A stretch of 64,000 nt of DNA. Source: Clostridia bacterium (GTDB lineage: Bacteria > Bacillota > Clostridia > TANB77 > CAG-508). Made by a program: the position numbers and the translations under genes. The notes beneath the pieces were generated by a model, which did no database searches, was not told the origin of the DNA, and saw nothing but the letters and a program-made list of their open reading frames with translations. Within the stretch, counting starts at the first letter, position 1; each line of letters opens with the position of its first letter. This document shows positions 1 to 64,000 of this stretch, piece after piece. The DNA is taken from contig JAFTJF010000011.1 in assembly GCA_017456555.1 (NCBI GenBank), forward strand, positions 223,831 through 287,830, written 5' to 3'.

Positions 1-789
1 GATTTTGATTTTGTTATGGAAACATACAAAAAATATGATATTGATGCAGTTGTTCACTTTGCAGCTGAATCACATGTTGATAACAGTATCAAAAATCCAT
101 TTATATTTACACAAACAAACGTAATTGGAACTCATACATTATTAGAAGCAGCTAAACAATTCTGGGGAGAAGGAAGCGAAAATAAATTTGTTCACGTTTC
201 TACAGATGAAGTTTATGGAACACTTGGAGAAACAGGATATTTCACTGAAACATCTCCAATCCAACCAAACAGCCCATATTCAGCATCTAAAGCATCTTCA
301 GATTTAGTAGCTTTAGCTTATTGTGAAACATATAAAATGAATGTAACAGTTACAAACTGTTCAAACAACTATGGACCATATCAACATCATGAAAAATTAA
401 TACCACATATGATTTCTATGGCATTAAAAGATGAAAAATTACCAGTTTATGGACAAGGATTAAATATCAGAGATTGGTTATTTGTTGAAGACCACTGTGA
501 AGCTATTGATATAGTATTACACCAAGGAAGAAAAGGTGAAAGATACAATATCGGTGGACACAACGAAAAAAGAAATATTGAAATCGTTAAATTAATATTA
601 GAAAGATTAGGAAAACCAGAATCTTTAATTTCTTATGTTGAAGATAGAAAAGGACATGATTACAGATATGCAATCGATCCTACAAAATTAAAAGAAGAAT
701 TTGGTTGGGAACCAAAAACAATGTTCAAAGATGGTATTGTTAAAACTATAGATTGGTATTTAGCACATCCAGAATATTTAATGAAATAA
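1..789 (+). CDS. rmlB: dTDP-glucose 4,6-dehydratase, 5' end outside window
   Basis: This enzyme converts dTDP-glucose to dTDP-4-keto-6-deoxyglucose, the second step of dTDP-L-rhamnose synthesis, in the cytoplasm. The frame is open from base 1 (D-F-D-F-V before the first Met at 16), so the gene begins upstream; roughly 75 residues, including the N-terminal GxxGxxG of the NAD-binding fold, are missing. Visible family motifs are VHFAAESHVD, the STDEVYG block, the catalytic YSASK (Tyr codon at 277), NNYGPYQHHEKLIP and RDWLFVEDH. The C-terminus is intact and a strong terminator follows, so this is the last gene of its transcript. The many rhamnosyltransferase-like GT2 proteins downstream fit a need for dTDP-rhamnose. 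The call is firm; GalE/UDP-sugar relatives lack this motif set. Confidence 0.95.
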   Translation, partial: DFDFVMETYKKYDIDAVVHFAAESHVDNSIKNPFIFTQTNVIGTHTLLEAAKQFWGEGSENKFVHVSTDEVYGTLGETGYFTETSPIQPNSPYSASKASSDLVALAYCETYKMNVTVTNCSNNYGPYQHHEKLIPHMISMALKDEKLPVYGQGLNIRDWLFVEDHCEAIDIVLHQGRKGERYNIGGHNEKRNIEIVKLILERLGKPESLISYVEDRKGHDYRYAIDPTKLKEEFGWEPKTMFKDGIVKTIDWYLAHPEYLMK

Positions 790-803
790 TAAAGTAAATA
801 TAA

Positions 804-840
804 AAGAGCTTTTAGTTTATTTAACTAAAGGCTCTTTTTT
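804..840 (+). terminator. Rho-independent terminator after rmlB
   Basis: A 14-bp stem (AAGAGC...GTT against AACTAAAGGCTCTT, one G-U pair) with a short TATTT loop runs into a T tract at 835-840. It closes the rmlB transcript before the polysaccharide operon. A second, small perfect hairpin (AATAAAATT / AATTTTATT, 845-867) lies just after it. Confidence 0.9.
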
Positions 841-921
841 GCAGAATAAAATTTGACGAATTTTATTGAGTTGTGATGCGAAATTTTGCTCAAAAATAAA
901 TGAAATTTAGGCTTTTTTTAG

Positions 922-950
922 TTGAAAAAATAGATACTAAATGATAGAAT
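922..950 (+). promoter_or_regulatory. Sigma-A-type promoter of the first polysaccharide operon
   Basis: TTGAAA (922-927) and TAGAAT (945-950) are separated by exactly 17 bases, about 30 bases before the start codon at 981. It lies between the rmlB terminator and the first gene. No terminator is seen before 19811, so it may drive an operon of nearly 19 kb. Confidence 0.7.
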
Positions 951-980
951 AAGTACAATGAAAATTATGGGGTGCAAAAG

Positions 981-2726
981 ATGGAAATCTTAAAATTAAT
1001 TGTATTTATTTTTTCGTGTATGGGATATTATATCCATATAAAAAGAAAAACGGAGTTAAAAGAAGAGTTTATTCCAATAGTTTTAATTTCCGGAATTACA
1101 GTAATTGTATTTTTAGGAGGGATTTTAAATTTTCTAAAAGTTACTGTTTATGTTATTGGAATTATAGGAGTAATACTATTATTTAAAAATTTATACTTAA
1201 TTATAAAAAATAAAGAAAAATTTGATTTTAATAAAAATATATTAATTCTAGGCTTGCTTTTAGTTTGGGCTGCTTTGATTTTAAAAGGAGTAATTTTAAC
1301 ACATTATGATAATTTTTCTCATTGGGCAATGATAATTAGAGAGATGATTTCAGAAAATAGATTACCAAACTTTGAATCAACAACAATATTATTTACTTCA
1401 TATCCACCAGGAACAGCATGTTTTGTATATTTTGTTTGTAAATATTTAGGTGGTTCAGAGGCAATAATGCTTTTTGCACAAAGCATTATAATTTTAAGTA
1501 GTTTATACACATTATTTGTATTTGCAGATCGAAAAAATAAAGTAAATTATATAATTGCATTTATAACTATTATATATACTTTAATAACAAATATATTTAT
1601 AAATCAATTACTAGTAGATACTGTGTTACCAGCAATGGGAATTGCTGCACTTGCTTTAATCCTTTATTATAAAGATGATTCAAAAAAAGGACTAATTTAT
1701 TCAATTCCAATATTTACAATGCTTATATTGGTAAAAAACAGTGGAATATTTTTTATAATAATAGATATTTTTGTATGGCTTAAATGTTTTATAAAAAATA
1801 ATGGATTTAAAGCATTGTTTAAAACAAAATATTTACTATTATTGTTATTACCGGTATGTGCGCTTTTAATTTGGAATGCACATACAGATATAGTTTTTGA
1901 ATCTGCAGATACAGCAAAACATTCAATGTCAATTGAGAATTATTTAATTAATTTAGAAAATAAAGAAGATTCAGATTTTCCATTAATAATTTCTCAAATG
2001 AAAGAAAGAATACTATCTTTAACGGATAGAGATAATCAAATTTTAATAATTTGCGTAGTTTCTTATTTTGTGATGATTATAGCATCTTTTAAAAATAAGA
2101 AATCTAGAAAAGAAATTATTGGAATGTTAATAACATTTGTTTTAACATATGTTTTGTATCAAATAAGTTTATTTGCAATGTATGTATTTTCAATGCCAAC
2201 ATATGAAGCAAGACACTTAGCTGCATATACTAGATATTTTAGAACAATGGTTGTATTCAATGTTGGAATAACATGTATAACAATCGTTAGATTTTTGAAT
2301 ATATTTGAATTTGATAGAAATTCAAAAGAATATATAACAAAAATAATATTAATAATTTTAATTTGTGTTCCTGTTTGGTTAAATAAAAATGCAATAGGTT
2401 TGCTTTACAAAAATACTAGCGGTGGGAATGCAACGAGAAATATAATATTAAGTTATAAAAACATTCACAGTATTGAAGAAAAAAAGAGTTATTTAATATA
2501 TTTATCTGATAATACAGAGTTTGATCCAGATTATATGTATTATATTTGCAAATATGATTTTAGAAGTAAAGATGTAAAAGTTATAAAGAATTTTTCAGAA
2601 TTAGAAAATATGGATAAAGTTTTTGATTATGATTATTTTATAATGCTGGAAAAAGATGAAAGCACAAATGAGTTTTTAAATATAATTAAAGGAGACTTGG
2701 AAGCAGATGTCATCAGATTTAGATAA
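981..2726 (+). CDS. Multi-pass membrane protein, GT-C-like glycosyltransferase candidate
   Basis: A 581-residue integral membrane protein with about a dozen hydrophobic segments and a soluble C-terminal tail of about 90 residues. After the third or fourth segment lies a YDNFSHW stretch followed by YPPG, the kind of acidic/His extracytoplasmic loop seen in polyprenyl-sugar-using GT-C enzymes, so a role adding sugars outside the membrane is inferred, not shown. I place the start at ATG 981 because GGGGTG (969-974) is correctly spaced for it; an in-frame GTG at 972 lies inside that ribosome site. Its last 20 bases overlap the next gene, implying translational coupling. It could also be an uncharacterised polymerase-like protein. 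Confidence 0.55.
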   Translation: MEILKLIVFIFSCMGYYIHIKRKTELKEEFIPIVLISGITVIVFLGGILNFLKVTVYVIGIIGVILLFKNLYLIIKNKEKFDFNKNILILGLLLVWAALILKGVILTHYDNFSHWAMIIREMISENRLPNFESTTILFTSYPPGTACFVYFVCKYLGGSEAIMLFAQSIIILSSLYTLFVFADRKNKVNYIIAFITIIYTLITNIFINQLLVDTVLPAMGIAALALILYYKDDSKKGLIYSIPIFTMLILVKNSGIFFIIIDIFVWLKCFIKNNGFKALFKTKYLLLLLLPVCALLIWNAHTDIVFESADTAKHSMSIENYLINLENKEDSDFPLIISQMKERILSLTDRDNQILIICVVSYFVMIIASFKNKKSRKEIIGMLITFVLTYVLYQISLFAMYVFSMPTYEARHLAAYTRYFRTMVVFNVGITCITIVRFLNIFEFDRNSKEYITKIILIILICVPVWLNKNAIGLLYKNTSGGNATRNIILSYKNIHSIEEKKSYLIYLSDNTEFDPDYMYYICKYDFRSKDVKVIKNFSELENMDKVFDYDYFIMLEKDESTNEFLNIIKGDLEADVIRFR

Positions 2727-3786
2727 AAAAATCTTAATATTGATTCCAGCTTTGAATCCAACAAAAGAATTTGAAGAATATGTGGATTTATTAATTGAAA
2801 ATAGTTTTAAAAATATTGTAGTTATAAATGATGGAAGCAAAGAAGAGTGTAAAATAATTTTTGATAATATTTCTAAAAAAGAAGGTTGCAATATAATAAC
2901 TCATGAAGTAAATCAAGGAAAAGGAAAATCGTTAAAAGATGGACTAAAATACTTTAATGAATTAGAAAACAAAAACGAATTCTCGGGAGTTATAACAGTT
3001 GATTGTGATGGGCAACATTTAGTTAAAGATATTCTTTCAATAGCTAAAGAGATGGAAAATAATTCAGAGTCATTATTACTTGGAACAAGAGACTTTACAA
3101 GAAAAGATGTACCACCAAAAAGTAGTTTTGGAAATAAAGCTACATCAAATGTTTTTAGATTATTATATGGTGTTAAAATTTCAGATACTCAAACTGGACT
3201 AAGAGGAATTCCTACAAATTTAGTAGAAGTTTTTTCTAATTTATCTGGTGATCGTTATGAGTATGAATCTAATATGCTTATAGAATGTATTTTAAGAAAA
3301 ATAAAATTTGTTGAAATACCAATAGAAACGGTTTATATAGATAATAATTCTAATTCACATTTTAGACCAATACATGATTCGATATCAATCTATTGGAAAA
3401 TACTAAATTCATTTATTAAATATTCAGCTGTTTCAATAATTTCTTGTATAATAGATGTTGTATTGTTTAAAATCTTTTTAAGTATTTTAAATATATCAGT
3501 GGAAAATAGTTTGATAATAGTTTCTACTGTTTTGGCTAGAATAGTATCATCGTTTGTAAATTTTGGATTAAACAAAAAGGTTGCGTTTAATAGTAATAAG
3601 AAAATTAAGAGCACTATAATAAAATATTACACTTTGTGCATAGTTCAAATGTTAGTATCTGGTTTGGCAGTTTCTGGAATATTTGCATTAACACATATTT
3701 CAGAAGTTTTAATAAAAATAGTTGTAGATACAATATTATTCTTTATAAATTATAGAGTACAAAGAATTTTTATATTTAATGAATAA
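2707..3786 (+). CDS. Glycosyltransferase family 2 fused to GtrA-like flippase domain
   Basis: The N-terminal part (about residues 1-225) is a GT2 fold of the DPM1/GtrB type: IPALNPT, VVINDGS, QGKGKSLKDGL and the metal-binding DCDGQH are visible. Residues about 235-355 form a four-helix GtrA-like membrane domain beginning KYSAVSIISC. Such fusions are thought to charge undecaprenyl phosphate with a hexose and help move it across the membrane. The gene begins 20 bases inside the preceding membrane-protein gene, so the two are probably made together, with this protein supplying the lipid-linked sugar that the neighbour uses. That partnership is inference from position. Confidence 0.85.
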   Translation: MSSDLDKKILILIPALNPTKEFEEYVDLLIENSFKNIVVINDGSKEECKIIFDNISKKEGCNIITHEVNQGKGKSLKDGLKYFNELENKNEFSGVITVDCDGQHLVKDILSIAKEMENNSESLLLGTRDFTRKDVPPKSSFGNKATSNVFRLLYGVKISDTQTGLRGIPTNLVEVFSNLSGDRYEYESNMLIECILRKIKFVEIPIETVYIDNNSNSHFRPIHDSISIYWKILNSFIKYSAVSIISCIIDVVLFKIFLSILNISVENSLIIVSTVLARIVSSFVNFGLNKKVAFNSNKKIKSTIIKYYTLCIVQMLVSGLAVSGIFALTHISEVLIKIVVDTILFFINYRVQRIFIFNE

Positions 3787-3815
3787 TAAATCCATAGAAT
3801 AAAGAGGAGATAAAA

Positions 3816-5708
3816 TTGAAATTTTTAAAAAACTTGAGTAAATTTAGAAATGTTATATTGATAATTTTAGATTTATTATGTATCTTAATTGCTTATTTTT
3901 TGGGAGTTATTTTAATTTCAAATGATACAATTTTTGATTTATCATCATATTATACAGATAGATTAACGAGAACATTTGCTATTTCTGCTATTGTATATCA
4001 AGCAGTATTTCATATAACAAAAAGGTACAAACGTATAATTAGATATGAGAATTCAAAGGATTATTTAGAATATATTGCTTTATGCGTAATTTCATCAATA
4101 ATTGTTTCTGTAATAAGAGAAATTTTTAATCTTCATATAGCAACTGCAAAATTAAATATTCTAGCTGGTATTTTTATTGGAATTATGATGGTTTCGTATA
4201 GAATAATTGCTAGATATATATTAGTTTTTGATGTTGTTAATAAAGGAATAAGAGTTAGTAAAGAAAATAGAAAAAATTTATTAATTATTGGTGCAGGAAA
4301 TGCATCACATGAAATAATAAATACAATAAAAACTACTATGAATGAAAAATACAATATTATAGGTATTATAGATGATAATAAAAGAAGACTTGGATTTACT
4401 GTTTCTGGAGTTAAAATAATTGGAAATAGAAATGATATACCAAAAGTTTGCGAAGAAAACAATGTAGATTTAATTTTCTTTTCAATTGCAAATATAGATA
4501 ATGAAAATAAAAAACAAATTTTAAATATTTGTCAATCAACAAAAGCTAAAGTAAGGATTCTTCCAGGACTAAAAGAAATAATTAGAGATAAAAAATTATT
4601 TGAAAATTTAAGAGATGTTGAAATTGAAGATTTACTAGGAAGAGAACCTGTTAAACTAGATAATAAAAATATAGAAAGTTTAATAAAAAATAAAGTTGTT
4701 TTAGTTACAGGTGGTGGAGGTTCTATTGGTTCTGAACTTTGCCGTCAAATTGTAAAATACAATCCAGAAAAACTTGTAATGTTAGATATTTATGAAAATA
4801 GTTTATATGATATTGAACTTGAATTAAAAGCTAAATATCCAAAAATAAAAATCGAAGCAATAATTGCAAGTATAAGAGATAAAAAAAGATTAGAAAGTAT
4901 TTTTGAAAAATACAATCCATATTTAGTATTTCACGCAGCAGCACATAAACATGTTCCTTTAATGGAAAACAATCCATTAGAAGCAATTAAAAATAATGTT
5001 TTTGGAACTTATAATTTAGTTAATATTTCAGATAAATATAAAGTAAAACGATTTATCCAAATATCAACAGATAAAGCAGTAAATCCAACAAACATTATGG
5101 GAGCAACAAAAAGATTATGTGAAATGATTGTTCAAGCTAAAAATAAAGAAAGCGAAACTGAATTTGCTGCAGTTCGTTTTGGAAATGTTTTAGGAAGCAA
5201 TGGATCTGTTGTACCATTATTTAAAAAACAAATTGCAGAAGGTGGACCAGTTACAGTAACACATAAAGAAATAACAAGATTTTTTATGACAATACCAGAA
5301 GCAGTTGGGCTAGTACTTCAAGCAATGACTTATGCAAAAGGCGGAGAAATCTTTGTTTTAGATATGGGAGAACCTGTAAAAATTTATGATTTAGCAATAA
5401 GTTTAATAAAACTTTCTGGTTTAGTACCAGGAGAAGATATTGAAGTTAAATTTACTGGTTTAAGGCCAGGAGAAAAACTTTATGAAGAGCTTCTAATGGG
5501 AGAAGAAGGATTAGAAAAAACAGCACATAACAAAATATTTGTTGCTGAACCACTTGATATAACTGTTAAAGATATAGAAGAAAAATTAGAAAGATTTGAA
5601 GATATTTTAAAACTAGATGAAAATCAAGTTGAAAAAGATAAAGTTAAAAATATAATGAAATCAGTTGTTCCAACATATAAAGAACCAGATGAAGTTAATA
5701 AAAAGTAA
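3816..5708 (+). CDS. UDP-GlcNAc 4,6-dehydratase, membrane-bound (PglF/CapD family)
   Basis: This 630-residue protein has the full architecture of the long PglF/CapD/WbpM class: four N-terminal membrane helices (to about residue 140), a CoA-binding-like Rossmann domain (about 155-285), then the catalytic SDR domain with VTGGGGSIGSE from about residue 297. The family's altered active site is present: STDK (417-420) and MGATK (Met428, Lys432), where Met replaces the usual Tyr. It should make the 4-keto-6-deoxy sugar used by the aminotransferase encoded next. TTG start, with AAGAGGAGA at 3801-3810. It heads the PglF-PglE-PglC-like trio. Confidence 0.92.
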   Translation: MKFLKNLSKFRNVILIILDLLCILIAYFLGVILISNDTIFDLSSYYTDRLTRTFAISAIVYQAVFHITKRYKRIIRYENSKDYLEYIALCVISSIIVSVIREIFNLHIATAKLNILAGIFIGIMMVSYRIIARYILVFDVVNKGIRVSKENRKNLLIIGAGNASHEIINTIKTTMNEKYNIIGIIDDNKRRLGFTVSGVKIIGNRNDIPKVCEENNVDLIFFSIANIDNENKKQILNICQSTKAKVRILPGLKEIIRDKKLFENLRDVEIEDLLGREPVKLDNKNIESLIKNKVVLVTGGGGSIGSELCRQIVKYNPEKLVMLDIYENSLYDIELELKAKYPKIKIEAIIASIRDKKRLESIFEKYNPYLVFHAAAHKHVPLMENNPLEAIKNNVFGTYNLVNISDKYKVKRFIQISTDKAVNPTNIMGATKRLCEMIVQAKNKESETEFAAVRFGNVLGSNGSVVPLFKKQIAEGGPVTVTHKEITRFFMTIPEAVGLVLQAMTYAKGGEIFVLDMGEPVKIYDLAISLIKLSGLVPGEDIEVKFTGLRPGEKLYEELLMGEEGLEKTAHNKIFVAEPLDITVKDIEEKLERFEDILKLDENQVEKDKVKNIMKSVVPTYKEPDEVNKK

Positions 5709-5758
5709 AGCATTAGAAAATACAAAAATGAAAACCAAAAGAAAAGAGGAAGAGAATT

Positions 5759-6883
5759 ATGGGAAAAATATATTTAGCATCACCTCATATGTCAGAGGAA
5801 AAATATGAAGAAAAATATGTAAAAGAAGCATTTGATACAAACTGGTTATCAACAGTTGGAGAAAATATAAATGAATTTGAAAAATCTGTAAGAGATTATT
5901 TAGGACAAAAATCAAGTGTTGCTTTAGGAAGTGGAACATCTGCAATTCATTTAGGATTAAAAGCTTTAGGTGTAAAAAAAGATGATATCGTTTTTGTATC
6001 AGATTTAACATTTTCAGCAAGTGTAAATCCTATAATTTATGAATCAGCAACACCTGTTTTTATAGATTCTGAATATGCTACATGGAATATGAGTCCAAAA
6101 GCTCTAAGAAAAGCATTTGAAAAATATACTCCAAAAGCTGTTATTGTAGTTCATTTATATGGACGAGCTGCTAATATGAAAGAAATTGTGAAAATTTGTG
6201 AAGAACACAATGTTCCAATTTTAGAAGATGCAGCAGAAGGTCTTGGAACTATCTATGAAGGAAAATATCTTGGAACATTTGGTAAATGTGGAGCACTTTC
6301 ATTTAATGGAAATAAAATTATTACTACAACAGGTGGAGGAATGCTTGTTTCTGATGATGAAGAATTAGTAAATAAAGTTAGATTCTGGTCAACTCAAAGT
6401 AAAGATCCAGCTCGTCATTATCAACATTCTGAAATTGGATATAACTACAGAATGAGTAATGTTTTAGCAGGAATTGGTAGAGGTCAAATGAAAGTTCTAG
6501 AAGCTAGAATTGCTAAAAAGAATGAAATATTTAATAAATATAAAGAAGAATTTAAAGATATTGAAGATATTGAAATGATGCCAGAAAATGAAAATGAAAG
6601 ATCTAATCAATGGCTATCAGCAATGACTATAAAAGAATCTTCAAAAGTAAAACCTCTAGATGTGATTCTTGCTTTAGAAAAAGAAAATATTGAATCAAGA
6701 CCAGTTTGGAAACCAATGCACTTACAACCAGTTTTTGAAAAATATGATTTCATAAACGAAAATGAAAGTGGAATAAGTGTTGGTGAAGATTTGTTTAACA
6801 GAGGAGTTTGTCTTCCATCAGATACCAAAATGACAAATGAAGATATGGAAAGAGTAATAAAAATTATAAAAAATTTATTTTAG
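5759..6883 (+). CDS. DegT/DnrJ/EryC1 aminotransferase, PglE-like
   Basis: A PLP-dependent sugar aminotransferase of 374 residues. The Schiff-base lysine is Lys186 in FNGNKIITTTGGG, and GSGTSAIHL, EDAAEGLG and YNYRMSN match the family. Placed directly after the 4,6-dehydratase, it most likely aminates the C4 keto group to give a UDP-4-amino-sugar of the bacillosamine type. The start ATG has GAGGAAGAG just upstream. It is full length and intact, in contrast to the second DegT-family gene at 9737-10787, which is frameshifted. Confidence 0.9.
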   Translation: MGKIYLASPHMSEEKYEEKYVKEAFDTNWLSTVGENINEFEKSVRDYLGQKSSVALGSGTSAIHLGLKALGVKKDDIVFVSDLTFSASVNPIIYESATPVFIDSEYATWNMSPKALRKAFEKYTPKAVIVVHLYGRAANMKEIVKICEEHNVPILEDAAEGLGTIYEGKYLGTFGKCGALSFNGNKIITTTGGGMLVSDDEELVNKVRFWSTQSKDPARHYQHSEIGYNYRMSNVLAGIGRGQMKVLEARIAKKNEIFNKYKEEFKDIEDIEMMPENENERSNQWLSAMTIKESSKVKPLDVILALEKENIESRPVWKPMHLQPVFEKYDFINENESGISVGEDLFNRGVCLPSDTKMTNEDMERVIKIIKNLF

Positions 6884-6916
6884 AAAATAATATATAAAAA
6901 ATGTACGGAGAAAATA

Positions 6917-7564
6917 ATGTATAAAAAATATGTAAAAAGATTTCTAGATATTGTAATAAGCTTATTTGCATTGATAGTGTTATCACCAGTAATGCTTATT
7001 GTTGCAATACTTGTTAGAATAAAACTTGGAAGTCCAGTAATTTTTAAACAAGAGCGTCCGGGAAAAGATGGAAAGATTTTTAAATTATATAAATTTAGAA
7101 GTATGTCAGATAAAAAAGATGAAAATGGAAAATTACTTCCAGATGCAGAAAGGCTTACAAAATTTGGTAAAATTTTAAGAGCAACTAGTTTAGATGAACT
7201 TCCTGAACTTGTAAATATTTTAAAAGGTGAAATGAGTTTAATAGGTCCAAGACCTTTAGCAGTTTGTTATTTGCCTTTTTATAATGAAACTGAAAAACAT
7301 AGACATGATGTAAGACCTGGATTAACTGGTTTAGCTCAAGTGAATGGAAGAAATGCTTTAAACTGGGAAGATAGGTTTGCGTACGATATTGAATATGTAA
7401 ATAATATTACTTTTATAAATGACGTGAAAATATTATTCAAAACAGTTTATAAAGTATTTAAACGCGACGGAGTTGTAACAAGAGGAACAGGAAAAACAAT
7501 AGATTTTGATGTGTATAGAAAAGAACAATTAGAAAATAACAAAAAAGATGAAGAACAAAAATAA
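6917..7564 (+). CDS. Initiating phosphoglycosyl transferase, PglC-like
   Basis: A 215-residue monotopic phosphoglycosyl transferase that moves a sugar phosphate from a UDP-sugar to undecaprenyl phosphate, starting the repeat unit. One N-terminal hydrophobic helix (about 12-35) is followed by KFRSM and by TSLDELPEL, whose Asp93-Glu94 pair occupies the same numbers as the catalytic pair known in Campylobacter PglC. GPRPL and DVRPGLTGLAQVNGR are also present. Its place after the dehydratase and aminotransferase indicates that the first sugar of the glycan is the amino-sugar they make. Only the single-helix short form is present, not the long WbaP type. Confidence 0.92.
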   Translation: MYKKYVKRFLDIVISLFALIVLSPVMLIVAILVRIKLGSPVIFKQERPGKDGKIFKLYKFRSMSDKKDENGKLLPDAERLTKFGKILRATSLDELPELVNILKGEMSLIGPRPLAVCYLPFYNETEKHRHDVRPGLTGLAQVNGRNALNWEDRFAYDIEYVNNITFINDVKILFKTVYKVFKRDGVVTRGTGKTIDFDVYRKEQLENNKKDEEQK

Positions 7565-7616
7565 TGATTATAACAAATAAATGTGTATAAAAATGCAGTA
7601 AGTAGGGATAAAATAA

Positions 7617-8879
7617 ATGAAAAAAAGAGTGTTAATTTTAAATTGTGGTACATTAGCTTCAACAGATATAAATATGTCATTAAGATATAATGATGAATTT
7701 GAAATTTGGGGAGCTTCAACAAATAAAAATCATGGGGTATATGTTTATGAAAAATATATAGACGATATACCTAATATTAGTGATGAGAATTTTATAAAAA
7801 TATTAAATCAAAAAATTGAAGAATATGATTTTAAATTTATATTTGCACCACATGAAGATTTAGCACTTTTTATGCAAGAACACAAAGATGAAATAAATGC
7901 AACGATAGTATGTTCAGAATATGAAACAGCTCTTCTTTGTAGATACAAATCAAAAACTTATGAAAAAATGAAGGAATATGATTTCATCCCTAAAACATTT
8001 AAGAAAGATGAAGTTGAAGAATATCCAGTTTTTGTAAAAAAAGATAATGACCAAGGTGGAAGACATGCATATAAAGTTCAAAATAGGGAAGAATTAGAAT
8101 TATATGCAGCTTCTGATGATATGATAATTTGCGAATTTCTACCAGGTGAAGAAGTAACTATAGATTGTTTTACAAATAAAAATGGAAAATTATTATATTG
8201 TAATCCAAGAGCAGCAGATAGAATGCTTGCTGGTATTGATGTTCATGCAAGAAGAATTGAGCTTTCAGACGAAATAAAATATATTGCAGAAAGTTTGAAT
8301 AAAGAAATAAAGTTTAGAGGATTTTGGTTTTTCCAAATTAAAAAAGATATTAATGGAAAATTTAAATTATTAGAAATTGCAACAAGGCTTGCTGGAGCAT
8401 TTGCTTTAAATAAAAGTTTAGATGTGAATTTACCATTAATGGCTCTAAAGGATTTTGATGGACAAGATGTAGAAATATTGTTTAATGATATAAAGGTTGA
8501 AGTTGATAAACAATTCTTTTCTAAATTTTTAATGGATATAGAATACGAAGAAGTATATATAGATTTTGAGTCTTGTTTTGAAAATATAAAAATAATTAAT
8601 ACTCTATTGATTATGTACATATATCAATGCGTTAATAAAAATAAAAAAATAACTTTAGTTACAGATGATGAAAATATAGATTTATTGTTAGAAGAAAAAA
8701 AGATAAACAAAAATGTTTTTTCAAAAATAATAAAATTTAATAACTTAGAAGACACTATAAATAATAAAGCAATTTTTATATCAAATAATGAAAAATTAAA
8801 AAATGAATTGAGAAAACAAAAAAATATATATTGTTTTTCAACTAATTCTATTGAAGCATTGATAGATTGGAAAGCTTAA
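7617..8879 (+). CDS. ATP-grasp family carboxylate ligase
   Basis: A 420-residue protein with an N-terminal pre-ATP-grasp Rossmann-like domain (KRVLILNCGT; FIFAPHED at about 78-85), a central ATP-grasp fold (VFVKKDNDQGGRH, ICEFLPGEEVTIDCF, FWFFQIK and LLEIATRLAG) and a C-terminal Rossmann-like part of about 130 residues. ATP-grasp enzymes activate a carboxylate as an acyl phosphate and join it to an amine. In this position, straight after PglC, it is a candidate for acylating or aminoacylating the 4-amino-sugar; the substrate is unknown. Start ATG follows AGTAGGGA. It resembles carbamoyl-phosphate-synthase-like ligases seen in other capsule loci. Confidence 0.8.
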   Translation: MKKRVLILNCGTLASTDINMSLRYNDEFEIWGASTNKNHGVYVYEKYIDDIPNISDENFIKILNQKIEEYDFKFIFAPHEDLALFMQEHKDEINATIVCSEYETALLCRYKSKTYEKMKEYDFIPKTFKKDEVEEYPVFVKKDNDQGGRHAYKVQNREELELYAASDDMIICEFLPGEEVTIDCFTNKNGKLLYCNPRAADRMLAGIDVHARRIELSDEIKYIAESLNKEIKFRGFWFFQIKKDINGKFKLLEIATRLAGAFALNKSLDVNLPLMALKDFDGQDVEILFNDIKVEVDKQFFSKFLMDIEYEEVYIDFESCFENIKIINTLLIMYIYQCVNKNKKITLVTDDENIDLLLEEKKINKNVFSKIIKFNNLEDTINNKAIFISNNEKLKNELRKQKNIYCFSTNSIEALIDWKA

Positions 8880-8898
8880 GTAGAAAGGTATTTATGTT

Positions 8899-9666
8899 AT
8901 GTTTGAAATGAAAAAGTTAGAAAAAGAAAATCTAACAATTGCTAAAAAATTCTTTAAAGAAATTAAATTTTATATGACCAAAACAGCTCTTCAAGGTTAT
9001 ATGGGAGAAGTTTTTGTTGATAATTTGGAGAATCCAGATTTTGCATGTGTTTTGCTTGGAAGATTTTTCTTTATAGATGGTAATCCGAATAATAAGTTAG
9101 CAAAAAAAGTATTAGCAAGTATTGATGATTATTACAAAACCATTATTGCTAATGAAAATTGGTTTGAAGCAATAGAAGATGTTTACAAAGATAAGTTTGA
9201 AATTGATTATAGATATTCAATAAAAAAAGATACAAAATTCGACAAAGAAAAATTAAATAAATTAATTTTAGATAAAAGTGAAGAATACGAAATAAAGCCA
9301 ATAGATAAAGAAATTTATAAAATTATAAAAGCAACAAATTCTTTTTCAACAAATATAAAAATGACAACTGATTATGAAAAATATGGAATTGGTTTTTGTG
9401 CAATAAATAAAGATAATGAAATTGTAGCAGTTATTACTTCAAATGGAATATATGATGACGGAGTTGAAATAAATATAAAAATTGAAGAAAATGATAGAGG
9501 CAAAGGACTTGGAACAATACTTTCTGCAAAAATGATTTTAGAATGTTTAGAAAGAAAACTTTATCCAAGTTGGGATGCTGCTAATTTAGATTCTGTTGGT
9601 TTGGCTGAGAAATTAGGATATGAAGTAGATTCGAAATATAGAATTTATAAAATTAACAGAGGCTAG
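8899..9666 (+). CDS. GNAT-family N-acetyltransferase (zwittermicin-resistance-like)
   Basis: A 255-residue protein whose C-terminal 110 residues are a GNAT fold: the acetyl-CoA pyrophosphate loop is RGKGLGT, followed by ILECLERKLYPSWDAAN and LAEKLGY. The long N-terminal region and the WDAANLDS motif recall the GNAT_acetyltran (zwittermicin A resistance) family rather than small ribosomal acetyltransferases. It lies within the sugar-modification block, so it may N-acylate an amino-sugar or an aminoacyl substituent. The acceptor cannot be read from sequence. Start ATG at 8899 has AAAGG ten bases upstream. Confidence 0.72.
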   Translation: MFEMKKLEKENLTIAKKFFKEIKFYMTKTALQGYMGEVFVDNLENPDFACVLLGRFFFIDGNPNNKLAKKVLASIDDYYKTIIANENWFEAIEDVYKDKFEIDYRYSIKKDTKFDKEKLNKLILDKSEEYEIKPIDKEIYKIIKATNSFSTNIKMTTDYEKYGIGFCAINKDNEIVAVITSNGIYDDGVEINIKIEENDRGKGLGTILSAKMILECLERKLYPSWDAANLDSVGLAEKLGYEVDSKYRIYKINRG

Positions 9667-9736
9667 AAAAATATAAATAATGCAGAATAAACAACAAAAG
9701 ATATGAAATATAAAAAGTATAAAAGGAAAACAATAG

Positions 9737-10787
9737 ATGGAAATAGGAAGCGAATATTGGGAATTTGATGAAGAATTAAATAAAGATAATAGAGAGTTTT
9801 GGAAAATAGGACAAGATGTAAGATTTACCTTGTCTGGAAGAACTTCAATATTTTATGTTCTAAAAAATATATTATTAAAAAGCCATATTCAAAAAGTATA
9901 TATGCCTTCTTATAGTTGTAGCTCAATGGTCCAAGCTTTTGATGATTTAGGAATTGAAGTTGAATATTATGATGTTTATTACAATGAAGGTTTAAAATAC
10001 AACATAGATTGTGATGAAGAATGTGATATATTTTTCGCAATGAACTATTTTGGATATTCTCGGAACTAATATGGATGAATATATAAAAAAATTCAAAGAA
10101 AAAGGAAAAATAGTAATTGAAGATATTACTCATTCTATTTTAAGCCAAAAAAGTCATAGTGAATATTCAGATTATCTTGTAGGAAGTTTAAGAAAATGGT
10201 TTCCAATAAGTAGTGGAGCAATTGCGGTGGCTATGAATTCTAATTTTGAATTAGATTTGAAAAATGGTTCAAACGAAGAATTAATTAATTTAAAAAATAA
10301 AGCAATGCAAAACAAAAAGAACTATATAAAAACAGAAGAAGGTTCTAAAGAAGAGTTTTTAAATCAATATGCTGAAAGTAATAAAATTTTAGAAAAAGAT
10401 TATCAAGATTATTCGATAGATTTAAAATCTTTTGAAATACTTATGGGAATAGATTTAGAAAAAATAAAAAGTCAAAGAAAAGAAAATACTAAAACTATTT
10501 ATGAAAAATTAAAAAGTAATTTTAATATAAGATTTTTAGTTGAGGAATATGATGAAGAAGATTGTTTATTATTTGTTCCAATTTTAATGAATAATGAAAC
10601 AAGAAATAATCTTAGAAAATTCTTAATTTCTAAAAATGTTTTTTTACCAGTGCATTGGCCATTAGAAGAAAAAATAAATAATATTTTTGAAAGAGAATTA
10701 TCTTTAATATGTGATCAAAGATATGAAAAAGAGCAAATAGAAGAATATGTTGATTTAATTATAAATTATTTTGAAAAAGGTGAATAA
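9737..10787 (+). pseudogene. DegT-like PLP aminotransferase broken by a +1 frameshift
   Basis: Two adjacent reading frames encode the two parts of one protein. The first (from ATG 9737, good ribosome site) ends at a stop at 10067-10069 after YFGYSRN; the second continues in another frame with GTNMDEYIKKF. Ignoring one base within TATTCTCGG (10055-10063) joins them as ...YFGYSGTNMDEY... and gives 349 residues, the normal size for this family. The second part carries EDITHSIL and the PLP-lysine motif GSLRKWFP, so the active site was once complete. No repeat tract lies at the break, so an old mutation or an assembly error is likelier than a switch. It sits next to the GNAT and FemX genes and may have supplied an amino-sugar or amino acid. 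Confidence 0.75.
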
Positions 10788-10788
10788 G

Positions 10789-11772
10789 TTGAAAGAAGCA
10801 ATAGATTTATATTTTGATGAAAATTACGGAAAATTATATGAAAAAATTGAAAATGGAAAAGCGAATATTTTTGAATATGTAGATGAAAATGGTAAAATTA
10901 CAAATCAATTTTTAATAAGAGAAATACCAGAAAAAGTTGAAGGAAATACTTTTTATGATTTAGTAACTCCGTATGGATATGGTGGACCTGTAATTCATTA
11001 TTCAAATAACAAAGAGAAATTATTAGAAAATTATGAAAATGCTTTTACTAAATATTGCAAAGAAAATAATTTTGTAAGTGAATTTGTAAGATTTCATCCA
11101 ATAATAAAAAACTATGAAGATTTTTCTAAAATGTATAATGCACAATATATGAGAAAAACTTTAATAACAAAACTTGATGAAGAAGAACCTGAAGTAAATC
11201 AATTTGGAAAAAGTTGTAGAAAAAATATAAGACAAGCCATGAATAAAGGAGTAAGTTATAGAGTAACTGAAAATCCCGATTCTATAGGTTCTTTTAAAGA
11301 AATCTATTATTCTACAATGGATAGAAATAATGCTACAGATTACTATTATTTTGATGATGATTATTTTAATGATATTTTAAAATATTATAAAAATAATTTA
11401 ATTTTAATTGAAGCAACTTTCGAAGATAAAGTTATTGCAGCAGGACTATATTTTACGTATAAAGATATTATTCATATTCATCTATCTGGAACTTTAAATG
11501 AATATCTATATTTATCGCCAGCTTATATATTAAGATACGCAGTTAGTGTATGGGGAAAAGAAAATGGATATAAATTAATTCATCATGGTGGTGGAAGATC
11601 AAATAGTGAAGAAGATAGTTTATATTTGTTTAAGAAAAACTTTGCTAAGCTTTATGATACAGATTTTTATATTGGTAAAAAAATCTGGAATGAAGAATTA
11701 TATAATAAGTTATGTGAAATAAAAAATGTAGATCCAAGCGAAAGCTTTTTTCCAGCATATAGAAAAATTTAA
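10789..11772 (+). CDS. FemX/FemAB-like aminoacyl transferase (GNAT fold)
   Basis: A 327-residue protein with the C-terminal GNAT half of FemAB/FemX proteins: CRKNIRQAMNKGVSYRV, an EATFEDKVIAAGLYF strand pair, HLSGTL, and HHGGGR near the end. FemX enzymes use aminoacyl-tRNA to add amino acids to lipid II or other lipid-linked glycans. In a capsule locus the acceptor may be the polysaccharide precursor. I choose TTG 10789, directly after the preceding stop, because AAAGGTGA (10775-10782) is correctly spaced; an upstream in-frame TTG at 10771 would put the ribosome site inside the gene. Confidence 0.78.
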   Translation: MKEAIDLYFDENYGKLYEKIENGKANIFEYVDENGKITNQFLIREIPEKVEGNTFYDLVTPYGYGGPVIHYSNNKEKLLENYENAFTKYCKENNFVSEFVRFHPIIKNYEDFSKMYNAQYMRKTLITKLDEEEPEVNQFGKSCRKNIRQAMNKGVSYRVTENPDSIGSFKEIYYSTMDRNNATDYYYFDDDYFNDILKYYKNNLILIEATFEDKVIAAGLYFTYKDIIHIHLSGTLNEYLYLSPAYILRYAVSVWGKENGYKLIHHGGGRSNSEEDSLYLFKKNFAKLYDTDFYIGKKIWNEELYNKLCEIKNVDPSESFFPAYRKI

Positions 11773-11807
11773 CAAAAGAAAATTAGAAATAAAGGACGTG
11801 ATTTAAA

Positions 11808-13022
11808 ATGAAAAAAAGAATTCTTATTATAGCAAATTTTACTAAATTGCCTTGGGAGCAAGGAAATAGTAGATTTCCTTATATAATAAACTTAATAGAT
11901 AAAGAAAAATATGATGTAGAGCTTGTTACGTCAAGTTTTTCCCATGGAGAAAAAAGACAAAGAGAAAATAAATCTGAAGAGGCAAATTTAGATTATAAAA
12001 TAACTTTAATAAAGGAACCTGGCTATAAGAAAAATGTTTCTTTAAAAAGATTTTATTCTCATCATGTCTTTGCAAAAAATGTCGAAAAACATTTAGGAAG
12101 TATTCCAAAACCAGATTTAATTTATTGTGCTGTTCCTTCTTTGGCAGTAGCCAAAGTTGCTGCAAAATATGCTGAAGCTAATGATATAAAATTTGTGATA
12201 GATATACAAGATTTATGGCCAGAAGCATTTAAAATGGTGTTTAAAGTGCCTGTAATTAGTGATATTTTATTTTATCCAATGAAAAAATCAGCAGATTATA
12301 TTTATTCTAGAGCAAGTAGTATCATTGCAGTTTCAAAAACATATGCTAATAGGGCTGCAATTGTAAATAAAAGTTTTGATAAAAAACTGAGTGTATTTTT
12401 AGGAACAGACTTAGATTATTTTGATGAATCTCATAAAAAGTTTGAAATAGTTCCGTTTGATGAGGTTGTAAGACTAGCATATATAGGAACATTAGGGCAT
12501 AGCTATGATATAAAATGTATAATAGATAGTATTAAAATATTAAATGAAAAAGGTTTAAAAAATATTTTATTTATAGTAATGGGAGATGGACCTTTAAAAG
12601 AAAGCTTTGAGGCATATGCGAAAGAAAAAGATGTAAATTGTGAATTTACAGGAAGAATGGCATATGAAGAAATGGTTGGAAAGTTATGCTCTTGTGATAT
12701 TGCAATTAATTCAATAACTAAAGGTGCAGCTCAAAGTATAATAAATAAAGTTGGAGATTATGCAGCTAGTGGACTTCCTGTTGTTAATAACCAAGAATCT
12801 AAGGAATATAGAAAATTAGTTGAAGATTATCAAATTGGATTTAATGTTGAGAATTCTAATCCACAAGAGATGGCAGAAAAAATAGAAATGCTATATAAAG
12901 ATAAAGAATTAAGAGAAAGATTAGGCGCAAACAATAGAAAATTAGCTGAAGAAAAATTTGATAGAAAACATACATACAAAGAAATAATAAAATTAATTGA
13001 GTTAGAATTATATGGAAAATAA
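11808..13022 (+). CDS. Glycosyltransferase family 4
   Basis: A 404-residue GT-B fold enzyme. The N-terminal Rossmann half begins KKRILIIANFTKLPW and includes DIQDLWPEAF and the ASSIIAVSKTYANR stretch; the C-terminal half has YIGTLGHSYDI, VMGDGPLKE, CEFTGRMAYEEM and the donor-binding KVGDYAASGLPVV region. The resemblance is to WbuB-type enzymes that add a GlcNAc-like sugar to a lipid-linked acceptor. It is a cytoplasmic enzyme that builds the repeat unit before flipping by the Wzx protein encoded next. Start ATG is preceded by AAAGGACGTG. Confidence 0.88.
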   Translation: MKKRILIIANFTKLPWEQGNSRFPYIINLIDKEKYDVELVTSSFSHGEKRQRENKSEEANLDYKITLIKEPGYKKNVSLKRFYSHHVFAKNVEKHLGSIPKPDLIYCAVPSLAVAKVAAKYAEANDIKFVIDIQDLWPEAFKMVFKVPVISDILFYPMKKSADYIYSRASSIIAVSKTYANRAAIVNKSFDKKLSVFLGTDLDYFDESHKKFEIVPFDEVVRLAYIGTLGHSYDIKCIIDSIKILNEKGLKNILFIVMGDGPLKESFEAYAKEKDVNCEFTGRMAYEEMVGKLCSCDIAINSITKGAAQSIINKVGDYAASGLPVVNNQESKEYRKLVEDYQIGFNVENSNPQEMAEKIEMLYKDKELRERLGANNRKLAEEKFDRKHTYKEIIKLIELELYGK

Positions 13023-13064
13023 TTAAGCCATTAATTATTTCATAATTTAATGAAAGGGAGAAAA

Positions 13065-14279
13065 ATGAACGTATTAAAAAAGTATAAATTTTTTATATCA
13101 GACATGTTTTTAAATATGGTTGGATTTGCCATATATATAATAGCTCAACAAATTTTATTGCTTCCAATATTAGCCAAAATAGTAAATGATGAAATATATT
13201 CTAGTATTGTTTTATATATTTCAATATTAAATGTTATATGTAATGTTACAGGTGGAGAACTTGGTAATGTTAGATTAGTAAGAGATAGTGTTTATAAAGA
13301 AAAGAAATTAACTGGAGATTTTGCAAGAATTTTATATACAATTTCTCCAATAATTGCAATTATATTATTTCCGATTTTACTATATTTAAAATATTCTGTT
13401 TTAGGAAGTATTTTGTTAATAATAACAATTTTAATGGCAAATGTTAGATTATATTCAACATGTTTCTATAGATTAGAACAAAAATATAATAAAGTAATTT
13501 GGCAAAATGTTTGTTATCTAATTGGAATAATAGTTAGTTTAGTAATATTTTATTTTTATAAAAATATATATTTGTTATTACTAATTCCAGAGGCAATTTC
13601 TGTGATTTATGCATTTAAAAATTCAGACTTATTAAAAATGAGAATGCAAAAAACTTCAGAGATGATTGGAACTATAAAGAAGTTTTGGAAATTAGGATTA
13701 GTTTCACTTTTAACAAATATGATGAATTATTTTGACAAATTTTTAATATATCCAATGTTTGGAGCAACATCAATTGCAGTATATTATGCAGTAAATTCAA
13801 TGGCAAAAATAACAAGCCTAATTACAAATCCTATGTCTAGTGTAATTCTTTCATGGGTATCAAAATATGATGATGAGAAAAGTAAAAAGAAGATAATAAA
13901 AATGACTTTACTTTCAAATATACCAGTTATTTTAATTGTAACAGTATTAACAGTTCCATTAACTTATATAGCTCTAAAAGTGTTATATAGTCAATTCGTA
14001 GCTGATGCTACAGTTTTAATAATTCCAATAGCAATAACAAGTGCGATAGGAACTGCAGCAACTTTAATAAAATCAGTATTATTAAAATTTAGCAATACCA
14101 ATAAACTTGTGTTTACATATGTAATATATTTAATAGTTTTTATGCTATGTGGATATTTCTTTAGTAAAACAAAAGGTTTAGTTGGATTTACAATAGCAAA
14201 TTTAGTTTCAAAAACGATATTATTAATAATGTTTGTTATTTTATTATTGTCTATAAAAAAAGAGGAGGTAAAAGATTAG
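13065..14279 (+). CDS. Wzx-type polysaccharide flippase
   Basis: A 404-residue MATE/MOP-superfamily protein with about 12 membrane helices, beginning with the typical FISDMFLNMVGFAIY helix and containing the loop MMNYFDKFLIYPMFG in the middle. It should move lipid-linked repeat units across the membrane to the polymerase encoded directly after it. ATG 13065 is preferred over the in-frame ATG at 13050 because AGGGAG (13054-13059) lies between them. The stop codon overlaps the next gene's GTG by one base. Confidence 0.87.
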   Translation: MNVLKKYKFFISDMFLNMVGFAIYIIAQQILLLPILAKIVNDEIYSSIVLYISILNVICNVTGGELGNVRLVRDSVYKEKKLTGDFARILYTISPIIAIILFPILLYLKYSVLGSILLIITILMANVRLYSTCFYRLEQKYNKVIWQNVCYLIGIIVSLVIFYFYKNIYLLLLIPEAISVIYAFKNSDLLKMRMQKTSEMIGTIKKFWKLGLVSLLTNMMNYFDKFLIYPMFGATSIAVYYAVNSMAKITSLITNPMSSVILSWVSKYDDEKSKKKIIKMTLLSNIPVILIVTVLTVPLTYIALKVLYSQFVADATVLIIPIAITSAIGTAATLIKSVLLKFSNTNKLVFTYVIYLIVFMLCGYFFSKTKGLVGFTIANLVSKTILLIMFVILLLSIKKEEVKD

Positions 14280-15529
14280 TGGTGTTAGAAAAAATAAAGA
14301 ATAAAAATAATTTACCAATAACTTTATTTTTTATTATTTTAATAAATTATATTCCACTAAGTTTACCGAATTTAATTAGCAAAGAATCTCATGGAGCAAA
14401 TATGATTTTTATGGGAATTTGCTTTGCTTTTCAAATAATACTTTTATTAATAAGTTTTTGGAAGAATATAGAGTTTACAGAAGAAAAAATAAAAAACTTA
14501 AAAATTTTAAGTTTAATTTCTTTAATATCAATTATCGTGCAAATAATTAATTTAATAATGGGAGATTGTAAAATATTAGATTTTGCAAATATAATTTGTC
14601 AATTCCTTAATATATTATTGTTATTTATTTGTTTGATAAATATAGAAATAGAAGAAAAATATATTTATAAATTTATGAAAGCTATAGTGATTATGGGAGT
14701 TATAGCTTGCACAATAAATATGATTTTATATTTTGAAGAAATTGTTCAAATGATTTTTGGAAATACAAAATATAGCTCAATAAAAAGTTTTTTTGCAAAT
14801 AGAAATCAATTTGCGTTTTTCTTATATGTTTCAATAATTGCAAATAGTTTTTTAATAGTAAAAGAAAATAAATTATTATATAAAATTTTATTAGGAATAT
14901 TTTGTTTGAATTTATTTTTTACAATGTCAAGAACTGGAATTTTAGTTACGGCAATATTCTTGGTTGGTGTAATCCTAAGACTAAATAAGTTAAGCCGAAA
15001 AACAAAAATAAATTACTTAACATTATTATTAGTTTTTGGTATTATAGTAATGTTAGTTTTTAGTTTTTTAAAACCAGAGATAATAAGTCAGTTATTTAGA
15101 TTAGAGAGTATAAAAAATTTATCAGGAAGAACTAAAATATGGGAAAATGGAATAAGTCTATGGCTTGAAAATCCAATGAATATATTATTTGGAGTTGGAC
15201 GTTTTAAAGGTAACGAAGTTTTACAAATAAAAGACAAAGTTTTTACACAATTTCACAATATATATCTGGATTTTCTAATAACTGGTGGAGTTTTAGAACT
15301 AAGTTTTGCAATATATATTTATGCTTATATAATTAATAAAATAAAAAATAGCAATATAGATGTAAAATATAAAAAAATTTATAATGTCTTATTTATAACA
15401 TATTTTATTTATGCATTTTTTGAAAGTGTAGGTAGATTTTCAATTGGTGCAACAGATACCTTATGTTTTATATTTTTTATATCAATTCCGTTATTGCATT
15501 CTAATAGTATAAACGAAAAAATAAATTAA
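14279..15529 (+). CDS. O-antigen ligase/polymerase-like protein (Wzy 1)
   Basis: A 416-residue protein with about 11 membrane helices. A large external loop with the family hallmarks FANRNQFAFFLYVS, MSRTGIL, LSGRTKIWENG, FGVGRFKG and TQFHNIYLDFLITGG identifies it as a member of the O-antigen ligase/Wzy polymerase family, which joins repeat units on the outside of the membrane. GTG start, one base overlap with wzx, with GAGGAGG at 14262-14268. The next gene is a clear paralog with the same motifs, which is unusual for one locus. Confidence 0.85.
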   Translation: MVLEKIKNKNNLPITLFFIILINYIPLSLPNLISKESHGANMIFMGICFAFQIILLLISFWKNIEFTEEKIKNLKILSLISLISIIVQIINLIMGDCKILDFANIICQFLNILLLFICLINIEIEEKYIYKFMKAIVIMGVIACTINMILYFEEIVQMIFGNTKYSSIKSFFANRNQFAFFLYVSIIANSFLIVKENKLLYKILLGIFCLNLFFTMSRTGILVTAIFLVGVILRLNKLSRKTKINYLTLLLVFGIIVMLVFSFLKPEIISQLFRLESIKNLSGRTKIWENGISLWLENPMNILFGVGRFKGNEVLQIKDKVFTQFHNIYLDFLITGGVLELSFAIYIYAYIINKIKNSNIDVKYKKIYNVLFITYFIYAFFESVGRFSIGATDTLCFIFFISIPLLHSNSINEKIN

Positions 15530-15571
15530 ACGAAATAGTTGTAATATAAATCAGAGTAAAGGATGAAAAAA

Positions 15572-16864
15572 ATGTTTCTAGAAAAAGTAAAAGAAAAAAT
15601 TAAAGACGTAAATATATTGCCAACACTATTATTTATAGTTGTGCTTGTGAATTATTTACCAATAATAACATTAAATTTTACAACAAAAGCTTCAAAAGTA
15701 ATTGGTGTTGTTCCAATGGCAATATCATTATTTATAGAATGTATAATTTTAATTGGATATTATTATAAAAAAGTAAAAATAAAAAAAGAAATGAGTTATA
15801 ATTTTCTAATTCTATTAGGAATAACAGTAATTTCTTTAATTATACAAGTAATAAATTTTTTTAATAAAGAATTAAAAATTTTAGATTTAGCAAATATTGT
15901 TTGTAAATTTATTAATATACTTTTGCTTTATATTTTAATAATGGGAGTAAATATAGAGGAAAAATATATAAACAACTTTATGAAAGCAATTGTTATAATG
16001 GGATTAGTTGCTTGTATTCAAAATCTGATTTTGTATTTTGATGATATATTAGGACATTTAGGAATGATAGAAGCTACAAGAAAATTTTATCCTTGCAAAA
16101 GCTTTTTTCCACAAAAAAATCCATTTGCATTTTTCTTATATGTTTCAATAATATCTACTATATTTTTATTACAAAAAGATAGTAAAATTAGAGATAAAGT
16201 ATTTCTAGGTGGTGCTTTAATAATATTTTTATTTAATTTAGTATTAACATTTTCTAGAACAGGAACAGCAATAACAATATTATTTTTAGGTTTATACTTT
16301 TTTGCTACAAATAAAATTAGTAAAAAAACAAAATTTATTATAATTCTATTGGGAGTAGCAGCTGTAATAATTGCTGTGTGCCTATTAGATCAATATAATC
16401 CAGAATTGTTAAAAAAATTATTAAGATTAGAAACAGTAAAAAACTTTACAGGAAGAACTAAATTTTGGGATTTATCAAAAGAAATGCTATCAGAATCACC
16501 AATTAATATTTTATTTGGTGTAGGAAGATTTAAAGCAGCAACTTTAATAGAGAAATTTGGTGTTACACAATTTCATAATACATATGTGGAATTTTTAGTA
16601 TCTGGAGGAATTGTGGAATTAATTTACTGTATGTCATTTTATATTATTGGTTTAGTAAAAATAATCAAAAGTAAAATGGATAGAAAATATAAAAGTATTT
16701 ATATACCAATGATTTTAACATTTTTTGCGTACATGCTATTTGAATCTTTAGGAAGATTCTCTATAGGATGGTCAGATACAATGTGTATGATATTTTTTAT
16801 AACAATTCCATTATTGCATGTAAATAGTTGTAATGAAGTTAAAAAAATAAGTGAGGGAAATTAG
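15572..16864 (+). CDS. O-antigen ligase/polymerase-like protein (Wzy 2), paralog of Wzy 1
   Basis: A 430-residue multi-pass protein repeating the motif order of its upstream neighbour: FFPQKNPFAFFLYVS, FSRTGTAIT, FTGRTKFWD, FGVGRFKAA and TQFHNTYVEFLVSGG. Its central loop is slightly longer. One of the pair may polymerise and the other ligate the chain to a cell-wall acceptor, or they may be a recent tandem duplication that has diverged; the sequence cannot decide. ATG 15572 is used because AAAGGATG (15558-15565) is the ribosome site and overlaps an earlier in-frame ATG at 15563. Confidence 0.84.
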   Translation: MFLEKVKEKIKDVNILPTLLFIVVLVNYLPIITLNFTTKASKVIGVVPMAISLFIECIILIGYYYKKVKIKKEMSYNFLILLGITVISLIIQVINFFNKELKILDLANIVCKFINILLLYILIMGVNIEEKYINNFMKAIVIMGLVACIQNLILYFDDILGHLGMIEATRKFYPCKSFFPQKNPFAFFLYVSIISTIFLLQKDSKIRDKVFLGGALIIFLFNLVLTFSRTGTAITILFLGLYFFATNKISKKTKFIIILLGVAAVIIAVCLLDQYNPELLKKLLRLETVKNFTGRTKFWDLSKEMLSESPINILFGVGRFKAATLIEKFGVTQFHNTYVEFLVSGGIVELIYCMSFYIIGLVKIIKSKMDRKYKSIYIPMILTFFAYMLFESLGRFSIGWSDTMCMIFFITIPLLHVNSCNEVKKISEGN

Positions 16865-16865
16865 A

Positions 16866-17999
16866 ATGATTATAAAAGGGATTTTTGCTTTATCATTTTT
16901 ATTTATAATACCTGAATTACTTGGGTTAATTATAACTAAATTTTTAGATAAAGAAAAAAACAATTTAATACTTGCATTTGTACTGGGATGTTTAATTGAA
17001 TTTGCAATATGTCAATTAATCGCTGTTCCATTAATTTTTATGAATGCAAAGTTTACCACTCTATTATATATTTACATAGGAATAAATTTAATTCTTTCAA
17101 TAGTGTCAATTTGTTTAAATATTAAACGAATAAAAGAGTTATTTATTAATAATTTAAAAAGTATAAAGGAAATGCCAAAACTATTAACATTAATGGTAGT
17201 AATTTTAGTAGGAATCCAAGTTTATGGTCTAGTTGGATATATGCACTTAGATGATGATGATGCGTTCTATGTTGGAACTGCTGTAACATCTGTTCAAACT
17301 AATACTATATATAAATATTCTCCAACAACTGGTAGAGAGTCAGGAGAACATTTAGACTTAAGATACAAATTAGGACCATTTCCAGTATATTATGCAATAA
17401 TGTCTGAAATTATAAATATTCATCCAACAATTTTTGCACATACAATAATGCCAATTGTATTTTTACCACTTTCATATATGGTAATCGGTTTATTAGCAAA
17501 ATACTTGTTTAAAAATAATAAAGAACAAACAATGTTATTTTTGATATTTATAAATATTATGAGTATATGGGGAAATTATTCTATAAGAAATACTTTTTCA
17601 TTTTTATTATTTAGAATTTGGCAAGGAAAATCAATTTTAGCAAATATAATAATTCCAGGAGTTTGGCTATTTTACTTGCTTGGAAAAGAAGATGGTTTCA
17701 AACTAATAAATTATATAATGATTTTTATTTTGATATTGGCGGGATGCTTAACAACAACAATGGGGATTGCATTACCACCACTTAGTTTAATGCTATTAGT
17801 ATTAGCTGATGAATTATCAAAAATAGTACAAAAGAATAAAAAAGCAACAAAGCAAACAAAACATTTAATACGCCGTCAAAAGAATAAATTTAATATTCGT
17901 GAATTTATAAAAGAGAATAGAGATAGTTTTATAAATGTCGCAAAATGTTTGGCTTGTTGCATGCCAGCTATTATATATGGATTAATATATTTTATATAA
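16866..17999 (+). CDS. DUF6077-like membrane protein, N-terminal part of a split gene
   Basis: A 377-residue protein with about eight membrane helices. Its external loop contains MHLDDDDAFYVGTAV, then ATGRESGEH-like residues and GPFPVYYAIMSEI, and later RIWQGKSILANIIIPG. These features match my memory of Clostridia proteins labelled DUF6077, thought to be GT-C-like; this family name is a recollection, not a search result. ATG 16866 follows AGGGA (16854-16858), just after the previous stop. It ends at TAA 17997-17999 at the end of a helix, well short of the 600-plus residues expected, and the remainder continues in the same frame at 18027. Confidence 0.6.
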   Translation: MIIKGIFALSFLFIIPELLGLIITKFLDKEKNNLILAFVLGCLIEFAICQLIAVPLIFMNAKFTTLLYIYIGINLILSIVSICLNIKRIKELFINNLKSIKEMPKLLTLMVVILVGIQVYGLVGYMHLDDDDAFYVGTAVTSVQTNTIYKYSPTTGRESGEHLDLRYKLGPFPVYYAIMSEIINIHPTIFAHTIMPIVFLPLSYMVIGLLAKYLFKNNKEQTMLFLIFINIMSIWGNYSIRNTFSFLLFRIWQGKSILANIIIPGVWLFYLLGKEDGFKLINYIMIFILILAGCLTTTMGIALPPLSLMLLVLADELSKIVQKNKKATKQTKHLIRRQKNKFNIREFIKENRDSFINVAKCLACCMPAIIYGLIYFI

Positions 18000-18026
18000 G
18001 TTATGAAAATAAAATAGGAGCGAAAA

Positions 18027-18791
18027 ATGTTAGAAAGTATTAATATAATAAAAAATACCTTTATGGAATATAGAGGTACTGGTGGATTTATAACGCTGTA
18101 TTTAATAGCATTAATATATTTGTTTTTTAAAGAAGAAAATAAAGAAAAAAGAATGTTTTTTATATATTTTCAATTTTTAATTCTTCTTGTTGTTTTAAAT
18201 CCAATATTTAATAAAATTGTAGGAAAAATATTTAAAGCCTCTGTATATTGGAGAGTATATTGGACAATTCCTTTAGGAATTACGATTGCTTATACAGCAG
18301 TAAAAATAATATCTGAATTAAATCAAGAGAAGATAAAAAAAGTAATTTTAAGTATAACATTTATTTTTATAATAATGATAAGTGGTAAATTTATTTATAC
18401 AGAAGCAAATTATCAAAAAGTTGGAAATCTTTATAAAGTACCTGATGAAAGCATTTTGGTAACTCAACTAATTAGTGCAGATAATGAGGAATATAAAAAA
18501 GCAATTGTGCCAGAAAATTTAGTAGCATACATAAGACAAATTGATTCAAGTATTGAACTTGCTTATAAAAGGGAACCAACAGGATATGAAAATCATCCAA
18601 TTGTAACACCATTAAGACTAGGAGATACAGAGTGGATTGCAAATGCTGCAAAAGACAATAATTGCAATTATATTGTTGTAGATAAAAATATACCATTATC
18701 TTTGGATTTTAGTTATTTTGGTTTTAATGCATTAGCTGAAACTCCAAAATATGTAATTTATAAAATCGTAGATGAAACTGTAGAAAAATAG
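18027..18791 (+). CDS. DUF6077-like membrane protein, C-terminal part of a split gene
   Basis: A 254-residue protein with three to four membrane helices followed by a soluble domain of about 115 residues (VPDESILVTQLI ... YVIYKIVDE). It lies in the same reading frame as the gene ending at 17999, separated by two in-frame stops (TAA 17997, TAG 18015). It has its own good ribosome site, TAGGAG at 18015-18020, seven bases before ATG 18027. Together the parts span about 640 codons, the size of an intact family member. It may work as a two-chain protein or be the rear of a decayed gene. The C-terminal soluble part resembles the tails of the other membrane proteins in this window. Confidence 0.55.
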   Translation: MLESINIIKNTFMEYRGTGGFITLYLIALIYLFFKEENKEKRMFFIYFQFLILLVVLNPIFNKIVGKIFKASVYWRVYWTIPLGITIAYTAVKIISELNQEKIKKVILSITFIFIIMISGKFIYTEANYQKVGNLYKVPDESILVTQLISADNEEYKKAIVPENLVAYIRQIDSSIELAYKREPTGYENHPIVTPLRLGDTEWIANAAKDNNCNYIVVDKNIPLSLDFSYFGFNALAETPKYVIYKIVDETVEK

Positions 18792-18800
18792 GAGGAAAAT

Positions 18801-19796
18801 ATGAAAATATTAGTAACAGGTGGACTTGGATTTATTGGTTCACATACATGTGTAGAGCTTGCAAAACAAAATCATGAAGTTATCATTGTAGATAATTTAT
18901 ATAATAGCAAAGAAGAGGTTATTGATAAATTAAAACAAATAACAGGAAAAAGTTTTAAATTATATAAATATGATTTAGTAGAAAAAGAAAAAATAGAAGA
19001 AATTTTTGAGTCAAATGAAATTGATGCAGTAATTCATTTTGCAGGTTACAAAGCCGTTGGTGAATCAGTAAAAAAACCATTAATGTATTATTCAAATAAC
19101 TTACAATCAACAATAAATCTTTTAGAAGTAATGCAAAAATATGATGTAAAAAAATTAGTATTTAGTTCTTCTGCTACAGTTTATGGGGATCCAGGTAATC
19201 CAAAATATGTTGAAGAAATGGGAAGAGGGAAAACTACAAATCCTTATGGAACAACAAAAGCAATGATTGAACAAATATTAGAAGATTTATATGCTTCTGA
19301 TAATTCTTGGGATATTTCAATATTAAGATATTTTAATCCAGTAGGAGCTCATGAGAGCGGATTAATTGGAGAAGAACCAAATGGAATTCCAAATAATTTA
19401 ATGCCATATGTAATGAAAGTTGCAGCTAGAAAATTAGAAGTGTTAAGTATATTTGGAAATGATTATCCAACAGTTGATGGAACTGGAGTAAGAGATTTCA
19501 TACATGTTGTAGATTTAGCTAAAGGACATGTTTGTGCATTAGATAAAATGAAAAAAGGATTAAACATTTACAATTTAGGTTCTGGAAAAGGCGTAAGTGT
19601 TATGGAACTTGTAACAACATTTGAAAAAGTAAATGATATAAAAGTAAATTATAAAATCGTAGAGAGAAGACCAGGAGATTTGCCAGAATATTATGCAGAT
19701 CCATCAAAAGCATTAAATGAATTAGGTTGGAAAACAGAAAAAACATTAGAAGATATCTGCAGAGATTCATGGAATTATGAAAAAAATAATATGTAA
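18801..19796 (+). CDS. galE: UDP-glucose 4-epimerase
   Basis: A 331-residue extended SDR enzyme that interconverts UDP-glucose and UDP-galactose (or the GlcNAc/GalNAc pair) for the polysaccharide. The NAD site is TGGLGFIGSH at residues 7-16, then HFAGYKAVGES, SSSATVYGDP, the catalytic YGTTK, and LRYFNPVGAHESG; RRPGDLPEYYADP near the end is typical of GalE. It has a strong GGAGG ribosome site, is the last gene of the first polysaccharide operon and is followed by a strong terminator. Confidence 0.94.
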   Translation: MKILVTGGLGFIGSHTCVELAKQNHEVIIVDNLYNSKEEVIDKLKQITGKSFKLYKYDLVEKEKIEEIFESNEIDAVIHFAGYKAVGESVKKPLMYYSNNLQSTINLLEVMQKYDVKKLVFSSSATVYGDPGNPKYVEEMGRGKTTNPYGTTKAMIEQILEDLYASDNSWDISILRYFNPVGAHESGLIGEEPNGIPNNLMPYVMKVAARKLEVLSIFGNDYPTVDGTGVRDFIHVVDLAKGHVCALDKMKKGLNIYNLGSGKGVSVMELVTTFEKVNDIKVNYKIVERRPGDLPEYYADPSKALNELGWKTEKTLEDICRDSWNYEKNNM

Positions 19797-19810
19797 ATAT
19801 CAATAGATAT

Positions 19811-19856
19811 AACAACACATTCGCAATTGGGTAGAGAGCAGAATGTGTTGTTTTTT
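19811..19856 (+). terminator. Rho-independent terminator closing the first polysaccharide operon
   Basis: AACAACACATTC (19811-19822) pairs perfectly with GAATGTGTTGTT (19841-19852) around an 18-base loop and runs into a T tract. It separates galE from the pilus operon. Confidence 0.92.
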
Positions 19857-19897
19857 ATAGTAATAAAAATGTATAAAAAATGTAATTGATTTGTATA

Positions 19898-19926
19898 TTG
19901 AATAAAAAATACATATGTAATATAAT
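19898..19926 (+). promoter_or_regulatory. Promoter of the pilus leader and operon
   Basis: TTGAAT (19898-19903), a 17-base spacer and a perfect TATAAT (19921-19926). Transcription should begin near 19933, giving a leader of about 205 bases before the adhesin start at 20138. The leader holds a small ORF, a (TA)10 tract and a terminator hairpin. The 19797-20137 gap is fully accounted for by these elements. Confidence 0.8.
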
Positions 19927-19958
19927 AAAATAAATATAATAAACAAAGGAAAAAAAGA

Positions 19959-20021
19959 ATGAGTTGTCAAAACCTTAAAACCCTAGAGCCTGTATATATA
20001 TATATATATATACGTAGCTAA
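19959..20021 (+). CDS. Leader peptide ORF containing a (TA)10 switch
   Basis: A 20-codon ORF with a good ribosome site (AAAGGA, 19945-19950, eight bases before ATG). It reads MSCQNLKTLEPV, then YIYIYI from the TA tract, then RS and TAA at 20019-20021. Repeat number decides the ending. With one more or two fewer TA units the frame after the tract becomes YVANLIRELKKT and stops at TAA 20047-20049, exactly where the following terminator hairpin begins. With nine units a TAG comes at once. I infer a regulatory leader peptide rather than a functional protein. Its coding status rests on the ribosome site, the frame logic and position; I know no described family. Confidence 0.6.
   Translation: MSCQNLKTLEPVYIYIYIRS
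19993..20012 (+). repeat. (TA)10 simple sequence repeat in the pilus leader
   Basis: Ten uninterrupted TA dinucleotides between G and CGTAGC. It is the longest dinucleotide tract seen in the window and lies inside a small translated leader, so slippage shifts the reading frame after it. Downstream sequence CGTAGCTAA carries a stop in two frames and is open in the third. Confidence 0.95.
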
Positions 20022-20047
20022 TTTAATAAGAGAATTAAAAAAAACGT

Positions 20048-20110
20048 AAGACTATTTTGCTTATGTGTTTTTGTGTTATGCCAAAACATATAAGTAAGAT
20101 AGTCTTTTTT
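20048..20110 (+). terminator. 24-bp terminator hairpin between leader ORF and pilus genes (putative attenuator)
   Basis: The 5' arm 20048-20071 pairs over all 24 positions with 20083-20106 (three G-U pairs), with an 11-base loop, and ends in a run of six Ts (20105-20110). It stands 27 bases upstream of the adhesin start and downstream of the operon promoter, so it must be read through for pilus expression. The long leader frame would stop at 20047-20049, at the foot of the 5' arm; a ribosome there should block about half of the stem. The present (TA)10 frame stops 28 bases earlier and should leave it free. Confidence 0.88.
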
Positions 20111-20137
20111 ATTTCTAAAATATAAAAAGGTGAATGT

Positions 20138-22219
20138 ATGAAATTTAAAAAATATATAAATAAAGAAAAAGTTAAAATATTAATACAGATATTAGTTTTC
20201 ATGCTAATTACTATATTTATACGTACTAAATCACTGGCAGCTGAGATTGATGTTAGTGCTTATAGTTCAAGTGGTAAAGTATATTGGGATAGTATGTGTG
20301 CTGATTCTCAATATGGTGGCTATAAATCATCATCTAATGGCTCAAAAGCCAATAGTCATATTGAATCTGTTAAATTAAATAATATTGATGTGGCATGGTC
20401 AGATTCTAAAAACAAATGGGGATTGGCTAAAGGAGATGGCTCTGGTTCTGCACTATCGGCTTACTATCCAAATTCATCAAGCAATAATATGACTAACGCA
20501 GATTTAGTTATTACTCCTGAAAAAGGATATCGTATAAAAAAAATAGTAATATCTTGTACATATTATGGACCATATATGTGTGAAACTTGGAATGATGGAA
20601 ATGCTTTTGATGACAATTTTGAACTGGATACTAGAGGTGCATTTATTATAAGAAATTTGAATAGCAAATATTTCTCGCATGTACCTAGTATTGCTGATAC
20701 AAATAATAACTATTTCATTTTAATCGAATTAGAACCTTATAATCCAGAAATATATGTTGAATATGACTATGGTAATATTGAGGAATTTATGGATATAAAA
20801 AATACGTCTTTTGAAACTGCGGATGGATGGCTTAATTCAGATATAAATAATAATTTAGGAATAGGAAGTGTTTTAACGACATCAACACAGTTTAAATATG
20901 CGTATGATAGTCAATTAACAGGTGATTCCGCTGCTCAAGAAGCTGCAAATTGGAAACATTATACTAATATTGTTTCAGAAAAAGCAAAAGAAGAAGCTGC
21001 TGAGGCAGGATACTATTTTGCGGGGTGGAACGCAGGATATTACGACAATGCGAGTATAACTCAAAATACTGCGGATTCTTATAATAAATATACTTATAAT
21101 TTATCGGAAACACATGGTAATGCAGAATATGAAGAAACCGAAGAAGTTGTGCTAGCGACAAATGTAAGATTAATTGCACAATGGGAACCGATTGAAGTTG
21201 AAGTAATTAAGAAAGTAACTGGTTTAGATAACACTGTTTATGAAAATCAATCTCGTACGTATAAGTTTATTTTGCAAGAGAAAGATGCTAGTGGTAATTG
21301 GAATGATTATGGAGAAAACTTTTCTATTGAAATAGAAGGTAATGGGACCAAAAGTGCTAATATTTCTCCAATTTCGGCAGGAACATATAGAGTTGTTGAA
21401 GTTGAAGGAAATGAAGATTGGCAAATTGAGGATAATTCTAAAATGTATCTTTCTGTATCTGATAAAGAGGAATTTACATTATCCTATAATAATACTAGTG
21501 CACAAACCATTGTCACAAATGCATATACAAAAGAAACACCAAAGGTATCAGTTAATGTTATAAAAAAATGGGAAGATAATAATAACAGTTATAATTTAAG
21601 ACCGACAAGTGTAATTGTTGAATTATTACAAAATGGTGTAGCAATAGCAGATGCTGAGGTTAATGCTGAAAATGGATGGCAATATACTTTTGGAAATTTA
21701 GAGATATATGATACAGCGAATAATGAATATATTTATAGTGTAAGAGAAAAAGATGAAGTTGATGGTTATTTTCTTAAAGAAATAAATAAAACTGACAATA
21801 TTTTTACAATAACAAATACTAAATACGGAACTATAAAAATTAATAAAGAAGACTTAGTAACTGGAGAAAAATTAGCAGGAGCAGTATTTAAGTTAGAAAT
21901 AAAAAATGCTGATTCACAATGGGAAACTGTTCAAGAATATACTAGTGATTCAAATGGAATTATTGTTATAAATAATCTTACATATGCTACATATAAATTA
22001 ACAGAAATTAGGGCACCAGATGGATATAATTTAAATTTGGAAAATGCAGAAGTGGAATTAGAAATTAATGAAGCTAATGCAAGTTATGAATTAACAGTAT
22101 CAAATAAGGCGAAAAATGTTTTGCCAGCAACTGGTGGTGGGAGAATACAGGTAATATTATTAATAGTAGCAATAATATTAATAATATTGCCAAATAAATT
22201 CAAAAAGAAATTATTATGA
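20138..22219 (+). CDS. LPXTG-anchored adhesin with Cna-B/SpaA-type domains, probable pilus tip
   Basis: A 693-residue surface protein. A signal peptide (about 1-33, ending near SLAAE) is followed by a unique N-terminal region, an InlB-like repeat area around residues 285-350 (FAGWNAGYYD ... LIAQWEP), a Cna-B domain (about 468-560, VSVNVIKKWEDNNN) and a SpaA-like domain (about 565-650) with LTEIRAPDGYN, whose Glu suits an intramolecular isopeptide bond. The sorting signal is LPATG (662-666), a hydrophobic stretch and a KFKKK tail. Followed by a shaft-type pilin and a class C sortase, it is best read as the tip adhesin. Its ligand is unknown. AAAAAGGTGA precedes the start. Confidence 0.85.
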   Translation: MKFKKYINKEKVKILIQILVFMLITIFIRTKSLAAEIDVSAYSSSGKVYWDSMCADSQYGGYKSSSNGSKANSHIESVKLNNIDVAWSDSKNKWGLAKGDGSGSALSAYYPNSSSNNMTNADLVITPEKGYRIKKIVISCTYYGPYMCETWNDGNAFDDNFELDTRGAFIIRNLNSKYFSHVPSIADTNNNYFILIELEPYNPEIYVEYDYGNIEEFMDIKNTSFETADGWLNSDINNNLGIGSVLTTSTQFKYAYDSQLTGDSAAQEAANWKHYTNIVSEKAKEEAAEAGYYFAGWNAGYYDNASITQNTADSYNKYTYNLSETHGNAEYEETEEVVLATNVRLIAQWEPIEVEVIKKVTGLDNTVYENQSRTYKFILQEKDASGNWNDYGENFSIEIEGNGTKSANISPISAGTYRVVEVEGNEDWQIEDNSKMYLSVSDKEEFTLSYNNTSAQTIVTNAYTKETPKVSVNVIKKWEDNNNSYNLRPTSVIVELLQNGVAIADAEVNAENGWQYTFGNLEIYDTANNEYIYSVREKDEVDGYFLKEINKTDNIFTITNTKYGTIKINKEDLVTGEKLAGAVFKLEIKNADSQWETVQEYTSDSNGIIVINNLTYATYKLTEIRAPDGYNLNLENAEVELEINEANASYELTVSNKAKNVLPATGGGRIQVILLIVAIILIILPNKFKKKLL

Positions 22220-22290
22220 TAAAAAACATTTAAAGAAAAAATATAGGTAGATATGTGAGATTTTAATATAAAATAAAAGGAGAATATAAA

Positions 22291-24006
22291 ATGAAAAAAC
22301 AAATGTTAAAAATAATCAATTTACTAATAGTAATAACATTATTAATAATGGCATTTATGCCTAAAGTAAATGCTGAATTAGATTTGAGCAAGACCGAAGG
22401 TTCTTTAAAAATTACAAAATATGAGGTGGGAGATAAAGGGCAATTAGTTTTAGAAGGGGTAACTTTTGATATTTATAAAGTTGATGATGATGAAACTTCA
22501 ATAGAACTTCCAACAGATAGCACAATTTTAGCTACAAAACAATCAAAAACAACAGATGAAAATGGTATTGTAACTTTTTCAAACTTAGAGTTAGGTAGAT
22601 ATTTAGTTGTAGAATCTGATGCACCATCAAATGTTGTATCTAAAATTGCTAACTTTTTAGTAGACATACCAATGACTTCAGATGATGGGACATCTTTAAT
22701 TTATGATGTAGAAGTATCACCAAAGAATAACACTGTTTATGGTGGAGTTGTTTTACAAAAAGTCGATGCTGAAACTAATGAAGGATTAGCTGATGTAGAG
22801 TTTGAACTACAAAAATTAGATGGAACAAAGTGGATAAAATATGGAGAAACACTAGCAACTGCTGACGGAACAACAGATTTAGATGCAACAGGAAATGTTT
22901 TAGAAAAAGGTAAGGTTGAAGTAACTGGATTACCAGCAGGTTCATATAGATTTGTGGAAAAAACAACATTAGCAGGATATATATTAGATAACAAAACAAC
23001 ATATGAATTTAATGTATCTTTAGGTGATGATGGAAAAACTGTTGTAGATAATAGTTTAATAATTGTAAAAAATGAAAAACCAACATTAAGCAAAGAAATA
23101 ACTTCAACATTAACAGAAGGAAGTGTTAATTTAGGAGATACAGTAAGTTACAAAATAGGAACACCAATTCCAAGCATGGTAGACGAATTAGTAACATATA
23201 AATTTAATGAAACAATCGATGCAGGATTGGACTATACAGAAAATACATTAAAAGTGACTGCAATCAATTCAACAGGTGCCAAAACAGAATTAACATTAGG
23301 AACAGATTATACATTAAATGTAGCAACAGATGAAGCAGAATTTGAAATTATTTTTACAGATGCAGGAAAAACAATATTAGCATCAAATGAAAACTTAGAA
23401 GTTGTATATGATGCAGTGTTAGATATGGATTCAGATGCAACTACACTAGGAAATAATACAAATACAGTATTAACATATTCTACAATAGTAAAAGAAGATT
23501 ATACAGGAATAGAAAGTACTGAAACTACAAATACACTTACAGCTGATACACCAGTATATACAGGTGGACTATATATTAAAAAAGTGGATAATGAAAATAA
23601 TATTATTCCAACAGGAGCAACTTTTAAAGTGGCAACCAATGAAGAAAATGCAAAAAATGGAGTTTATATTGACGGAATAGAATTAATAACAGGAACAAAT
23701 GGTTTGGTTTCATATAAAGGTTTGGCATATGGAACTTATTGGCTAGTTGAAACCAAAGCACCTACATATAATGAAACAAATTCTGAGGGAGAAACAGTAG
23801 AAAAAAATTATAACTTATTAAGAAAACCGGTAGAAATAACTGTAAATAATAGTACATATGCTGAAAATGTCGCAATAGAAATTATAAACAAAAAGGGCTT
23901 TGAACTTCCAACAACTGGTGCAATTGGTTCATTGATTGTATCAGGATTAGGAGTAGCAGTGATTATATTAGGTGTAAAAGCATATAGAGGAAAAGAAGAA
24001 AAATAA
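22291..24006 (+). CDS. Major pilin, SpaH/EbpB type, LPXTG-anchored
   Basis: A 571-residue pilus shaft protein. A signal peptide ends near MPKVNAE (about residue 29). The first domain ends in a pilin-motif-like YDVEVSPKN whose Lys145 is the likely nucleophile for sortase-made cross-links. Cna-B-type domains follow (VYGGVVLQKVD; YRFVEKTTLAGY), then a long isopeptide-class domain (about 265-410) and a last domain with an E-box-like YWLVETKAPTYN. The sorting signal is LPTTG (539-543), a hydrophobic helix and a KEEK tail. The order adhesin-pilin-sortase is that of known Gram-positive pilus islands. AAAAGGAG precedes the start. Confidence 0.9.
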   Translation: MKKQMLKIINLLIVITLLIMAFMPKVNAELDLSKTEGSLKITKYEVGDKGQLVLEGVTFDIYKVDDDETSIELPTDSTILATKQSKTTDENGIVTFSNLELGRYLVVESDAPSNVVSKIANFLVDIPMTSDDGTSLIYDVEVSPKNNTVYGGVVLQKVDAETNEGLADVEFELQKLDGTKWIKYGETLATADGTTDLDATGNVLEKGKVEVTGLPAGSYRFVEKTTLAGYILDNKTTYEFNVSLGDDGKTVVDNSLIIVKNEKPTLSKEITSTLTEGSVNLGDTVSYKIGTPIPSMVDELVTYKFNETIDAGLDYTENTLKVTAINSTGAKTELTLGTDYTLNVATDEAEFEIIFTDAGKTILASNENLEVVYDAVLDMDSDATTLGNNTNTVLTYSTIVKEDYTGIESTETTNTLTADTPVYTGGLYIKKVDNENNIIPTGATFKVATNEENAKNGVYIDGIELITGTNGLVSYKGLAYGTYWLVETKAPTYNETNSEGETVEKNYNLLRKPVEITVNNSTYAENVAIEIINKKGFELPTTGAIGSLIVSGLGVAVIILGVKAYRGKEEK

Positions 24007-24010
24007 TAAT

Positions 24011-24038
24011 ATAAAGAGCGAAAAAAATAGCTCTTTAT
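24011..24038 (+). terminator. Hairpin between pilin and sortase genes (weak terminator)
   Basis: ATAAAGAGC (24011-24019) pairs with GCTCTTTAT (24030-24038). The following AATTTACTTT is a poor T tract, so it probably lowers rather than stops transcription into the sortase gene, or stabilises the pilin mRNA. Confidence 0.5.
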
Positions 24039-24074
24039 AATTTACTTTAGACAAAGCGTTTTTAGGAGAGATAT

Positions 24075-24962
24075 GTGAAAAAAGATAAAATTGGATTGCT
24101 AGTAATTTTAATAGGTATAATGATTGTAATATATCCAGTTATTGCCAATATTCTTGTATCTTATACACAAACGAATGTTATTTCAAATTATAATGAAATA
24201 ATTGAGCAAATGGAAAAAGAACAAATTGAAAAAGAGATAGAAAAAGCTAGAGAATATAATAACCGATTAAATTTAGAAAGTGAAATAAAGATACATTCAG
24301 ATGAAGAAAAAGAAGAAAAAACGAGTTATCTTAATGTTTTAAATATTGGAAAAATAATCGGCTATATAGATATTCCTAAGATAGATGCATATTTGCCAAT
24401 ATATCATGGTACGAATGATAATGTATTACAAGCTGGTGTTGGACATGTGGAAAGTAGTTCTTTTCCAATTGGAGAAAAGAATACACATGCAATATTGGCT
24501 GGACATTCTGGGTTGGCGAGAACTAAAATATTTGATGATATTGATGAGTTAAAAGATGGTGATATGTTTTTTATTTATATGTTTGGAGAAATGTTTGCAT
24601 ATGAAGTTGATCAAATAAAAGTTGTATTACCCGAGGATACGAAAGATGTACAAATAGAACCGGATAAAGAATATGTAACGCTTCTTACATGTACACCATT
24701 TGCAATAAATTCACACAGATTGTTAGTTCGAGGCGAAAGAGTAGAAGGATATGTAAAAGAAGAAAAACAAGAAGTAAAAGAACAAATAGTAGATTCTTCT
24801 CAAAAATTGGATGAAAAAAATCAAAAAAGCCAAAATGATATATATATTATAATTGTAGTTTTTTTAATATTAATACTAATTGGAATAGTCGTTATTTTAA
24901 AAATTAGAAATCCAAAAAAGAAAAATAGAAGTAAGCCAAGAATAAGTAGAATAAAAAAATAA
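24075..24962 (+). CDS. Class C (pilin-polymerising) sortase
   Basis: A 295-residue membrane-bound transpeptidase with an N-terminal signal-anchor helix (about 5-30), a sortase barrel and a C-terminal membrane helix followed by a basic KKKNRSK tail, the double-anchored layout of class C enzymes. Catalytic residues are His144 (AGHSGL), Cys206 (TLLTCTP) and Arg219 (LLVRGER). It should link the LPXTG pilins encoded just upstream. GTG start with AGGAGAG six bases upstream. No housekeeping (class A) sortase is seen in the window. The region about 110-125 (KIDAYLPIYHGTND) lacks an obvious DP(W/F/Y) lid motif. Confidence 0.92.
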   Translation: MKKDKIGLLVILIGIMIVIYPVIANILVSYTQTNVISNYNEIIEQMEKEQIEKEIEKAREYNNRLNLESEIKIHSDEEKEEKTSYLNVLNIGKIIGYIDIPKIDAYLPIYHGTNDNVLQAGVGHVESSSFPIGEKNTHAILAGHSGLARTKIFDDIDELKDGDMFFIYMFGEMFAYEVDQIKVVLPEDTKDVQIEPDKEYVTLLTCTPFAINSHRLLVRGERVEGYVKEEKQEVKEQIVDSSQKLDEKNQKSQNDIYIIIVVFLILILIGIVVILKIRNPKKKNRSKPRISRIKK

Positions 24963-24988
24963 AGATTAAGGGAGAGAATTGTTTATTG

Positions 24989-25019
24989 AAAGGAATCAAA
25001 AAAAATGATTCCTTTTTTT
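24989..25019 (+). terminator. Rho-independent terminator closing the pilus operon
   Basis: AAAGGAATCA (24989-24998) pairs with TGATTCCTTT (25006-25015) around seven As and ends in a T tract to 25019. Confidence 0.93.
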
Positions 25020-25053
25020 GCGCAAAAATTTACAAAATGAACACATAAAAAAG

Positions 25054-25082
25054 TTGATATTTATAGGTGTTAATGATATAAT
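25054..25082 (+). promoter_or_regulatory. Promoter of the second glycan operon
   Basis: TTGATA (25054-25059), 17-base spacer, perfect TATAAT (25077-25082), 36 bases before the Wzm-like start at 25118 and just after the pilus terminator. Confidence 0.85.
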
Positions 25083-25117
25083 AACTTGGAAATTTAATTG
25101 GTAAAAAAGGAAGAAAT

Positions 25118-25912
25118 ATGGAATTTTTTAAAACACTTTATAAAAACAGAAAAATAGCGATAAAACTAGGAAAAAATGATTTTAGAAATAGATTTGCAAG
25201 TACTAGTTTAGGAACAATTTGGGGGTTTGCACAACCATTTGTATTTATGCTAACTTACGTAATCGTATTTCAATATATAATGAACACAGGAAGTAATGGA
25301 GAATATCCTTATGTAGTGTGGTTTTTACCTGGAATGTCAATGTGGATGTATTGTAGTGATGCAATACTTACAGCTAGTAACTCAATAAGAAATTATAGTT
25401 ACTTAGTAAAAAAAGTTGTATTTCCAGTAGATATTATACCAGTAATATCATTAACCTCATCTAGCTTTATAGGGATATTTTTAATGTGTATAGCTATTGT
25501 GATATCTTCAATATTTGGATATGTACCAAACTTTTTGAATGTATTTTATATATTGCTATGCGCAATATGTTTCATAATAGCACTAACAAGATTTACATCA
25601 GCACTAACTACAATAGTTCCAGACTTTGCGCAATTATTAAATATATTAATTCAATTATGTATGTGGTTTACACCAATAGTTTGGAATTTAGATATGATGG
25701 CAGGTCATCCAGTGCTTACAAATGTATTTAAATGCAGCCCATTCACATATTTGGTTGAAGGATTTAGACAAGCTTTTATGGAGAATTCAACAATTATAAC
25801 AGAACAAAACGGAATATTTACAGTAGTGTTCTGGATAATTACAGTAATAATATTTGCATGGGGAAATCATGTATTTAAAAAGACAAAAAAAGATTTTGCA
25901 GATGTATTATAG
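25118..25912 (+). CDS. ABC-2 polysaccharide export permease (Wzm/TagG-like)
   Basis: A 264-residue integral membrane subunit with six predicted helices. The N-terminal amphipathic segment LGKNDFRNRFASTSLGTIWGF is typical of O-antigen/teichoic-acid exporters, and the MWFTPIVWN stretch and the PFTYLVEGFRQAF motif near the end also match. With the ATPase encoded at 26932 it should export a complete lipid-linked glycan. One GT2 gene lies between the two transporter genes. This marks the second locus as ABC-dependent, unlike the Wzx/Wzy locus upstream. Confidence 0.9.
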   Translation: MEFFKTLYKNRKIAIKLGKNDFRNRFASTSLGTIWGFAQPFVFMLTYVIVFQYIMNTGSNGEYPYVVWFLPGMSMWMYCSDAILTASNSIRNYSYLVKKVVFPVDIIPVISLTSSSFIGIFLMCIAIVISSIFGYVPNFLNVFYILLCAICFIIALTRFTSALTTIVPDFAQLLNILIQLCMWFTPIVWNLDMMAGHPVLTNVFKCSPFTYLVEGFRQAFMENSTIITEQNGIFTVVFWIITVIIFAWGNHVFKKTKKDFADVL

Positions 25913-25929
25913 ATTGATAGAGGTAAAAA

Positions 25930-26889
25930 ATGGAAAAAGTTGATATATTGCTTGCAACATATAACGGAGAAAAATACATAAGAGAACAAATAGACAGTAT
26001 CTTAAATCAAACTCACAAAGAATTTAGATTATTAATTTCTGATGATGGGTCAACAGATAAAACAAGAACTATTTTAGAAGAATATAAAAATAGAGATTCA
26101 AGAATAGAAGTTTTCTTTCAAGAAAATAATCTTGGAGTTGTTAAAAATTTTGAATTTTTACTTGAAAAAGTAGAAGCGAAATATTATATGTTTTCAGACC
26201 AAGATGATATTTGGAAAGAATCAAAAATAGAAAAATCTTTAAATAAAATAGAAGAAGGTTTTGATTTAGTATATTCAGACTTAGAAGTTGTTGATGAAAA
26301 TTTAAATGTTACATATGAATCTTATTGGAAGTTAAAAGGAATTTATAATAAGATAAAGAAATACAATAACTTTGAAGCTTTGTATTTAAATAACTTTGTG
26401 ACAGGATGTACATTAATCTCTAAAAAAGAATTAATAAATTCTTTTATGCCACTTCCAAATACAAGTAAATTTGTATTACATGATTATTGGATTTCTTTAA
26501 TAGTAAGTCAAAACGGAAAAATTGCTTATATAGAAGAGCCTCTAATTAAATATAGACAACACAAAAACAATAAAGTTGGTTCAAAGAAAAAATCTGATGA
26601 ACTAAGAACAATAGACGAAATAAGAAGTTTATTTATACAAGTAAAAAAAGAACATTTTAAAGTATTTATTGAAAATGAAGATAAATTCAAATCAGAAGAT
26701 GTAAAAAAAATGAACAGAAAAGCTTTAGAATATTATGAAATGTTGGAAACAAAAAAGAATATAAACTTTAAAGGTTGGGGATTATTCATCAAACTTTATA
26801 AATACGAAGGATTTAGCTATAATTTACAAAATTTTGCAATCTTAAATTTACCAATTCTAGCTAAAATATTATATAAATTTAAAAAATAA
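25930..26889 (+). CDS. Glycosyltransferase family 2, rhamnosyltransferase-like
   Basis: A 319-residue GT-A enzyme beginning LLATYNGEKYIREQIDSIL, with LISDDGSTDKT and SDQDDIW, the hallmark set of the subgroup that includes many rhamnosyltransferases. The acceptor-side region has HDYWISL and a YRQHKNN motif. It sits between the Wzm-like and Wzt-like genes with short gaps, so it belongs to the exporter operon. Rhamnose as donor is inferred from subgroup and from the rmlB tail at the window start. Confidence 0.82.
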   Translation: MEKVDILLATYNGEKYIREQIDSILNQTHKEFRLLISDDGSTDKTRTILEEYKNRDSRIEVFFQENNLGVVKNFEFLLEKVEAKYYMFSDQDDIWKESKIEKSLNKIEEGFDLVYSDLEVVDENLNVTYESYWKLKGIYNKIKKYNNFEALYLNNFVTGCTLISKKELINSFMPLPNTSKFVLHDYWISLIVSQNGKIAYIEEPLIKYRQHKNNKVGSKKKSDELRTIDEIRSLFIQVKKEHFKVFIENEDKFKSEDVKKMNRKALEYYEMLETKKNINFKGWGLFIKLYKYEGFSYNLQNFAILNLPILAKILYKFKK

Positions 26890-26931
26890 GATATCAAATA
26901 GAAAATAATAAAATTTTGAAAGGAAAAGCGC

Positions 26932-28233
26932 ATGAGCGACACAGTAATTAAAATTTCTAATTTAGTAAAAGAATATAAAATGTACTCAAACAAAAAAGAT
27001 AGATTGTTGGAAGCAGTACTTCCAGGATATAAAAAACATTCTACTTTTAGAGCTATGGATAATCTAGATTTAGAAATTAGAAAAGGTGAAGTGTTAGGAA
27101 TTTTAGGAAAAAATGGTGCGGGAAAATCAACACTACTTAAAATGATAACAGGAGTTGTTAGTCCTACTTCAGGAACATTAGAAGTAAATGGAAAAATCAG
27201 TTCACTTCTAGAACTTGGAGCAGCATTTAATCCAGAACTTACAGGATATGAAAATATATATCAGCATGGACAAGTAATGGGTCTTACAGATAAAGAAATA
27301 AAAGAAAAAGAACAAGAAATAATAGATTTTGCAGATATAGGAGAACATTTATCTCAACCAGTAAAAACTTATTCATCTGGTATGTTTGCCCGTTTAGCTT
27401 TTGCTTGTGCAATAAATGTTGATCCAGATATTTTAATTGTTGATGAAGTTTTATCGGTTGGAGATATGGCTTTCCAATTAAAATGTTTCAAAAAATTTGA
27501 ACAATTCAAAAATAAAGGAAAAACAATTATATTTGTAACTCATAATATAAACGATGTTTTAACAAATTGTAACAGAGCAATTATTCTAGAAAATGGAAAG
27601 AAAACATTTGATGGAACTGTTAAAGATGGAGTAAACAGATATAAAAAAATTATTGTTGGAATTGATCCTGATGAAGCTGAAAGAAAAGAGAAAGAAAAAC
27701 AAGAAAAAATAAAAGCTTCAAAAGCTCAAGCTTCAGAAAATACAAATGGAGAACTTTGGAAAGATAAAATGAATCAAAATCCAAATATGATTGAATATGG
27801 AACTGAAGAAGCTGAAGTTTTTGATTATGGTGTATTTGATTCAGAAGAAAATTTGGTAACAACATTTGATAATGGTGATGAAATAACATTTAAATCAAAA
27901 GTTAAATTCTTTACTGAAGTAAAAGATCCAATTTTCACTATGACAATAAAAGATTTTACTGGAAAAGATATAGCAGGAACAAATACAAATATTGAAAAAG
28001 TAATTACTGGAACTTTTAATAAAGATGATGTTGCAGTTGTAGAATTCGTTCAAAAAGTACCTGTTGCACCCGGAAAATATACATTATCGTTCAGTTGTAC
28101 AAAATATAATTTGTCTGGTGAACTTGAAGCCTTAAGTAGAAAATATGATGCTATTTTAGTTGAAGTAATAACAACAAAAAATACAGTTGGAATGATTAGA
28201 TTAGATTCTAATATTAGAGTTGAGAAACAATAA
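26932..28233 (+). CDS. ABC polysaccharide exporter ATPase with C-terminal cargo domain (Wzt-like)
   Basis: A 433-residue protein. The ATPase domain (about 1-245) has Walker A GKNGAGKST, the signature YSSGMFARLAF and Walker B ILIVDEVLSVGD, followed by the THNIND switch His. A charged linker (about 245-285) leads to a beta-rich C-terminal domain (about 290-433) like the Wzt C-terminal domain, which in known systems recognises the modified end of the glycan before export. It pairs with the permease at 25118. A cap-recognising domain suggests that chain length is set by a terminal modification, possibly made by the methyltransferase-like protein encoded next. Confidence 0.92.
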   Translation: MSDTVIKISNLVKEYKMYSNKKDRLLEAVLPGYKKHSTFRAMDNLDLEIRKGEVLGILGKNGAGKSTLLKMITGVVSPTSGTLEVNGKISSLLELGAAFNPELTGYENIYQHGQVMGLTDKEIKEKEQEIIDFADIGEHLSQPVKTYSSGMFARLAFACAINVDPDILIVDEVLSVGDMAFQLKCFKKFEQFKNKGKTIIFVTHNINDVLTNCNRAIILENGKKTFDGTVKDGVNRYKKIIVGIDPDEAERKEKEKQEKIKASKAQASENTNGELWKDKMNQNPNMIEYGTEEAEVFDYGVFDSEENLVTTFDNGDEITFKSKVKFFTEVKDPIFTMTIKDFTGKDIAGTNTNIEKVITGTFNKDDVAVVEFVQKVPVAPGKYTLSFSCTKYNLSGELEALSRKYDAILVEVITTKNTVGMIRLDSNIRVEKQ

Positions 28234-28299
28234 CATGAATAACATGTGAGCTTTTAAAATTAAATGCTTACAATATAAAAATATAAAGGGATTTTTATT

Positions 28300-29919
28300 A
28301 TGGAAGTTGATTTATTAAAATTCAAAAAAAATATTATAAGTTGGTATCCGATTGAAAAGAAAGATACAGTTCTTCAAGTTGGAGAAGATGTAACAATTCA
28401 TCAAGAGCTTTTGAAAAAAACAAACAATGTTGTTGTAATTGAAAAAATTGATGAATTCGAAATGAAAGCTAATTTTGATTATGTAACATTAATTGGAAGT
28501 TTTGAAAATCTTCAAACAGAAAAAGAAATTGTTGATTTAATAGCTTTTGCAAAAAGTTGTCTAACAAGAGATGGAAGAATACTAATTGCAATGAAAAATA
28601 AATTCGGAATGAAATATTGGACTGGAGAAAAAGAGTCTGAAAATTCTGAAATTTTTGGAAACATTGTAAGTAAAAAAGAAAACATTTTTGGAATTGCAAA
28701 AATAAAATCAATTTTAGAAGATTTAAAATTAAAATATAAATTTTATTATCCACTTCCAGATTATAAAACAGCAAATGTTATCTTTACAGATGAATACTTA
28801 CCAACAAATGATAGTATTGATGCAAGAGATTTAACTTATTGCAAAGATGGAGAGCTTCTAGTATTTTCAGAAAGAGAAGCATATAAACAATTGTTAAATG
28901 AAGATAAAAATCAATTCCCATTTTTTGCAAATTCTTTTTTTATAGAAGTAGCAGAAAAAGATAGATTTCAAGATATTAAATATGTTGGATATGGAATTAC
29001 TAGAAAAGAGCATCACAGAATTAAAACTGTTATAAGAAAAAACATAGTAGAAAAAACTGCAGATAATGAAACAGCTCAAGAGCATATAAAAAATATTTCA
29101 AGAAATATTAAAGTTTTAAATGATGCAAAAATTGATTGTTTAGACAAATTTGATAATAATATGATTATTAGTAAATTCTTACCAGACGCAAAATCTTTTG
29201 ATGAAGTTTTAATAGATATCTATAACAAAAAAGGATTAGATGAAGTTATCAAAAATATTAAAGAATTTAAAAAAGAAATTTTAGATAATTTATTAAAAGA
29301 AGCTGCTGAAAAAGAAAATACTGTTTTTGAAAAATACAATGTAGAAATATCAAACGAATTAAAAGAAAAATTACATTTTACTAAAAATGGAATTCTAGAT
29401 TTAATATTCCAAAATTGTTTAGTAAAAGGAAATAAAATATTTGCTTATGATCAAGAATGGTATGAAGAAAATGTGCCTGTAGAATTTATTCTATATAGAG
29501 CAATATTCTATTTTACAGAATTAAAGAAACGTACAGATATAAATGAAATTTATAAAAAATTAGAACTTGAAGAATATGTAGAAGCTTTTGAAAAATTAGA
29601 AACGATACTTCAAGGAAATATTGTTGATGAAGGAATGTGGGAATTGCACAGGAATTCTACAAAAAGTTTAGGTGGTTCTAAAAACTTTGTTGAAAGTTAT
29701 GAAGCAAGATTAGACGCTGCAAATGAACATATTAAAAATTTAGAAGCTTTAGTAAATGAATATAGAAATGGAATTGAAGATTTAAATAAATTAATTAGAG
29801 AAAAAGATGCAGGACTTGAAGATTATGCAAATCAATTAAGAGCAATTTCGAATTCATTATCATGGAAGATAACTAAACCGATAAGAACAATATCAAATGC
29901 TTTAAGAAAAAATAAATAG
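28300..29919 (+). CDS. Methyltransferase-like plus kinase-like protein with C-terminal coiled coil
   Basis: A 539-residue cytoplasmic protein. Residues about 15-165 look like a SAM-methyltransferase Rossmann fold, with LQVGEDVTIHQEL in place of a normal glycine-rich loop, FDYVTLIGSFENL, and RDGRILIAMKNKFGMKYW. Residues about 240-420 contain a kinase-like region ending DLIFQNCLVKG and AYDQEWYEE, resembling small-molecule/sugar kinases. The last 70 residues are a coiled coil. Such a mix recalls chain-terminating methyltransferase/kinase proteins (WbdD-like) that cap ABC-exported O antigens, which would fit the Wzt-like cargo domain next door. The degenerate glycine loop makes catalysis uncertain. 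This assignment is inference. Confidence 0.5.
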   Translation: MEVDLLKFKKNIISWYPIEKKDTVLQVGEDVTIHQELLKKTNNVVVIEKIDEFEMKANFDYVTLIGSFENLQTEKEIVDLIAFAKSCLTRDGRILIAMKNKFGMKYWTGEKESENSEIFGNIVSKKENIFGIAKIKSILEDLKLKYKFYYPLPDYKTANVIFTDEYLPTNDSIDARDLTYCKDGELLVFSEREAYKQLLNEDKNQFPFFANSFFIEVAEKDRFQDIKYVGYGITRKEHHRIKTVIRKNIVEKTADNETAQEHIKNISRNIKVLNDAKIDCLDKFDNNMIISKFLPDAKSFDEVLIDIYNKKGLDEVIKNIKEFKKEILDNLLKEAAEKENTVFEKYNVEISNELKEKLHFTKNGILDLIFQNCLVKGNKIFAYDQEWYEENVPVEFILYRAIFYFTELKKRTDINEIYKKLELEEYVEAFEKLETILQGNIVDEGMWELHRNSTKSLGGSKNFVESYEARLDAANEHIKNLEALVNEYRNGIEDLNKLIREKDAGLEDYANQLRAISNSLSWKITKPIRTISNALRKNK

Positions 29920-29928
29920 GAGAAAACA

Positions 29929-31869
29929 ATGAACATAATAAAACATAGAATTAATCAAATTAAATTTTATATTGGAAAATATGGTTTTATAAAAATTGTA
30001 AAAAAATGTATAAAAACAGTTCTAAGAAAAATTGTAAGAACTTTAAAAGGTGAAAAAGAATTACAATATGGTGATTACGGCGGATGGATAAAATACAATG
30101 AACCAAAAGATGCAGATTTGAAAAAACAAATGAAAGTTAATTTCAAAATAGCACCTAAAATTAGTGTAATAGTACCTATGTATAACACTAAAGAAAAGTT
30201 CTTTAAAGATTTAGTTAACAGTATGAAAAATCAAACATATTCTAATTGGGAACTTTGTTTAGCGGATGGTAGTCCAAAGCAAAATGAAAATTTGAAAAAA
30301 TATATTGAACAAGATGAAAGAATTAAATATAAATTTTTAAATGAAAATAAAGGAATTGCAGGAAATACAAATGCAGCAATTGAAATGGCAACTGGTGAAT
30401 ATATTGCACTTTTAGACCATGATGATATATTAGCAGATTATGCTTTATATGAAGTGGTATATGCAATTAATAAATATCCAGATTCAGAGTTCTTATATTC
30501 AGATGAAGATAAAATTGATGAAAATGATAATAGATATGATGCATATTTCAAACCAGATTTTGCACCAGACACATTAAGATGTCAAAACTATATTTGTCAC
30601 TTTAGTATTTTTAGAAAAGACTTAATGGATAAATTAGAAGGATTTAGAGCTGACTATGATGGAGCTCAAGATTATGATATTTTCTTAAGAATGTCAGAAA
30701 CAGCAAAACCAGAAAATATTACTCATATTCCAAAGATTTTATACCACTGGAGAGTACATAGTGAATCAACTGCTAAATTAAACAGTAATGCTAAAAATTA
30801 TGCATTTGAAGCTGGTAAAAAAGCAATTGAAGACCATTTAAAAAGAGTTGGATTAGAAGGAACTGTTTCAGAAGGATGTATAGAAGGAATTTATAGAGTT
30901 GATTACAAAGTAAAAGGAAATCCCAAAGTATCAATAGTAATTCCAAATAAAGATGGAAAAGATATTTTAAAAGTTTGTGTAGATTCAGTTTTAGAAAAAA
31001 CAACATATTCAAACTATGAAATTATAGTTGTAGAAAATAATAGTACTTCTGAAGAAATATATGAATACTACAAAGAAATAATAAAATTAGAAAAAGTTAG
31101 AGTAGTAAACTATAATACAGGAAAAGAAATTTTAGCTGATGAAGAATGCAGTTTAGAATTTACAAATAAAAATAGAAGAGAAGTTAAACCAGGATTTAAT
31201 TATTCAGCGATTATCAATTTTGGTGTTAAATTTGCAGAAGGTGAATATTCAATTCAATTAAACAACGATACAGAACTTATGACACCAAATTGGCTTGAAT
31301 TAATGGTTGGATTTTGTCAAAGAGAAGATGTTGGTGCTGTTGGAGTTAAACTTTATTTCCCAGATGAAACAATTCAACATGCGGGTATAATTGTAGGTAT
31401 TGGTGGAATTGCTGGAAATAGATTTAAAAGCATTCCAAAAGCGGGACATGGATATTTTGCTAAAGAATCAATGATTGAAAACTTAAGTGCTGTAACAGGT
31501 GCATGTTTAATGGCAAAAACAAGAATCTATGAAGAAGTAGATTGGATGGATGAAAGTTTAGCTGTGGCATTTAATGATGTTGATTTTTGTTTGAAAATAA
31601 GAGAAAAAGGATATTTAGTTGTTTATAATCCATTTGTCGAATTTTGGCATTTTGAATCAAAATCTAGAGGACAAGAAGATTCTCCAGAAAAAATAAAAAG
31701 ATTCCAAGGTGAAATTTGTAGATTTGAACAAAAATGGGGAGAAATCTTAGATTCAGGAGATCCTTATTACAATATTAACTTAAGTTTAGATACAGAAGTT
31801 TATCATATGAAAAATATAAAAGTTAATTATTATGGTGAAGAAGAAATAATTAAGAAAAAGAGAAAATAA
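29929..31869 (+). CDS. Bifunctional glycosyltransferase with two GT2 domains (copy 1)
   Basis: A 646-residue protein. After about 75 residues a first GT2 domain begins ISVIVPMYNTKEKFF and carries LLDHDDIL as its metal site and LYHWRVH near its end; a second begins VSIVIPNKDGK (about residue 325) with QLNNDTELM, GACLMAKTR and FNDVDFCLK. Two catalytic domains in one chain suggest it adds two sugars in alternation, as known for WsaE-like and rhamnan-type enzymes. The next gene is a paralog with the same layout. GGAG ribosome site ten bases after the previous gene. Confidence 0.85.
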   Translation: MNIIKHRINQIKFYIGKYGFIKIVKKCIKTVLRKIVRTLKGEKELQYGDYGGWIKYNEPKDADLKKQMKVNFKIAPKISVIVPMYNTKEKFFKDLVNSMKNQTYSNWELCLADGSPKQNENLKKYIEQDERIKYKFLNENKGIAGNTNAAIEMATGEYIALLDHDDILADYALYEVVYAINKYPDSEFLYSDEDKIDENDNRYDAYFKPDFAPDTLRCQNYICHFSIFRKDLMDKLEGFRADYDGAQDYDIFLRMSETAKPENITHIPKILYHWRVHSESTAKLNSNAKNYAFEAGKKAIEDHLKRVGLEGTVSEGCIEGIYRVDYKVKGNPKVSIVIPNKDGKDILKVCVDSVLEKTTYSNYEIIVVENNSTSEEIYEYYKEIIKLEKVRVVNYNTGKEILADEECSLEFTNKNRREVKPGFNYSAIINFGVKFAEGEYSIQLNNDTELMTPNWLELMVGFCQREDVGAVGVKLYFPDETIQHAGIIVGIGGIAGNRFKSIPKAGHGYFAKESMIENLSAVTGACLMAKTRIYEEVDWMDESLAVAFNDVDFCLKIREKGYLVVYNPFVEFWHFESKSRGQEDSPEKIKRFQGEICRFEQKWGEILDSGDPYYNINLSLDTEVYHMKNIKVNYYGEEEIIKKKRK

Positions 31870-31880
31870 ATTAAAGTAAT

Positions 31881-31909
31881 GGAAAGTATTAATTTTATTA
31901 ATACTTTCC
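31881..31909 (+). repeat. Perfect intercistronic hairpin without a T tract
   Basis: GGAAAGTATTAAT (31881-31893) pairs perfectly over 13 bp with ATTAATACTTTCC (31897-31909), with a TTT loop. TGAATAAAA follows, so it is not a standard terminator. It lies between the two double-GT2 genes. Confidence 0.75.
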
Positions 31910-31928
31910 TGAATAAAAGAGAAAAAAT

Positions 31929-33728
31929 ATGGATATTAAAAATAATTTAAATAAAGTTGAATATTATTTTAGAAGATATGGATTTTTAGAAGTTTCTAAA
32001 AAGATTTTTAAAAGAGTATTTCACATAAAAGAAAATAGGAAATCAAATCAAGAACAATACAAAATTTGGATGGAGAAAAATAATTTAAAAGAGCAAGATG
32101 TTGAAAATCAAAAAGCTAATAAGTTTGAATATTCTCCTAAAATTAGTATTGTTGTTCCTATGTATAATACAAATGAAATATTCTTTAAAGAACTTGTAGA
32201 ATCTTTAGAAAATCAAACATATTCTAATTGGGAACTTTGTTTGGCTGATGGAAGTGAAACTCAAAATGAATCTTTAAAACAATATTATGAAAATAACGAA
32301 AAGATTAAATATAAATTCTTAAATGAAAATAAAGGAATTTCTGAAAATACAAATGCTGCAATTGATATTGCTACAGGAGAATATATTGGATTTTTAGATC
32401 ATGATGATTTGCTTTCAAAAGATGCGCTATATGAAGTTGTAAAAATTATAAATGAAAATTCGGACAATGAATTTATTTATTCTGATGAAGATAAGATAGA
32501 CCAAACTGGTGAAAGATTTGAACCATATTTCAAACCAGATTATTCGCCAGAAACATTAGAATGTAATAATTATATTACTCACTTCGTAGTTGTAAAAAAA
32601 GAATTAATTGAAAATGTTGGAAAATTTAATTCAGAATTTAATGGAGCACAAGATTTTGATTTTGTCTTAAGAGCAACTTATAGTGCAAAGAATGTTGCAC
32701 ATATTTCAAAAATTCTTTATCATTGGAGAGTTCATAGGGATTCAACAGCAAATGTTGCAGATGCCAAACCATATGCTTATGAAGCAGGAATAAAAGCAAC
32801 AGAAGCACATATTAAAAGAACAGGAAGAAAAGGAACTGCTGAAAATGGACAAGATGTTCCAGGAATTTATAAAATAAAATATGAAATACAAGGTAATCCT
32901 AAAGTTTCAATTTTAATTCCAAATAAAGATAATGTTAATCTATTGAAAAATTGTATAGATTCAATTTTAAAATTAACTACATATAAAAACTATGAGATAG
33001 TAGTTATTGAAAATAATAGTGAGAAAAAAGAAACTCTTGAATATTATAATGAAATTTCAAAAAATGAAAAAATTAGAATCATCAATTCGGGAATAAAAGA
33101 ATTTAACTATTCAAGAATAATTAATTTTTGTGTAAAAAATGTGACAGGAGAATTTGTTCTTCAACTTAATAATGACACAAAAGTATTAACACCAGATTGG
33201 CTTGAGTTAATGATTGGATATGCTCAAAATAAAGAAATTGGAGCGGTAGGCGCAAGACTTTATTATGAAGATAAAACAATCCAACATGCAGGAATTATTG
33301 TTGGACTTTCTGGAATTGCAGGAAATATGTTAGTTAATTTACCATATGGAAAACATGCTTATTTTGGAAGAGAGGCGGCTACTAGAAATGTAGCAGCAGT
33401 AACAGGAGCGTGCCTACTTTGCAGAAGAGAACTTTATGAAGAAGTAGGATTTATGGATGAAGAAAAATTTAAAGTTGCATTTAATGATGTCGATTTTTGT
33501 CTAAAACTTTTAGAAAAAGGATATAGAAATATTTATAATCCATATGTAGAATTAATTCATTATGAGTCAAAATCTAGAGGATATGAATATACAAAAGAAC
33601 AAGAAGAAAGATTTAATAAAGAAGCAGAAAACTTTAAATCAAAATGGAAAAAATATATTGATTATGATCCTTATTATAATATCAATTTTACAAGAGACAC
33701 TTGTAATTATGATATTAAAATAGATTAA
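31929..33728 (+). CDS. Bifunctional glycosyltransferase with two GT2 domains (copy 2)
   Basis: A 599-residue paralog of the preceding protein. The first GT2 domain has ISIVVPMYNTNEIFF, FLDHDDLL and LYHWRVHRDST; the second has VSILIPNKDNVN, QLNNDTKVLTPDW, GACLLCRRE and FNDVDFCLKL. The two proteins match segment by segment, including NQTYSNWELCLADGS, so the pair arose by duplication; copy 1 has an extra acidic insert of about 25 residues in the second domain (near residues 400-425). They probably extend the same polymer with different linkages or donors. Start ATG follows AAAAGAGA. Confidence 0.85.
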   Translation: MDIKNNLNKVEYYFRRYGFLEVSKKIFKRVFHIKENRKSNQEQYKIWMEKNNLKEQDVENQKANKFEYSPKISIVVPMYNTNEIFFKELVESLENQTYSNWELCLADGSETQNESLKQYYENNEKIKYKFLNENKGISENTNAAIDIATGEYIGFLDHDDLLSKDALYEVVKIINENSDNEFIYSDEDKIDQTGERFEPYFKPDYSPETLECNNYITHFVVVKKELIENVGKFNSEFNGAQDFDFVLRATYSAKNVAHISKILYHWRVHRDSTANVADAKPYAYEAGIKATEAHIKRTGRKGTAENGQDVPGIYKIKYEIQGNPKVSILIPNKDNVNLLKNCIDSILKLTTYKNYEIVVIENNSEKKETLEYYNEISKNEKIRIINSGIKEFNYSRIINFCVKNVTGEFVLQLNNDTKVLTPDWLELMIGYAQNKEIGAVGARLYYEDKTIQHAGIIVGLSGIAGNMLVNLPYGKHAYFGREAATRNVAAVTGACLLCRRELYEEVGFMDEEKFKVAFNDVDFCLKLLEKGYRNIYNPYVELIHYESKSRGYEYTKEQEERFNKEAENFKSKWKKYIDYDPYYNINFTRDTCNYDIKID

Positions 33729-33745
33729 TATAAAAGGAAAATAAA

Positions 33746-34342
33746 ATGGAAAATCAAGAAAAAAATAATGAAAATTTAGAAAAACAAAATGACAATAATT
33801 CAGAAGAAAATGTTGTGCAAAGTAAAAATATTACTTTAAGAGTGTGGGAAGCTCTTGAAAAATTTGGGATATGGATTTTAGAAAAAATACATTTGAATTT
33901 TTTAGCAAACTTTTATAAAGAGCATATTGAAGGAATGAGATATTTAATTTGTGGTGGACTTTCTACAGTTGTAAATATTGTTTCTTATGCAATAGGTGCT
34001 TATGCAATATTTGTAGGAATTCAAGATGCATCTTTAAGAGTTACAATTAGTGATACTTTTGCTTTTGTAGTAGCTCTAATATTTGCGTATTGGGTAAATA
34101 AAACAATTGTATTTAATAGTAAATGTGAAAATATAAAAGCACTTATAAAAGAAATCACATCATTCACAGCTTGTAGACTTGTTACACAAGCAATTAGTTT
34201 AGGAATGATGAACTTAGCAGTAATAATAAGTATGAATGATGTGGTTATGAAAGTTATTGCTAATATTGTTGTTATAATTTTAAATTTTGTTTTAAGTAAA
34301 TTGATAATATTTAAAAAAGATAAGAAAACAGAAGAAAAATAG
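33746..34342 (+). CDS. GtrA-family membrane protein with long cytoplasmic N-terminus
   Basis: A 198-residue protein. About 65 hydrophilic, Asn/Glu-rich residues precede a four-helix GtrA domain starting MRYLICGGLSTVVNIVSY and ending NFVLSKLIIF with a basic tail. GtrA proteins are thought to flip undecaprenyl-phosphate-glucose to the outer face. It is the first of a GtrA, GtrII-like (34380) and GtrB-like (36150) set, the three parts of serotype-converting glucosylation systems. The short gap to the next gene indicates co-transcription. Confidence 0.85.
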   Translation: MENQEKNNENLEKQNDNNSEENVVQSKNITLRVWEALEKFGIWILEKIHLNFLANFYKEHIEGMRYLICGGLSTVVNIVSYAIGAYAIFVGIQDASLRVTISDTFAFVVALIFAYWVNKTIVFNSKCENIKALIKEITSFTACRLVTQAISLGMMNLAVIISMNDVVMKVIANIVVIILNFVLSKLIIFKKDKKTEEK

Positions 34343-34379
34343 TCAAAGTATATTTTGATTGAAAAATGGAGAGAAAAAA

Positions 34380-36049
34380 GTGGAAAAAGTTAAAGAAAAA
34401 GTTGTTAATATTTGTAAAAAAATAGCAGTACATCCAGAAGATATTGAAAGTAAGTTTTTAGAGTGGTTTGATTCTAATAAAAGATTTGCATTTTTAACAG
34501 CATTAATTGTTGGAATTATTACTCATATAACTTTTATAACAGAAATGATTTTTAGCCAAGATGGTTTATGGAACTCATTAACATATTCTATACCAAGTGC
34601 TTGGGAATTCAGTATCGGTAGATGGGGAATATTTTTAGCAGACAAGCTTGTAAATAATTTGGCAATACCTAATATTACTGGAATTGCTAGCATTTTTATA
34701 ATATCAATTGCAACAGTATTTGTTGTTGATGTTTTAAAATTAAAAAATAAGATAACAATATTTTTATCATCAGTTGCTATGGTTGTTGCACCAACATTAA
34801 CCACAACAATGATTTTTGCTTATACATCAGTTGCTTATTGCACAGCAATGCTACTAACAGTTTTAACTGTTTGGTTAATTTTTAAAGAAGTGAAAAATCG
34901 CCTATATATATATATATCTATAAGGGTTTAGAGGGTGTTCTTGCAATAATACTTTTTGTTATTTCACTAGGAATTTATCAAAGTTATATTGGTGTTGTTA
35001 TTGGATTAACAGTAATGAGATTGATAAGAGATTTATTTGATGATGAAATTAGTACAAAGTGGTTTTTTATAAATGGAATTATAATGGTACTTATAGTTGT
35101 TATAGGTGGACTTGTTTATTTAGGCGTTACAGAAATAGTTTTAAGTAATATGGGATTAGAACTATCAAACTATAAAGGAGCAGAAAATATCAGTATAAAA
35201 AACACATTGACTAATTTACCATCAAGTATTAAAAAGGCTTATAAAGATTTTTGCTCATACTATCTAAATGATTTAATTGTATATAATGAAATTTATTTAA
35301 GAGATCTTTTTTATAAAATAATGTTTGCATCTGTATTTATATTAGAAGGAATTTCTATGATTACAAACAAACTTTACAAAAAGCCTTATAAAATCTTTTT
35401 AATTACAATAGCAAATGCTGTATTACCAATTGCACTTAATGCAGTTCTACTTTTGACAACAGACACTTCAACTTATGTATTGACAGCTGCTCAATTAATA
35501 TTAATGATTCCATTTTCAGCAATGATTTGTGAAATTGCAGGAAAGAAGATGACTTTTATATTTAGATGGGCGACTTTAGTAAGTATGTTTTTAGTTGTAT
35601 TTACATATTACTTAGCAGATAATGTATCATATCATTGTTTAAAACAAACATATAATCAAGCATATACAACTGTTATTAGAATTGTAGATAGAATTGAACA
35701 AACAGAAGGTTATACAAAAGAAGGATTAGTTTTAATTAACGGAATAATCGAAACTAATATGGATTATAGATATCAAAGAATGAGTCCTTTAGGAGATTAT
35801 ACTGTTGGTATGTTTTTCAAAGAATGTCCAGTATTTCACGGAACATATTCTGGAATGGAAGGAACTTGGATGAATTTCTTCACAAACTATATGGGAATGA
35901 AAGTTCAACTATGTTCTGTAGGAGATTATCAAAATATTGTGCAAACACCAGAATATCAAGAAATGGGGATTTGGCCAGCAGAAGATTCTGTTAAACTTAT
36001 AAACAATATTATTGTTGTAAAATTAAGAGAACAAGCAATAATGCCATAG
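34380..36049 (+). pseudogene. GtrII-like glucosyltransferase, out of frame at a (TA)7 tract (probably phase-variable OFF)
   Basis: The first frame (GTG 34380, GGAGAG at 34368-34373) encodes about 180 residues with several membrane helices, then reads YIYISIRV and stops at 34929-34931. The rest continues in another frame, open without a Met through KGLEGVLAIILF, ISLGIYQSYIG and VMRLIRDLF to 36049. Removing one TA from the tract at 34903-34917 joins them into 555 residues, a normal size for the GtrII glucosyltransferase family; gaining two does the same. Multi-pass protein that would transfer glucose from undecaprenyl-phosphate-glucose to a surface glycan. The repeat at the exact break and intact coding on both sides favour reversible switching over decay. 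Confidence 0.82.
34903..34917 (+). repeat. (TA)7T tract at the GtrII-like frameshift
   Basis: Seven TA units plus T between CC and CTATAAGG. Read in the upstream frame it gives Tyr-Ile repeats and a stop; one unit fewer restores ...YIYIYKGLEGV. It is the second long TA tract of the window. Confidence 0.9.
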
Positions 36050-36082
36050 CTTAATAAATATGTCAAAATATATAAATATTGT

Positions 36083-36110
36083 TTGAAAAAATGTAATTAT
36101 ATGTTATAAT
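36083..36110 (+). promoter_or_regulatory. Internal promoter before the GtrB-like gene
   Basis: TTGAAA (36083-36088), 16-base spacer, TATAAT (36105-36110) preceded by TGT, an extended -10. It would keep the downstream genes transcribed even if out-of-frame translation of the GtrII-like gene causes polarity. Confidence 0.75.
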
Positions 36111-36149
36111 AAAAACGAAAAAATCGGATTTTGAAAGGAAATGAAGAAT

Positions 36150-37091
36150 ATGGACAAAATAGCAGTTTTAATACCTTGCTATAATGAAGCAAAAACAATA
36201 AAAAAAGTTGTAGAGGATTTTAAAAGAGAATTACCAGAAGCAACAATATATGTATATGATAATAATTCAAAAGATGGAACAGATAAAATTGCAAGAGAAG
36301 CAGGAGCAATTGTTAAATATGAAACTAGACAAGGTAAAGGAAATGTTATCAGAACAATGTTTAGAGAAATAGATGCAGAATGCTATGTAATGGTAGACGG
36401 TGATGATACATATCCTGCAGAAAGTGCTAGAGAAATGGTAAATGCAGTATTAGACGAAAGTGTTGATATGGTTATAGGAGATAGACTTTCATCTACATAT
36501 TTTAAAGAAAATAAAAGACCATTCCATAATGTTGGAAATGTAACAGTAAGAGCTTTAATAAATAGCATTTATAAAAGTGATATAAGAGATGTTATGACTG
36601 GATTAAGAGCTTTCAGTTATAAATTCGTAAAAACATTTCCAGTAATGTCTAAAGGATTTGAGCTTGAAACAGAAATGACAATTCACTGCTTAGATAAAAA
36701 CATGAAAGTTAAAAATGTAATAATCGAATACAGAGATAGACCAGCAGATAGCCCTTCAAAATTAAATACAATTCCAGATGGAATTAAAGTTATAAAAACA
36801 ATATTTGGTTTTTATAAAAATTATAAACCATTAAACTTTTTCTCAATAATTGCATTCTTAATGTTTGCTGTTGGAATGGTATTTTTCATACCAGCTGTTA
36901 TAACATTATTCCAAACAGGAGAAATAAAAGTTCCATCAATAATATTAAGTATGTTACTTTTTGTTTGTACATTGCAATCATTATTTACAGGTCTAACATT
37001 AGACAACATAATAAGAGATGCAAGACAAACTTTTGAAATGAGATTAATAGATTGCGAAAGAATATTAAAAAAAGATAGAGAGGACAAATAA
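36150..37091 (+). CDS. GtrB/DPM1-type glycosyltransferase (polyprenyl-phosphate sugar synthase)
   Basis: A 313-residue protein with an N-terminal GT2 catalytic domain (VLIPCYNEAKTI, YDNNSKDGT, RQGKGNVIRTMF, and metal-binding DGDDTYPAE) and two C-terminal membrane helices (about 230-255 and 262-288). This is the layout of bactoprenol glucosyltransferase GtrB, which makes undecaprenyl-phosphate-glucose for GtrA/GtrII systems. ATG 36150 is chosen because AAAGGA (36134-36139) is ten bases upstream; the in-frame ATG at 36141 is too close. Confidence 0.86.
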   Translation: MDKIAVLIPCYNEAKTIKKVVEDFKRELPEATIYVYDNNSKDGTDKIAREAGAIVKYETRQGKGNVIRTMFREIDAECYVMVDGDDTYPAESAREMVNAVLDESVDMVIGDRLSSTYFKENKRPFHNVGNVTVRALINSIYKSDIRDVMTGLRAFSYKFVKTFPVMSKGFELETEMTIHCLDKNMKVKNVIIEYRDRPADSPSKLNTIPDGIKVIKTIFGFYKNYKPLNFFSIIAFLMFAVGMVFFIPAVITLFQTGEIKVPSIILSMLLFVCTLQSLFTGLTLDNIIRDARQTFEMRLIDCERILKKDREDK

Positions 37092-37093
37092 AG

Positions 37094-38131
37094 ATGGCTC
37101 CAAAAGTATCAATAGTGGTACCAATTTATAATTTAGAACAATATGTACCAAGATGTTTAGACGCCTTAGTAAATCAAACATTAGAAGATATAGAAATACT
37201 TTGTGTAAATGATGGATCAAAAGATTCAGCACCACAAATAATTGAAGATTATAAATCAAGATATCCAAATAAAGTAAAAACATTCCACAAACAAAATGGT
37301 GGAGAATGGTCTGCAAGAACGTATGGTTTAAAAGAAGCAACAGGAGAGTATGTTGGTTTTATTGATAGTGATGATGTACCAGAAGTTACTTGGGCAGAAA
37401 AATTATATAATGCAGCAAAAGCAAATGATGCAGATATAGCTTTTTCTGGATATGATAGAGTTGATTTAGATACAGGAAAAACTGTTTCTGTAGAAATGAC
37501 TCAACATGGAACTATGAATAAAGATGTAGATTGGAATGACGATTTTATAGTTTATGCTAATCCATCTTTATGGAACAAATTATATAGAAGAGAATTAGTA
37601 AAAGATTTAGAATTCTTACCATTTAGAGGATGTAATGATACATTGTTTTTAATCCATTCTTATATGTATGGAGCTAAAAAATTAACATTTATACCAGATG
37701 TTTTATATCATTATTATTTACGTTCAAGTTCTCAAATTCATAACATGAACGAAAAAGATATTGAGAATTTGAAAAAATATTTAATAGTAACAAAAGATAA
37801 TGCTAAAAAAATAGGAAAATACAATGACTATAAAGAAACTTTAGCTGCAATGGCATTCTTACATTTAGCAATTTCTTGGGCTTTTATGCTTTCATATGAC
37901 AAAGAAGTAAATATGAATAAAGCTTTAAAAGAAATTATTAAATATTTAGATACAGAATTCCCAGAATGGAGAAAATGTAAACATTATAAACTTGGTCATA
38001 GCATAAAAGGTGGACTTAAACCATTCTTAATTTGGGGAGTACATTTATGTTATAGACTTCATATTCCTCAAGTATACATTTGGGTAAACAGATTTGTATT
38101 AGACGTACTTAAATTAGAAATAAAATGGTAG
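37094..38131 (+). CDS. Glycosyltransferase family 2
   Basis: A 345-residue enzyme beginning VSIVVPIYNLEQYV, with LCVNDGSKDSAP, the Trp-containing NGGEWSARTYG (where most relatives have G-x-S-x-A-R-N) and FIDSDDVPE as the metal site. The C-terminal region NPSLWNKLYRRELV and YHYYLRSSSQIH is typical of EpsJ-type capsule glycosyltransferases. It starts two bases after the preceding stop, with GAGAGG inside that gene, so translation is coupled. Donor and linkage unknown. Confidence 0.85.
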   Translation: MAPKVSIVVPIYNLEQYVPRCLDALVNQTLEDIEILCVNDGSKDSAPQIIEDYKSRYPNKVKTFHKQNGGEWSARTYGLKEATGEYVGFIDSDDVPEVTWAEKLYNAAKANDADIAFSGYDRVDLDTGKTVSVEMTQHGTMNKDVDWNDDFIVYANPSLWNKLYRRELVKDLEFLPFRGCNDTLFLIHSYMYGAKKLTFIPDVLYHYYLRSSSQIHNMNEKDIENLKKYLIVTKDNAKKIGKYNDYKETLAAMAFLHLAISWAFMLSYDKEVNMNKALKEIIKYLDTEFPEWRKCKHYKLGHSIKGGLKPFLIWGVHLCYRLHIPQVYIWVNRFVLDVLKLEIKW

Positions 38132-38150
38132 AGAATAAAATTTAATACAA

Positions 38151-38292
38151 TAAAATGCTCCCAGGTTTTAATATATTTTTTCGACTCGGTCCTTCCCATT
38201 GGTGTTGTAACAGGCAAAGCCTTAACAACACTCAATGGTCCCCACGAAAACCTCGTTTTAAAAAATATATTGAAAAACCTTCGCGCATTTTT
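38151..38292. repeat. 142-bp imperfect palindrome, MITE-like or structured RNA element
   Basis: A nested inverted repeat fills the gap between two operon genes. TAAAATGC (38151-38158) pairs with GCATTTTTA (38285-38293); AGGTTTT with AAAACCT; AATATATTTTTT (38170-38181) with AAAAAATATATT (38260-38271); CCATTG and GTGTTGT (38196-38208) with ACAACAC and CAATGG (38225-38238); the tip is a GGC-AAA-GCC mini-hairpin. Its centre is more GC-rich than any neighbour. No transposase is encoded. It could be a miniature mobile element or a structured RNA in the operon mRNA. Confidence 0.7.
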
Positions 38293-38326
38293 ATATTTAT
38301 ATTAAATTTTATAAAAAGGGAAAAGA

Positions 38327-40555
38327 ATGAAAGTTATTGAAAAAATAAAATCAGTTATAAAAAAGATAACTGATAAAACAAAAGAAATATGTAATGAAAA
38401 TAAAGTTATAAGTAAGATACTATATTTTCTAAATAAAGATAATTTCACAAAAACAAAATTAGTATTAGTAGCATTTGCTGCATTAGTATTTGCAACAATT
38501 TGTGAATATACACTATTTAGAAGATGGTATCCACAATTTATTTCAAAAAATAGAATAATGTTAGTTTCAATAATTTATATGTTTATTGGAATACATTTCG
38601 TATTTAAATTATCAAATATGTATGAATTTATTCATAAAAATAGGTACAAAATTGCTTGTGCCTTTTTGTTGTTTGTAATGATATTTAAATATTCAGGTTC
38701 ATCAATAACACATTTCCATAAATTTGCATCAATACAACCACATTATGATGATACAAGATATCATCCTTTACTTGGAACTGCAAGAACAATAAGAACTGAT
38801 GAATGGGCAACTTCAACACCATACATATTATCTCAGGGCAATACAACTACACCTTTTAGTTATTTCGGAAATGTTTTAAGAGGTACAGAAACAGAAATGT
38901 TCACAGTTGCTAAAGCTCCAGTTTTAGATATATTAATGCTTGGAAGACCATTTCAAATTGGATTTTTGCTTTTTGGAAATGATGTAGGTTTAAGTTTTTA
39001 TTGGTATGCAAGATTAGTTGCAATGATGCTTGGTGCTTATGAACTTTGTTTAATACTTACAAATAGAAATAAAAAATTGTCTTTATGTGGAATGTTAGTA
39101 ATAACATTTTCAGCAGCAGTACAATGGTGGTATTGTATGCATGTGTTAATCTATGGACAAATAGTAATAGTTCTTTTAGATAAATTTATGAACACAGATA
39201 AAAAGAGAAATAAATATTTGTGTGCACTAGGAATTTTAATTGCTGGACTATCCTATGTATTTGAGTTATATCCAGTATGGCAAATATCATTTGGATATTT
39301 ATTCTTGGCTTTAGTAATTTGGATTTTAATTAAAAATATCAAATATGGAAATTACAAATTCTCTAAACATGATGTTTTAGTAATAGTTATAACACTTGTT
39401 TGCTTAGTAGCATTAATTGGAAGATGGTATATTCTTTCAAAAGATGCAATCGAAGCAACAATGAATACTGATTATCCAGGAGATAGACAAGAAATTGGAG
39501 GAGGAGCATTAAATAATTACTCATATTTCTACAATATATTCTTTACTTTTGAAGAATTTCCACTAAATGCATGTGAGTATGCAGGAATGTTATCATTATT
39601 CCCAATTCCAATGATACTTGGTTTAATATATGCAATTAGAAATAAAAAAGATTTACATTTCTGGCTTCCAATGCTTGTAGTTGCTGGATTCTTGAGCATA
39701 TGGTGTGTATATGGATTCCCAGCTTGGGTTGCAAATATAACATTAATGTCAATGACAACTGCATGTAGAGTATCAGTTCCACTTGGAACAGCTTGTATTT
39801 ATATGTTAATTTATTTAATTGGAAGTATTAAAAAAGAAGATAAATTCTTAAATAAATATGTTGCTTGCCTATTAGCTGTAATCTCAACAATATATGTTGG
39901 ATACAAAGCAAAATCAACAATAGCTGTTGGCGTGGATGGATATCAATATTTAGATAACTTCAAAATGTTAGTTGGAGGAATTACTTTCTTAGCTGTATTT
40001 TTAGGAGTTATGAATATCCAAAATGAAAAAATGAAAAATTATACAATTTATATATTAATGTTTGTTGCTTTAATAACAGGATTAAGAGTAAATCCAGTTA
40101 TTAGAACAACAGATATATTCTATACCAAACCAGTAGCTCAAAAAATGCAAGAAATAAAAGAGCAAGAACCAGATGCAATTTGGGTAGTATGTGGAGATGA
40201 TTGGTATTTAAATGATTATGCTCTTGCAAATGGAATTCGTACATTAAATTCAACAAATATTTATCCTAATATTGAAATGTATGAAGAAATTTTAGGAGAA
40301 AATGCAGAAGCACAAAAAGCAATCTATAATAGATATGCTCATGTTAATTGCAAAATAATAAATGAAGAATCAAATATAGAGTTATTGGTTGCAGACAATA
40401 TTTCTATAAATCTAAATTATAATGATTTAGAAAAATTAGGTATCAAATATATTCTTTCAAAAGATAAAGATATAAATTCTGATGAATATGGATTAGATGT
40501 AGATTTTGAAAAAGTATATGAAGAAGATGGAATGTATATTTTTAAAGTAAAATAA
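38327..40555 (+). CDS. Large multi-pass membrane protein, GT-C-like
   Basis: A 742-residue protein with about 13 membrane helices. After two helices comes an external region with HYDDTRYHPLLGTARTIR and TDEWATSTPYILSQ, a charged loop of the sort that holds the catalytic acid in GT-C enzymes; AVQWWYCMHVLIYG follows. The last 130 residues are soluble (IWVVCGDDWYLNDY ... KVYEEDGMYIFKV). I recall similar Clostridia proteins under a DUF7657 label but cannot confirm it. Role in external sugar transfer is inferred from topology and locus. Start ATG follows AAAAAGGGAAAAG. Confidence 0.5.
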   Translation: MKVIEKIKSVIKKITDKTKEICNENKVISKILYFLNKDNFTKTKLVLVAFAALVFATICEYTLFRRWYPQFISKNRIMLVSIIYMFIGIHFVFKLSNMYEFIHKNRYKIACAFLLFVMIFKYSGSSITHFHKFASIQPHYDDTRYHPLLGTARTIRTDEWATSTPYILSQGNTTTPFSYFGNVLRGTETEMFTVAKAPVLDILMLGRPFQIGFLLFGNDVGLSFYWYARLVAMMLGAYELCLILTNRNKKLSLCGMLVITFSAAVQWWYCMHVLIYGQIVIVLLDKFMNTDKKRNKYLCALGILIAGLSYVFELYPVWQISFGYLFLALVIWILIKNIKYGNYKFSKHDVLVIVITLVCLVALIGRWYILSKDAIEATMNTDYPGDRQEIGGGALNNYSYFYNIFFTFEEFPLNACEYAGMLSLFPIPMILGLIYAIRNKKDLHFWLPMLVVAGFLSIWCVYGFPAWVANITLMSMTTACRVSVPLGTACIYMLIYLIGSIKKEDKFLNKYVACLLAVISTIYVGYKAKSTIAVGVDGYQYLDNFKMLVGGITFLAVFLGVMNIQNEKMKNYTIYILMFVALITGLRVNPVIRTTDIFYTKPVAQKMQEIKEQEPDAIWVVCGDDWYLNDYALANGIRTLNSTNIYPNIEMYEEILGENAEAQKAIYNRYAHVNCKIINEESNIELLVADNISINLNYNDLEKLGIKYILSKDKDINSDEYGLDVDFEKVYEEDGMYIFKVK

Positions 40556-40575
40556 CGAAAGGTATCTAGAAAAAT

Positions 40576-41484
40576 ATGGAAAACAAAAAAGTAGCAGTAA
40601 TAATGTCTACATATAATGGAGAAAGATTTATTAGAGAACAATTAGATTCTATAGTAAATCAAACTTATAAAAATATTGAAATAGTTGTAAGAGATGATGG
40701 CTCTAAAGATAATACAGTTGCCATTGTAAAAGAATATATGCAAAAATATTCAAATATTGTATTACATCAAGGAGAGAATCTAGGATTTATAAAAAGCTTT
40801 TTTGAATTACTTAAACTTGCAGATGCTGATTATTATGCATATGCAGATCAAGATGATGTTTGGATTGAAAATAAAATTGAGCTTGCAGTAAATTCTTTGA
40901 ATAATTTAGATGATACAAAACCAAATATGGCTTTTGGAAATTCAGATTACTATGATGAAGATATGAAGTTCATAGGAGCTGGACCAAAAAATAAAAAATA
41001 TTCATTTTTAAGAGCATTATTTTCTTGTTGTGGACAAGGAATGACAATGACAGTAAACAGAAAAACAAGAGATATGATAATAGAAAACACACCAAAAACA
41101 TGTTTTTTCCATGATTGGTGGACATACCTTTTATGTATGGGACTTGGAAATGTTGCATATGATAATGTGACAACAGTTAAATATAGAAGAAGAAAAGAAA
41201 ATGCAACATCAGAAGGGCAAGGATACTTTAGATTATTAGCTTGGAGAATAAAACATTTATTGTTTAATGATGGAATGAAAGACATAAAGCAACAAATGAT
41301 TAATTTTAAAGATTACTATTATTATCAATTGTCAGAAGATAATAAGAAAATTATAGACTTGTTTTCTAATAATGAATATAGTTTCGGAATAGCTGTAAAA
41401 AAAGCCTTTTATCCAAAACAAATTAGAAACAATATAATAGACGATTTAATGATAAGAGTAATATTTTTAATAGGAGTTTTATAA
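40576..41484 (+). CDS. Glycosyltransferase family 2, rhamnosyltransferase-like
   Basis: A 302-residue GT-A enzyme with VIMSTYNGERFIREQLDSI, VVRDDGSKDNT and YADQDDVWIENKIE, the same subgroup as the protein at 25930. FFHDWWTYLLCMGLG and VKYRRRKENAT lie in the acceptor half. The stop codon overlaps the next gene's ATG (TAATG at 41482-41486), so it is translationally coupled to the flippase gene. Confidence 0.84.
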   Translation: MENKKVAVIMSTYNGERFIREQLDSIVNQTYKNIEIVVRDDGSKDNTVAIVKEYMQKYSNIVLHQGENLGFIKSFFELLKLADADYYAYADQDDVWIENKIELAVNSLNNLDDTKPNMAFGNSDYYDEDMKFIGAGPKNKKYSFLRALFSCCGQGMTMTVNRKTRDMIIENTPKTCFFHDWWTYLLCMGLGNVAYDNVTTVKYRRRKENATSEGQGYFRLLAWRIKHLLFNDGMKDIKQQMINFKDYYYYQLSEDNKKIIDLFSNNEYSFGIAVKKAFYPKQIRNNIIDDLMIRVIFLIGVL

Positions 41485-42731
41485 TGGATTCAGAAAAAAA
41501 GTTATTTTTGAAAAACTTTATTTGGAATAGTCTTGGTACAGGAATAAACTCTTTTAACTCATTATTTTTCTTAATAATAGTAACAAGAGTTAATGATATA
41601 CATACAGCGGGAATTTTTTCAATAGCTTATGCAACTGCAACAATTCTTTATACATTAGCAATGTATTCTGGAAGACTTTGTCAAGTTACAGATATTGAAA
41701 ATAAAATAAAAGATAAAGACTACATTGCAAATAGAGCTTTAACTTGTTTAATAATGTTAATAGGAGCAACTGGATTTTTACTGGTAAAACAATATTCAGG
41801 ATTTAAAACAACAATATTTGCATTACTTGCAATATTTAAAGGATTAGAAGCTTTTTCAGATATTCTTTATGGTGTAATGCAAAAAAATGACATTTTATAC
41901 AAATCTGGTCAATCTTTAAGTTTAAAAGGATTTGTTGGAATTGCAGCATTTTTAGTTGTTGATTTAATAACAAGAGATTTAAGATGGGCTTGTTTTGCTG
42001 TAATAGTAGTAAATTTAGCTGTATTAATAGTATATGATTACTTTATTGTAACAAGAAAATTAATAGATAACAAATTTAAAATTAATAAAGAAAATGTTCT
42101 TTCAATTTTCAAAAGTGAATTTTTTGTTTTTGTAAATTCATTTGCTGGAATATATATATTAAATGCACCAAAATATGCAATTGATAGTTTCTTAACAGAA
42201 GACATTCAAGCAATTTATGGATACATAATGATGCCAGCAACAGTAATGACATTATTTACACAATTTATAGTAATGCCATTTTTAGGAAAATTAAAAGAAA
42301 TGTATGAAAACAAACAATTAAAAGAAATTGAACAAGTAACATTTAAAATAAAACTTATAGTAATTGCATTTGGAGCCTTTGCAGTCTTAGCTGCATTCTT
42401 ACTTGGACCAGAATTCTTAGGTTTAGTTTATGGATTAGACTTAACAGCATATAGAATGAATTTATGTGTAATAATTGGTTCATACATATTCTATGCAATT
42501 TCATATATAAATTTAGTAACATTAACAACTATAAGACATACATTTATTCAATTTGTAATTTATGTTGCATCAATGGTAATTGCATATATTGGTTCAACTC
42601 TTTTAGTACAAAACTTTGGAATAAATGGAGCAACTTTCTCATGTACAACTACTTTGGCAATTCAATTTATTTTATATACAATTGCAACAAAGGTAATTAT
42701 GCACAAAGAACGTAAAAAACTAGAGGCATAA
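41484..42731 (+). CDS. Polysaccharide flippase, Wzx-like
   Basis: A 415-residue MOP-superfamily protein with about 12 helices, starting FLKNFIWNSLGTGINSFNSLFFLIIVT-type sequence and containing APKYAIDSFLTEDIQA in the central loop, the usual position of charged residues in these flippases. Finding a flippase in a locus that also has Wzm/Wzt suggests two glycans, or side-branch donors flipped separately. The protein is intact, though a short (AT)5 stretch near 42150 is a possible slippage site. Confidence 0.86.
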   Translation: MDSEKKLFLKNFIWNSLGTGINSFNSLFFLIIVTRVNDIHTAGIFSIAYATATILYTLAMYSGRLCQVTDIENKIKDKDYIANRALTCLIMLIGATGFLLVKQYSGFKTTIFALLAIFKGLEAFSDILYGVMQKNDILYKSGQSLSLKGFVGIAAFLVVDLITRDLRWACFAVIVVNLAVLIVYDYFIVTRKLIDNKFKINKENVLSIFKSEFFVFVNSFAGIYILNAPKYAIDSFLTEDIQAIYGYIMMPATVMTLFTQFIVMPFLGKLKEMYENKQLKEIEQVTFKIKLIVIAFGAFAVLAAFLLGPEFLGLVYGLDLTAYRMNLCVIIGSYIFYAISYINLVTLTTIRHTFIQFVIYVASMVIAYIGSTLLVQNFGINGATFSCTTTLAIQFILYTIATKVIMHKERKKLEA

Positions 42732-42748
42732 TTAGAAAGGGAAAAACA

Positions 42749-45010
42749 ATGGAAATATTATACATACTATCAGTTATAATACTTGCTGTAGCATTTATGT
42801 TATTTAAAAAGTCTGATGAAAAATTAAATTTCATTAAATGGTTAATTATTTTTACAGTATCATTTTTAGGATATAACATCTTTTTTGGAATGGTACTTGG
42901 ACTTTTAAATATTACTTCACATTTATGGCTTTTATCTTTAATAAATTTAGCTTTTTCTTTTATTTTAGGATACAAAGCAATTAGAAAAAAAGAAATTCAA
43001 AAATACTTTGTTACAAAATTAAGTATTGTAGGATTAATTTTAGTATTTGTAATTTTTGGAGTAATGCTTTTTAAAGATTTATATATACATAAAGGAGCTA
43101 TAACTCATCAAGCAGTAGACTCTGCGGTACATTATAGAGCTGCAAAACATTATTCTGATAATCTAAAAATATTTATAAATGTAGAAGATAAGACATTTTT
43201 CAATTTTAATGTAATGCAAACTGGTGCTTACATAAATGATGGTATTTTTATGAGAGTAATAAATGGACTTACTGGAATAGAACATTGTTACTTATATCAA
43301 GCCTTTGAATCTATAACATTATTTTTATGTGGCTTAGCATTATATAGCTGTTTTATAGATAAAATAAAAACAATAAGAGGTTTACTTGGAAGTTTAGTTT
43401 TAATAGGATTATACATATATGGATATCCATATAACTCATGGATTTTCGGATTTTCATACTTATCAGTAGGTGTTGCAATGGTAACAATGTTAGTACCAGT
43501 CACTGAAATGCTATATTCTAAAGAAAATATTTCTAGAAAAATAGTAGTTCCATTAATTGTTATTTTGGCAACTGGACTTATATTCTCATATTGTTTATTT
43601 GTACCAGCAATATTTGCTGCAATTTGTATATATTGTTTTTTAAAAGATTTTACTATAGAAGGGAAAACATATTTAAAATTTTTCAAAAAAACTACTCTTT
43701 TAATAACAGGATTACTTTTACTTGTAACAGCAGCAGGAATTGGTTATTTATTTATACCAACATTCTTTATTGAAGGACAAACAAATTTAATAGATGCCTT
43801 AAAAATTGATGGAGAAATTTATGAAGAAAAATATCTTAACTTTTATGCATACATACCATTTGCAATAATGTATGTTTTTGAATTTGTTAAGAAATTTAAA
43901 AATAAAGAATTAGAATATTCAGATATATTTGCAGTTATAATTGTAGGATTTTATGCTCTTTTAAATATAGGACAAGCATTTGGATTTGTATCTGAATACT
44001 ATATGTTTAAAATCTACTACATATTATGGATAGTAATATTTAATGTAACAGCAGAAATGGTAAATAAATATGTAGATGAGAAAAATATAAGAATAGATAT
44101 AATATTACTTGGATTATTATACGCAGTTTTAACATTCTTTATGGTGCCATCATACTTAATTGTTAAAATATTTGCAGTAGTTATGATGGGATACTTCTTT
44201 GTACAAGGAATAATTAATAATCGTAAGATAAATTGGCTTGCAATAATTGCAATACTTGCATTATATAAAGTCTTAGTTGGAGCTCCTTTAAATTCTATGT
44301 TTAAACTATTTATGTTTGCATTTTTAATTTTCTATACAGTAGTTCCAGGATTTAATAGAGAAATTAATTTAGAAAAAATAAAAGAAATTATAGATAAAAT
44401 AGCAAGTAAATTAAGATTAACAAAATTAGTAAATTTCTTTGAAAAGATACTTAAAAAAGTTAACTTAAAAAATCTTTGTATTTCAGGATATGTATATGTA
44501 ACAATTTGGGGATTGTTTGTATGTGGCTGGGTTTGGATAAAAGCTGGGCATGTACTTGGAGAAATTGAAAAACATTCACTTCCAAATTTTGTTGGAGTTT
44601 ACTATGATGAAAACTGTGATCGTAGAAAAAGAATAGATTTAGGATCAAGTTTTAATGGTGGTTCTGTTGAAATTGCACTTTGGGCTAGAGATAATGTAGA
44701 AGACTTAAGTGCAGATAATATAATGTTAATGGTAGATGGATATTTTAATAGAATATGGGCAACTGCGATGATGGAAATAACATCAAATAAATTACCATAT
44801 CAAAACTTTGTTCAAGATCCAAATTATAATTATACAGTAGAAGATGCACAAAGCGATCCAAATATAAAATATATAGTAAAATGTGTATGGGATGAATCTC
44901 AAAGACAAAATGCATATAAAGAAGAAATAAAAGAAATTAGAAAAATGAACGATGTTGAAATTTTATTTGAGAACGAGAATGGATATGTTGCTAAAATAAA
45001 AGGAAGATAA
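42749..45010 (+). CDS. Large multi-pass membrane protein, unknown, paralog of the next gene
   Basis: A 753-residue protein with at least 15 hydrophobic segments. External loop after helix 4 contains HQAVDSAVHYRAAKHYSD and MQTGAYINDGIFMRV, where an acidic residue and His-Tyr occupy the place of GT-C catalytic loops; FSYCLFVPAIFAAICIY lies mid-protein. The soluble tail (about 610-753) has FVGVYYDENCDRRK and YIVKCVWDE. No family is recognised with certainty; a GT-C-like role in surface glycan modification is plausible from layout and neighbours. AAAGGG ribosome site. Confidence 0.45.
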   Translation: MEILYILSVIILAVAFMLFKKSDEKLNFIKWLIIFTVSFLGYNIFFGMVLGLLNITSHLWLLSLINLAFSFILGYKAIRKKEIQKYFVTKLSIVGLILVFVIFGVMLFKDLYIHKGAITHQAVDSAVHYRAAKHYSDNLKIFINVEDKTFFNFNVMQTGAYINDGIFMRVINGLTGIEHCYLYQAFESITLFLCGLALYSCFIDKIKTIRGLLGSLVLIGLYIYGYPYNSWIFGFSYLSVGVAMVTMLVPVTEMLYSKENISRKIVVPLIVILATGLIFSYCLFVPAIFAAICIYCFLKDFTIEGKTYLKFFKKTTLLITGLLLLVTAAGIGYLFIPTFFIEGQTNLIDALKIDGEIYEEKYLNFYAYIPFAIMYVFEFVKKFKNKELEYSDIFAVIIVGFYALLNIGQAFGFVSEYYMFKIYYILWIVIFNVTAEMVNKYVDEKNIRIDIILLGLLYAVLTFFMVPSYLIVKIFAVVMMGYFFVQGIINNRKINWLAIIAILALYKVLVGAPLNSMFKLFMFAFLIFYTVVPGFNREINLEKIKEIIDKIASKLRLTKLVNFFEKILKKVNLKNLCISGYVYVTIWGLFVCGWVWIKAGHVLGEIEKHSLPNFVGVYYDENCDRRKRIDLGSSFNGGSVEIALWARDNVEDLSADNIMLMVDGYFNRIWATAMMEITSNKLPYQNFVQDPNYNYTVEDAQSDPNIKYIVKCVWDESQRQNAYKEEIKEIRKMNDVEILFENENGYVAKIKGR

Positions 45011-45022
45011 AATTAAAATAAT

Positions 45023-45050
45023 AGAGAAATAATAGAAATATTATTTCTCT
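45023..45050 (+). repeat. Perfect intercistronic hairpin with GAAA tetraloop
   Basis: AGAGAAATAATA (45023-45034), loop GAAA, TATTATTTCTCT (45039-45050): 12 perfect base pairs capped by a GNRA-type tetraloop. TGCAAATAAA follows, so there is no terminator T tract. It lies between the two paralogous membrane-protein genes. Confidence 0.75.
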
Positions 45051-45092
45051 TGCAAATAAATTATTTATCAAAATAATTAAAGGAGAAAATTT

Positions 45093-46925
45093 ATGGGAAT
45101 TTTCTATGTATTAACGGTAATTGCAATGATTGCTACATTTGTTCTTTTCAAAAAATCAGAAAAGAAACAAAATTTAATTAATCACTTAATATTAAGTGTA
45201 ATTTGCTACTTAGGATTTAATATTCTAGTTTGCATGGTATTTGGATGTTTAAATATCACAACAAATTTATTATTCTTATCTATTGCAGATTTAATAGTAG
45301 CTGCAGGACTTGGATTTAAGATTTATAAAGATAAAGGAATTCAAACTTTTGAAATAAGAAAAAGAGATATAGCGGGAGCAATAATATGTTTATTAATTGT
45401 TTGTTATATGGCAGTTGATCAATATGCACCACTTTCAAAAACAGTTGCAAATGCATCAGTTGATGCTTGCATGCATTATAGTGCAGCAACAAATTTTGCT
45501 GACGAAATGAAAGTTTTAGCAAAAATAAATAATACAACAGGTTATAACTTTAAAACAATGCAAACAGGTGCTTACATAAATACTGGTATATTTATGAACA
45601 TAGTAAGAGATATAATTCCGGGTTGGGAAGACTATGTTGCATTTAAAGTTTTTGAAACAGGAATAACAGCCTTAGTAATATTAGCATTTTATATGTTAAT
45701 ATCAGATAAATTGAAAGATGCAAAATCTTATATAGTAGGAATGATTCTTTTAGTGTTATATGCTTATGCTTATCCATATACTAGTCTATTACATGGGTTC
45801 TCATATTTAAGTGTTTGTTTAATGTTTGCAACAGCACTTTTCTATATGGCAAAAGTATATGAAAAAGGAGAAGTTAATTTCTGGGTACAACTTGCGATAA
45901 TTGTACTTCTTGGAGTTGGAATAATATTCTCATATTGCTTATTTGTACCAGCATTATTTGCATTTATTTGTATATATGTATTTATAAAAGATTTAGGGAA
46001 AAAAGAAGAGAAATCTTATTTAAAAATATTCAAAAAATCAACTTTATGGATAACTGGTTTATTACTAGTAGTAACAATTGTATCAATATTCTATTTAGTA
46101 ATACCAACATTTACAGATAGTGATCAAAATAAATTAACAGATGCAATAGGATTTGAAGGTGGAATTTACAAATCTTTATATCAAGATTTCTTATTCTATA
46201 TTCCTTTTGTTATATTATTTATTTATAAAACAATAAAAGATAAAAAAATCAATTTCCAAACTATAGCTCTTTGCTTAATTGGTGGACAAACTTTATTAAT
46301 GCTTTTTGGAATTATAGGTGGAATTGTTTCACCATATTACTATTATAAAATGTATTTCTTATTATGGATTCTTTTAGTTGATATTGCAGTAGAAGTGATT
46401 TCAGACTTAGATGATAACAAAGAAATGTATGTAATGGCAACTAGTTATCTTGCTATTTGGGTAATGGTTATAATGTTTATGCTTACAGGGTTAGAAGGAA
46501 AATTAAAAGAAAAATGTCCAAATCTTTTTGATCCAAAAGCTCAATTTTTGACTGGAATTTATTACACTACAAATGTTGAAGGAGTTTTAAATATTGATGC
46601 ATCTTGTTTAGTTGATGCTGATAGAGTAAAACTTGCTGAAGCAATGCAGGATGTAGAAGATATAACATTAAAAAATATGGTAGTTGGTGGAATGAACACA
46701 AACTGCAAAGCTTGGATGTATGTAATTTCAAGAGCTGAATCAGGAGGAGCCTCAATAAATGACCTTCAATATGCAGTTGTAGAAACAAAAGTAGAAGACT
46801 TCTTAAAAGATGATAGTAAAAAATATTTTGTTTTATATACTGGAGAAAAATATGAAAATACAGAAGATTATGAAGTTGTGTTCCAAAACAAAGCAGGAGT
46901 TATTTTAAGAAAATTAGAAAAATAG
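45093..46925 (+). CDS. Large multi-pass membrane protein, paralog of the previous gene
   Basis: A 610-residue protein that repeats the start and core of the upstream protein: a first helix followed by VLFKKSEKKQNLINHL, LGFNILVCMVFG, the loop ASVDACMHYSAATNFAD, MQTGAYINTGIFMNI, and FSYCLFVPALFAFICIYVF. It is about 140 residues shorter, chiefly between the membrane core and the soluble tail (FLTGIYYTTNVEGV ... VILRKLEK). The pair is a tandem duplication. Function unknown; probably acts on the same glycan. AAAGGAG precedes the start. Confidence 0.45.
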   Translation: MGIFYVLTVIAMIATFVLFKKSEKKQNLINHLILSVICYLGFNILVCMVFGCLNITTNLLFLSIADLIVAAGLGFKIYKDKGIQTFEIRKRDIAGAIICLLIVCYMAVDQYAPLSKTVANASVDACMHYSAATNFADEMKVLAKINNTTGYNFKTMQTGAYINTGIFMNIVRDIIPGWEDYVAFKVFETGITALVILAFYMLISDKLKDAKSYIVGMILLVLYAYAYPYTSLLHGFSYLSVCLMFATALFYMAKVYEKGEVNFWVQLAIIVLLGVGIIFSYCLFVPALFAFICIYVFIKDLGKKEEKSYLKIFKKSTLWITGLLLVVTIVSIFYLVIPTFTDSDQNKLTDAIGFEGGIYKSLYQDFLFYIPFVILFIYKTIKDKKINFQTIALCLIGGQTLLMLFGIIGGIVSPYYYYKMYFLLWILLVDIAVEVISDLDDNKEMYVMATSYLAIWVMVIMFMLTGLEGKLKEKCPNLFDPKAQFLTGIYYTTNVEGVLNIDASCLVDADRVKLAEAMQDVEDITLKNMVVGGMNTNCKAWMYVISRAESGGASINDLQYAVVETKVEDFLKDDSKKYFVLYTGEKYENTEDYEVVFQNKAGVILRKLEK

Positions 46926-47001
46926 TGATTTGGGGACGGAGAAAAAAATCATCTTTAAATTATAAAAAATAATATGATTTTTGTTGTTGACTCCAAAATC
47001 A
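46926..47001. repeat. Imperfect palindrome with TGATTTGGGG / CTCCAAAATCA ends
   Basis: The ends TGATTTGGGGAC (46926-46937) and ACTCCAAAATCA (46990-47001) are imperfect inverted repeats, and an inner pair AAAAATCAT (46944-46952) / ATGATTTTT (46974-46982) forms a second stem. It fills the gap before the last GT2 gene and starts just after a stop codon. It looks like a degenerate REP- or MITE-type element. Confidence 0.5.
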
Positions 47002-47021
47002 TTATTTATCAAGGAGAAATT

Positions 47022-47909
47022 ATGAAAGTAGCAGTTATTATAGTAAACTATAATGATGTAGATGATACAGAAAAATATGTAAATACAATAACTAAATATG
47101 ATGTAATAAATAGAATAGTAGTAGTAGACAATCAGTCTACTACTCTAGGAACTTTTGAAACTTTGAAAAAATTAGAATCAGAAAAAGTAAAAGTTATTCA
47201 GTCAGAAAAAAATGGTGGATATGATTATGGTAATAACTTTGGTATAAGATATCTTCAAAAATTGAATGAAGAATATGATTATTATATAATTTCAAATCCA
47301 GATATCTCTGTTACTGAAGAGGCTATAAAACATTGCTTAGAAGTTGCAGAAAATGATTCTAAAATTGCTGTAATAGCTCCAAGGATGTTTAATAAAGATA
47401 ATAATCCAATTCGTAGAAGTAGCTGGAAAATGAGAACTTTTTGGCTTGATGTTGTTCACTCAACAAGAGTTCTAGAAATGATTTTTTATAAGATTTTGAG
47501 AAATGGAGAATACTCTAGCAAAGATTATGAAAAAGAAATTTTAGAAGTTGAAGCTATATCAGGAGCGTTTTTTGTAATAAAAGCTAAAATATTAAATGAA
47601 ATCGGATTGTTTGATGAAGATGTATTTTTATTTTATGAAGAAGATATTCTTGCTAAAATGCTTTCAGAGAGAAAATATAAAACAATAAGCTTAAATTCAG
47701 AAAAATTTATCCATTATGAAAGCCAAACAATAGGAAAAACATTTAATTATTATAAAAAAATGAGACAATTATTTATAAGCAAAATGTATTATCATAAAAA
47801 ATATAATAAAATAAACTTCTTACAAATTATTGTATTTCATATATTAAATATTTGCAGAAAAATAGAATTGTTAATAGAAATTCCTGTAAGAAAATTGTTG
47901 AAAAAATAA
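47022..47909 (+). CDS. Glycosyltransferase family 2, WbbL-like
   Basis: A 295-residue enzyme beginning VAVIIVNYNDVDDTEKYV, with VVDNQSTT, GGYDYGNNFGI, SNPDISV and LFYEEDILAKMLSERKY, the motif set of the WbbL/rhamnosyltransferase-like GT2 branch. I place the start at ATG 47022 with AAGGAG at 47011-47016. An earlier in-frame ATG at 46974 would translate part of the palindromic repeat. It is the last gene of the second glycan locus and is followed by a strong terminator. Confidence 0.86.
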   Translation: MKVAVIIVNYNDVDDTEKYVNTITKYDVINRIVVVDNQSTTLGTFETLKKLESEKVKVIQSEKNGGYDYGNNFGIRYLQKLNEEYDYYIISNPDISVTEEAIKHCLEVAENDSKIAVIAPRMFNKDNNPIRRSSWKMRTFWLDVVHSTRVLEMIFYKILRNGEYSSKDYEKEILEVEAISGAFFVIKAKILNEIGLFDEDVFLFYEEDILAKMLSERKYKTISLNSEKFIHYESQTIGKTFNYYKKMRQLFISKMYYHKKYNKINFLQIIVFHILNICRKIELLIEIPVRKLLKK

Positions 47910-47952
47910 AATTCTATATAAATTATTGTTTAAAATTGAATTAGAAAATTAG

Positions 47953-47993
47953 AAAGATTATATTTAATAAAATATTAAATATAATCTTTTTTT
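47953..47993 (+). terminator. Rho-independent terminator closing the second glycan locus
   Basis: Seventeen perfect base pairs (47953-47969 with 47973-47989, AAA loop) followed by TTTT. Confidence 0.94.
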
Positions 47994-48091
47994 GTATAAC
48001 AATAAAATTGTTTTATTAAATTATAAAAATATATAGTTGATAAATTTATAATAAAAAACGGCATCAGAACCTTGATATTTCAAAGAAAAAC

Positions 48092-48120
48092 TTGAAAAAC
48101 ATAACAAATTATGTTAATAT
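48092..48120 (+). promoter_or_regulatory. Promoter of the orphan gene at 48164
   Basis: TTGAAA (48092-48097), 17-base spacer ending in TGT, and TAATAT (48115-48120). The -10 is weak but has the extended TGn element. A separate TATAAT at 48047-48052 lacks a -35 partner. Confidence 0.5.
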
Positions 48121-48163
48121 ATACAAATACTAATTATGCACAACAAATGGGAGGGACATTATA

Positions 48164-48598
48164 ATGGATGGATACCATAAAATAGCAGTAAAAAATGTTG
48201 GTATTATTAACATTTGCTTTCGAAGAGAGGGGATGCTTTTTAATCAAGGACGGGTTGTTTTAGATATTGATACTTATGATTTTGCGGGGCGAATAACAGA
48301 TGATGTTATTGTAGGATATTATGAAGAAGATATGTATCATATTCATTATTACTATAAAAATCATTTGATTGAAATTAATCCACTAACTCAGATGATAGTT
48401 AATGCTGGAAATGATTATGAGGAATATCATTTGGAGTTTTTAATGGAATTTAAAAGAGGAAATATTCCAGAGGACTTTACAGCAACTCAAATGAGAGATG
48501 AGGATTTTACGGTGACCTTTGAAAGTATGGAAGTTGATTCTAATATTATTTGTCGCACATTAGAAAGTAATTTAGACTTGCTCACAGAAAGAACGTAA
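48164..48598 (+). CDS. Hypothetical protein of unknown function
   Basis: A 144-residue soluble protein without signal peptide or membrane helix. It is rich in aromatic and acidic residues (YYEEDMYHIHYYYKNH, NAGNDYEEYHLEF) and looks beta-rich in its first hundred residues; the C-terminus is acidic (DEDFTVTFESMEVDS). No family is recognised. It has a strong, unusual GGGAGGG ribosome site and its own promoter. Codons such as CGG, GGG and CGA are more frequent than in neighbouring genes, hinting at transfer from another source. It stands alone between the glycan locus and rlmN. Confidence 0.7.
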   Translation: MDGYHKIAVKNVGIINICFRREGMLFNQGRVVLDIDTYDFAGRITDDVIVGYYEEDMYHIHYYYKNHLIEINPLTQMIVNAGNDYEEYHLEFLMEFKRGNIPEDFTATQMRDEDFTVTFESMEVDSNIICRTLESNLDLLTERT

Positions 48599-48621
48599 AT
48601 TTTATAATTAGAAAAAGGAAG

Positions 48622-48653
48622 TGGAAGCCTGAGGATATTTCCAAAGGCTTCCA
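48622..48653 (+). terminator. GC-rich hairpin after the orphan gene
   Basis: TGGAAGCCT (48622-48630) pairs perfectly with AGGCTTCCA (48645-48653) around a 14-base loop. AAAGACG follows instead of a T tract, so termination is uncertain. Confidence 0.4.
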
Positions 48654-48700
48654 AAGACGTTAAAAGCTATTACGTTTATGTTAAATCTTTATAAAATATA

Positions 48701-48729
48701 TTGTAAAAAAAAAGATTATATGATATAAC
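48701..48729 (+). promoter_or_regulatory. Promoter of rlmN-stp-prkC
   Basis: TTGTAA (48701-48706), 17-base spacer with a run of nine As, TATAAC (48724-48729), 27 bases before the TTG start. Confidence 0.65.
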
Positions 48730-48755
48730 CAAACTATATAAAATGGGGGTAAACC

Positions 48756-49793
48756 TTGAAAAAAAATATTAAAAATTTTGATTTAGATGATCTAAAAGAA
48801 GAACTAAAATTATTAGGTGAAAAACCATTTAGAGCGGAACAAATATTTAAATGGATTTATCAAGATAAAGTAAAATCATTTGACGAAATGACTAATTTAT
48901 CTTTAGATTTAAGAAAAAAATTAGATGAGAATTATTCTCTAGGACTATTTAAAATAGTAAGAAAACTAGAGTCTGTTGATGGAACAAAAAAATATTTATT
49001 TGATGTTCAAGATGGAGAAGGAAATTTAATCGAAAGTGTATTAATGCAATACCATCATGGGTATACTATATGTGTATCATGTCAAATAGGATGTAAAATG
49101 GGATGCAAATTTTGTGCATCAACGGGAATTCCTTTTTCGAGAAATTTAGAAGCAGGTGAAATTGTTGAACAATTACTTGCAATTGAAAGAGATGTTGGAA
49201 TAAAAATATCAAATATTGTTTTTATGGGAATTGGAGAACCATTAGACAATTATGATAATGTAATGAATTCAATTAAAATTTTAAATAATCAAAAAGGATT
49301 AAATATAGGAGCAAGACATATAAGCATTTCAACTAGTGGAGTTGTTCCTAAAATATATGAATTGGCAGATAAACAAATGCAATGCACATTATCTGTTTCA
49401 CTTCACAGTAGCAACAATAAAACAAGAAGTGAAATGATGCCAATAAATAACGCATATCCAATAGAAGAATTAATTAAAGCTTGTAAATACTACATTCAAA
49501 AAACAAATAAAAGAATTTCTTTTGAATATGCTTTAGCAAAAGATAATAATGATAACTTAGATGATGCAAGAGAACTTGTAAAATTATTAAAAGGTATGCT
49601 TGCACATGTTAATTTAATTCCAATAAATAAAATTGAAGATGGAAAATATACAAAAAGTACAAATGAAAATATAATTAAGTTTAGAGATTACCTAAATGAC
49701 CATGGAATAGTTGCAACAATTAGAAGAGAATTAGGCTCAGATATATCTGCTGCTTGTGGTCAATTGAGAAAACAGAATTTGAATAAAGAGTAA
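48756..49793 (+). CDS. rlmN: 23S rRNA/tRNA (adenine-C2)-methyltransferase
   Basis: A 345-residue radical SAM enzyme that methylates C2 of A2503 in 23S rRNA and A37 in some tRNAs. The 4Fe-4S cluster motif CKMGCKFC gives Cys113, Cys117 and Cys120, followed by ASTGIPFSRNL; the VFMGIGEPLDN and HISISTSGVVPKIYELAD stretches and the C-terminal AACGQLR, with the Cys that forms the enzyme-RNA bond, are all present. TTG start with GGGGG seven bases upstream. First gene of the conserved rlmN-stp-prkC cluster of Firmicutes. Confidence 0.96.
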   Translation: MKKNIKNFDLDDLKEELKLLGEKPFRAEQIFKWIYQDKVKSFDEMTNLSLDLRKKLDENYSLGLFKIVRKLESVDGTKKYLFDVQDGEGNLIESVLMQYHHGYTICVSCQIGCKMGCKFCASTGIPFSRNLEAGEIVEQLLAIERDVGIKISNIVFMGIGEPLDNYDNVMNSIKILNNQKGLNIGARHISISTSGVVPKIYELADKQMQCTLSVSLHSSNNKTRSEMMPINNAYPIEELIKACKYYIQKTNKRISFEYALAKDNNDNLDDARELVKLLKGMLAHVNLIPINKIEDGKYTKSTNENIIKFRDYLNDHGIVATIRRELGSDISAACGQLRKQNLNKE

Positions 49794-49809
49794 AGAGGTG
49801 AGGTAAGTC

Positions 49810-50574
49810 GTGAGGATATTAGCTAAATCTGATATCGGAAGAGCACGTGAAATGAACCAAGATAGCTACTACGTATCAGATTTAAATAAAGATGAAATAA
49901 AATTATATATTCTAGCTGATGGAATGGGTGGTTATAAAGGTGGAGAAATAGCAAGTTCTCTTGCTGTAACAAGTACAAAAAATTATATAACTACAAATTT
50001 TAAAAAATGCAAAAAAGATAGAGAAAGCATATTAAGCTTATTAAGAAATGCAATAGAATATGCAAATACTGTAGTTCATGAAAAAGCAAAAGAAAAAGCA
50101 GATTTACATGATATGGGTACTACTTTAGATGTTTGCTTAATATATAATAATAAAGTATTTATAGGTCATGTTGGAGATAGTAGAGTATATAGAATAAGAA
50201 AAAATATAATAAGAAAACTTACAACTGACCATAGTTATGTTGAAAAACTTCTAAAAGAAGGAACAATAACAAAAGAAGAAGCATACAATCATCCAAAGAA
50301 AAACATGTTAATGAAAGCTTTAGGATGTAACGACTTTGTGGAACCAGATGTTATTTGTAAGGGCTTTTTAAAAGATGATATATTATTAATGTGTTCAGAT
50401 GGCTTAACAAATATGTTAAGAGATAATGAAATATACAGTTTATTACTTAACAATCCAGAAAAACCAGAAGATGCTCTAATTAAAAACGCCAACGAACTTG
50501 GGGGCTATGATAATATCACATTAATTATTGTTGATAATATCGAAGTTGGTGAAGAAGAAACTAAGGAGAGATAA
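49810..50574 (+). CDS. stp: PP2C-family Ser/Thr protein phosphatase
   Basis: A 254-residue metal-dependent phosphatase that reverses phosphorylation by the neighbouring kinase. Family motifs are REMNQDSYY near the start, LADGMGGYKGGE (metal-binding Asp), MGTTLDVCL, HVGDSRVYR, TTDHSYV, CSDGLTNM and GGYDNITLI. GTG start preceded by GAGGTGAGG. It ends two bases before the kinase gene, the usual pairing (also called prpC). Confidence 0.94.
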   Translation: MRILAKSDIGRAREMNQDSYYVSDLNKDEIKLYILADGMGGYKGGEIASSLAVTSTKNYITTNFKKCKKDRESILSLLRNAIEYANTVVHEKAKEKADLHDMGTTLDVCLIYNNKVFIGHVGDSRVYRIRKNIIRKLTTDHSYVEKLLKEGTITKEEAYNHPKKNMLMKALGCNDFVEPDVICKGFLKDDILLMCSDGLTNMLRDNEIYSLLLNNPEKPEDALIKNANELGGYDNITLIIVDNIEVGEEETKER

Positions 50575-50576
50575 TT

Positions 50577-52643
50577 ATGAATCTTATAGGTAAAATGTTA
50601 AATAACAGATATGAAGTGTTAGAAAAAATTGGTAATGGTGGAATGGCATTAGTTTATAAAGCAAAATGCCATATACTAAACAGATATGTAGCAGTAAAAG
50701 TATTAAAAGACGAATTTACAACAGATAGTGAGTTCATAAAAAAATTCAATACAGAAGCTCAATCAGCTGCAAGTTTAAATCATCCAAATATAGTTTCAAT
50801 TTTTGATGTATGCAATGAAGATAACTTATATTATATAGTAATGGAATTAATCCAAGGTAAAACTTTAAAAGAAATAATAACAGAAGATGGAAGATTATCT
50901 TGGAAATGGTCTGTAAATATTGCAATTCAAATTGCATCAGCATTAGAAACAGCACATAAAAATAATATAATACATAGAGATATAAAACCACACAATATAA
51001 TAATAACAGAAGATGGTATAGCAAAAGTAACAGATTTTGGTATAGCAAAAGCTGTATCAAATTCAACAATAACAGCTTTTGGAACAACAATAGGTTCTGT
51101 ACATTATTTCTCACCAGAACATGCTAGAGGTGGATACACAGATGCAAAATCAGACTTATATTCACTTGGAATTGTAATGTATGAGATGTTAACTGGAAAA
51201 GTTCCTTTTGATGCAGATACACCAGTATCAGTAGCATTAAAACAAGTTCAAGAAGAACCAGTAGATCCAATGAGATATAATGATACAATACCTGTTAGTG
51301 TAAATAGAATTATATTAAAAGCAATGCAAAAAGATCCAAATTTAAGATATCAAAATGCTACAGAAATGTTAAGAGATTTATCTTTAGCATTAAAGAAACC
51401 AAATGAAGATTTTGTTGTATTAGCTACAAGATCAGATGATTCACCAACACAAAAAATACCAACAATATATGAACTTGAAATGGAAAAAAATAATGATAGA
51501 AAAGCTCCTAGAGTTAATCAAGAAGAAACAACTTCTAGAAAAAAAGAAAATAAAGTAAAAGCTTTTTATTCAAACCATAAATGGGCTGGACCTGTAACAG
51601 GTGTTTTAGTTGCAATATTGTTATTTGTGTTTGCAATGTATGGAACAATTGCAATATTAAATGGAAATCGACCAGACCAAGTTGCAATGCCAAATCTAAT
51701 TGGAGATGAAGAAGGCGTTGGAAGAGTTAAAAAAGAAGATGCTATAAAACAATTAGAAGATTTAGGTTTTGAAGGTATCAAAGTAGAAGAAGAATACAGT
51801 GATACTGTAGAAGAAGGATATGTAATTAAACAAACACCAGAATATGCTGGTGAAGAATTTAGAATTAATGTAAATGACAAAATAACATTAGTTGTAAGTA
51901 AAGGACAAAAAATAGTTACATTACCAAAGAAAATGGTTGGAAAGAAAATTGAAGATGTAACTAAAGAATTAGATGAACTAGAATTAAAATATGAAACAAT
52001 AGAAGAAAATAGTGAAACAGTAGAAGCTGGAGTTGTAATAGCTGTAAATCCAGAAGAAGGAGAAGAAATTACAGCAGCAACAGTAATTCAATTAACAGTA
52101 AGTATTGGTAGTGCTTTTAAAGACGTTTCAGTTCCAAGTGTTTTAAATCAAGCTGAAGGAGTTGCAATTCAAACATTATCAGATTTAGGATTAGTTGTTA
52201 ATGTAAATTATGAAGAAAATGCTTCTAAATCAGATGGAGTTGTAATATCTCAAAGCGTTAGTGGTGGAAAAACACTAAAAGAAGGAGATTCAATAGAATT
52301 AATTGTTAATAAACAACCAGCTAAATCAACTCTTACTGTAAAAGTTAACTTAATGTCTTTAATGAATTATACAGAGCCAGAACCAACAATAACAGAAACA
52401 GTAGATGAAGAAGGAAACACTGTTACAACAACAAATACACCACAAATTGAAAAAGCAACAGTTGTATTAGAAGTTGGTGAAGACACAATTTTAAGTGATA
52501 GTTATTCAATGAATAGAACAGATATAACAAAATCATGGACTACATCAGGCGTAAAAATATTAAAAGTTAAAGTGAATGGAGTTACTAAATATGAACAAAC
52601 TGTAGACTTTAACAAAGGAGATCAAACAGTAACAGTAAAATAG
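50577..52643 (+). CDS. prkC: Ser/Thr protein kinase with PASTA domains
   Basis: A 688-residue membrane kinase that senses peptidoglycan fragments or lipid II through external PASTA domains and controls wall synthesis and dormancy exit. The kinase domain (about 10-275) has the glycine loop GNGGMALVYKA, AVKVL, HRDIKPHNI and DFGIAKA. A basic juxtamembrane region precedes one membrane helix (about 337-362). Three PASTA repeats follow (about 367-440, 441-508, 513-580), then a beta-rich tail of about 105 residues. The tail beyond the PASTA repeats is longer than in many homologs. Translationally coupled to stp. Confidence 0.95.
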   Translation: MNLIGKMLNNRYEVLEKIGNGGMALVYKAKCHILNRYVAVKVLKDEFTTDSEFIKKFNTEAQSAASLNHPNIVSIFDVCNEDNLYYIVMELIQGKTLKEIITEDGRLSWKWSVNIAIQIASALETAHKNNIIHRDIKPHNIIITEDGIAKVTDFGIAKAVSNSTITAFGTTIGSVHYFSPEHARGGYTDAKSDLYSLGIVMYEMLTGKVPFDADTPVSVALKQVQEEPVDPMRYNDTIPVSVNRIILKAMQKDPNLRYQNATEMLRDLSLALKKPNEDFVVLATRSDDSPTQKIPTIYELEMEKNNDRKAPRVNQEETTSRKKENKVKAFYSNHKWAGPVTGVLVAILLFVFAMYGTIAILNGNRPDQVAMPNLIGDEEGVGRVKKEDAIKQLEDLGFEGIKVEEEYSDTVEEGYVIKQTPEYAGEEFRINVNDKITLVVSKGQKIVTLPKKMVGKKIEDVTKELDELELKYETIEENSETVEAGVVIAVNPEEGEEITAATVIQLTVSIGSAFKDVSVPSVLNQAEGVAIQTLSDLGLVVNVNYEENASKSDGVVISQSVSGGKTLKEGDSIELIVNKQPAKSTLTVKVNLMSLMNYTEPEPTITETVDEEGNTVTTTNTPQIEKATVVLEVGEDTILSDSYSMNRTDITKSWTTSGVKILKVKVNGVTKYEQTVDFNKGDQTVTVK

Positions 52644-52650
52644 TAAAATT

Positions 52651-52685
52651 GATGAGGCATGAAAAATAAAATCATGCCTCATTTT
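52651..52685 (+). terminator. Rho-independent terminator between prkC and rpe
   Basis: TGAGGCATGA (52653-52662) pairs perfectly with TCATGCCTCA (52672-52681) and is followed by TTTT. It separates two genes that are usually in one operon. Confidence 0.85.
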
Positions 52686-52707
52686 GAGTTAAAGAAAGGA
52701 AAATATT

Positions 52708-53364
52708 ATGACAGAAGTATCAGCATCAATTTTAACTGTAGAGAAAGAAAATGCAGTTAGAACATTTTATAATTTAGAAACAGGAAAAATTAATTATTTT
52801 CATATAGATGTTATGGATGGAAAATTTGTAGAAAGAGATACAACTGAACTTATGAAAGATTATGCTTTAACAATCTCTCATATTTCAAATTTAGGATTAG
52901 ATGTTCATTTAATGGTAGAAAATGTTGAAGAATTTATAGATGAATATTCAATGTTAGAACCAGAAATAATAACTTTCCATATTGAAGCAACAAAAACAGA
53001 AGAAAGAACAAAAAATGCAATTGAAGAAATAAAAAGAAGTGGTTCAAGAGTTGGAATTTCAATTAGTCCAGATACAAATCTAGAAGAAATAAAACCATAT
53101 TTAAATCAAATTCATATGGTACTTGTTATGACAGTTGTTCCAGGAAAAGGTGGACAAAAACTAATTCCAGAAACTTTAGAGAAAGTTAAAGAACTAAAAA
53201 AATATATTGATGAAAACAATATAGATATCGATATTGAAGTTGATGGCGGAATAAATGCTGAAACAGCAAGTCTAGCTCAAGAAGCAGGAGCAAATATATT
53301 AGTTGCTGGAAATTATTTAATAACTGCAGAAAACATTAGCGAAGCAGTAGCAAAATTAAAATAG
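52708..53364 (+). CDS. rpe: Ribulose-phosphate 3-epimerase
   Basis: A 218-residue TIM-barrel enzyme that interconverts ribulose-5-phosphate and xylulose-5-phosphate. The metal ligands are present in HIDVMDGKFV, DVHLMVEN and IEVDGGIN, and MTVVPGKGGQKLIPETL replaces the common MSVNPGFGGQ loop. The N-terminus SASILT differs from the usual APSIL. These changes make it a divergent member, but its position after prkC is the normal Firmicute location for rpe. The rsgA gene usually found between the two is absent here. Confidence 0.85.
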   Translation: MTEVSASILTVEKENAVRTFYNLETGKINYFHIDVMDGKFVERDTTELMKDYALTISHISNLGLDVHLMVENVEEFIDEYSMLEPEIITFHIEATKTEERTKNAIEEIKRSGSRVGISISPDTNLEEIKPYLNQIHMVLVMTVVPGKGGQKLIPETLEKVKELKKYIDENNIDIDIEVDGGINAETASLAQEAGANILVAGNYLITAENISEAVAKLK

Positions 53365-53442
53365 GTTATAAATTTAATAATAGTAAATTATTTGCTATTA
53401 AATAAGAATTTTATAATAAATAATAAAATGGGGAGAAAACAT

Positions 53443-54621
53443 ATGAAAAATATTTTAAAAGTAACAACTATATTTTTAATATTATCAATGATATTTGTTT
53501 CAATATCATTTGCAACATCTGTTAGAGATATAGAAATGAAAGAAGATCAAAAAGAAATTTTAAATTTAATGACATCAGAAAATGATGATATTATATCAAC
53601 AGATGAAAATACAATAAATAGTGATTTATTTTTATCAGAAGATAGCATTTCAGTTGAAGAAAATGTAAATGGAAATGTATATCTTATTGGAGAAGTTGTA
53701 AATGTAGCTTCTGAAAGAATTGATGGAAATGTATTTGTATTAGGAAATAATGTTACAATTAATTCAAATATAAATGGTTCAATTTATGTTTTAGGAACAA
53801 ATGTTAGTATTTCAGGAAGTGTTAATGATATATATGCTTTAGCTGAAAATATGGATATATTAGAAAATACAATTTGTAGAGATATAAAATCTCTTGGAAC
53901 AACAATAAATATTTCAGGAATTGTAAACAGAGATTTATATGCAGCAGTTGGTCAAGTTGAAATTGCTGAAACAGGTAAAGTTAATGGAATATTATCATCT
54001 GCAGAAGAAGTATTAGGAAATACAGATAATGTAAATGAAATTCAAATAATAGAGGATGCAACAGCTGATATTGAAGCAAGTGAAGAACAAATAGAAGAAA
54101 TTGGACAATCTATCGTAAATGGTATAAGTATATTTTTCTTTATTTCAGCAGAAATGACAGGATTAATTATAATTGCGCTTATTGTGATATTTACCTCTAG
54201 AAAGAAACTTCAAACATCAAGTTTTAAAGAAAATGGATTAATGGATACTGTATATGGATTAGCTTATTTTGGATTAGCAATAGCAATTATTATAGCGTTA
54301 ATGTTTACACTTATTGGAATTCCAGTTTCAATTTTACTAGCTTTTGTTTTATGGTTTGTTTTCTGGAAAATTACAATTCCTGTTGCTTCAATTGAAATTG
54401 CTAAAGCTATTTTAAAAAGAGAAACAAAATCGAAAGTTTTAGTTTGGTTATTAGCATTTGTTATATTCACATTAGCACAATGCGCAAACTTTATTCCAAA
54501 TGCAGGTGGATTAATTAAAGGAATTATTTCTTTATATGGATTTGGATACATGATTAGAAGTGTTATAAGAAAAAATAAAGCTGAAGATTCAAATGAACCA
54601 GAAGTTGAAATTTTAGCGTAA
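53443..54621 (+). CDS. Exported bactofilin-like protein with C-terminal membrane helices
   Basis: A 392-residue protein. A signal peptide (about 1-27, ending SISFAT) leads to a region (about 65-200) of short beta-helix repeats of the polymer-forming bactofilin type (NGNVYLIGEVVNV, DGNVFVLGNNVTI, NGSIYVLGTNVSI). An acidic linker and three or four membrane helices (about 225-375) follow. It may anchor an extracellular beta-helical scaffold to the membrane. Function unknown. ATG 53443 is chosen because GGGGAG lies at 53430-53435; in-frame upstream codons have no signal-peptide character. Confidence 0.7.
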   Translation: MKNILKVTTIFLILSMIFVSISFATSVRDIEMKEDQKEILNLMTSENDDIISTDENTINSDLFLSEDSISVEENVNGNVYLIGEVVNVASERIDGNVFVLGNNVTINSNINGSIYVLGTNVSISGSVNDIYALAENMDILENTICRDIKSLGTTINISGIVNRDLYAAVGQVEIAETGKVNGILSSAEEVLGNTDNVNEIQIIEDATADIEASEEQIEEIGQSIVNGISIFFFISAEMTGLIIIALIVIFTSRKKLQTSSFKENGLMDTVYGLAYFGLAIAIIIALMFTLIGIPVSILLAFVLWFVFWKITIPVASIEIAKAILKRETKSKVLVWLLAFVIFTLAQCANFIPNAGGLIKGIISLYGFGYMIRSVIRKNKAEDSNEPEVEILA

Positions 54622-54641
54622 TAAAATTAAATTAAAAAAAT

Positions 54642-54680
54642 AACAAAAGCTAATTTATGCAGAAATTAGCTTTTGTTTTA
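54642..54680 (+). terminator. Rho-independent terminator before nth
   Basis: AACAAAAGCTAATTT (54642-54656) pairs perfectly with AAATTAGCTTTTGTT (54663-54677); the T-rich 3' arm supplies the U tract. Confidence 0.85.
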
Positions 54681-54704
54681 TAAAATAAAGTAAGGAATGT
54701 TTAA

Positions 54705-55349
54705 ATGAAATCAAAAAAAGATGCAATAAAAATTATAGAAATATTAAAAGATTTTTATCCAGATGCAACTTGCAGTTTAGATTTTAAATCACCATTTGAA
54801 ATGATGGTATCTGTAATGCTTGCTGCTCAATGTACAGATGAGAGAGTAAATAAAACTACACCTAATTTGTTTAATAAATATAATACTCCAGAAGCGATTG
54901 CTAAAATGGATTTGAAAGAATTAGAAGAAATAATTCATCCATGTGGCTTTTATAAAACTAAAGCCAAAAATTTAAAAGCTTGTAGTCAAAAATTATTAGA
55001 TGAATTTGATGGAAAAGTTCCTCAAAATATGAAAGATTTACAAAGCTTGCCAGGAGTGGGAAGAAAAAGTGCTAATGTAGTAATGCTTGAAGCTTTTCAT
55101 GATCCTCAAGGGATTGCAGTAGACACACATGCTAAAAGAATTTCAAATAGAATGGGATTTTCGAGTCAAGCAGAACCAGAAAAAATTGAACAAGATTTAT
55201 TAAAACAAATTCCAAAAGAATATTATTATGATGTAAATCATTTACTTGTTTGGCACGGTAGAAAAATATGTGACGCTAGAAAACCAAAATGTGAAGAATG
55301 CCCTGTAAAAAATTATTGTGATGAATATAATAAAATGAATAAAGCTTAG
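54705..55349 (+). CDS. nth: Endonuclease III (DNA glycosylase/AP lyase)
   Basis: A 214-residue base-excision repair enzyme that removes oxidised pyrimidines. The helix-hairpin-helix is LPGVGRKSANVV, with the catalytic Lys of AAQCTDERVN-type helices upstream and the catalytic Asp in VDTHAKR. The 4Fe-4S loop near the C-terminus has the exact Cys-x6-Cys-x2-Cys-x5-Cys spacing (CDARKPKCEECPVKNYC). Start ATG with AAGGA upstream; flanked by terminators on both sides, so transcribed alone or from readthrough. Confidence 0.96.
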   Translation: MKSKKDAIKIIEILKDFYPDATCSLDFKSPFEMMVSVMLAAQCTDERVNKTTPNLFNKYNTPEAIAKMDLKELEEIIHPCGFYKTKAKNLKACSQKLLDEFDGKVPQNMKDLQSLPGVGRKSANVVMLEAFHDPQGIAVDTHAKRISNRMGFSSQAEPEKIEQDLLKQIPKEYYYDVNHLLVWHGRKICDARKPKCEECPVKNYCDEYNKMNKA

Positions 55350-55398
55350 AAAAGTAATAAGTAAATATAATAAGAAATAATTAATTTATTAAAATAAG

Positions 55399-55431
55399 AA
55401 AGGACGCCCCGAAGTTTTCGGAGCGTCTTTT
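55399..55431. terminator. Bidirectional terminator between nth and the leftward unit
   Basis: AAAGGACGCCCCGAA (55399-55413) pairs with TTCGGAGCGTCTTTT (55417-55431), one G-U pair. T-rich sequence on both sides lets it serve nth rightward and the DUF3006-like gene leftward. Confidence 0.88.
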
Positions 55432-55440
55432 AAGGTTTAT

Positions 55441-55728
55441 TTAGTTTTCGGAAGTATCTACATTATTTTCAGTAGACCTCATAGCTCTTGCTCTGATGCG
55501 AGCAACTCTTGAACTAATTCTTGCATGTCTTGCTTCCATTTCGGCAACATTGAGTTCAACAAACTCAATAAAATCTTCGCTGTGAACGATAGACTTAATG
55601 ATGTGACCTTCATGATAACAAGATGGAATTAGGCTTGCAGGATAGATAATTACAGTTCCATCAGCTCTTTCAAGAGAAACCATATTATCTTCTGTTTGCA
55701 TAAAAACCAAGTTTTCAATATTGGTCAT
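55441..55728 (-). CDS. DUF3006-like small protein
   Basis: A 95-residue protein with an N-terminal beta-rich core (FMQTEDNMVSLERADG, IIYPASLIPSCYHEGHII) like DUF3006 proteins, followed by an Arg/Ala-rich helix (MEARHARISSRVARIRARAM). DUF3006 genes commonly neighbour ComEC-like metallo-beta-lactamase genes, as here; their role is unknown. The start at 55728 has AAAGGA upstream on the minus strand, inside the end of the preceding gene, four bases from its stop, so the two are coupled. Base composition is clearly richer in G+C than the surroundings. Confidence 0.75.
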   Translation of the reverse strand: MTNIENLVFMQTEDNMVSLERADGTVIIYPASLIPSCYHEGHIIKSIVHSEDFIEFVELNVAEMEARHARISSRVARIRARAMRSTENNVDTSEN

Positions 55729-55732
55729 AAGC

Positions 55733-56830
55733 TTAATTTCCTTTCTTGTAATCTGCTCCACTTGTGTAAGTGCCGGGATCTACATTGAAAGAATAGGTTG
55801 CGCCATCAGTTGTCATAACAATATTTCCAGATTCATCTGTTCTGTATACAGGAATGTTCATTTCTTTGTAAAGTTCAATAACAGATTCTACAGGATGATC
55901 GTACTGGTTTTTCATACCGCAACTAATGACAATACACTTAGGGGACATTGCTTCCAAAAATTCTTTGCTGTTACTGGTATCACTGCCATGGTGACCAGCC
56001 TGGAAGATTTCAACATCCAAATTGTAACCTTCTTCAATAAGATCTTTTTCAACAGAAGATGTAGCATCACCTGTGAACATGATATCAACAGTGCCAAAAG
56101 AAACTTTTGCACAGATTGAATAATCATTTTTGTCAGAATACTCATCTTCAAGAGGAGCGTAAAATTCTACAATTGCTTCACCGATATTAAATTTTGCGAA
56201 TTCACCATTGCTGTTCCGAGGGAAGTGCCAGATAGAAGTTTGTTGATTTTCTGGAACTCCTTTGTTTTGTTCTGCATCGATTGCATCAACAGCATTAACC
56301 ATATCTTCGTACCAGCCGGGGGTATCATCGCCTAAACTATCCATCAATTCGAAAATATCAGGACCATAGACTTTTCCGACTTTGATGTTGCTTAAAAGTT
56401 CTCCAGCTCCACCCATATGATCATCATGAGGATGAGAGAGAACAACAACATCGATGTAGTCAATGCCAAGATCTTGGATATAAGCGACTAAATCATCGCC
56501 ACGCTTTTTTGTTGCTGCATCGAAAAGCATAACTTCATCACCTTGAATGATGAGAGTGCTATCGGCTTGCCCAACATCAATAAAGTGAACTTCCATTGTG
56601 CCATCAAGAATGACAGGTTCGGAATTCGGAGAATTAGTATCCTCGATTTCGCTTGTGGTTTCGTCTTCAGGAGTTAAGATTTCAAATAAGATATCTACGC
56701 CAATGTCGATTGCATCTTCAACCTGCTGGTCTGTACAACCAGTGAGCAGAAGACACATGACAAGTAAGATACTTAAGAAACTTAAACGCCGAAAAACTTT
56801 CATTTTCTTAACAGTTTCAATTGCCACCAT
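55733..56830 (-). CDS. Metallo-beta-lactamase-fold lipoprotein, ComEC/Rec2-like hydrolase domain
   Basis: A 365-residue exported protein. The signal peptide ends in the lipobox LLTGC (Cys about residue 32), so it is probably membrane-anchored outside the cell. A Glu/Asp/Thr-rich linker leads to the MBL fold: HFIDVGQADSTLI, the metal motif HPHDDH (His133 to His138), ICAKVSFGTVDIMFTGDAT, and QAGHHGSDTSNS. This is the hydrolase domain of ComEC proteins without the channel, a class suspected to degrade DNA or other phosphoesters outside the cell. AAGGAGG ribosome site and its own promoter. G+C content and codon choice differ sharply from flanking genes. Confidence 0.88.
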   Translation of the reverse strand: MVAIETVKKMKVFRRLSFLSILLVMCLLLTGCTDQQVEDAIDIGVDILFEILTPEDETTSEIEDTNSPNSEPVILDGTMEVHFIDVGQADSTLIIQGDEVMLFDAATKKRGDDLVAYIQDLGIDYIDVVVLSHPHDDHMGGAGELLSNIKVGKVYGPDIFELMDSLGDDTPGWYEDMVNAVDAIDAEQNKGVPENQQTSIWHFPRNSNGEFAKFNIGEAIVEFYAPLEDEYSDKNDYSICAKVSFGTVDIMFTGDATSSVEKDLIEEGYNLDVEIFQAGHHGSDTSNSKEFLEAMSPKCIVISCGMKNQYDHPVESVIELYKEMNIPVYRTDESGNIVMTTDGATYSFNVDPGTYTSGADYKKGN

Positions 56831-56865
56831 AAAGACCTCCTTAATATATTTTTACGTGGAATCTA

Positions 56866-56894
56866 ATTTTACCACAAAAACCATAGGAATTCAA
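56866..56894 (-). promoter_or_regulatory. Leftward promoter of the MBL-DUF3006 unit
   Basis: On the minus strand TTGAAT (56894-56889), a 17-base spacer and TAAAAT (56871-56866), 36 bases before the ATG at 56830. Confidence 0.75.
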
Positions 56895-57025
56895 TATTTA
56901 TGATAGATGTGTGATAAGATGTATAGTTTATTTATAAGTAAAAATAAATTAAGAAATATATTGAATTAAAACACAAATATTTAAAATAGAAAATTTAATT
57001 TAATATTAGTTTCAAGCTTAAATAA

Positions 57026-57054
57026 TTGACTTTAAGAAAAAACTTATATATAAT
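57026..57054 (+). promoter_or_regulatory. Strong promoter of pta
   Basis: TTGACT (57026-57031), 17-base spacer, perfect TATAAT (57049-57054), 31 bases before the pta start; near-consensus, as expected for a central fermentation gene. Confidence 0.88.
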
Positions 57055-57084
57055 GTTCTCGAATAAAATAGGAGGATTTTAGAA

Positions 57085-58077
57085 ATGAATTTTATTGATG
57101 GAATTAAAGACAGAGCAAGAAATGAAATGAAAACAATAGTATTACCAGAAGCTTCAGACTTAAGAGTTGTAACAGCAGCAGCTACAGTTTTAAAAGAAGC
57201 TTATGCTAATGTAGTTTTAGTTGGTAATGAAGAAAACATAAAAAAAATGGCTGAAGAAAATGGATTAGATGTTTCTAAAGCTATTATAGTAGATCCGCTA
57301 AAATCAGAAAAATCAAAAGAATATGCAGAAAATTTATATGAATTAAGAAAAGCAAAAGGCATGACACTAGAACAAGCAGAAGAATTAGTAAAAGATGAAG
57401 TTTATTATGGTATGATGATGGTAAAAATGAATGATGCTGATGGATTAGTATCAGGAGCAATTCATTCAACATCAGACACATTAAGACCAGCGCTTCAAAT
57501 TTTAAAAACAGCACCAGGAACAAAACTAGTATCAGCCTTCTTTTTAATGGTTGTACCAAATTGCGAATTTGGAGAAGACGGAGTATTTGTATTTGGAGAT
57601 TGTGGATTAAACGAAAATCCAACAGCAGAACAACTAGCTGAAATTGCTCATTCTTCAAGTGAAAGTTTTAAACAATTAGTTGGAAAGGAAGCTAAAGTTG
57701 CTATGCTTTCATATTCTACAATGGGAAGTGCAAAATCAGATTTAACACAAAAAGTTATTGATGCAACTAATATAGTAAAAGAAAATTATCCAGAAATAAA
57801 AGTTGATGGAGAAATGCAATTAGATGCCGCAATAGTTCCTTCTGTAGGGAAAAGTAAAGCACCTAATAGTGAAATTGCAGGATGTGCAAACACATTAATA
57901 TTCCCAGATTTAAATGCTGGAAATATCGGATATAAATTAACACAAAGATTAGCAAAAGCAGAAGCTTATGGACCACTTTGCCAAGGTATAGCAAGACCAG
58001 TAAATGATTTATCAAGAGGATGCTCAGCAGACGATATCGCCGGAGTTGTGGCTATTACTGCTGTTCAAGCACAATAA
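57085..58077 (+). CDS. pta: Phosphate acetyltransferase
   Basis: A 330-residue enzyme that turns acetyl-CoA and phosphate into acetyl phosphate, the substrate of the acetate kinases encoded just downstream. It is the short form (no N-terminal regulatory domain), with VLPEASDLRVVTAA, the DADGLVSGAIHSTSDTLRPAL block, VFGDCGLNENPTAEQLA and MLSYSTMGSAKSD. The C-terminal NIGYKLTQRLAKAEAYGP and RPVNDLSRGCSADDI complete the family signature. Strong promoter and an AGGAGG ribosome site. Phosphotransbutyrylase is a relative but lacks this motif set. Confidence 0.95.
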   Translation: MNFIDGIKDRARNEMKTIVLPEASDLRVVTAAATVLKEAYANVVLVGNEENIKKMAEENGLDVSKAIIVDPLKSEKSKEYAENLYELRKAKGMTLEQAEELVKDEVYYGMMMVKMNDADGLVSGAIHSTSDTLRPALQILKTAPGTKLVSAFFLMVVPNCEFGEDGVFVFGDCGLNENPTAEQLAEIAHSSSESFKQLVGKEAKVAMLSYSTMGSAKSDLTQKVIDATNIVKENYPEIKVDGEMQLDAAIVPSVGKSKAPNSEIAGCANTLIFPDLNAGNIGYKLTQRLAKAEAYGPLCQGIARPVNDLSRGCSADDIAGVVAITAVQAQ

Positions 58078-58136
58078 AAATCAATTGATAATTTGTATAC
58101 TGTTACATTAAAAATACTAAAAAAAGAGGTGTTAAT

Positions 58137-58682
58137 ATGAAAATTGATTATATTTCTTTGTTATTAAAGATATCATTAATTTTATTAAGTATACTATTGA
58201 TTGCAATATTTATAGTTGAAATTCAACTTTCAGTAGAATTTTTACTTATAATTGGATTAATTTTTATAGTGCCACTTATATTAATAATTATGAAATTAAT
58301 ATCTGATATGAAGCATAAAGAAAAAGAAAATGAGTCTTTAGATAAATTGTCAGATGAATATATAAAAAATAAAAATACAATTTTAAAAAAATTTAAAATA
58401 ATTATGATACTAAGCATGTTATTTGAAATTATATTTTTTATATTTAACTTTTTATTTTTAACATGTATGTGTGGACATCATGAATTTAAAATATTGCCGA
58501 TGCTAATATTTATAATTTCACAAATTATTTTTTATATATGTAATTTTAAAAAAATAAAAAACGAAGAAATAACAGTAAAAAAATTAATAGATTATTTTAT
58601 AATGTCATTTGTTTTATTTTTGATAATTGTAGTTTTATCTAAAAATAATATGAATAAATTACATAATATTGGAAGTTTATAA
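58137..58682 (+). CDS. Small membrane protein of unknown function
   Basis: A 181-residue protein with four predicted membrane helices (about 8-28, 33-55, 85-108, 115-137) and a fifth weaker one near the C-terminus; a charged cytoplasmic loop (KHKEKENESLDKLSDEY) lies between the second and third. A CMCGHHEF stretch follows the third helix. No family is recognised. It sits between pta and the first acetate kinase gene, with AGAGGTG upstream, and is very AT-rich. Its position may be incidental. Confidence 0.6.
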   Translation: MKIDYISLLLKISLILLSILLIAIFIVEIQLSVEFLLIIGLIFIVPLILIIMKLISDMKHKEKENESLDKLSDEYIKNKNTILKKFKIIMILSMLFEIIFFIFNFLFLTCMCGHHEFKILPMLIFIISQIIFYICNFKKIKNEEITVKKLIDYFIMSFVLFLIIVVLSKNNMNKLHNIGSL

Positions 58683-58705
58683 TAAACAAAATATAGGAGG
58701 ATAAA

Positions 58706-59905
58706 ATGAAAGTTTTAGTAGTAAATTGCGGAAGTTCATCTTTAAAATATCAATTAATTGATATGACAAGTGAAACAGTTTTAGCAAAAGGAAATTTTGA
58801 AAGAATAGGAGAACAAGAAGCTTTTGTTACACATAAAGTTAATGGTGAAAAATATGTAACAAAATCACCAGTTATGAATCATGAAGAAGCTTTAAAAATC
58901 GTATTAGAGCAATTAGTACATAGCGAATATGGTGTAATAAAATCATTATCAGAGATAGATGCTGTTGGACATAGACTTGTTCATGGTGGAGAAATATTCA
59001 ATAAATCAGTTGAAATAGATGAAGATGTTATAGCAAAATTTGAATCATGTTCACCACTAGCTCCACTTCACAACCCAGCAGGAGTTTTAGGAATAAGAGC
59101 TTGCCAAAAAGCAATGCCAGGAGTTCCAATGGTTGGTGTATTTGATACAGCATTCCATCAAACAATGCCAAAAGAAAATTATTTATATCCAATACCATAT
59201 GAATATTATGAAAAATATGGAATAAGAAAATATGGATTCCACGGAACATCTCATCAATATGTATCTAAAAAAGCAGCAGAAATAATTGGAAAACCAATTG
59301 AAGAATTAAAAATAGTTACATGTCACTTAGGACAAGGAGCTTCAATTTGTGCTATAGATGGTGGAAAATCAATAGATACATCAATGGGACTTTCTCCTTT
59401 AGGTGGAATTGCTATGGTTACAAGATCTGGAGATTTAGATCCATCAGTTGTAACAGAAATTATGGCTAGAGAAAATTTATCAGCTAAAGAAGTAAACTCT
59501 TTGTTAAATAAAAAATCTGGATTATATGGAATGACAGGATTAAACCCAGACTTTAGAGAAATAGAACTTGCTTCATATGAAGATGATAAACCAAAAGCAA
59601 AAATAGCTATAGAATTATTCACAAAAACAATAGCTCAATTTGTTGCAAAATATGCAGTTTCTCTAAAAGGAATTGATGCAATTGTATTTACAGGTGGAAT
59701 TGGTGAAAACCAAATAAATATCAGAAAGAAAATTTGTGAAAACTTAGAATGGATGGGATTAAAATTAGACTTAGAGAAAAATAATGTAAGATCAGTAGAA
59801 ACAAAAATTTCTACAGAAGATTCTAAAGTTTTAGCTTATATAATTCCAACAGACGAAGAAATGGTTATTGCAAGAGATACAAAAGCAATAGTAGAAGCAA
59901 AATAA
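58706..59905 (+). CDS. ackA: Acetate kinase, copy 1
   Basis: A 399-residue enzyme that makes ATP and acetate from acetyl phosphate. All family sites are visible: VVNCGSSSLKYQL (Asn7), GHRLVHGGE (substrate Arg), APLHNPAG, VFDTAFHQTMP (catalytic Asp), FHGTSHQYV, TRSGDLDP (transition-state Arg), TGGIGEN and PTDEEMVIARD. It differs from copies 2 and 3 in SGLYGMTGLNPDF where they have SGAWGVSGVS. It is nearest to pta and probably the primary partner. ATAGGAGG ribosome site. Confidence 0.94.
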   Translation: MKVLVVNCGSSSLKYQLIDMTSETVLAKGNFERIGEQEAFVTHKVNGEKYVTKSPVMNHEEALKIVLEQLVHSEYGVIKSLSEIDAVGHRLVHGGEIFNKSVEIDEDVIAKFESCSPLAPLHNPAGVLGIRACQKAMPGVPMVGVFDTAFHQTMPKENYLYPIPYEYYEKYGIRKYGFHGTSHQYVSKKAAEIIGKPIEELKIVTCHLGQGASICAIDGGKSIDTSMGLSPLGGIAMVTRSGDLDPSVVTEIMARENLSAKEVNSLLNKKSGLYGMTGLNPDFREIELASYEDDKPKAKIAIELFTKTIAQFVAKYAVSLKGIDAIVFTGGIGENQINIRKKICENLEWMGLKLDLEKNNVRSVETKISTEDSKVLAYIIPTDEEMVIARDTKAIVEAK

Positions 59906-59937
59906 TCAATTAAATTGATTAAAATTTCATAAATAAA

Positions 59938-59982
59938 ACAACGTGGTACATTCGAAGAGTTGTACCACGTTAATTGTTTTTA
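59938..59982 (+). terminator. Terminator after acetate kinase copy 1
   Basis: AACGTGGTACA (59940-59950) pairs perfectly with TGTACCACGTT (59961-59971), followed by AATTGTTTTTA. Confidence 0.8.
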
Positions 59983-60110
59983 ATAAAAAATATATTCGAC
60001 AAAAATAGACCTTTTTCACATAGAATTTACAAAACGAACAAATTATGACGGATTTTCGATTATATAGTGTGTGTATAATTTCTAAATTTATATTAAGGAG
60101 GAATTGGCTA

Positions 60111-61298
60111 ATGAAAGTATTAGTTTTAAACTGTGGAAGCTCATCACTAAAATGTCAACTAATTGATATGGAAACAAAAGAAAGAATAATGAAAGGACAT
60201 TATGACAGAATTGGTGGTTCAAGATCATCTCTTCGTTTTAATGTAAGAGGAAACAAAGTTGTTCTTGAACATCCTGCTAGAGACTTTGAAGAAGCAATTG
60301 CGATGATATTAAGATTACTTACAAGTGAAGAATATAAAGTAATAAATAGTTTAGATGAAATCGGTTCTGTAGGACATAGAATTGTTCATGGTGGAGAAAA
60401 ATTCAAGAATTCTGTAGTAATAGATGATGAAGTAATAAAAGCAATAGAAGATAATATTACTTTAGCACCATTACATAATCCAGCAGGATTAGCAGGTATA
60501 GAAGCTTGCAAAAAATTATTACCAAAAACTCCAATGGTAGCAGTATTTGATACATCTTTCCATCAAACAATGGAAGAAAAAGCATTTATTTATCAATTAC
60601 CATACAAATATTATGAAGATTATAAAATAAGAAAATATGGATTCCACGGAATTTCTCATAGATATGTTGCAAAAAGAATTTCAGAAATTACAGGAAGACA
60701 AAGCATAAAAGTTATAAATTGTCACTTGGGGCAAGGAGCATCATTATGTGCAATTAAAGATGGAAAATCTATGGATACAACAATGGGATTAACACCTTTA
60801 GCTGGTGTTCCAATGGGAACAAGATGTGGTGACGTTGACCCTTCTATAATTCCAACTGTAATGAAATTATATGATATAAAACCAGATGAAATGTTAAGAA
60901 TATTAAATAAAGAATCAGGAGCTTGGGGAGTATCTGGAGTTTCAACAGACTTTAGAGATATTGAAAGAACTGCTGCTCAAGGTGACGAAAGATCAATATT
61001 AGCATTAGAGAGTAGAGCTTATATTATAGCTCAATACATAGCTAAATTCATGGTCACACTTCAAGGAGTAGATTATATTACTTTCTGTGGTGGTATTGGT
61101 GAAAACGGATTCGAAGAAAGAGAAAGAATTTGTAAATATTTAGAGTGTTTCGGAGTTAAATTAGATTTAGAGAAAAACAAAATAAGAGGAGAAGAGGTAG
61201 AAATTTCTAGCGAAGATTCTAAAGTAAAAATCTATATTGTTCCTACAAACGAAGAAATCGTTATTGCAAATGATGCATATGAATTGACAAAAAACTAA
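60111..61298 (+). CDS. ackA: Acetate kinase, copy 2
   Basis: A 395-residue acetate kinase with LNCGSSSLKCQL, GHRIVHGGE, APLHNPAG, VFDTSFHQTM, FHGISHRYV, TRCGDVDP, CGGIGEN and PTNEEIVIAND. All catalytic residues are kept. Sequence blocks such as SGAWGVSGVSTDFRD and ILALESRAY are shared with copy 3 and not copy 1, so copies 2 and 3 are the closer pair. ATG 60111 follows AAGGAGG; an upstream in-frame extension from 60045 has no ribosome site and lies over the probable -10 (TATAAT, 60074-60079). Confidence 0.93.
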   Translation: MKVLVLNCGSSSLKCQLIDMETKERIMKGHYDRIGGSRSSLRFNVRGNKVVLEHPARDFEEAIAMILRLLTSEEYKVINSLDEIGSVGHRIVHGGEKFKNSVVIDDEVIKAIEDNITLAPLHNPAGLAGIEACKKLLPKTPMVAVFDTSFHQTMEEKAFIYQLPYKYYEDYKIRKYGFHGISHRYVAKRISEITGRQSIKVINCHLGQGASLCAIKDGKSMDTTMGLTPLAGVPMGTRCGDVDPSIIPTVMKLYDIKPDEMLRILNKESGAWGVSGVSTDFRDIERTAAQGDERSILALESRAYIIAQYIAKFMVTLQGVDYITFCGGIGENGFEERERICKYLECFGVKLDLEKNKIRGEEVEISSEDSKVKIYIVPTNEEIVIANDAYELTKN

Positions 61299-61313
61299 TT
61301 TGATATTATAACC

Positions 61314-61352
61314 AAAAAGAAAGAGTAAAATTAAATTTTACTCTTTCTTTTT
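61314..61352 (+). terminator. Terminator after acetate kinase copy 2
   Basis: AAAGAAAGAGTAAAA pairs with TTTTACTCTTTCTTT across a short TTAAA loop and ends in TTTTT. Confidence 0.9.
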
Positions 61353-61461
61353 ATATCTATAAATAATAATTTGTAAATTAGATATAAACTTGCGGTAATT
61401 TTAATAACAGTTCTACAAATTATTATTTGATTAAATGACAAAAATATTTTTTAAATTTCTA

Positions 61462-61490
61462 TTGTTTATGGTGAAGATTAATGTTAGAAT
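61462..61490 (+). promoter_or_regulatory. Promoter of acetate kinase copy 3
   Basis: TTGTTT (61462-61467), 17-base spacer ending TGT, TAGAAT (61485-61490): an extended -10 promoter, so the third copy has its own transcription start. Confidence 0.6.
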
Positions 61491-61551
61491 TGGTAAGGGT
61501 ATATAAAAATGCTCCTAAAAATAAAGACAATTAAAGGGAGGTTTAAGCAAT

Positions 61552-62742
61552 ATGAAAATTTTAGTATTAAATTGTGGTAGTTCATCACTAAAGTTCCAAC
61601 TTATCAATATGGACAATAATGAAAGAATGGCAAAAGGAAATTTTGAAAGAATAGGTGGAATGAAAACAACTCTTAAATTAAACGTAGGAGGAAAGAAAGA
61701 AGAATTACTTCATATAGCAAGAGATTTTGACGAAGCAATTGAATTTGTTTTAGAAGTATTACTAAAGCCAGAATATGGACTAATTAAATCTTTAGATGAA
61801 ATTGGTGCAATAGGACACAGAATAGTTCATGGTGGTGAAATGTTTAGCCAATCTGTATTAATAGATGATGAGGTAGTGGAAGAAATTGAAAAATGTATCG
61901 ATTTAGCTCCATTACATAATCCGGCAGGTGTTGCAGGAATTAGAGCTGCAAGAAAAGTTTTACCAGAAATTCCAATGGTAGCAGTTTTTGATACAGCATT
62001 CCATCAAACAATGCCAACAAAAGCATATATTTATCAAATACCATACAGATACTATACAAGTTATAAAATAAGAAAATATGGATTCCATGGAACAAGTCAT
62101 AGATATGTAGCTCAAAGAGTTGCAGAATTAATGGGAGAAAAATCAGAAAACTTAAAAGTAATAAATTGCCATTTAGGACAAGGAGCTTCTATATGTGCAA
62201 TTGATGGTGGAAAATCAATAGATACATCAATGGGACTAACACCTTTAGCTGGTATTCCAATGGCTACAAGATGTGGAGATATAGATCCTGCAATAATTCC
62301 TTATATTATGAAAAGAGATAATTTAGGTCCTGAAGATATGGAAGAAATTTTAAATAAACAATCAGGAGCATGGGGAGTATCTGGGGTTTCATCAGATTTT
62401 AAAGATGTTGAAGATGGTTATAAAATGGGAGATTCTAGATCAATTTTAGCATTAGAAAGTCAAGCATATAGAATTGCTCAATATATTGGTCAATATGCAA
62501 TTGCACTTGGTGGAGTTGATGTAATAACATTTGCTGGTGGAGTTGGAGAAAATGGTATTGAAACAAGAGAAAGAGTTTGCAAATATCTAGAACCATTTGG
62601 AATTAAATTAGATCCAGCTGCAAATAAAACTAGAGGAAAAGAAAAATGTATTAGTGCTGAAGATTCTAAAGTTAAACTTTATATAATTCCAACAAACGAA
62701 GAATTAATGATAGCCAAAGATACTTACGAATTAATAAAATAA
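61552..62742 (+). CDS. ackA: Acetate kinase, copy 3
   Basis: A 396-residue acetate kinase with LNCGSSSLKFQL, GHRIVHGGE, APLHNPAG, VFDTAFHQTMP, FHGTSHRYV, TRCGDIDP, AGGVGEN and PTNEELMIAKD; the active site is complete. It shares SGAWGVSGVSSDF with copy 2. GGGAGG ribosome site, own promoter and own terminator suggest independent regulation of the three copies. Propionate kinase is a close relative and cannot be excluded for one of the copies. Confidence 0.93.
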   Translation: MKILVLNCGSSSLKFQLINMDNNERMAKGNFERIGGMKTTLKLNVGGKKEELLHIARDFDEAIEFVLEVLLKPEYGLIKSLDEIGAIGHRIVHGGEMFSQSVLIDDEVVEEIEKCIDLAPLHNPAGVAGIRAARKVLPEIPMVAVFDTAFHQTMPTKAYIYQIPYRYYTSYKIRKYGFHGTSHRYVAQRVAELMGEKSENLKVINCHLGQGASICAIDGGKSIDTSMGLTPLAGIPMATRCGDIDPAIIPYIMKRDNLGPEDMEEILNKQSGAWGVSGVSSDFKDVEDGYKMGDSRSILALESQAYRIAQYIGQYAIALGGVDVITFAGGVGENGIETRERVCKYLEPFGIKLDPAANKTRGKEKCISAEDSKVKLYIIPTNEELMIAKDTYELIK

Positions 62743-62771
62743 AAAAAAGCTGCTTTAAAGCAGCTTTTTTT
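62743..62771. terminator. Bidirectional terminator between acetate kinase copy 3 and rqcH
   Basis: AAAAAAGCTGC and GCAGCTTTTTT form a stem around TTTAAA, with A and T runs on both sides, so it can stop convergent transcripts. Confidence 0.9.
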
Positions 62772-64000
62772 ATTTTACTATTATAGTTTTAAAGTTATTA
62801 TAAATTACCATACCAGGTTTTGCTCCTGAGGCTTTTTTTACAAATTTAGCTAAGCAATAATCTACAGAAACATTTAAACTGTTTTCTGCTTTACTATTTT
62901 CTTTAGCTAAACGAGCGCAGTTAAATAAAACATTTTCAGGTATTTCATCAAGTTCAAGATTTTCTGAATTTCTTAGTAGAACATGACTTCCATGAATTTT
63001 TTGAGCATGGAACCAAACATCATTTGGATTTGCAAATCTTAAACTTAGATAATCATTTTGCATATTATTTTTTCCTATATAAACTGTGTAGCCATCAATA
63101 ACAACAGATTCAAGTTCAATTTTATTTGATTCTTGTTTTTTTACAATATTATTTTTTTCTTTTTTATTAATCGCTTTTTTTGTTACAACATTTTGAGAAA
63201 GCTCTTCATAAACTCCATTAATATCATTTAAATTTCTTGCAGTACTTAAATTAAAAACAATACTTTCAATATAATCTAATTCTTTTACTGTTTCTCTTTT
63301 TTGCTCAGAAACAATAGAAAGAGCGTTTTTTAATTTATTATATTTTTTGAAATATTTTTCAATATTCTTATTTACATTGAGACTATTATCTAAAGGAATT
63401 GTTATTAGATTGTTGTTATCATAATAGTTTTCAACTGTAACTTCAGATAGATTAGGAGAGTTTGTGAATTTATAAAGGTTTGCAGTTAAAAGTTCTCCAT
63501 ATAATCTGTAAGTATCCATTTTTTCACATTCTTTTAATTTTGAGTTTATATTTTCCATTTTTTTATAAACTTTTTTCAAAGATGCTGAAACGATTTTTAA
63601 TAAATTGTTTCTAGAATTTGTGAAAAGAGAGTCTTGTTCTTTATTATAATAAAAATCATCAATAAAATAATTTATATGTGTTAAATCTTCTTCATCTGGT
63701 TCTGTTGATTCGCCAAATACAAGTGTGTAATCTTTTTCAGATATTTTTTTGCAATAAATATTTTGTGTTCCAAAATTATTAATTAAATCTTTTAGATAAT
63801 TATAAAATTTTCTTAAATCGTCTTCACTATATTCTGAATCTGATATAGACAATGATTTTAAATTTTCTTTAACAAAAGGTTTACTAAATCCTATAAAAGT
63901 ATCTATGAAAAATTTTGTTAAAGAAACAATCGAACCTGAAGTGTTCATTATTTCTAAAAATTCTTCAAAAGATTTTATTTCTAAAAAACTAATTTTATTA
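62770..64000 (-). CDS. rqcH: Ribosome quality control factor RqcH/NFACT protein, 5' end outside window
   Basis: The leftward frame is open from the window end: 17 codons precede the Met at 63948, so that Met is internal. About 410 residues remain of the 570-590 usual for the family. Present are the end of the NFACT-N domain, a long coiled coil (about the middle 130 residues) and the C-terminal NFACT-R domain with GYTVYIGKNNMQNDYLS, DVWFHAQKIHGSHVLL, NCARLAKENSKAENS and KPGMVIYNNFKTI. RqcH binds stalled 50S subunits and adds alanine tails that mark proteins for decay. The N-terminal residues needed for tail synthesis lie outside. Older name: fibronectin-binding protein A. Confidence 0.93.
   Translation of the reverse strand, partial: NKISFLEIKSFEEFLEIMNTSGSIVSLTKFFIDTFIGFSKPFVKENLKSLSISDSEYSEDDLRKFYNYLKDLINNFGTQNIYCKKISEKDYTLVFGESTEPDEEDLTHINYFIDDFYYNKEQDSLFTNSRNNLLKIVSASLKKVYKKMENINSKLKECEKMDTYRLYGELLTANLYKFTNSPNLSEVTVENYYDNNNLITIPLDNSLNVNKNIEKYFKKYNKLKNALSIVSEQKRETVKELDYIESIVFNLSTARNLNDINGVYEELSQNVVTKKAINKKEKNNIVKKQESNKIELESVVIDGYTVYIGKNNMQNDYLSLRFANPNDVWFHAQKIHGSHVLLRNSENLELDEIPENVLFNCARLAKENSKAENSLNVSVDYCLAKFVKKASGAKPGMVIYNNFKTIIVK

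Follow-up and report, generated by a model that had tools for sequence, protein, structure and literature searches.

The gap between an upstream galE-like gene and a pilus operon in the window (64,000 nucleotides of a Clostridia bacterium, contig JAFTJF010000011.1, positions 223,831 to 287,830) very probably carries a slipped-strand, phase-variable transcription attenuator, as far as its sequence allows such a function to be read. The first-pass annotation had proposed a phase-variable attenuator at this place, and the proposal gains support from the recurrence of the cassette with varying numbers of TA units (n): in 123 of 139 related elements one of the three phases reaches or crosses a hairpin, and the other two fall short of it. 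The open reading frame, the TA tract, the stops and the hairpin are seen directly, as is their conservation in related elements.

All features of the window locus lie on the forward strand. The upstream galE-like gene, an epimerase by Pfam, has on its 3' side a terminator-like hairpin with a T tract at 19811..19852 (fold of -16.9 kcal/mol for 19805-19862). It is followed by a sigma-70-like candidate promoter, TTGAAT-17-TATAAT, at 19898..19926; with 10 of 12 matches this site is weak by itself, because promoter-like sites are no commoner across the region than in shuffles (30 found by the promoter scan against 39.2). A putative ribosome binding site AAAGG at 19945..19949 was read in the sequence, and sites resembling the Shine-Dalgarno sequence (SD-like) are common in the relatives. 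The leader frame begins with the ATG at 19959 and, as assembled with n=10, occupies 19959..20021 and reads MSCQNLKTLEPVYIYIYIRS up to its stop. Within it, the head ACCCTAGAGCCTG at 19980..19992, a degenerate form of which is common to the related elements (reversed-pattern controls gave 0), precedes the (TA)10 tract at 19993..20012, the proposed slipping repeat. A perfect TA run of this length occurs only once in the assembly (1.67 Mb, with an estimated completeness of 88.5%). A second, imperfect TA run (88%) lies at 34903-34922 of the window, apparently within the frame of a membrane protein, and again reads Tyr-Ile.

The reading of the three phases given in the first-pass annotation, together with its promoter-like site, ribosome site, leader frame and (TA)10 tract, was found in place. 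When n is a multiple of three (9, 12), translation would end at the TAG at 20015..20017, 30 nt ahead of the hairpin; when n leaves a remainder of one, as with the n=10 of this assembly, it would end at the TAA at 20019..20021, 26 nt ahead. Both are predicted OFF phases. When n leaves a remainder of two (8, 11), the frame stays open to the TAA at 20047..20049, which straddles the hairpin start and is predicted to be ON. The hairpin with T tract that had been claimed before the pilus genes does fold, as a predicted intrinsic terminator of 26 pairs at 20048..20106 (-28.6 kcal/mol, loop 20075-20079) with six T at 20105-20110. A promoter and terminator scan, whose stem and loop rules differ from those of a fold, did not list a terminator at this site. 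Rfam at a relaxed threshold gave three sub-threshold matches to eukaryotic RNAs; the hairpin accounts for two of them and the tip pilin gene for the third, and all were set aside as chance.

The operon behind the hairpin encodes, by domain matches, a tip pilin or adhesin (Cna_B, SpaA; 20138..22219), a backbone pilin (GramPos_pilinD1, GramPos_pilinBB, SpaA; 22291..24006) and a pilin sortase (24075..24962). The next strong promoter-like site (25054-25082, 11 of 12 matches with TG before the -10) precedes an ABC-2 transporter gene, and the pilus genes therefore look like a separate unit.

According to the proposed mechanism, the RNA would begin past the promoter at 19898-19926, with translation of its leader by a ribosome starting at 19959. 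Replication slippage would alter the TA count and hence the frame past the tract. In two of the three phases the ribosome would leave 26-30 nt ahead of the hairpin, whose formation would then stop transcription; the window assembly is predicted to be in this OFF state. In the third phase (n=8 or 11 in the window), the ribosome would arrive at the foot of the hairpin, the terminator would be blocked, and the pilus genes would be transcribed. In most relatives, the third phase would instead carry the ribosome across the 5' arm of the hairpin, with the same blocking of the terminator. We infer promoter use, slippage in vivo and its rate, termination and ribosome-dependent readthrough.

Taken alone, the window locus is suggestive of an attenuator and no more, because a 12-codon open third frame is unremarkable in DNA of 26% GC and promoter-like sites occur there at chance frequency. 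One locus proves little; relatives were therefore sought, and the weight of the argument comes from them. From 154 unique elements, 146 were left after the removal of eight with fewer than 130 nt past the tract, and 139 were analysed after seven more had been dropped that had no in-frame start 9-30 nt upstream (L052, L058, L069, L070, L080, L082 and L189). Of the analysed elements, which come mostly from the window's family, 39 were taken from loci of the named genome collection and 100 from other loci.

A terminator-like hairpin, defined as a hairpin with a T run and a dG of -9 or lower, was found in 123 of the 139 elements as against 12 of 417 shuffles; three of the 16 elements failing this definition stand before retroelement-type MutS_I genes. 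An SD-like site stands ahead of 130 of 136 leaders; when each sequence was shuffled once, 56 of 136 had one. The stop of the longest phase lies within 12 nt of the hairpin, in it or past it in all 123 elements that have one, so that the third open phase expected by the first-pass annotation is indeed kept in the relatives. In 5 elements it either straddles the start of the hairpin or precedes it by no more than 12 nt; it lies in the 5' arm in 11, in the loop in 37, in the 3' arm in 60 and past the hairpin in 10. The placing of this stop at the hairpin foot, also part of the earlier description, thus holds for the window (20047-20049) but not for most relatives, where the stop is in the loop or the 3' arm. 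The second-longest phase in the same 123 elements ends 10-97 nt short of the hairpin (median 28). A strict layout, with the long stop inside the hairpin and the other phases at least 10 nt short of it, is present in 111 of the 123 elements, against 36.9 expected when the spacer alone is shuffled.

The long phase corresponds to an n mod 3 of 0 in 132 of the 139 elements, of 1 in six and of 2 in one, the window itself; the phase code shifts among elements while the layout persists. The elements are related, and at 75% identity the 139 fall into 33 clusters, the largest holding 86. A hairpin is present in 24 of the 33 cluster representatives, and in 22 of these 24 the long phase extends to the hairpin or beyond, with the other phases at least 10 nt short.

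Canonical elements also carry a small hairpin, mostly CATAG/CTATG, about 31-50 nt past the tract and overlapping the 5' arm of the terminator; its loop measures 8 nt in 51 of 98 canonical elements. A 5-nt complement to the terminator 5' arm, located upstream of the arm, was observed in 106 of 113 elements against 13.2 expected. This small hairpin might serve in pausing or in antitermination.

Purifying selection on the leader peptide was expected, but the codon-conservation test of the long frame did not reveal it. In 120 canonical elements the peptide of this frame is not conserved, as there is no codon-position pattern (mean entropy of 0.69, 0.73 and 0.71 per codon position) and pairwise differences comprise 3779 non-synonymous and 332 synonymous ones. 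The distance from the tract to the 5' arm departs from its mode in 49 of 113 anchored elements, and 37 of these 49, which are not independent, differ by multiples of three. Since spacer indels are mostly multiples of three while the peptide is unconserved, the position of the ribosome seems to matter and the peptide does not, as judged from the sequences. Of the 120 elements, 83 have A and 37 have G as the third base of the first early stop; as the middle base of the second, 114 have A and six have G, so that a stop is kept in every case. These counts are descriptive, the set of 120 having been picked by those stop positions.

The number of TA units ranges from 4, the search minimum, to 18 in the related elements. 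The value n=10 occurs in 79 of the 139, a dominance that may reflect a fairly stable tract. Among 32 pairs with at least 85% flank identity, taken from different genomes or from paralogues, n differs in 16, by 1 to 6 units; examples are 8 against 10 units at 96.6% flank identity and 15 against 9 at 96.1%. Few elements are in the long, predicted ON phase: 12 of the 139, 10 of the 132 that have the common form and three of the 33 cluster representatives.

Other readings of the same arrangement have to be weighed against heritable switching. Alternating runs can provoke slippage, and the ribosome or the RNA polymerase could slip on a (TA)n of fixed DNA length, giving a minor shifted fraction and a low constant readthrough; the dominance of n=10 agrees with this. 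Elements with similar flanks nevertheless differ by 1 to 6 units, which means that the DNA itself changes. The count n=9 is also rarer than n=8 (6 against 27, p 0.0003, a value that kinship makes optimistic), yet the comparison of n=9 with n=11 (6 against 10, p 0.45) is not significant. We regard slippage of this kind, in place of slippage at replication, as very improbable. Still less probable is an attenuator sensing amino acids, in which the Tyr-Ile run would slow the ribosome when Tyr tRNA or the AUA-decoding Ile tRNA is scarce and no switching of DNA would be involved. The run does read Tyr-Ile in every phase, and trp-type attenuators likewise consist of a leader with a terminator behind it. 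However, the genes examined downstream belong to pili, surface proteins, retroelements and restriction or defence-like systems rather than to biosynthesis, and in the window 35 nt separate the end of the run from the hairpin, which is probably too long a distance for a ribosome stalled in the run to mask the arm. Sensing of this kind also leaves the combination of one long phase with two early stops unexplained.

The reading to which we give the least credence is that a repeat and terminator without regulatory meaning have simply spread, the leader frame being due to chance. The elements are multi-copy and related, and a single open frame of 12 codons is likely to arise by chance; but chance accounts poorly for the SD-like sites (130 of 136), the in-phase indels (37 of 49) and the strict layout (111 of 123 against 36.9), and the kinds of genes located downstream are often phase-variable. 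The evidence is most consistent with a phase-variable attenuator acting through replication slippage.

The design itself has been described before, contrary to the earlier statement that no such system was known. In Streptococcus gallolyticus, the pil1 and pil3 loci have GCAGA repeats in a leader ORF followed by a stem-loop terminator (Danne et al. 2014, PMC3894217). There, a pil1 leader ending at least 28 nt before the hairpin gives a mostly-low mixed profile, and one ending about 4 nt before it or inside it gives a high profile, which was proven genetically; high pilus transcription was lost with chloramphenicol (PMC3894217). The likeness to pil1 and pil3, within that account, extends to a short repeat in a leader ORF with a ribosome site, a terminator hairpin, an adhesin-pilin-sortase operon and a leader end set by the phase (PMC3894217). 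Several features that characterise a pil1-type leader are found in the window as well: a leader ORF that lies between the promoter and the operon and has a ribosome site, a repeat within it whose unit is not a multiple of three, a predicted terminator between the leader and the first gene, and a phase that moves the stop to the hairpin. The window distances, 26-30 nt for OFF and overlap for ON, are near the rule of at least 28 nt for low expression given for pil1 in the same account (PMC3894217).

Differences are equally clear as far as the two loci are described there. The repeat unit is the GCAGA pentanucleotide in pil1/pil3 and the TA dinucleotide here; both other phases are high in pil1, whereas one ON phase of three is predicted here; and there are two loci in S. 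gallolyticus, compared with up to 30 copies per genome and non-pilus genes in the present case (PMC3894217). No adjacent GCAGA pairs were found in the window at 19700-20200. By analogy, the window leader would work like the pil1 leader; the likeness is one of design, and kinship of the two is not claimed. In trp-type attenuation, as summarised in the same source, the position of the ribosome on the leader decides whether the terminator forms (PMC3894217); that position is set by tRNA charging there and would be set by a heritable repeat number here. The gut commensal Bifidobacterium breve has a sortase-dependent pilus with an ON/OFF switch by replication slippage (PMC9187656), and to that extent resembles the window; the opening of its abstract mentions neither a leader ORF nor a terminator. 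Beyond the two pilus loci of one Streptococcus, searches of an open-access library brought up no other leader attenuator of the phase-variable type, nor any leader attenuator joined to diversity-generating retroelements. The mechanism is thus already known; what is new is the TA unit, the logic of one ON and two OFF phases, the multi-copy use, the taxon and the targets, which include type IV pilin-like genes, a retroelement target gene and restriction or defence-like genes.

A search of other genomes for the leader, TA repeat and hairpin upstream of surface genes, which the first-pass annotation had advised, yielded a recurrent cassette. A degenerate pattern covering the head and the tract matched four places in three genomes, the window included, among 53 genomes of the window's genus; scans of 96 genomes and of these 53 with this pattern gained two further same-genus genomes. 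The window's own genome has one cassette found, its own. All four elements of the genus have in common the apical hairpin TTTTTGTGTTATGC (20060-20090 in the window), the other three being L003, L004 and L008 in genomes G041 and G045; it is kept although the downstream genes differ (pilus genes or MKKTNK.. proteins). In three related pilus loci of the same genus (G029, G001 and G004) the gap leading up to the first pilus gene contains no repeat; these are the informative ones of five genomes sampled, the contig of G022 ending at the gap and the long gene of G035 exceeding the stretch examined.

In the window's order, 23 of 385 genomes and 12 of 48 genera have matches, with all reversed-pattern controls at 0; the 12 genera are an upper figure, as some single-copy matches on short contigs may be mis-binned (L056, whose flanks are 99.5% like those of L174, is a possible case). 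One genus of the window's family, g27, holds 153 copies in 12 of its 31 genomes, with up to 30 per genome and none in the remaining 19; 74 of these places were taken directly as stretches and others as search loci, and the analysed set covers part of the 153. A variant head, ACCGTTG, is carried by most of the copies in genome G141, which suggests that the cassette was homogenised or has recently expanded in that lineage. Of 43 matching stretches in the named genome collection, 42 are titled Clostridia, Clostridium or Clostridiales, and one Streptococcus orisratti. In the genus of the latter, 2 of 197 genomes match, S. orisratti itself being one of them. A scan across the class with a narrower exact pattern gave no match in 391 genomes, a set that includes 18 from the window's order; this pattern also misses the window, and distant forms could escape it. 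The viral-contig scan gave a single match, L052, which was dropped for want of the cassette architecture.

The genes behind the switches were sorted by a crude motif screen. Membrane-anchored proteins with a GGITG..LDTSDA stretch follow 38 of the 139 elements, and type IV pilin-like N termini follow 31; a further 63 precede other genes, several of which resemble divergent members of these two groups, and seven have no clear downstream ORF. Within 2.2 kb of 124 elements, the (F/Y)VW(I/V)P motif was found in 39 cases and a prepilin-like motif in 43. Pfam gave partial support on 16 downstream proteins, with sub-cut-off N_methyl matches in two and an FGE-sulfatase match just below the cut-off in one. 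The S. orisratti cassette precedes an HsdR gene with n=16 in a short phase, and that of the second Streptococcus genome precedes an HKD+SNF2 defence-like gene with n=12 in the long phase, which runs through a 9-bp hairpin; in both elements of this pair (L032 and L229) one phase crosses a small hairpin.

In genome G211, two neighbouring TA leaders accompany a diversity-generating retroelement (locus L231, G211:C5:24000-36000, 6668-10535). The first, with n=9 in the long phase and a normal terminator-type hairpin, precedes a gene of 432 aa that matches FGE-sulfatase below the cut-off; the second, with n=10 in a short phase, precedes a MutS_I-bAvd-RVT_1 cassette. The template and variable repeats measure 139 nt and differ at 23 positions, 22 of them at template A, and the variable repeat lies inside the 432-aa gene. 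The locus thus combines what characterises such retroelements, namely a reverse transcriptase (RT) with Avd, a template repeat and an A-directed variable repeat in a target gene. Genome G122 has a template/variable pair with 24 of 25 differences at A beside an RT-like fragment, and no TA leader was found near this pair; no clean template/variable pair was found in G385.

The phase layout and a strong hairpin recur in the leader of the G211 RT cassette and in those before the MutS_I genes of G122 and G385, but there the hairpin is followed by no T run; the short G385 gene was termed MutS_I-like on account of its sequence rather than a Pfam match. The hairpins of the MutS_I leaders L017 (the n=5 element), L040 and L156 end in CTTTGCCACC/CTTTACCACC instead, and these leaders failed the terminator definition because no T run follows the hairpin. 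Leaders with such T-less hairpins may work otherwise.

Put together, the portable TA-repeat attenuator may form a genome-wide system in one uncultured Clostridia family, with dozens of surface-protein loci under independent, mostly-OFF switches. In at least one genome it would place a retroelement target gene behind an ON-phase switch and the RT cassette behind a TA leader whose hairpin lacks a T run, so that random on/off switching and targeted hypermutation would act on the same surface coat. This broader picture is put forward tentatively and, in our judgement, falls a little short of being probable; its odds are lowered because the hairpins of the RT-cassette leaders are without a terminator-type T run.

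The element of the window is an entry to a larger system than the first-pass annotation suggested, a pil1-like logic in Clostridia that uses another repeat and is multiplied before many surface genes. Over a hundred natural variants are available for testing how far a ribosome has to travel to defeat a terminator. The ON/OFF code would be readable from sequence: TA counts in reads would indicate which surface proteins of uncultured bacteria are predicted to be expressed, and could also tell whether the genes of diversity-generating retroelements are switched.
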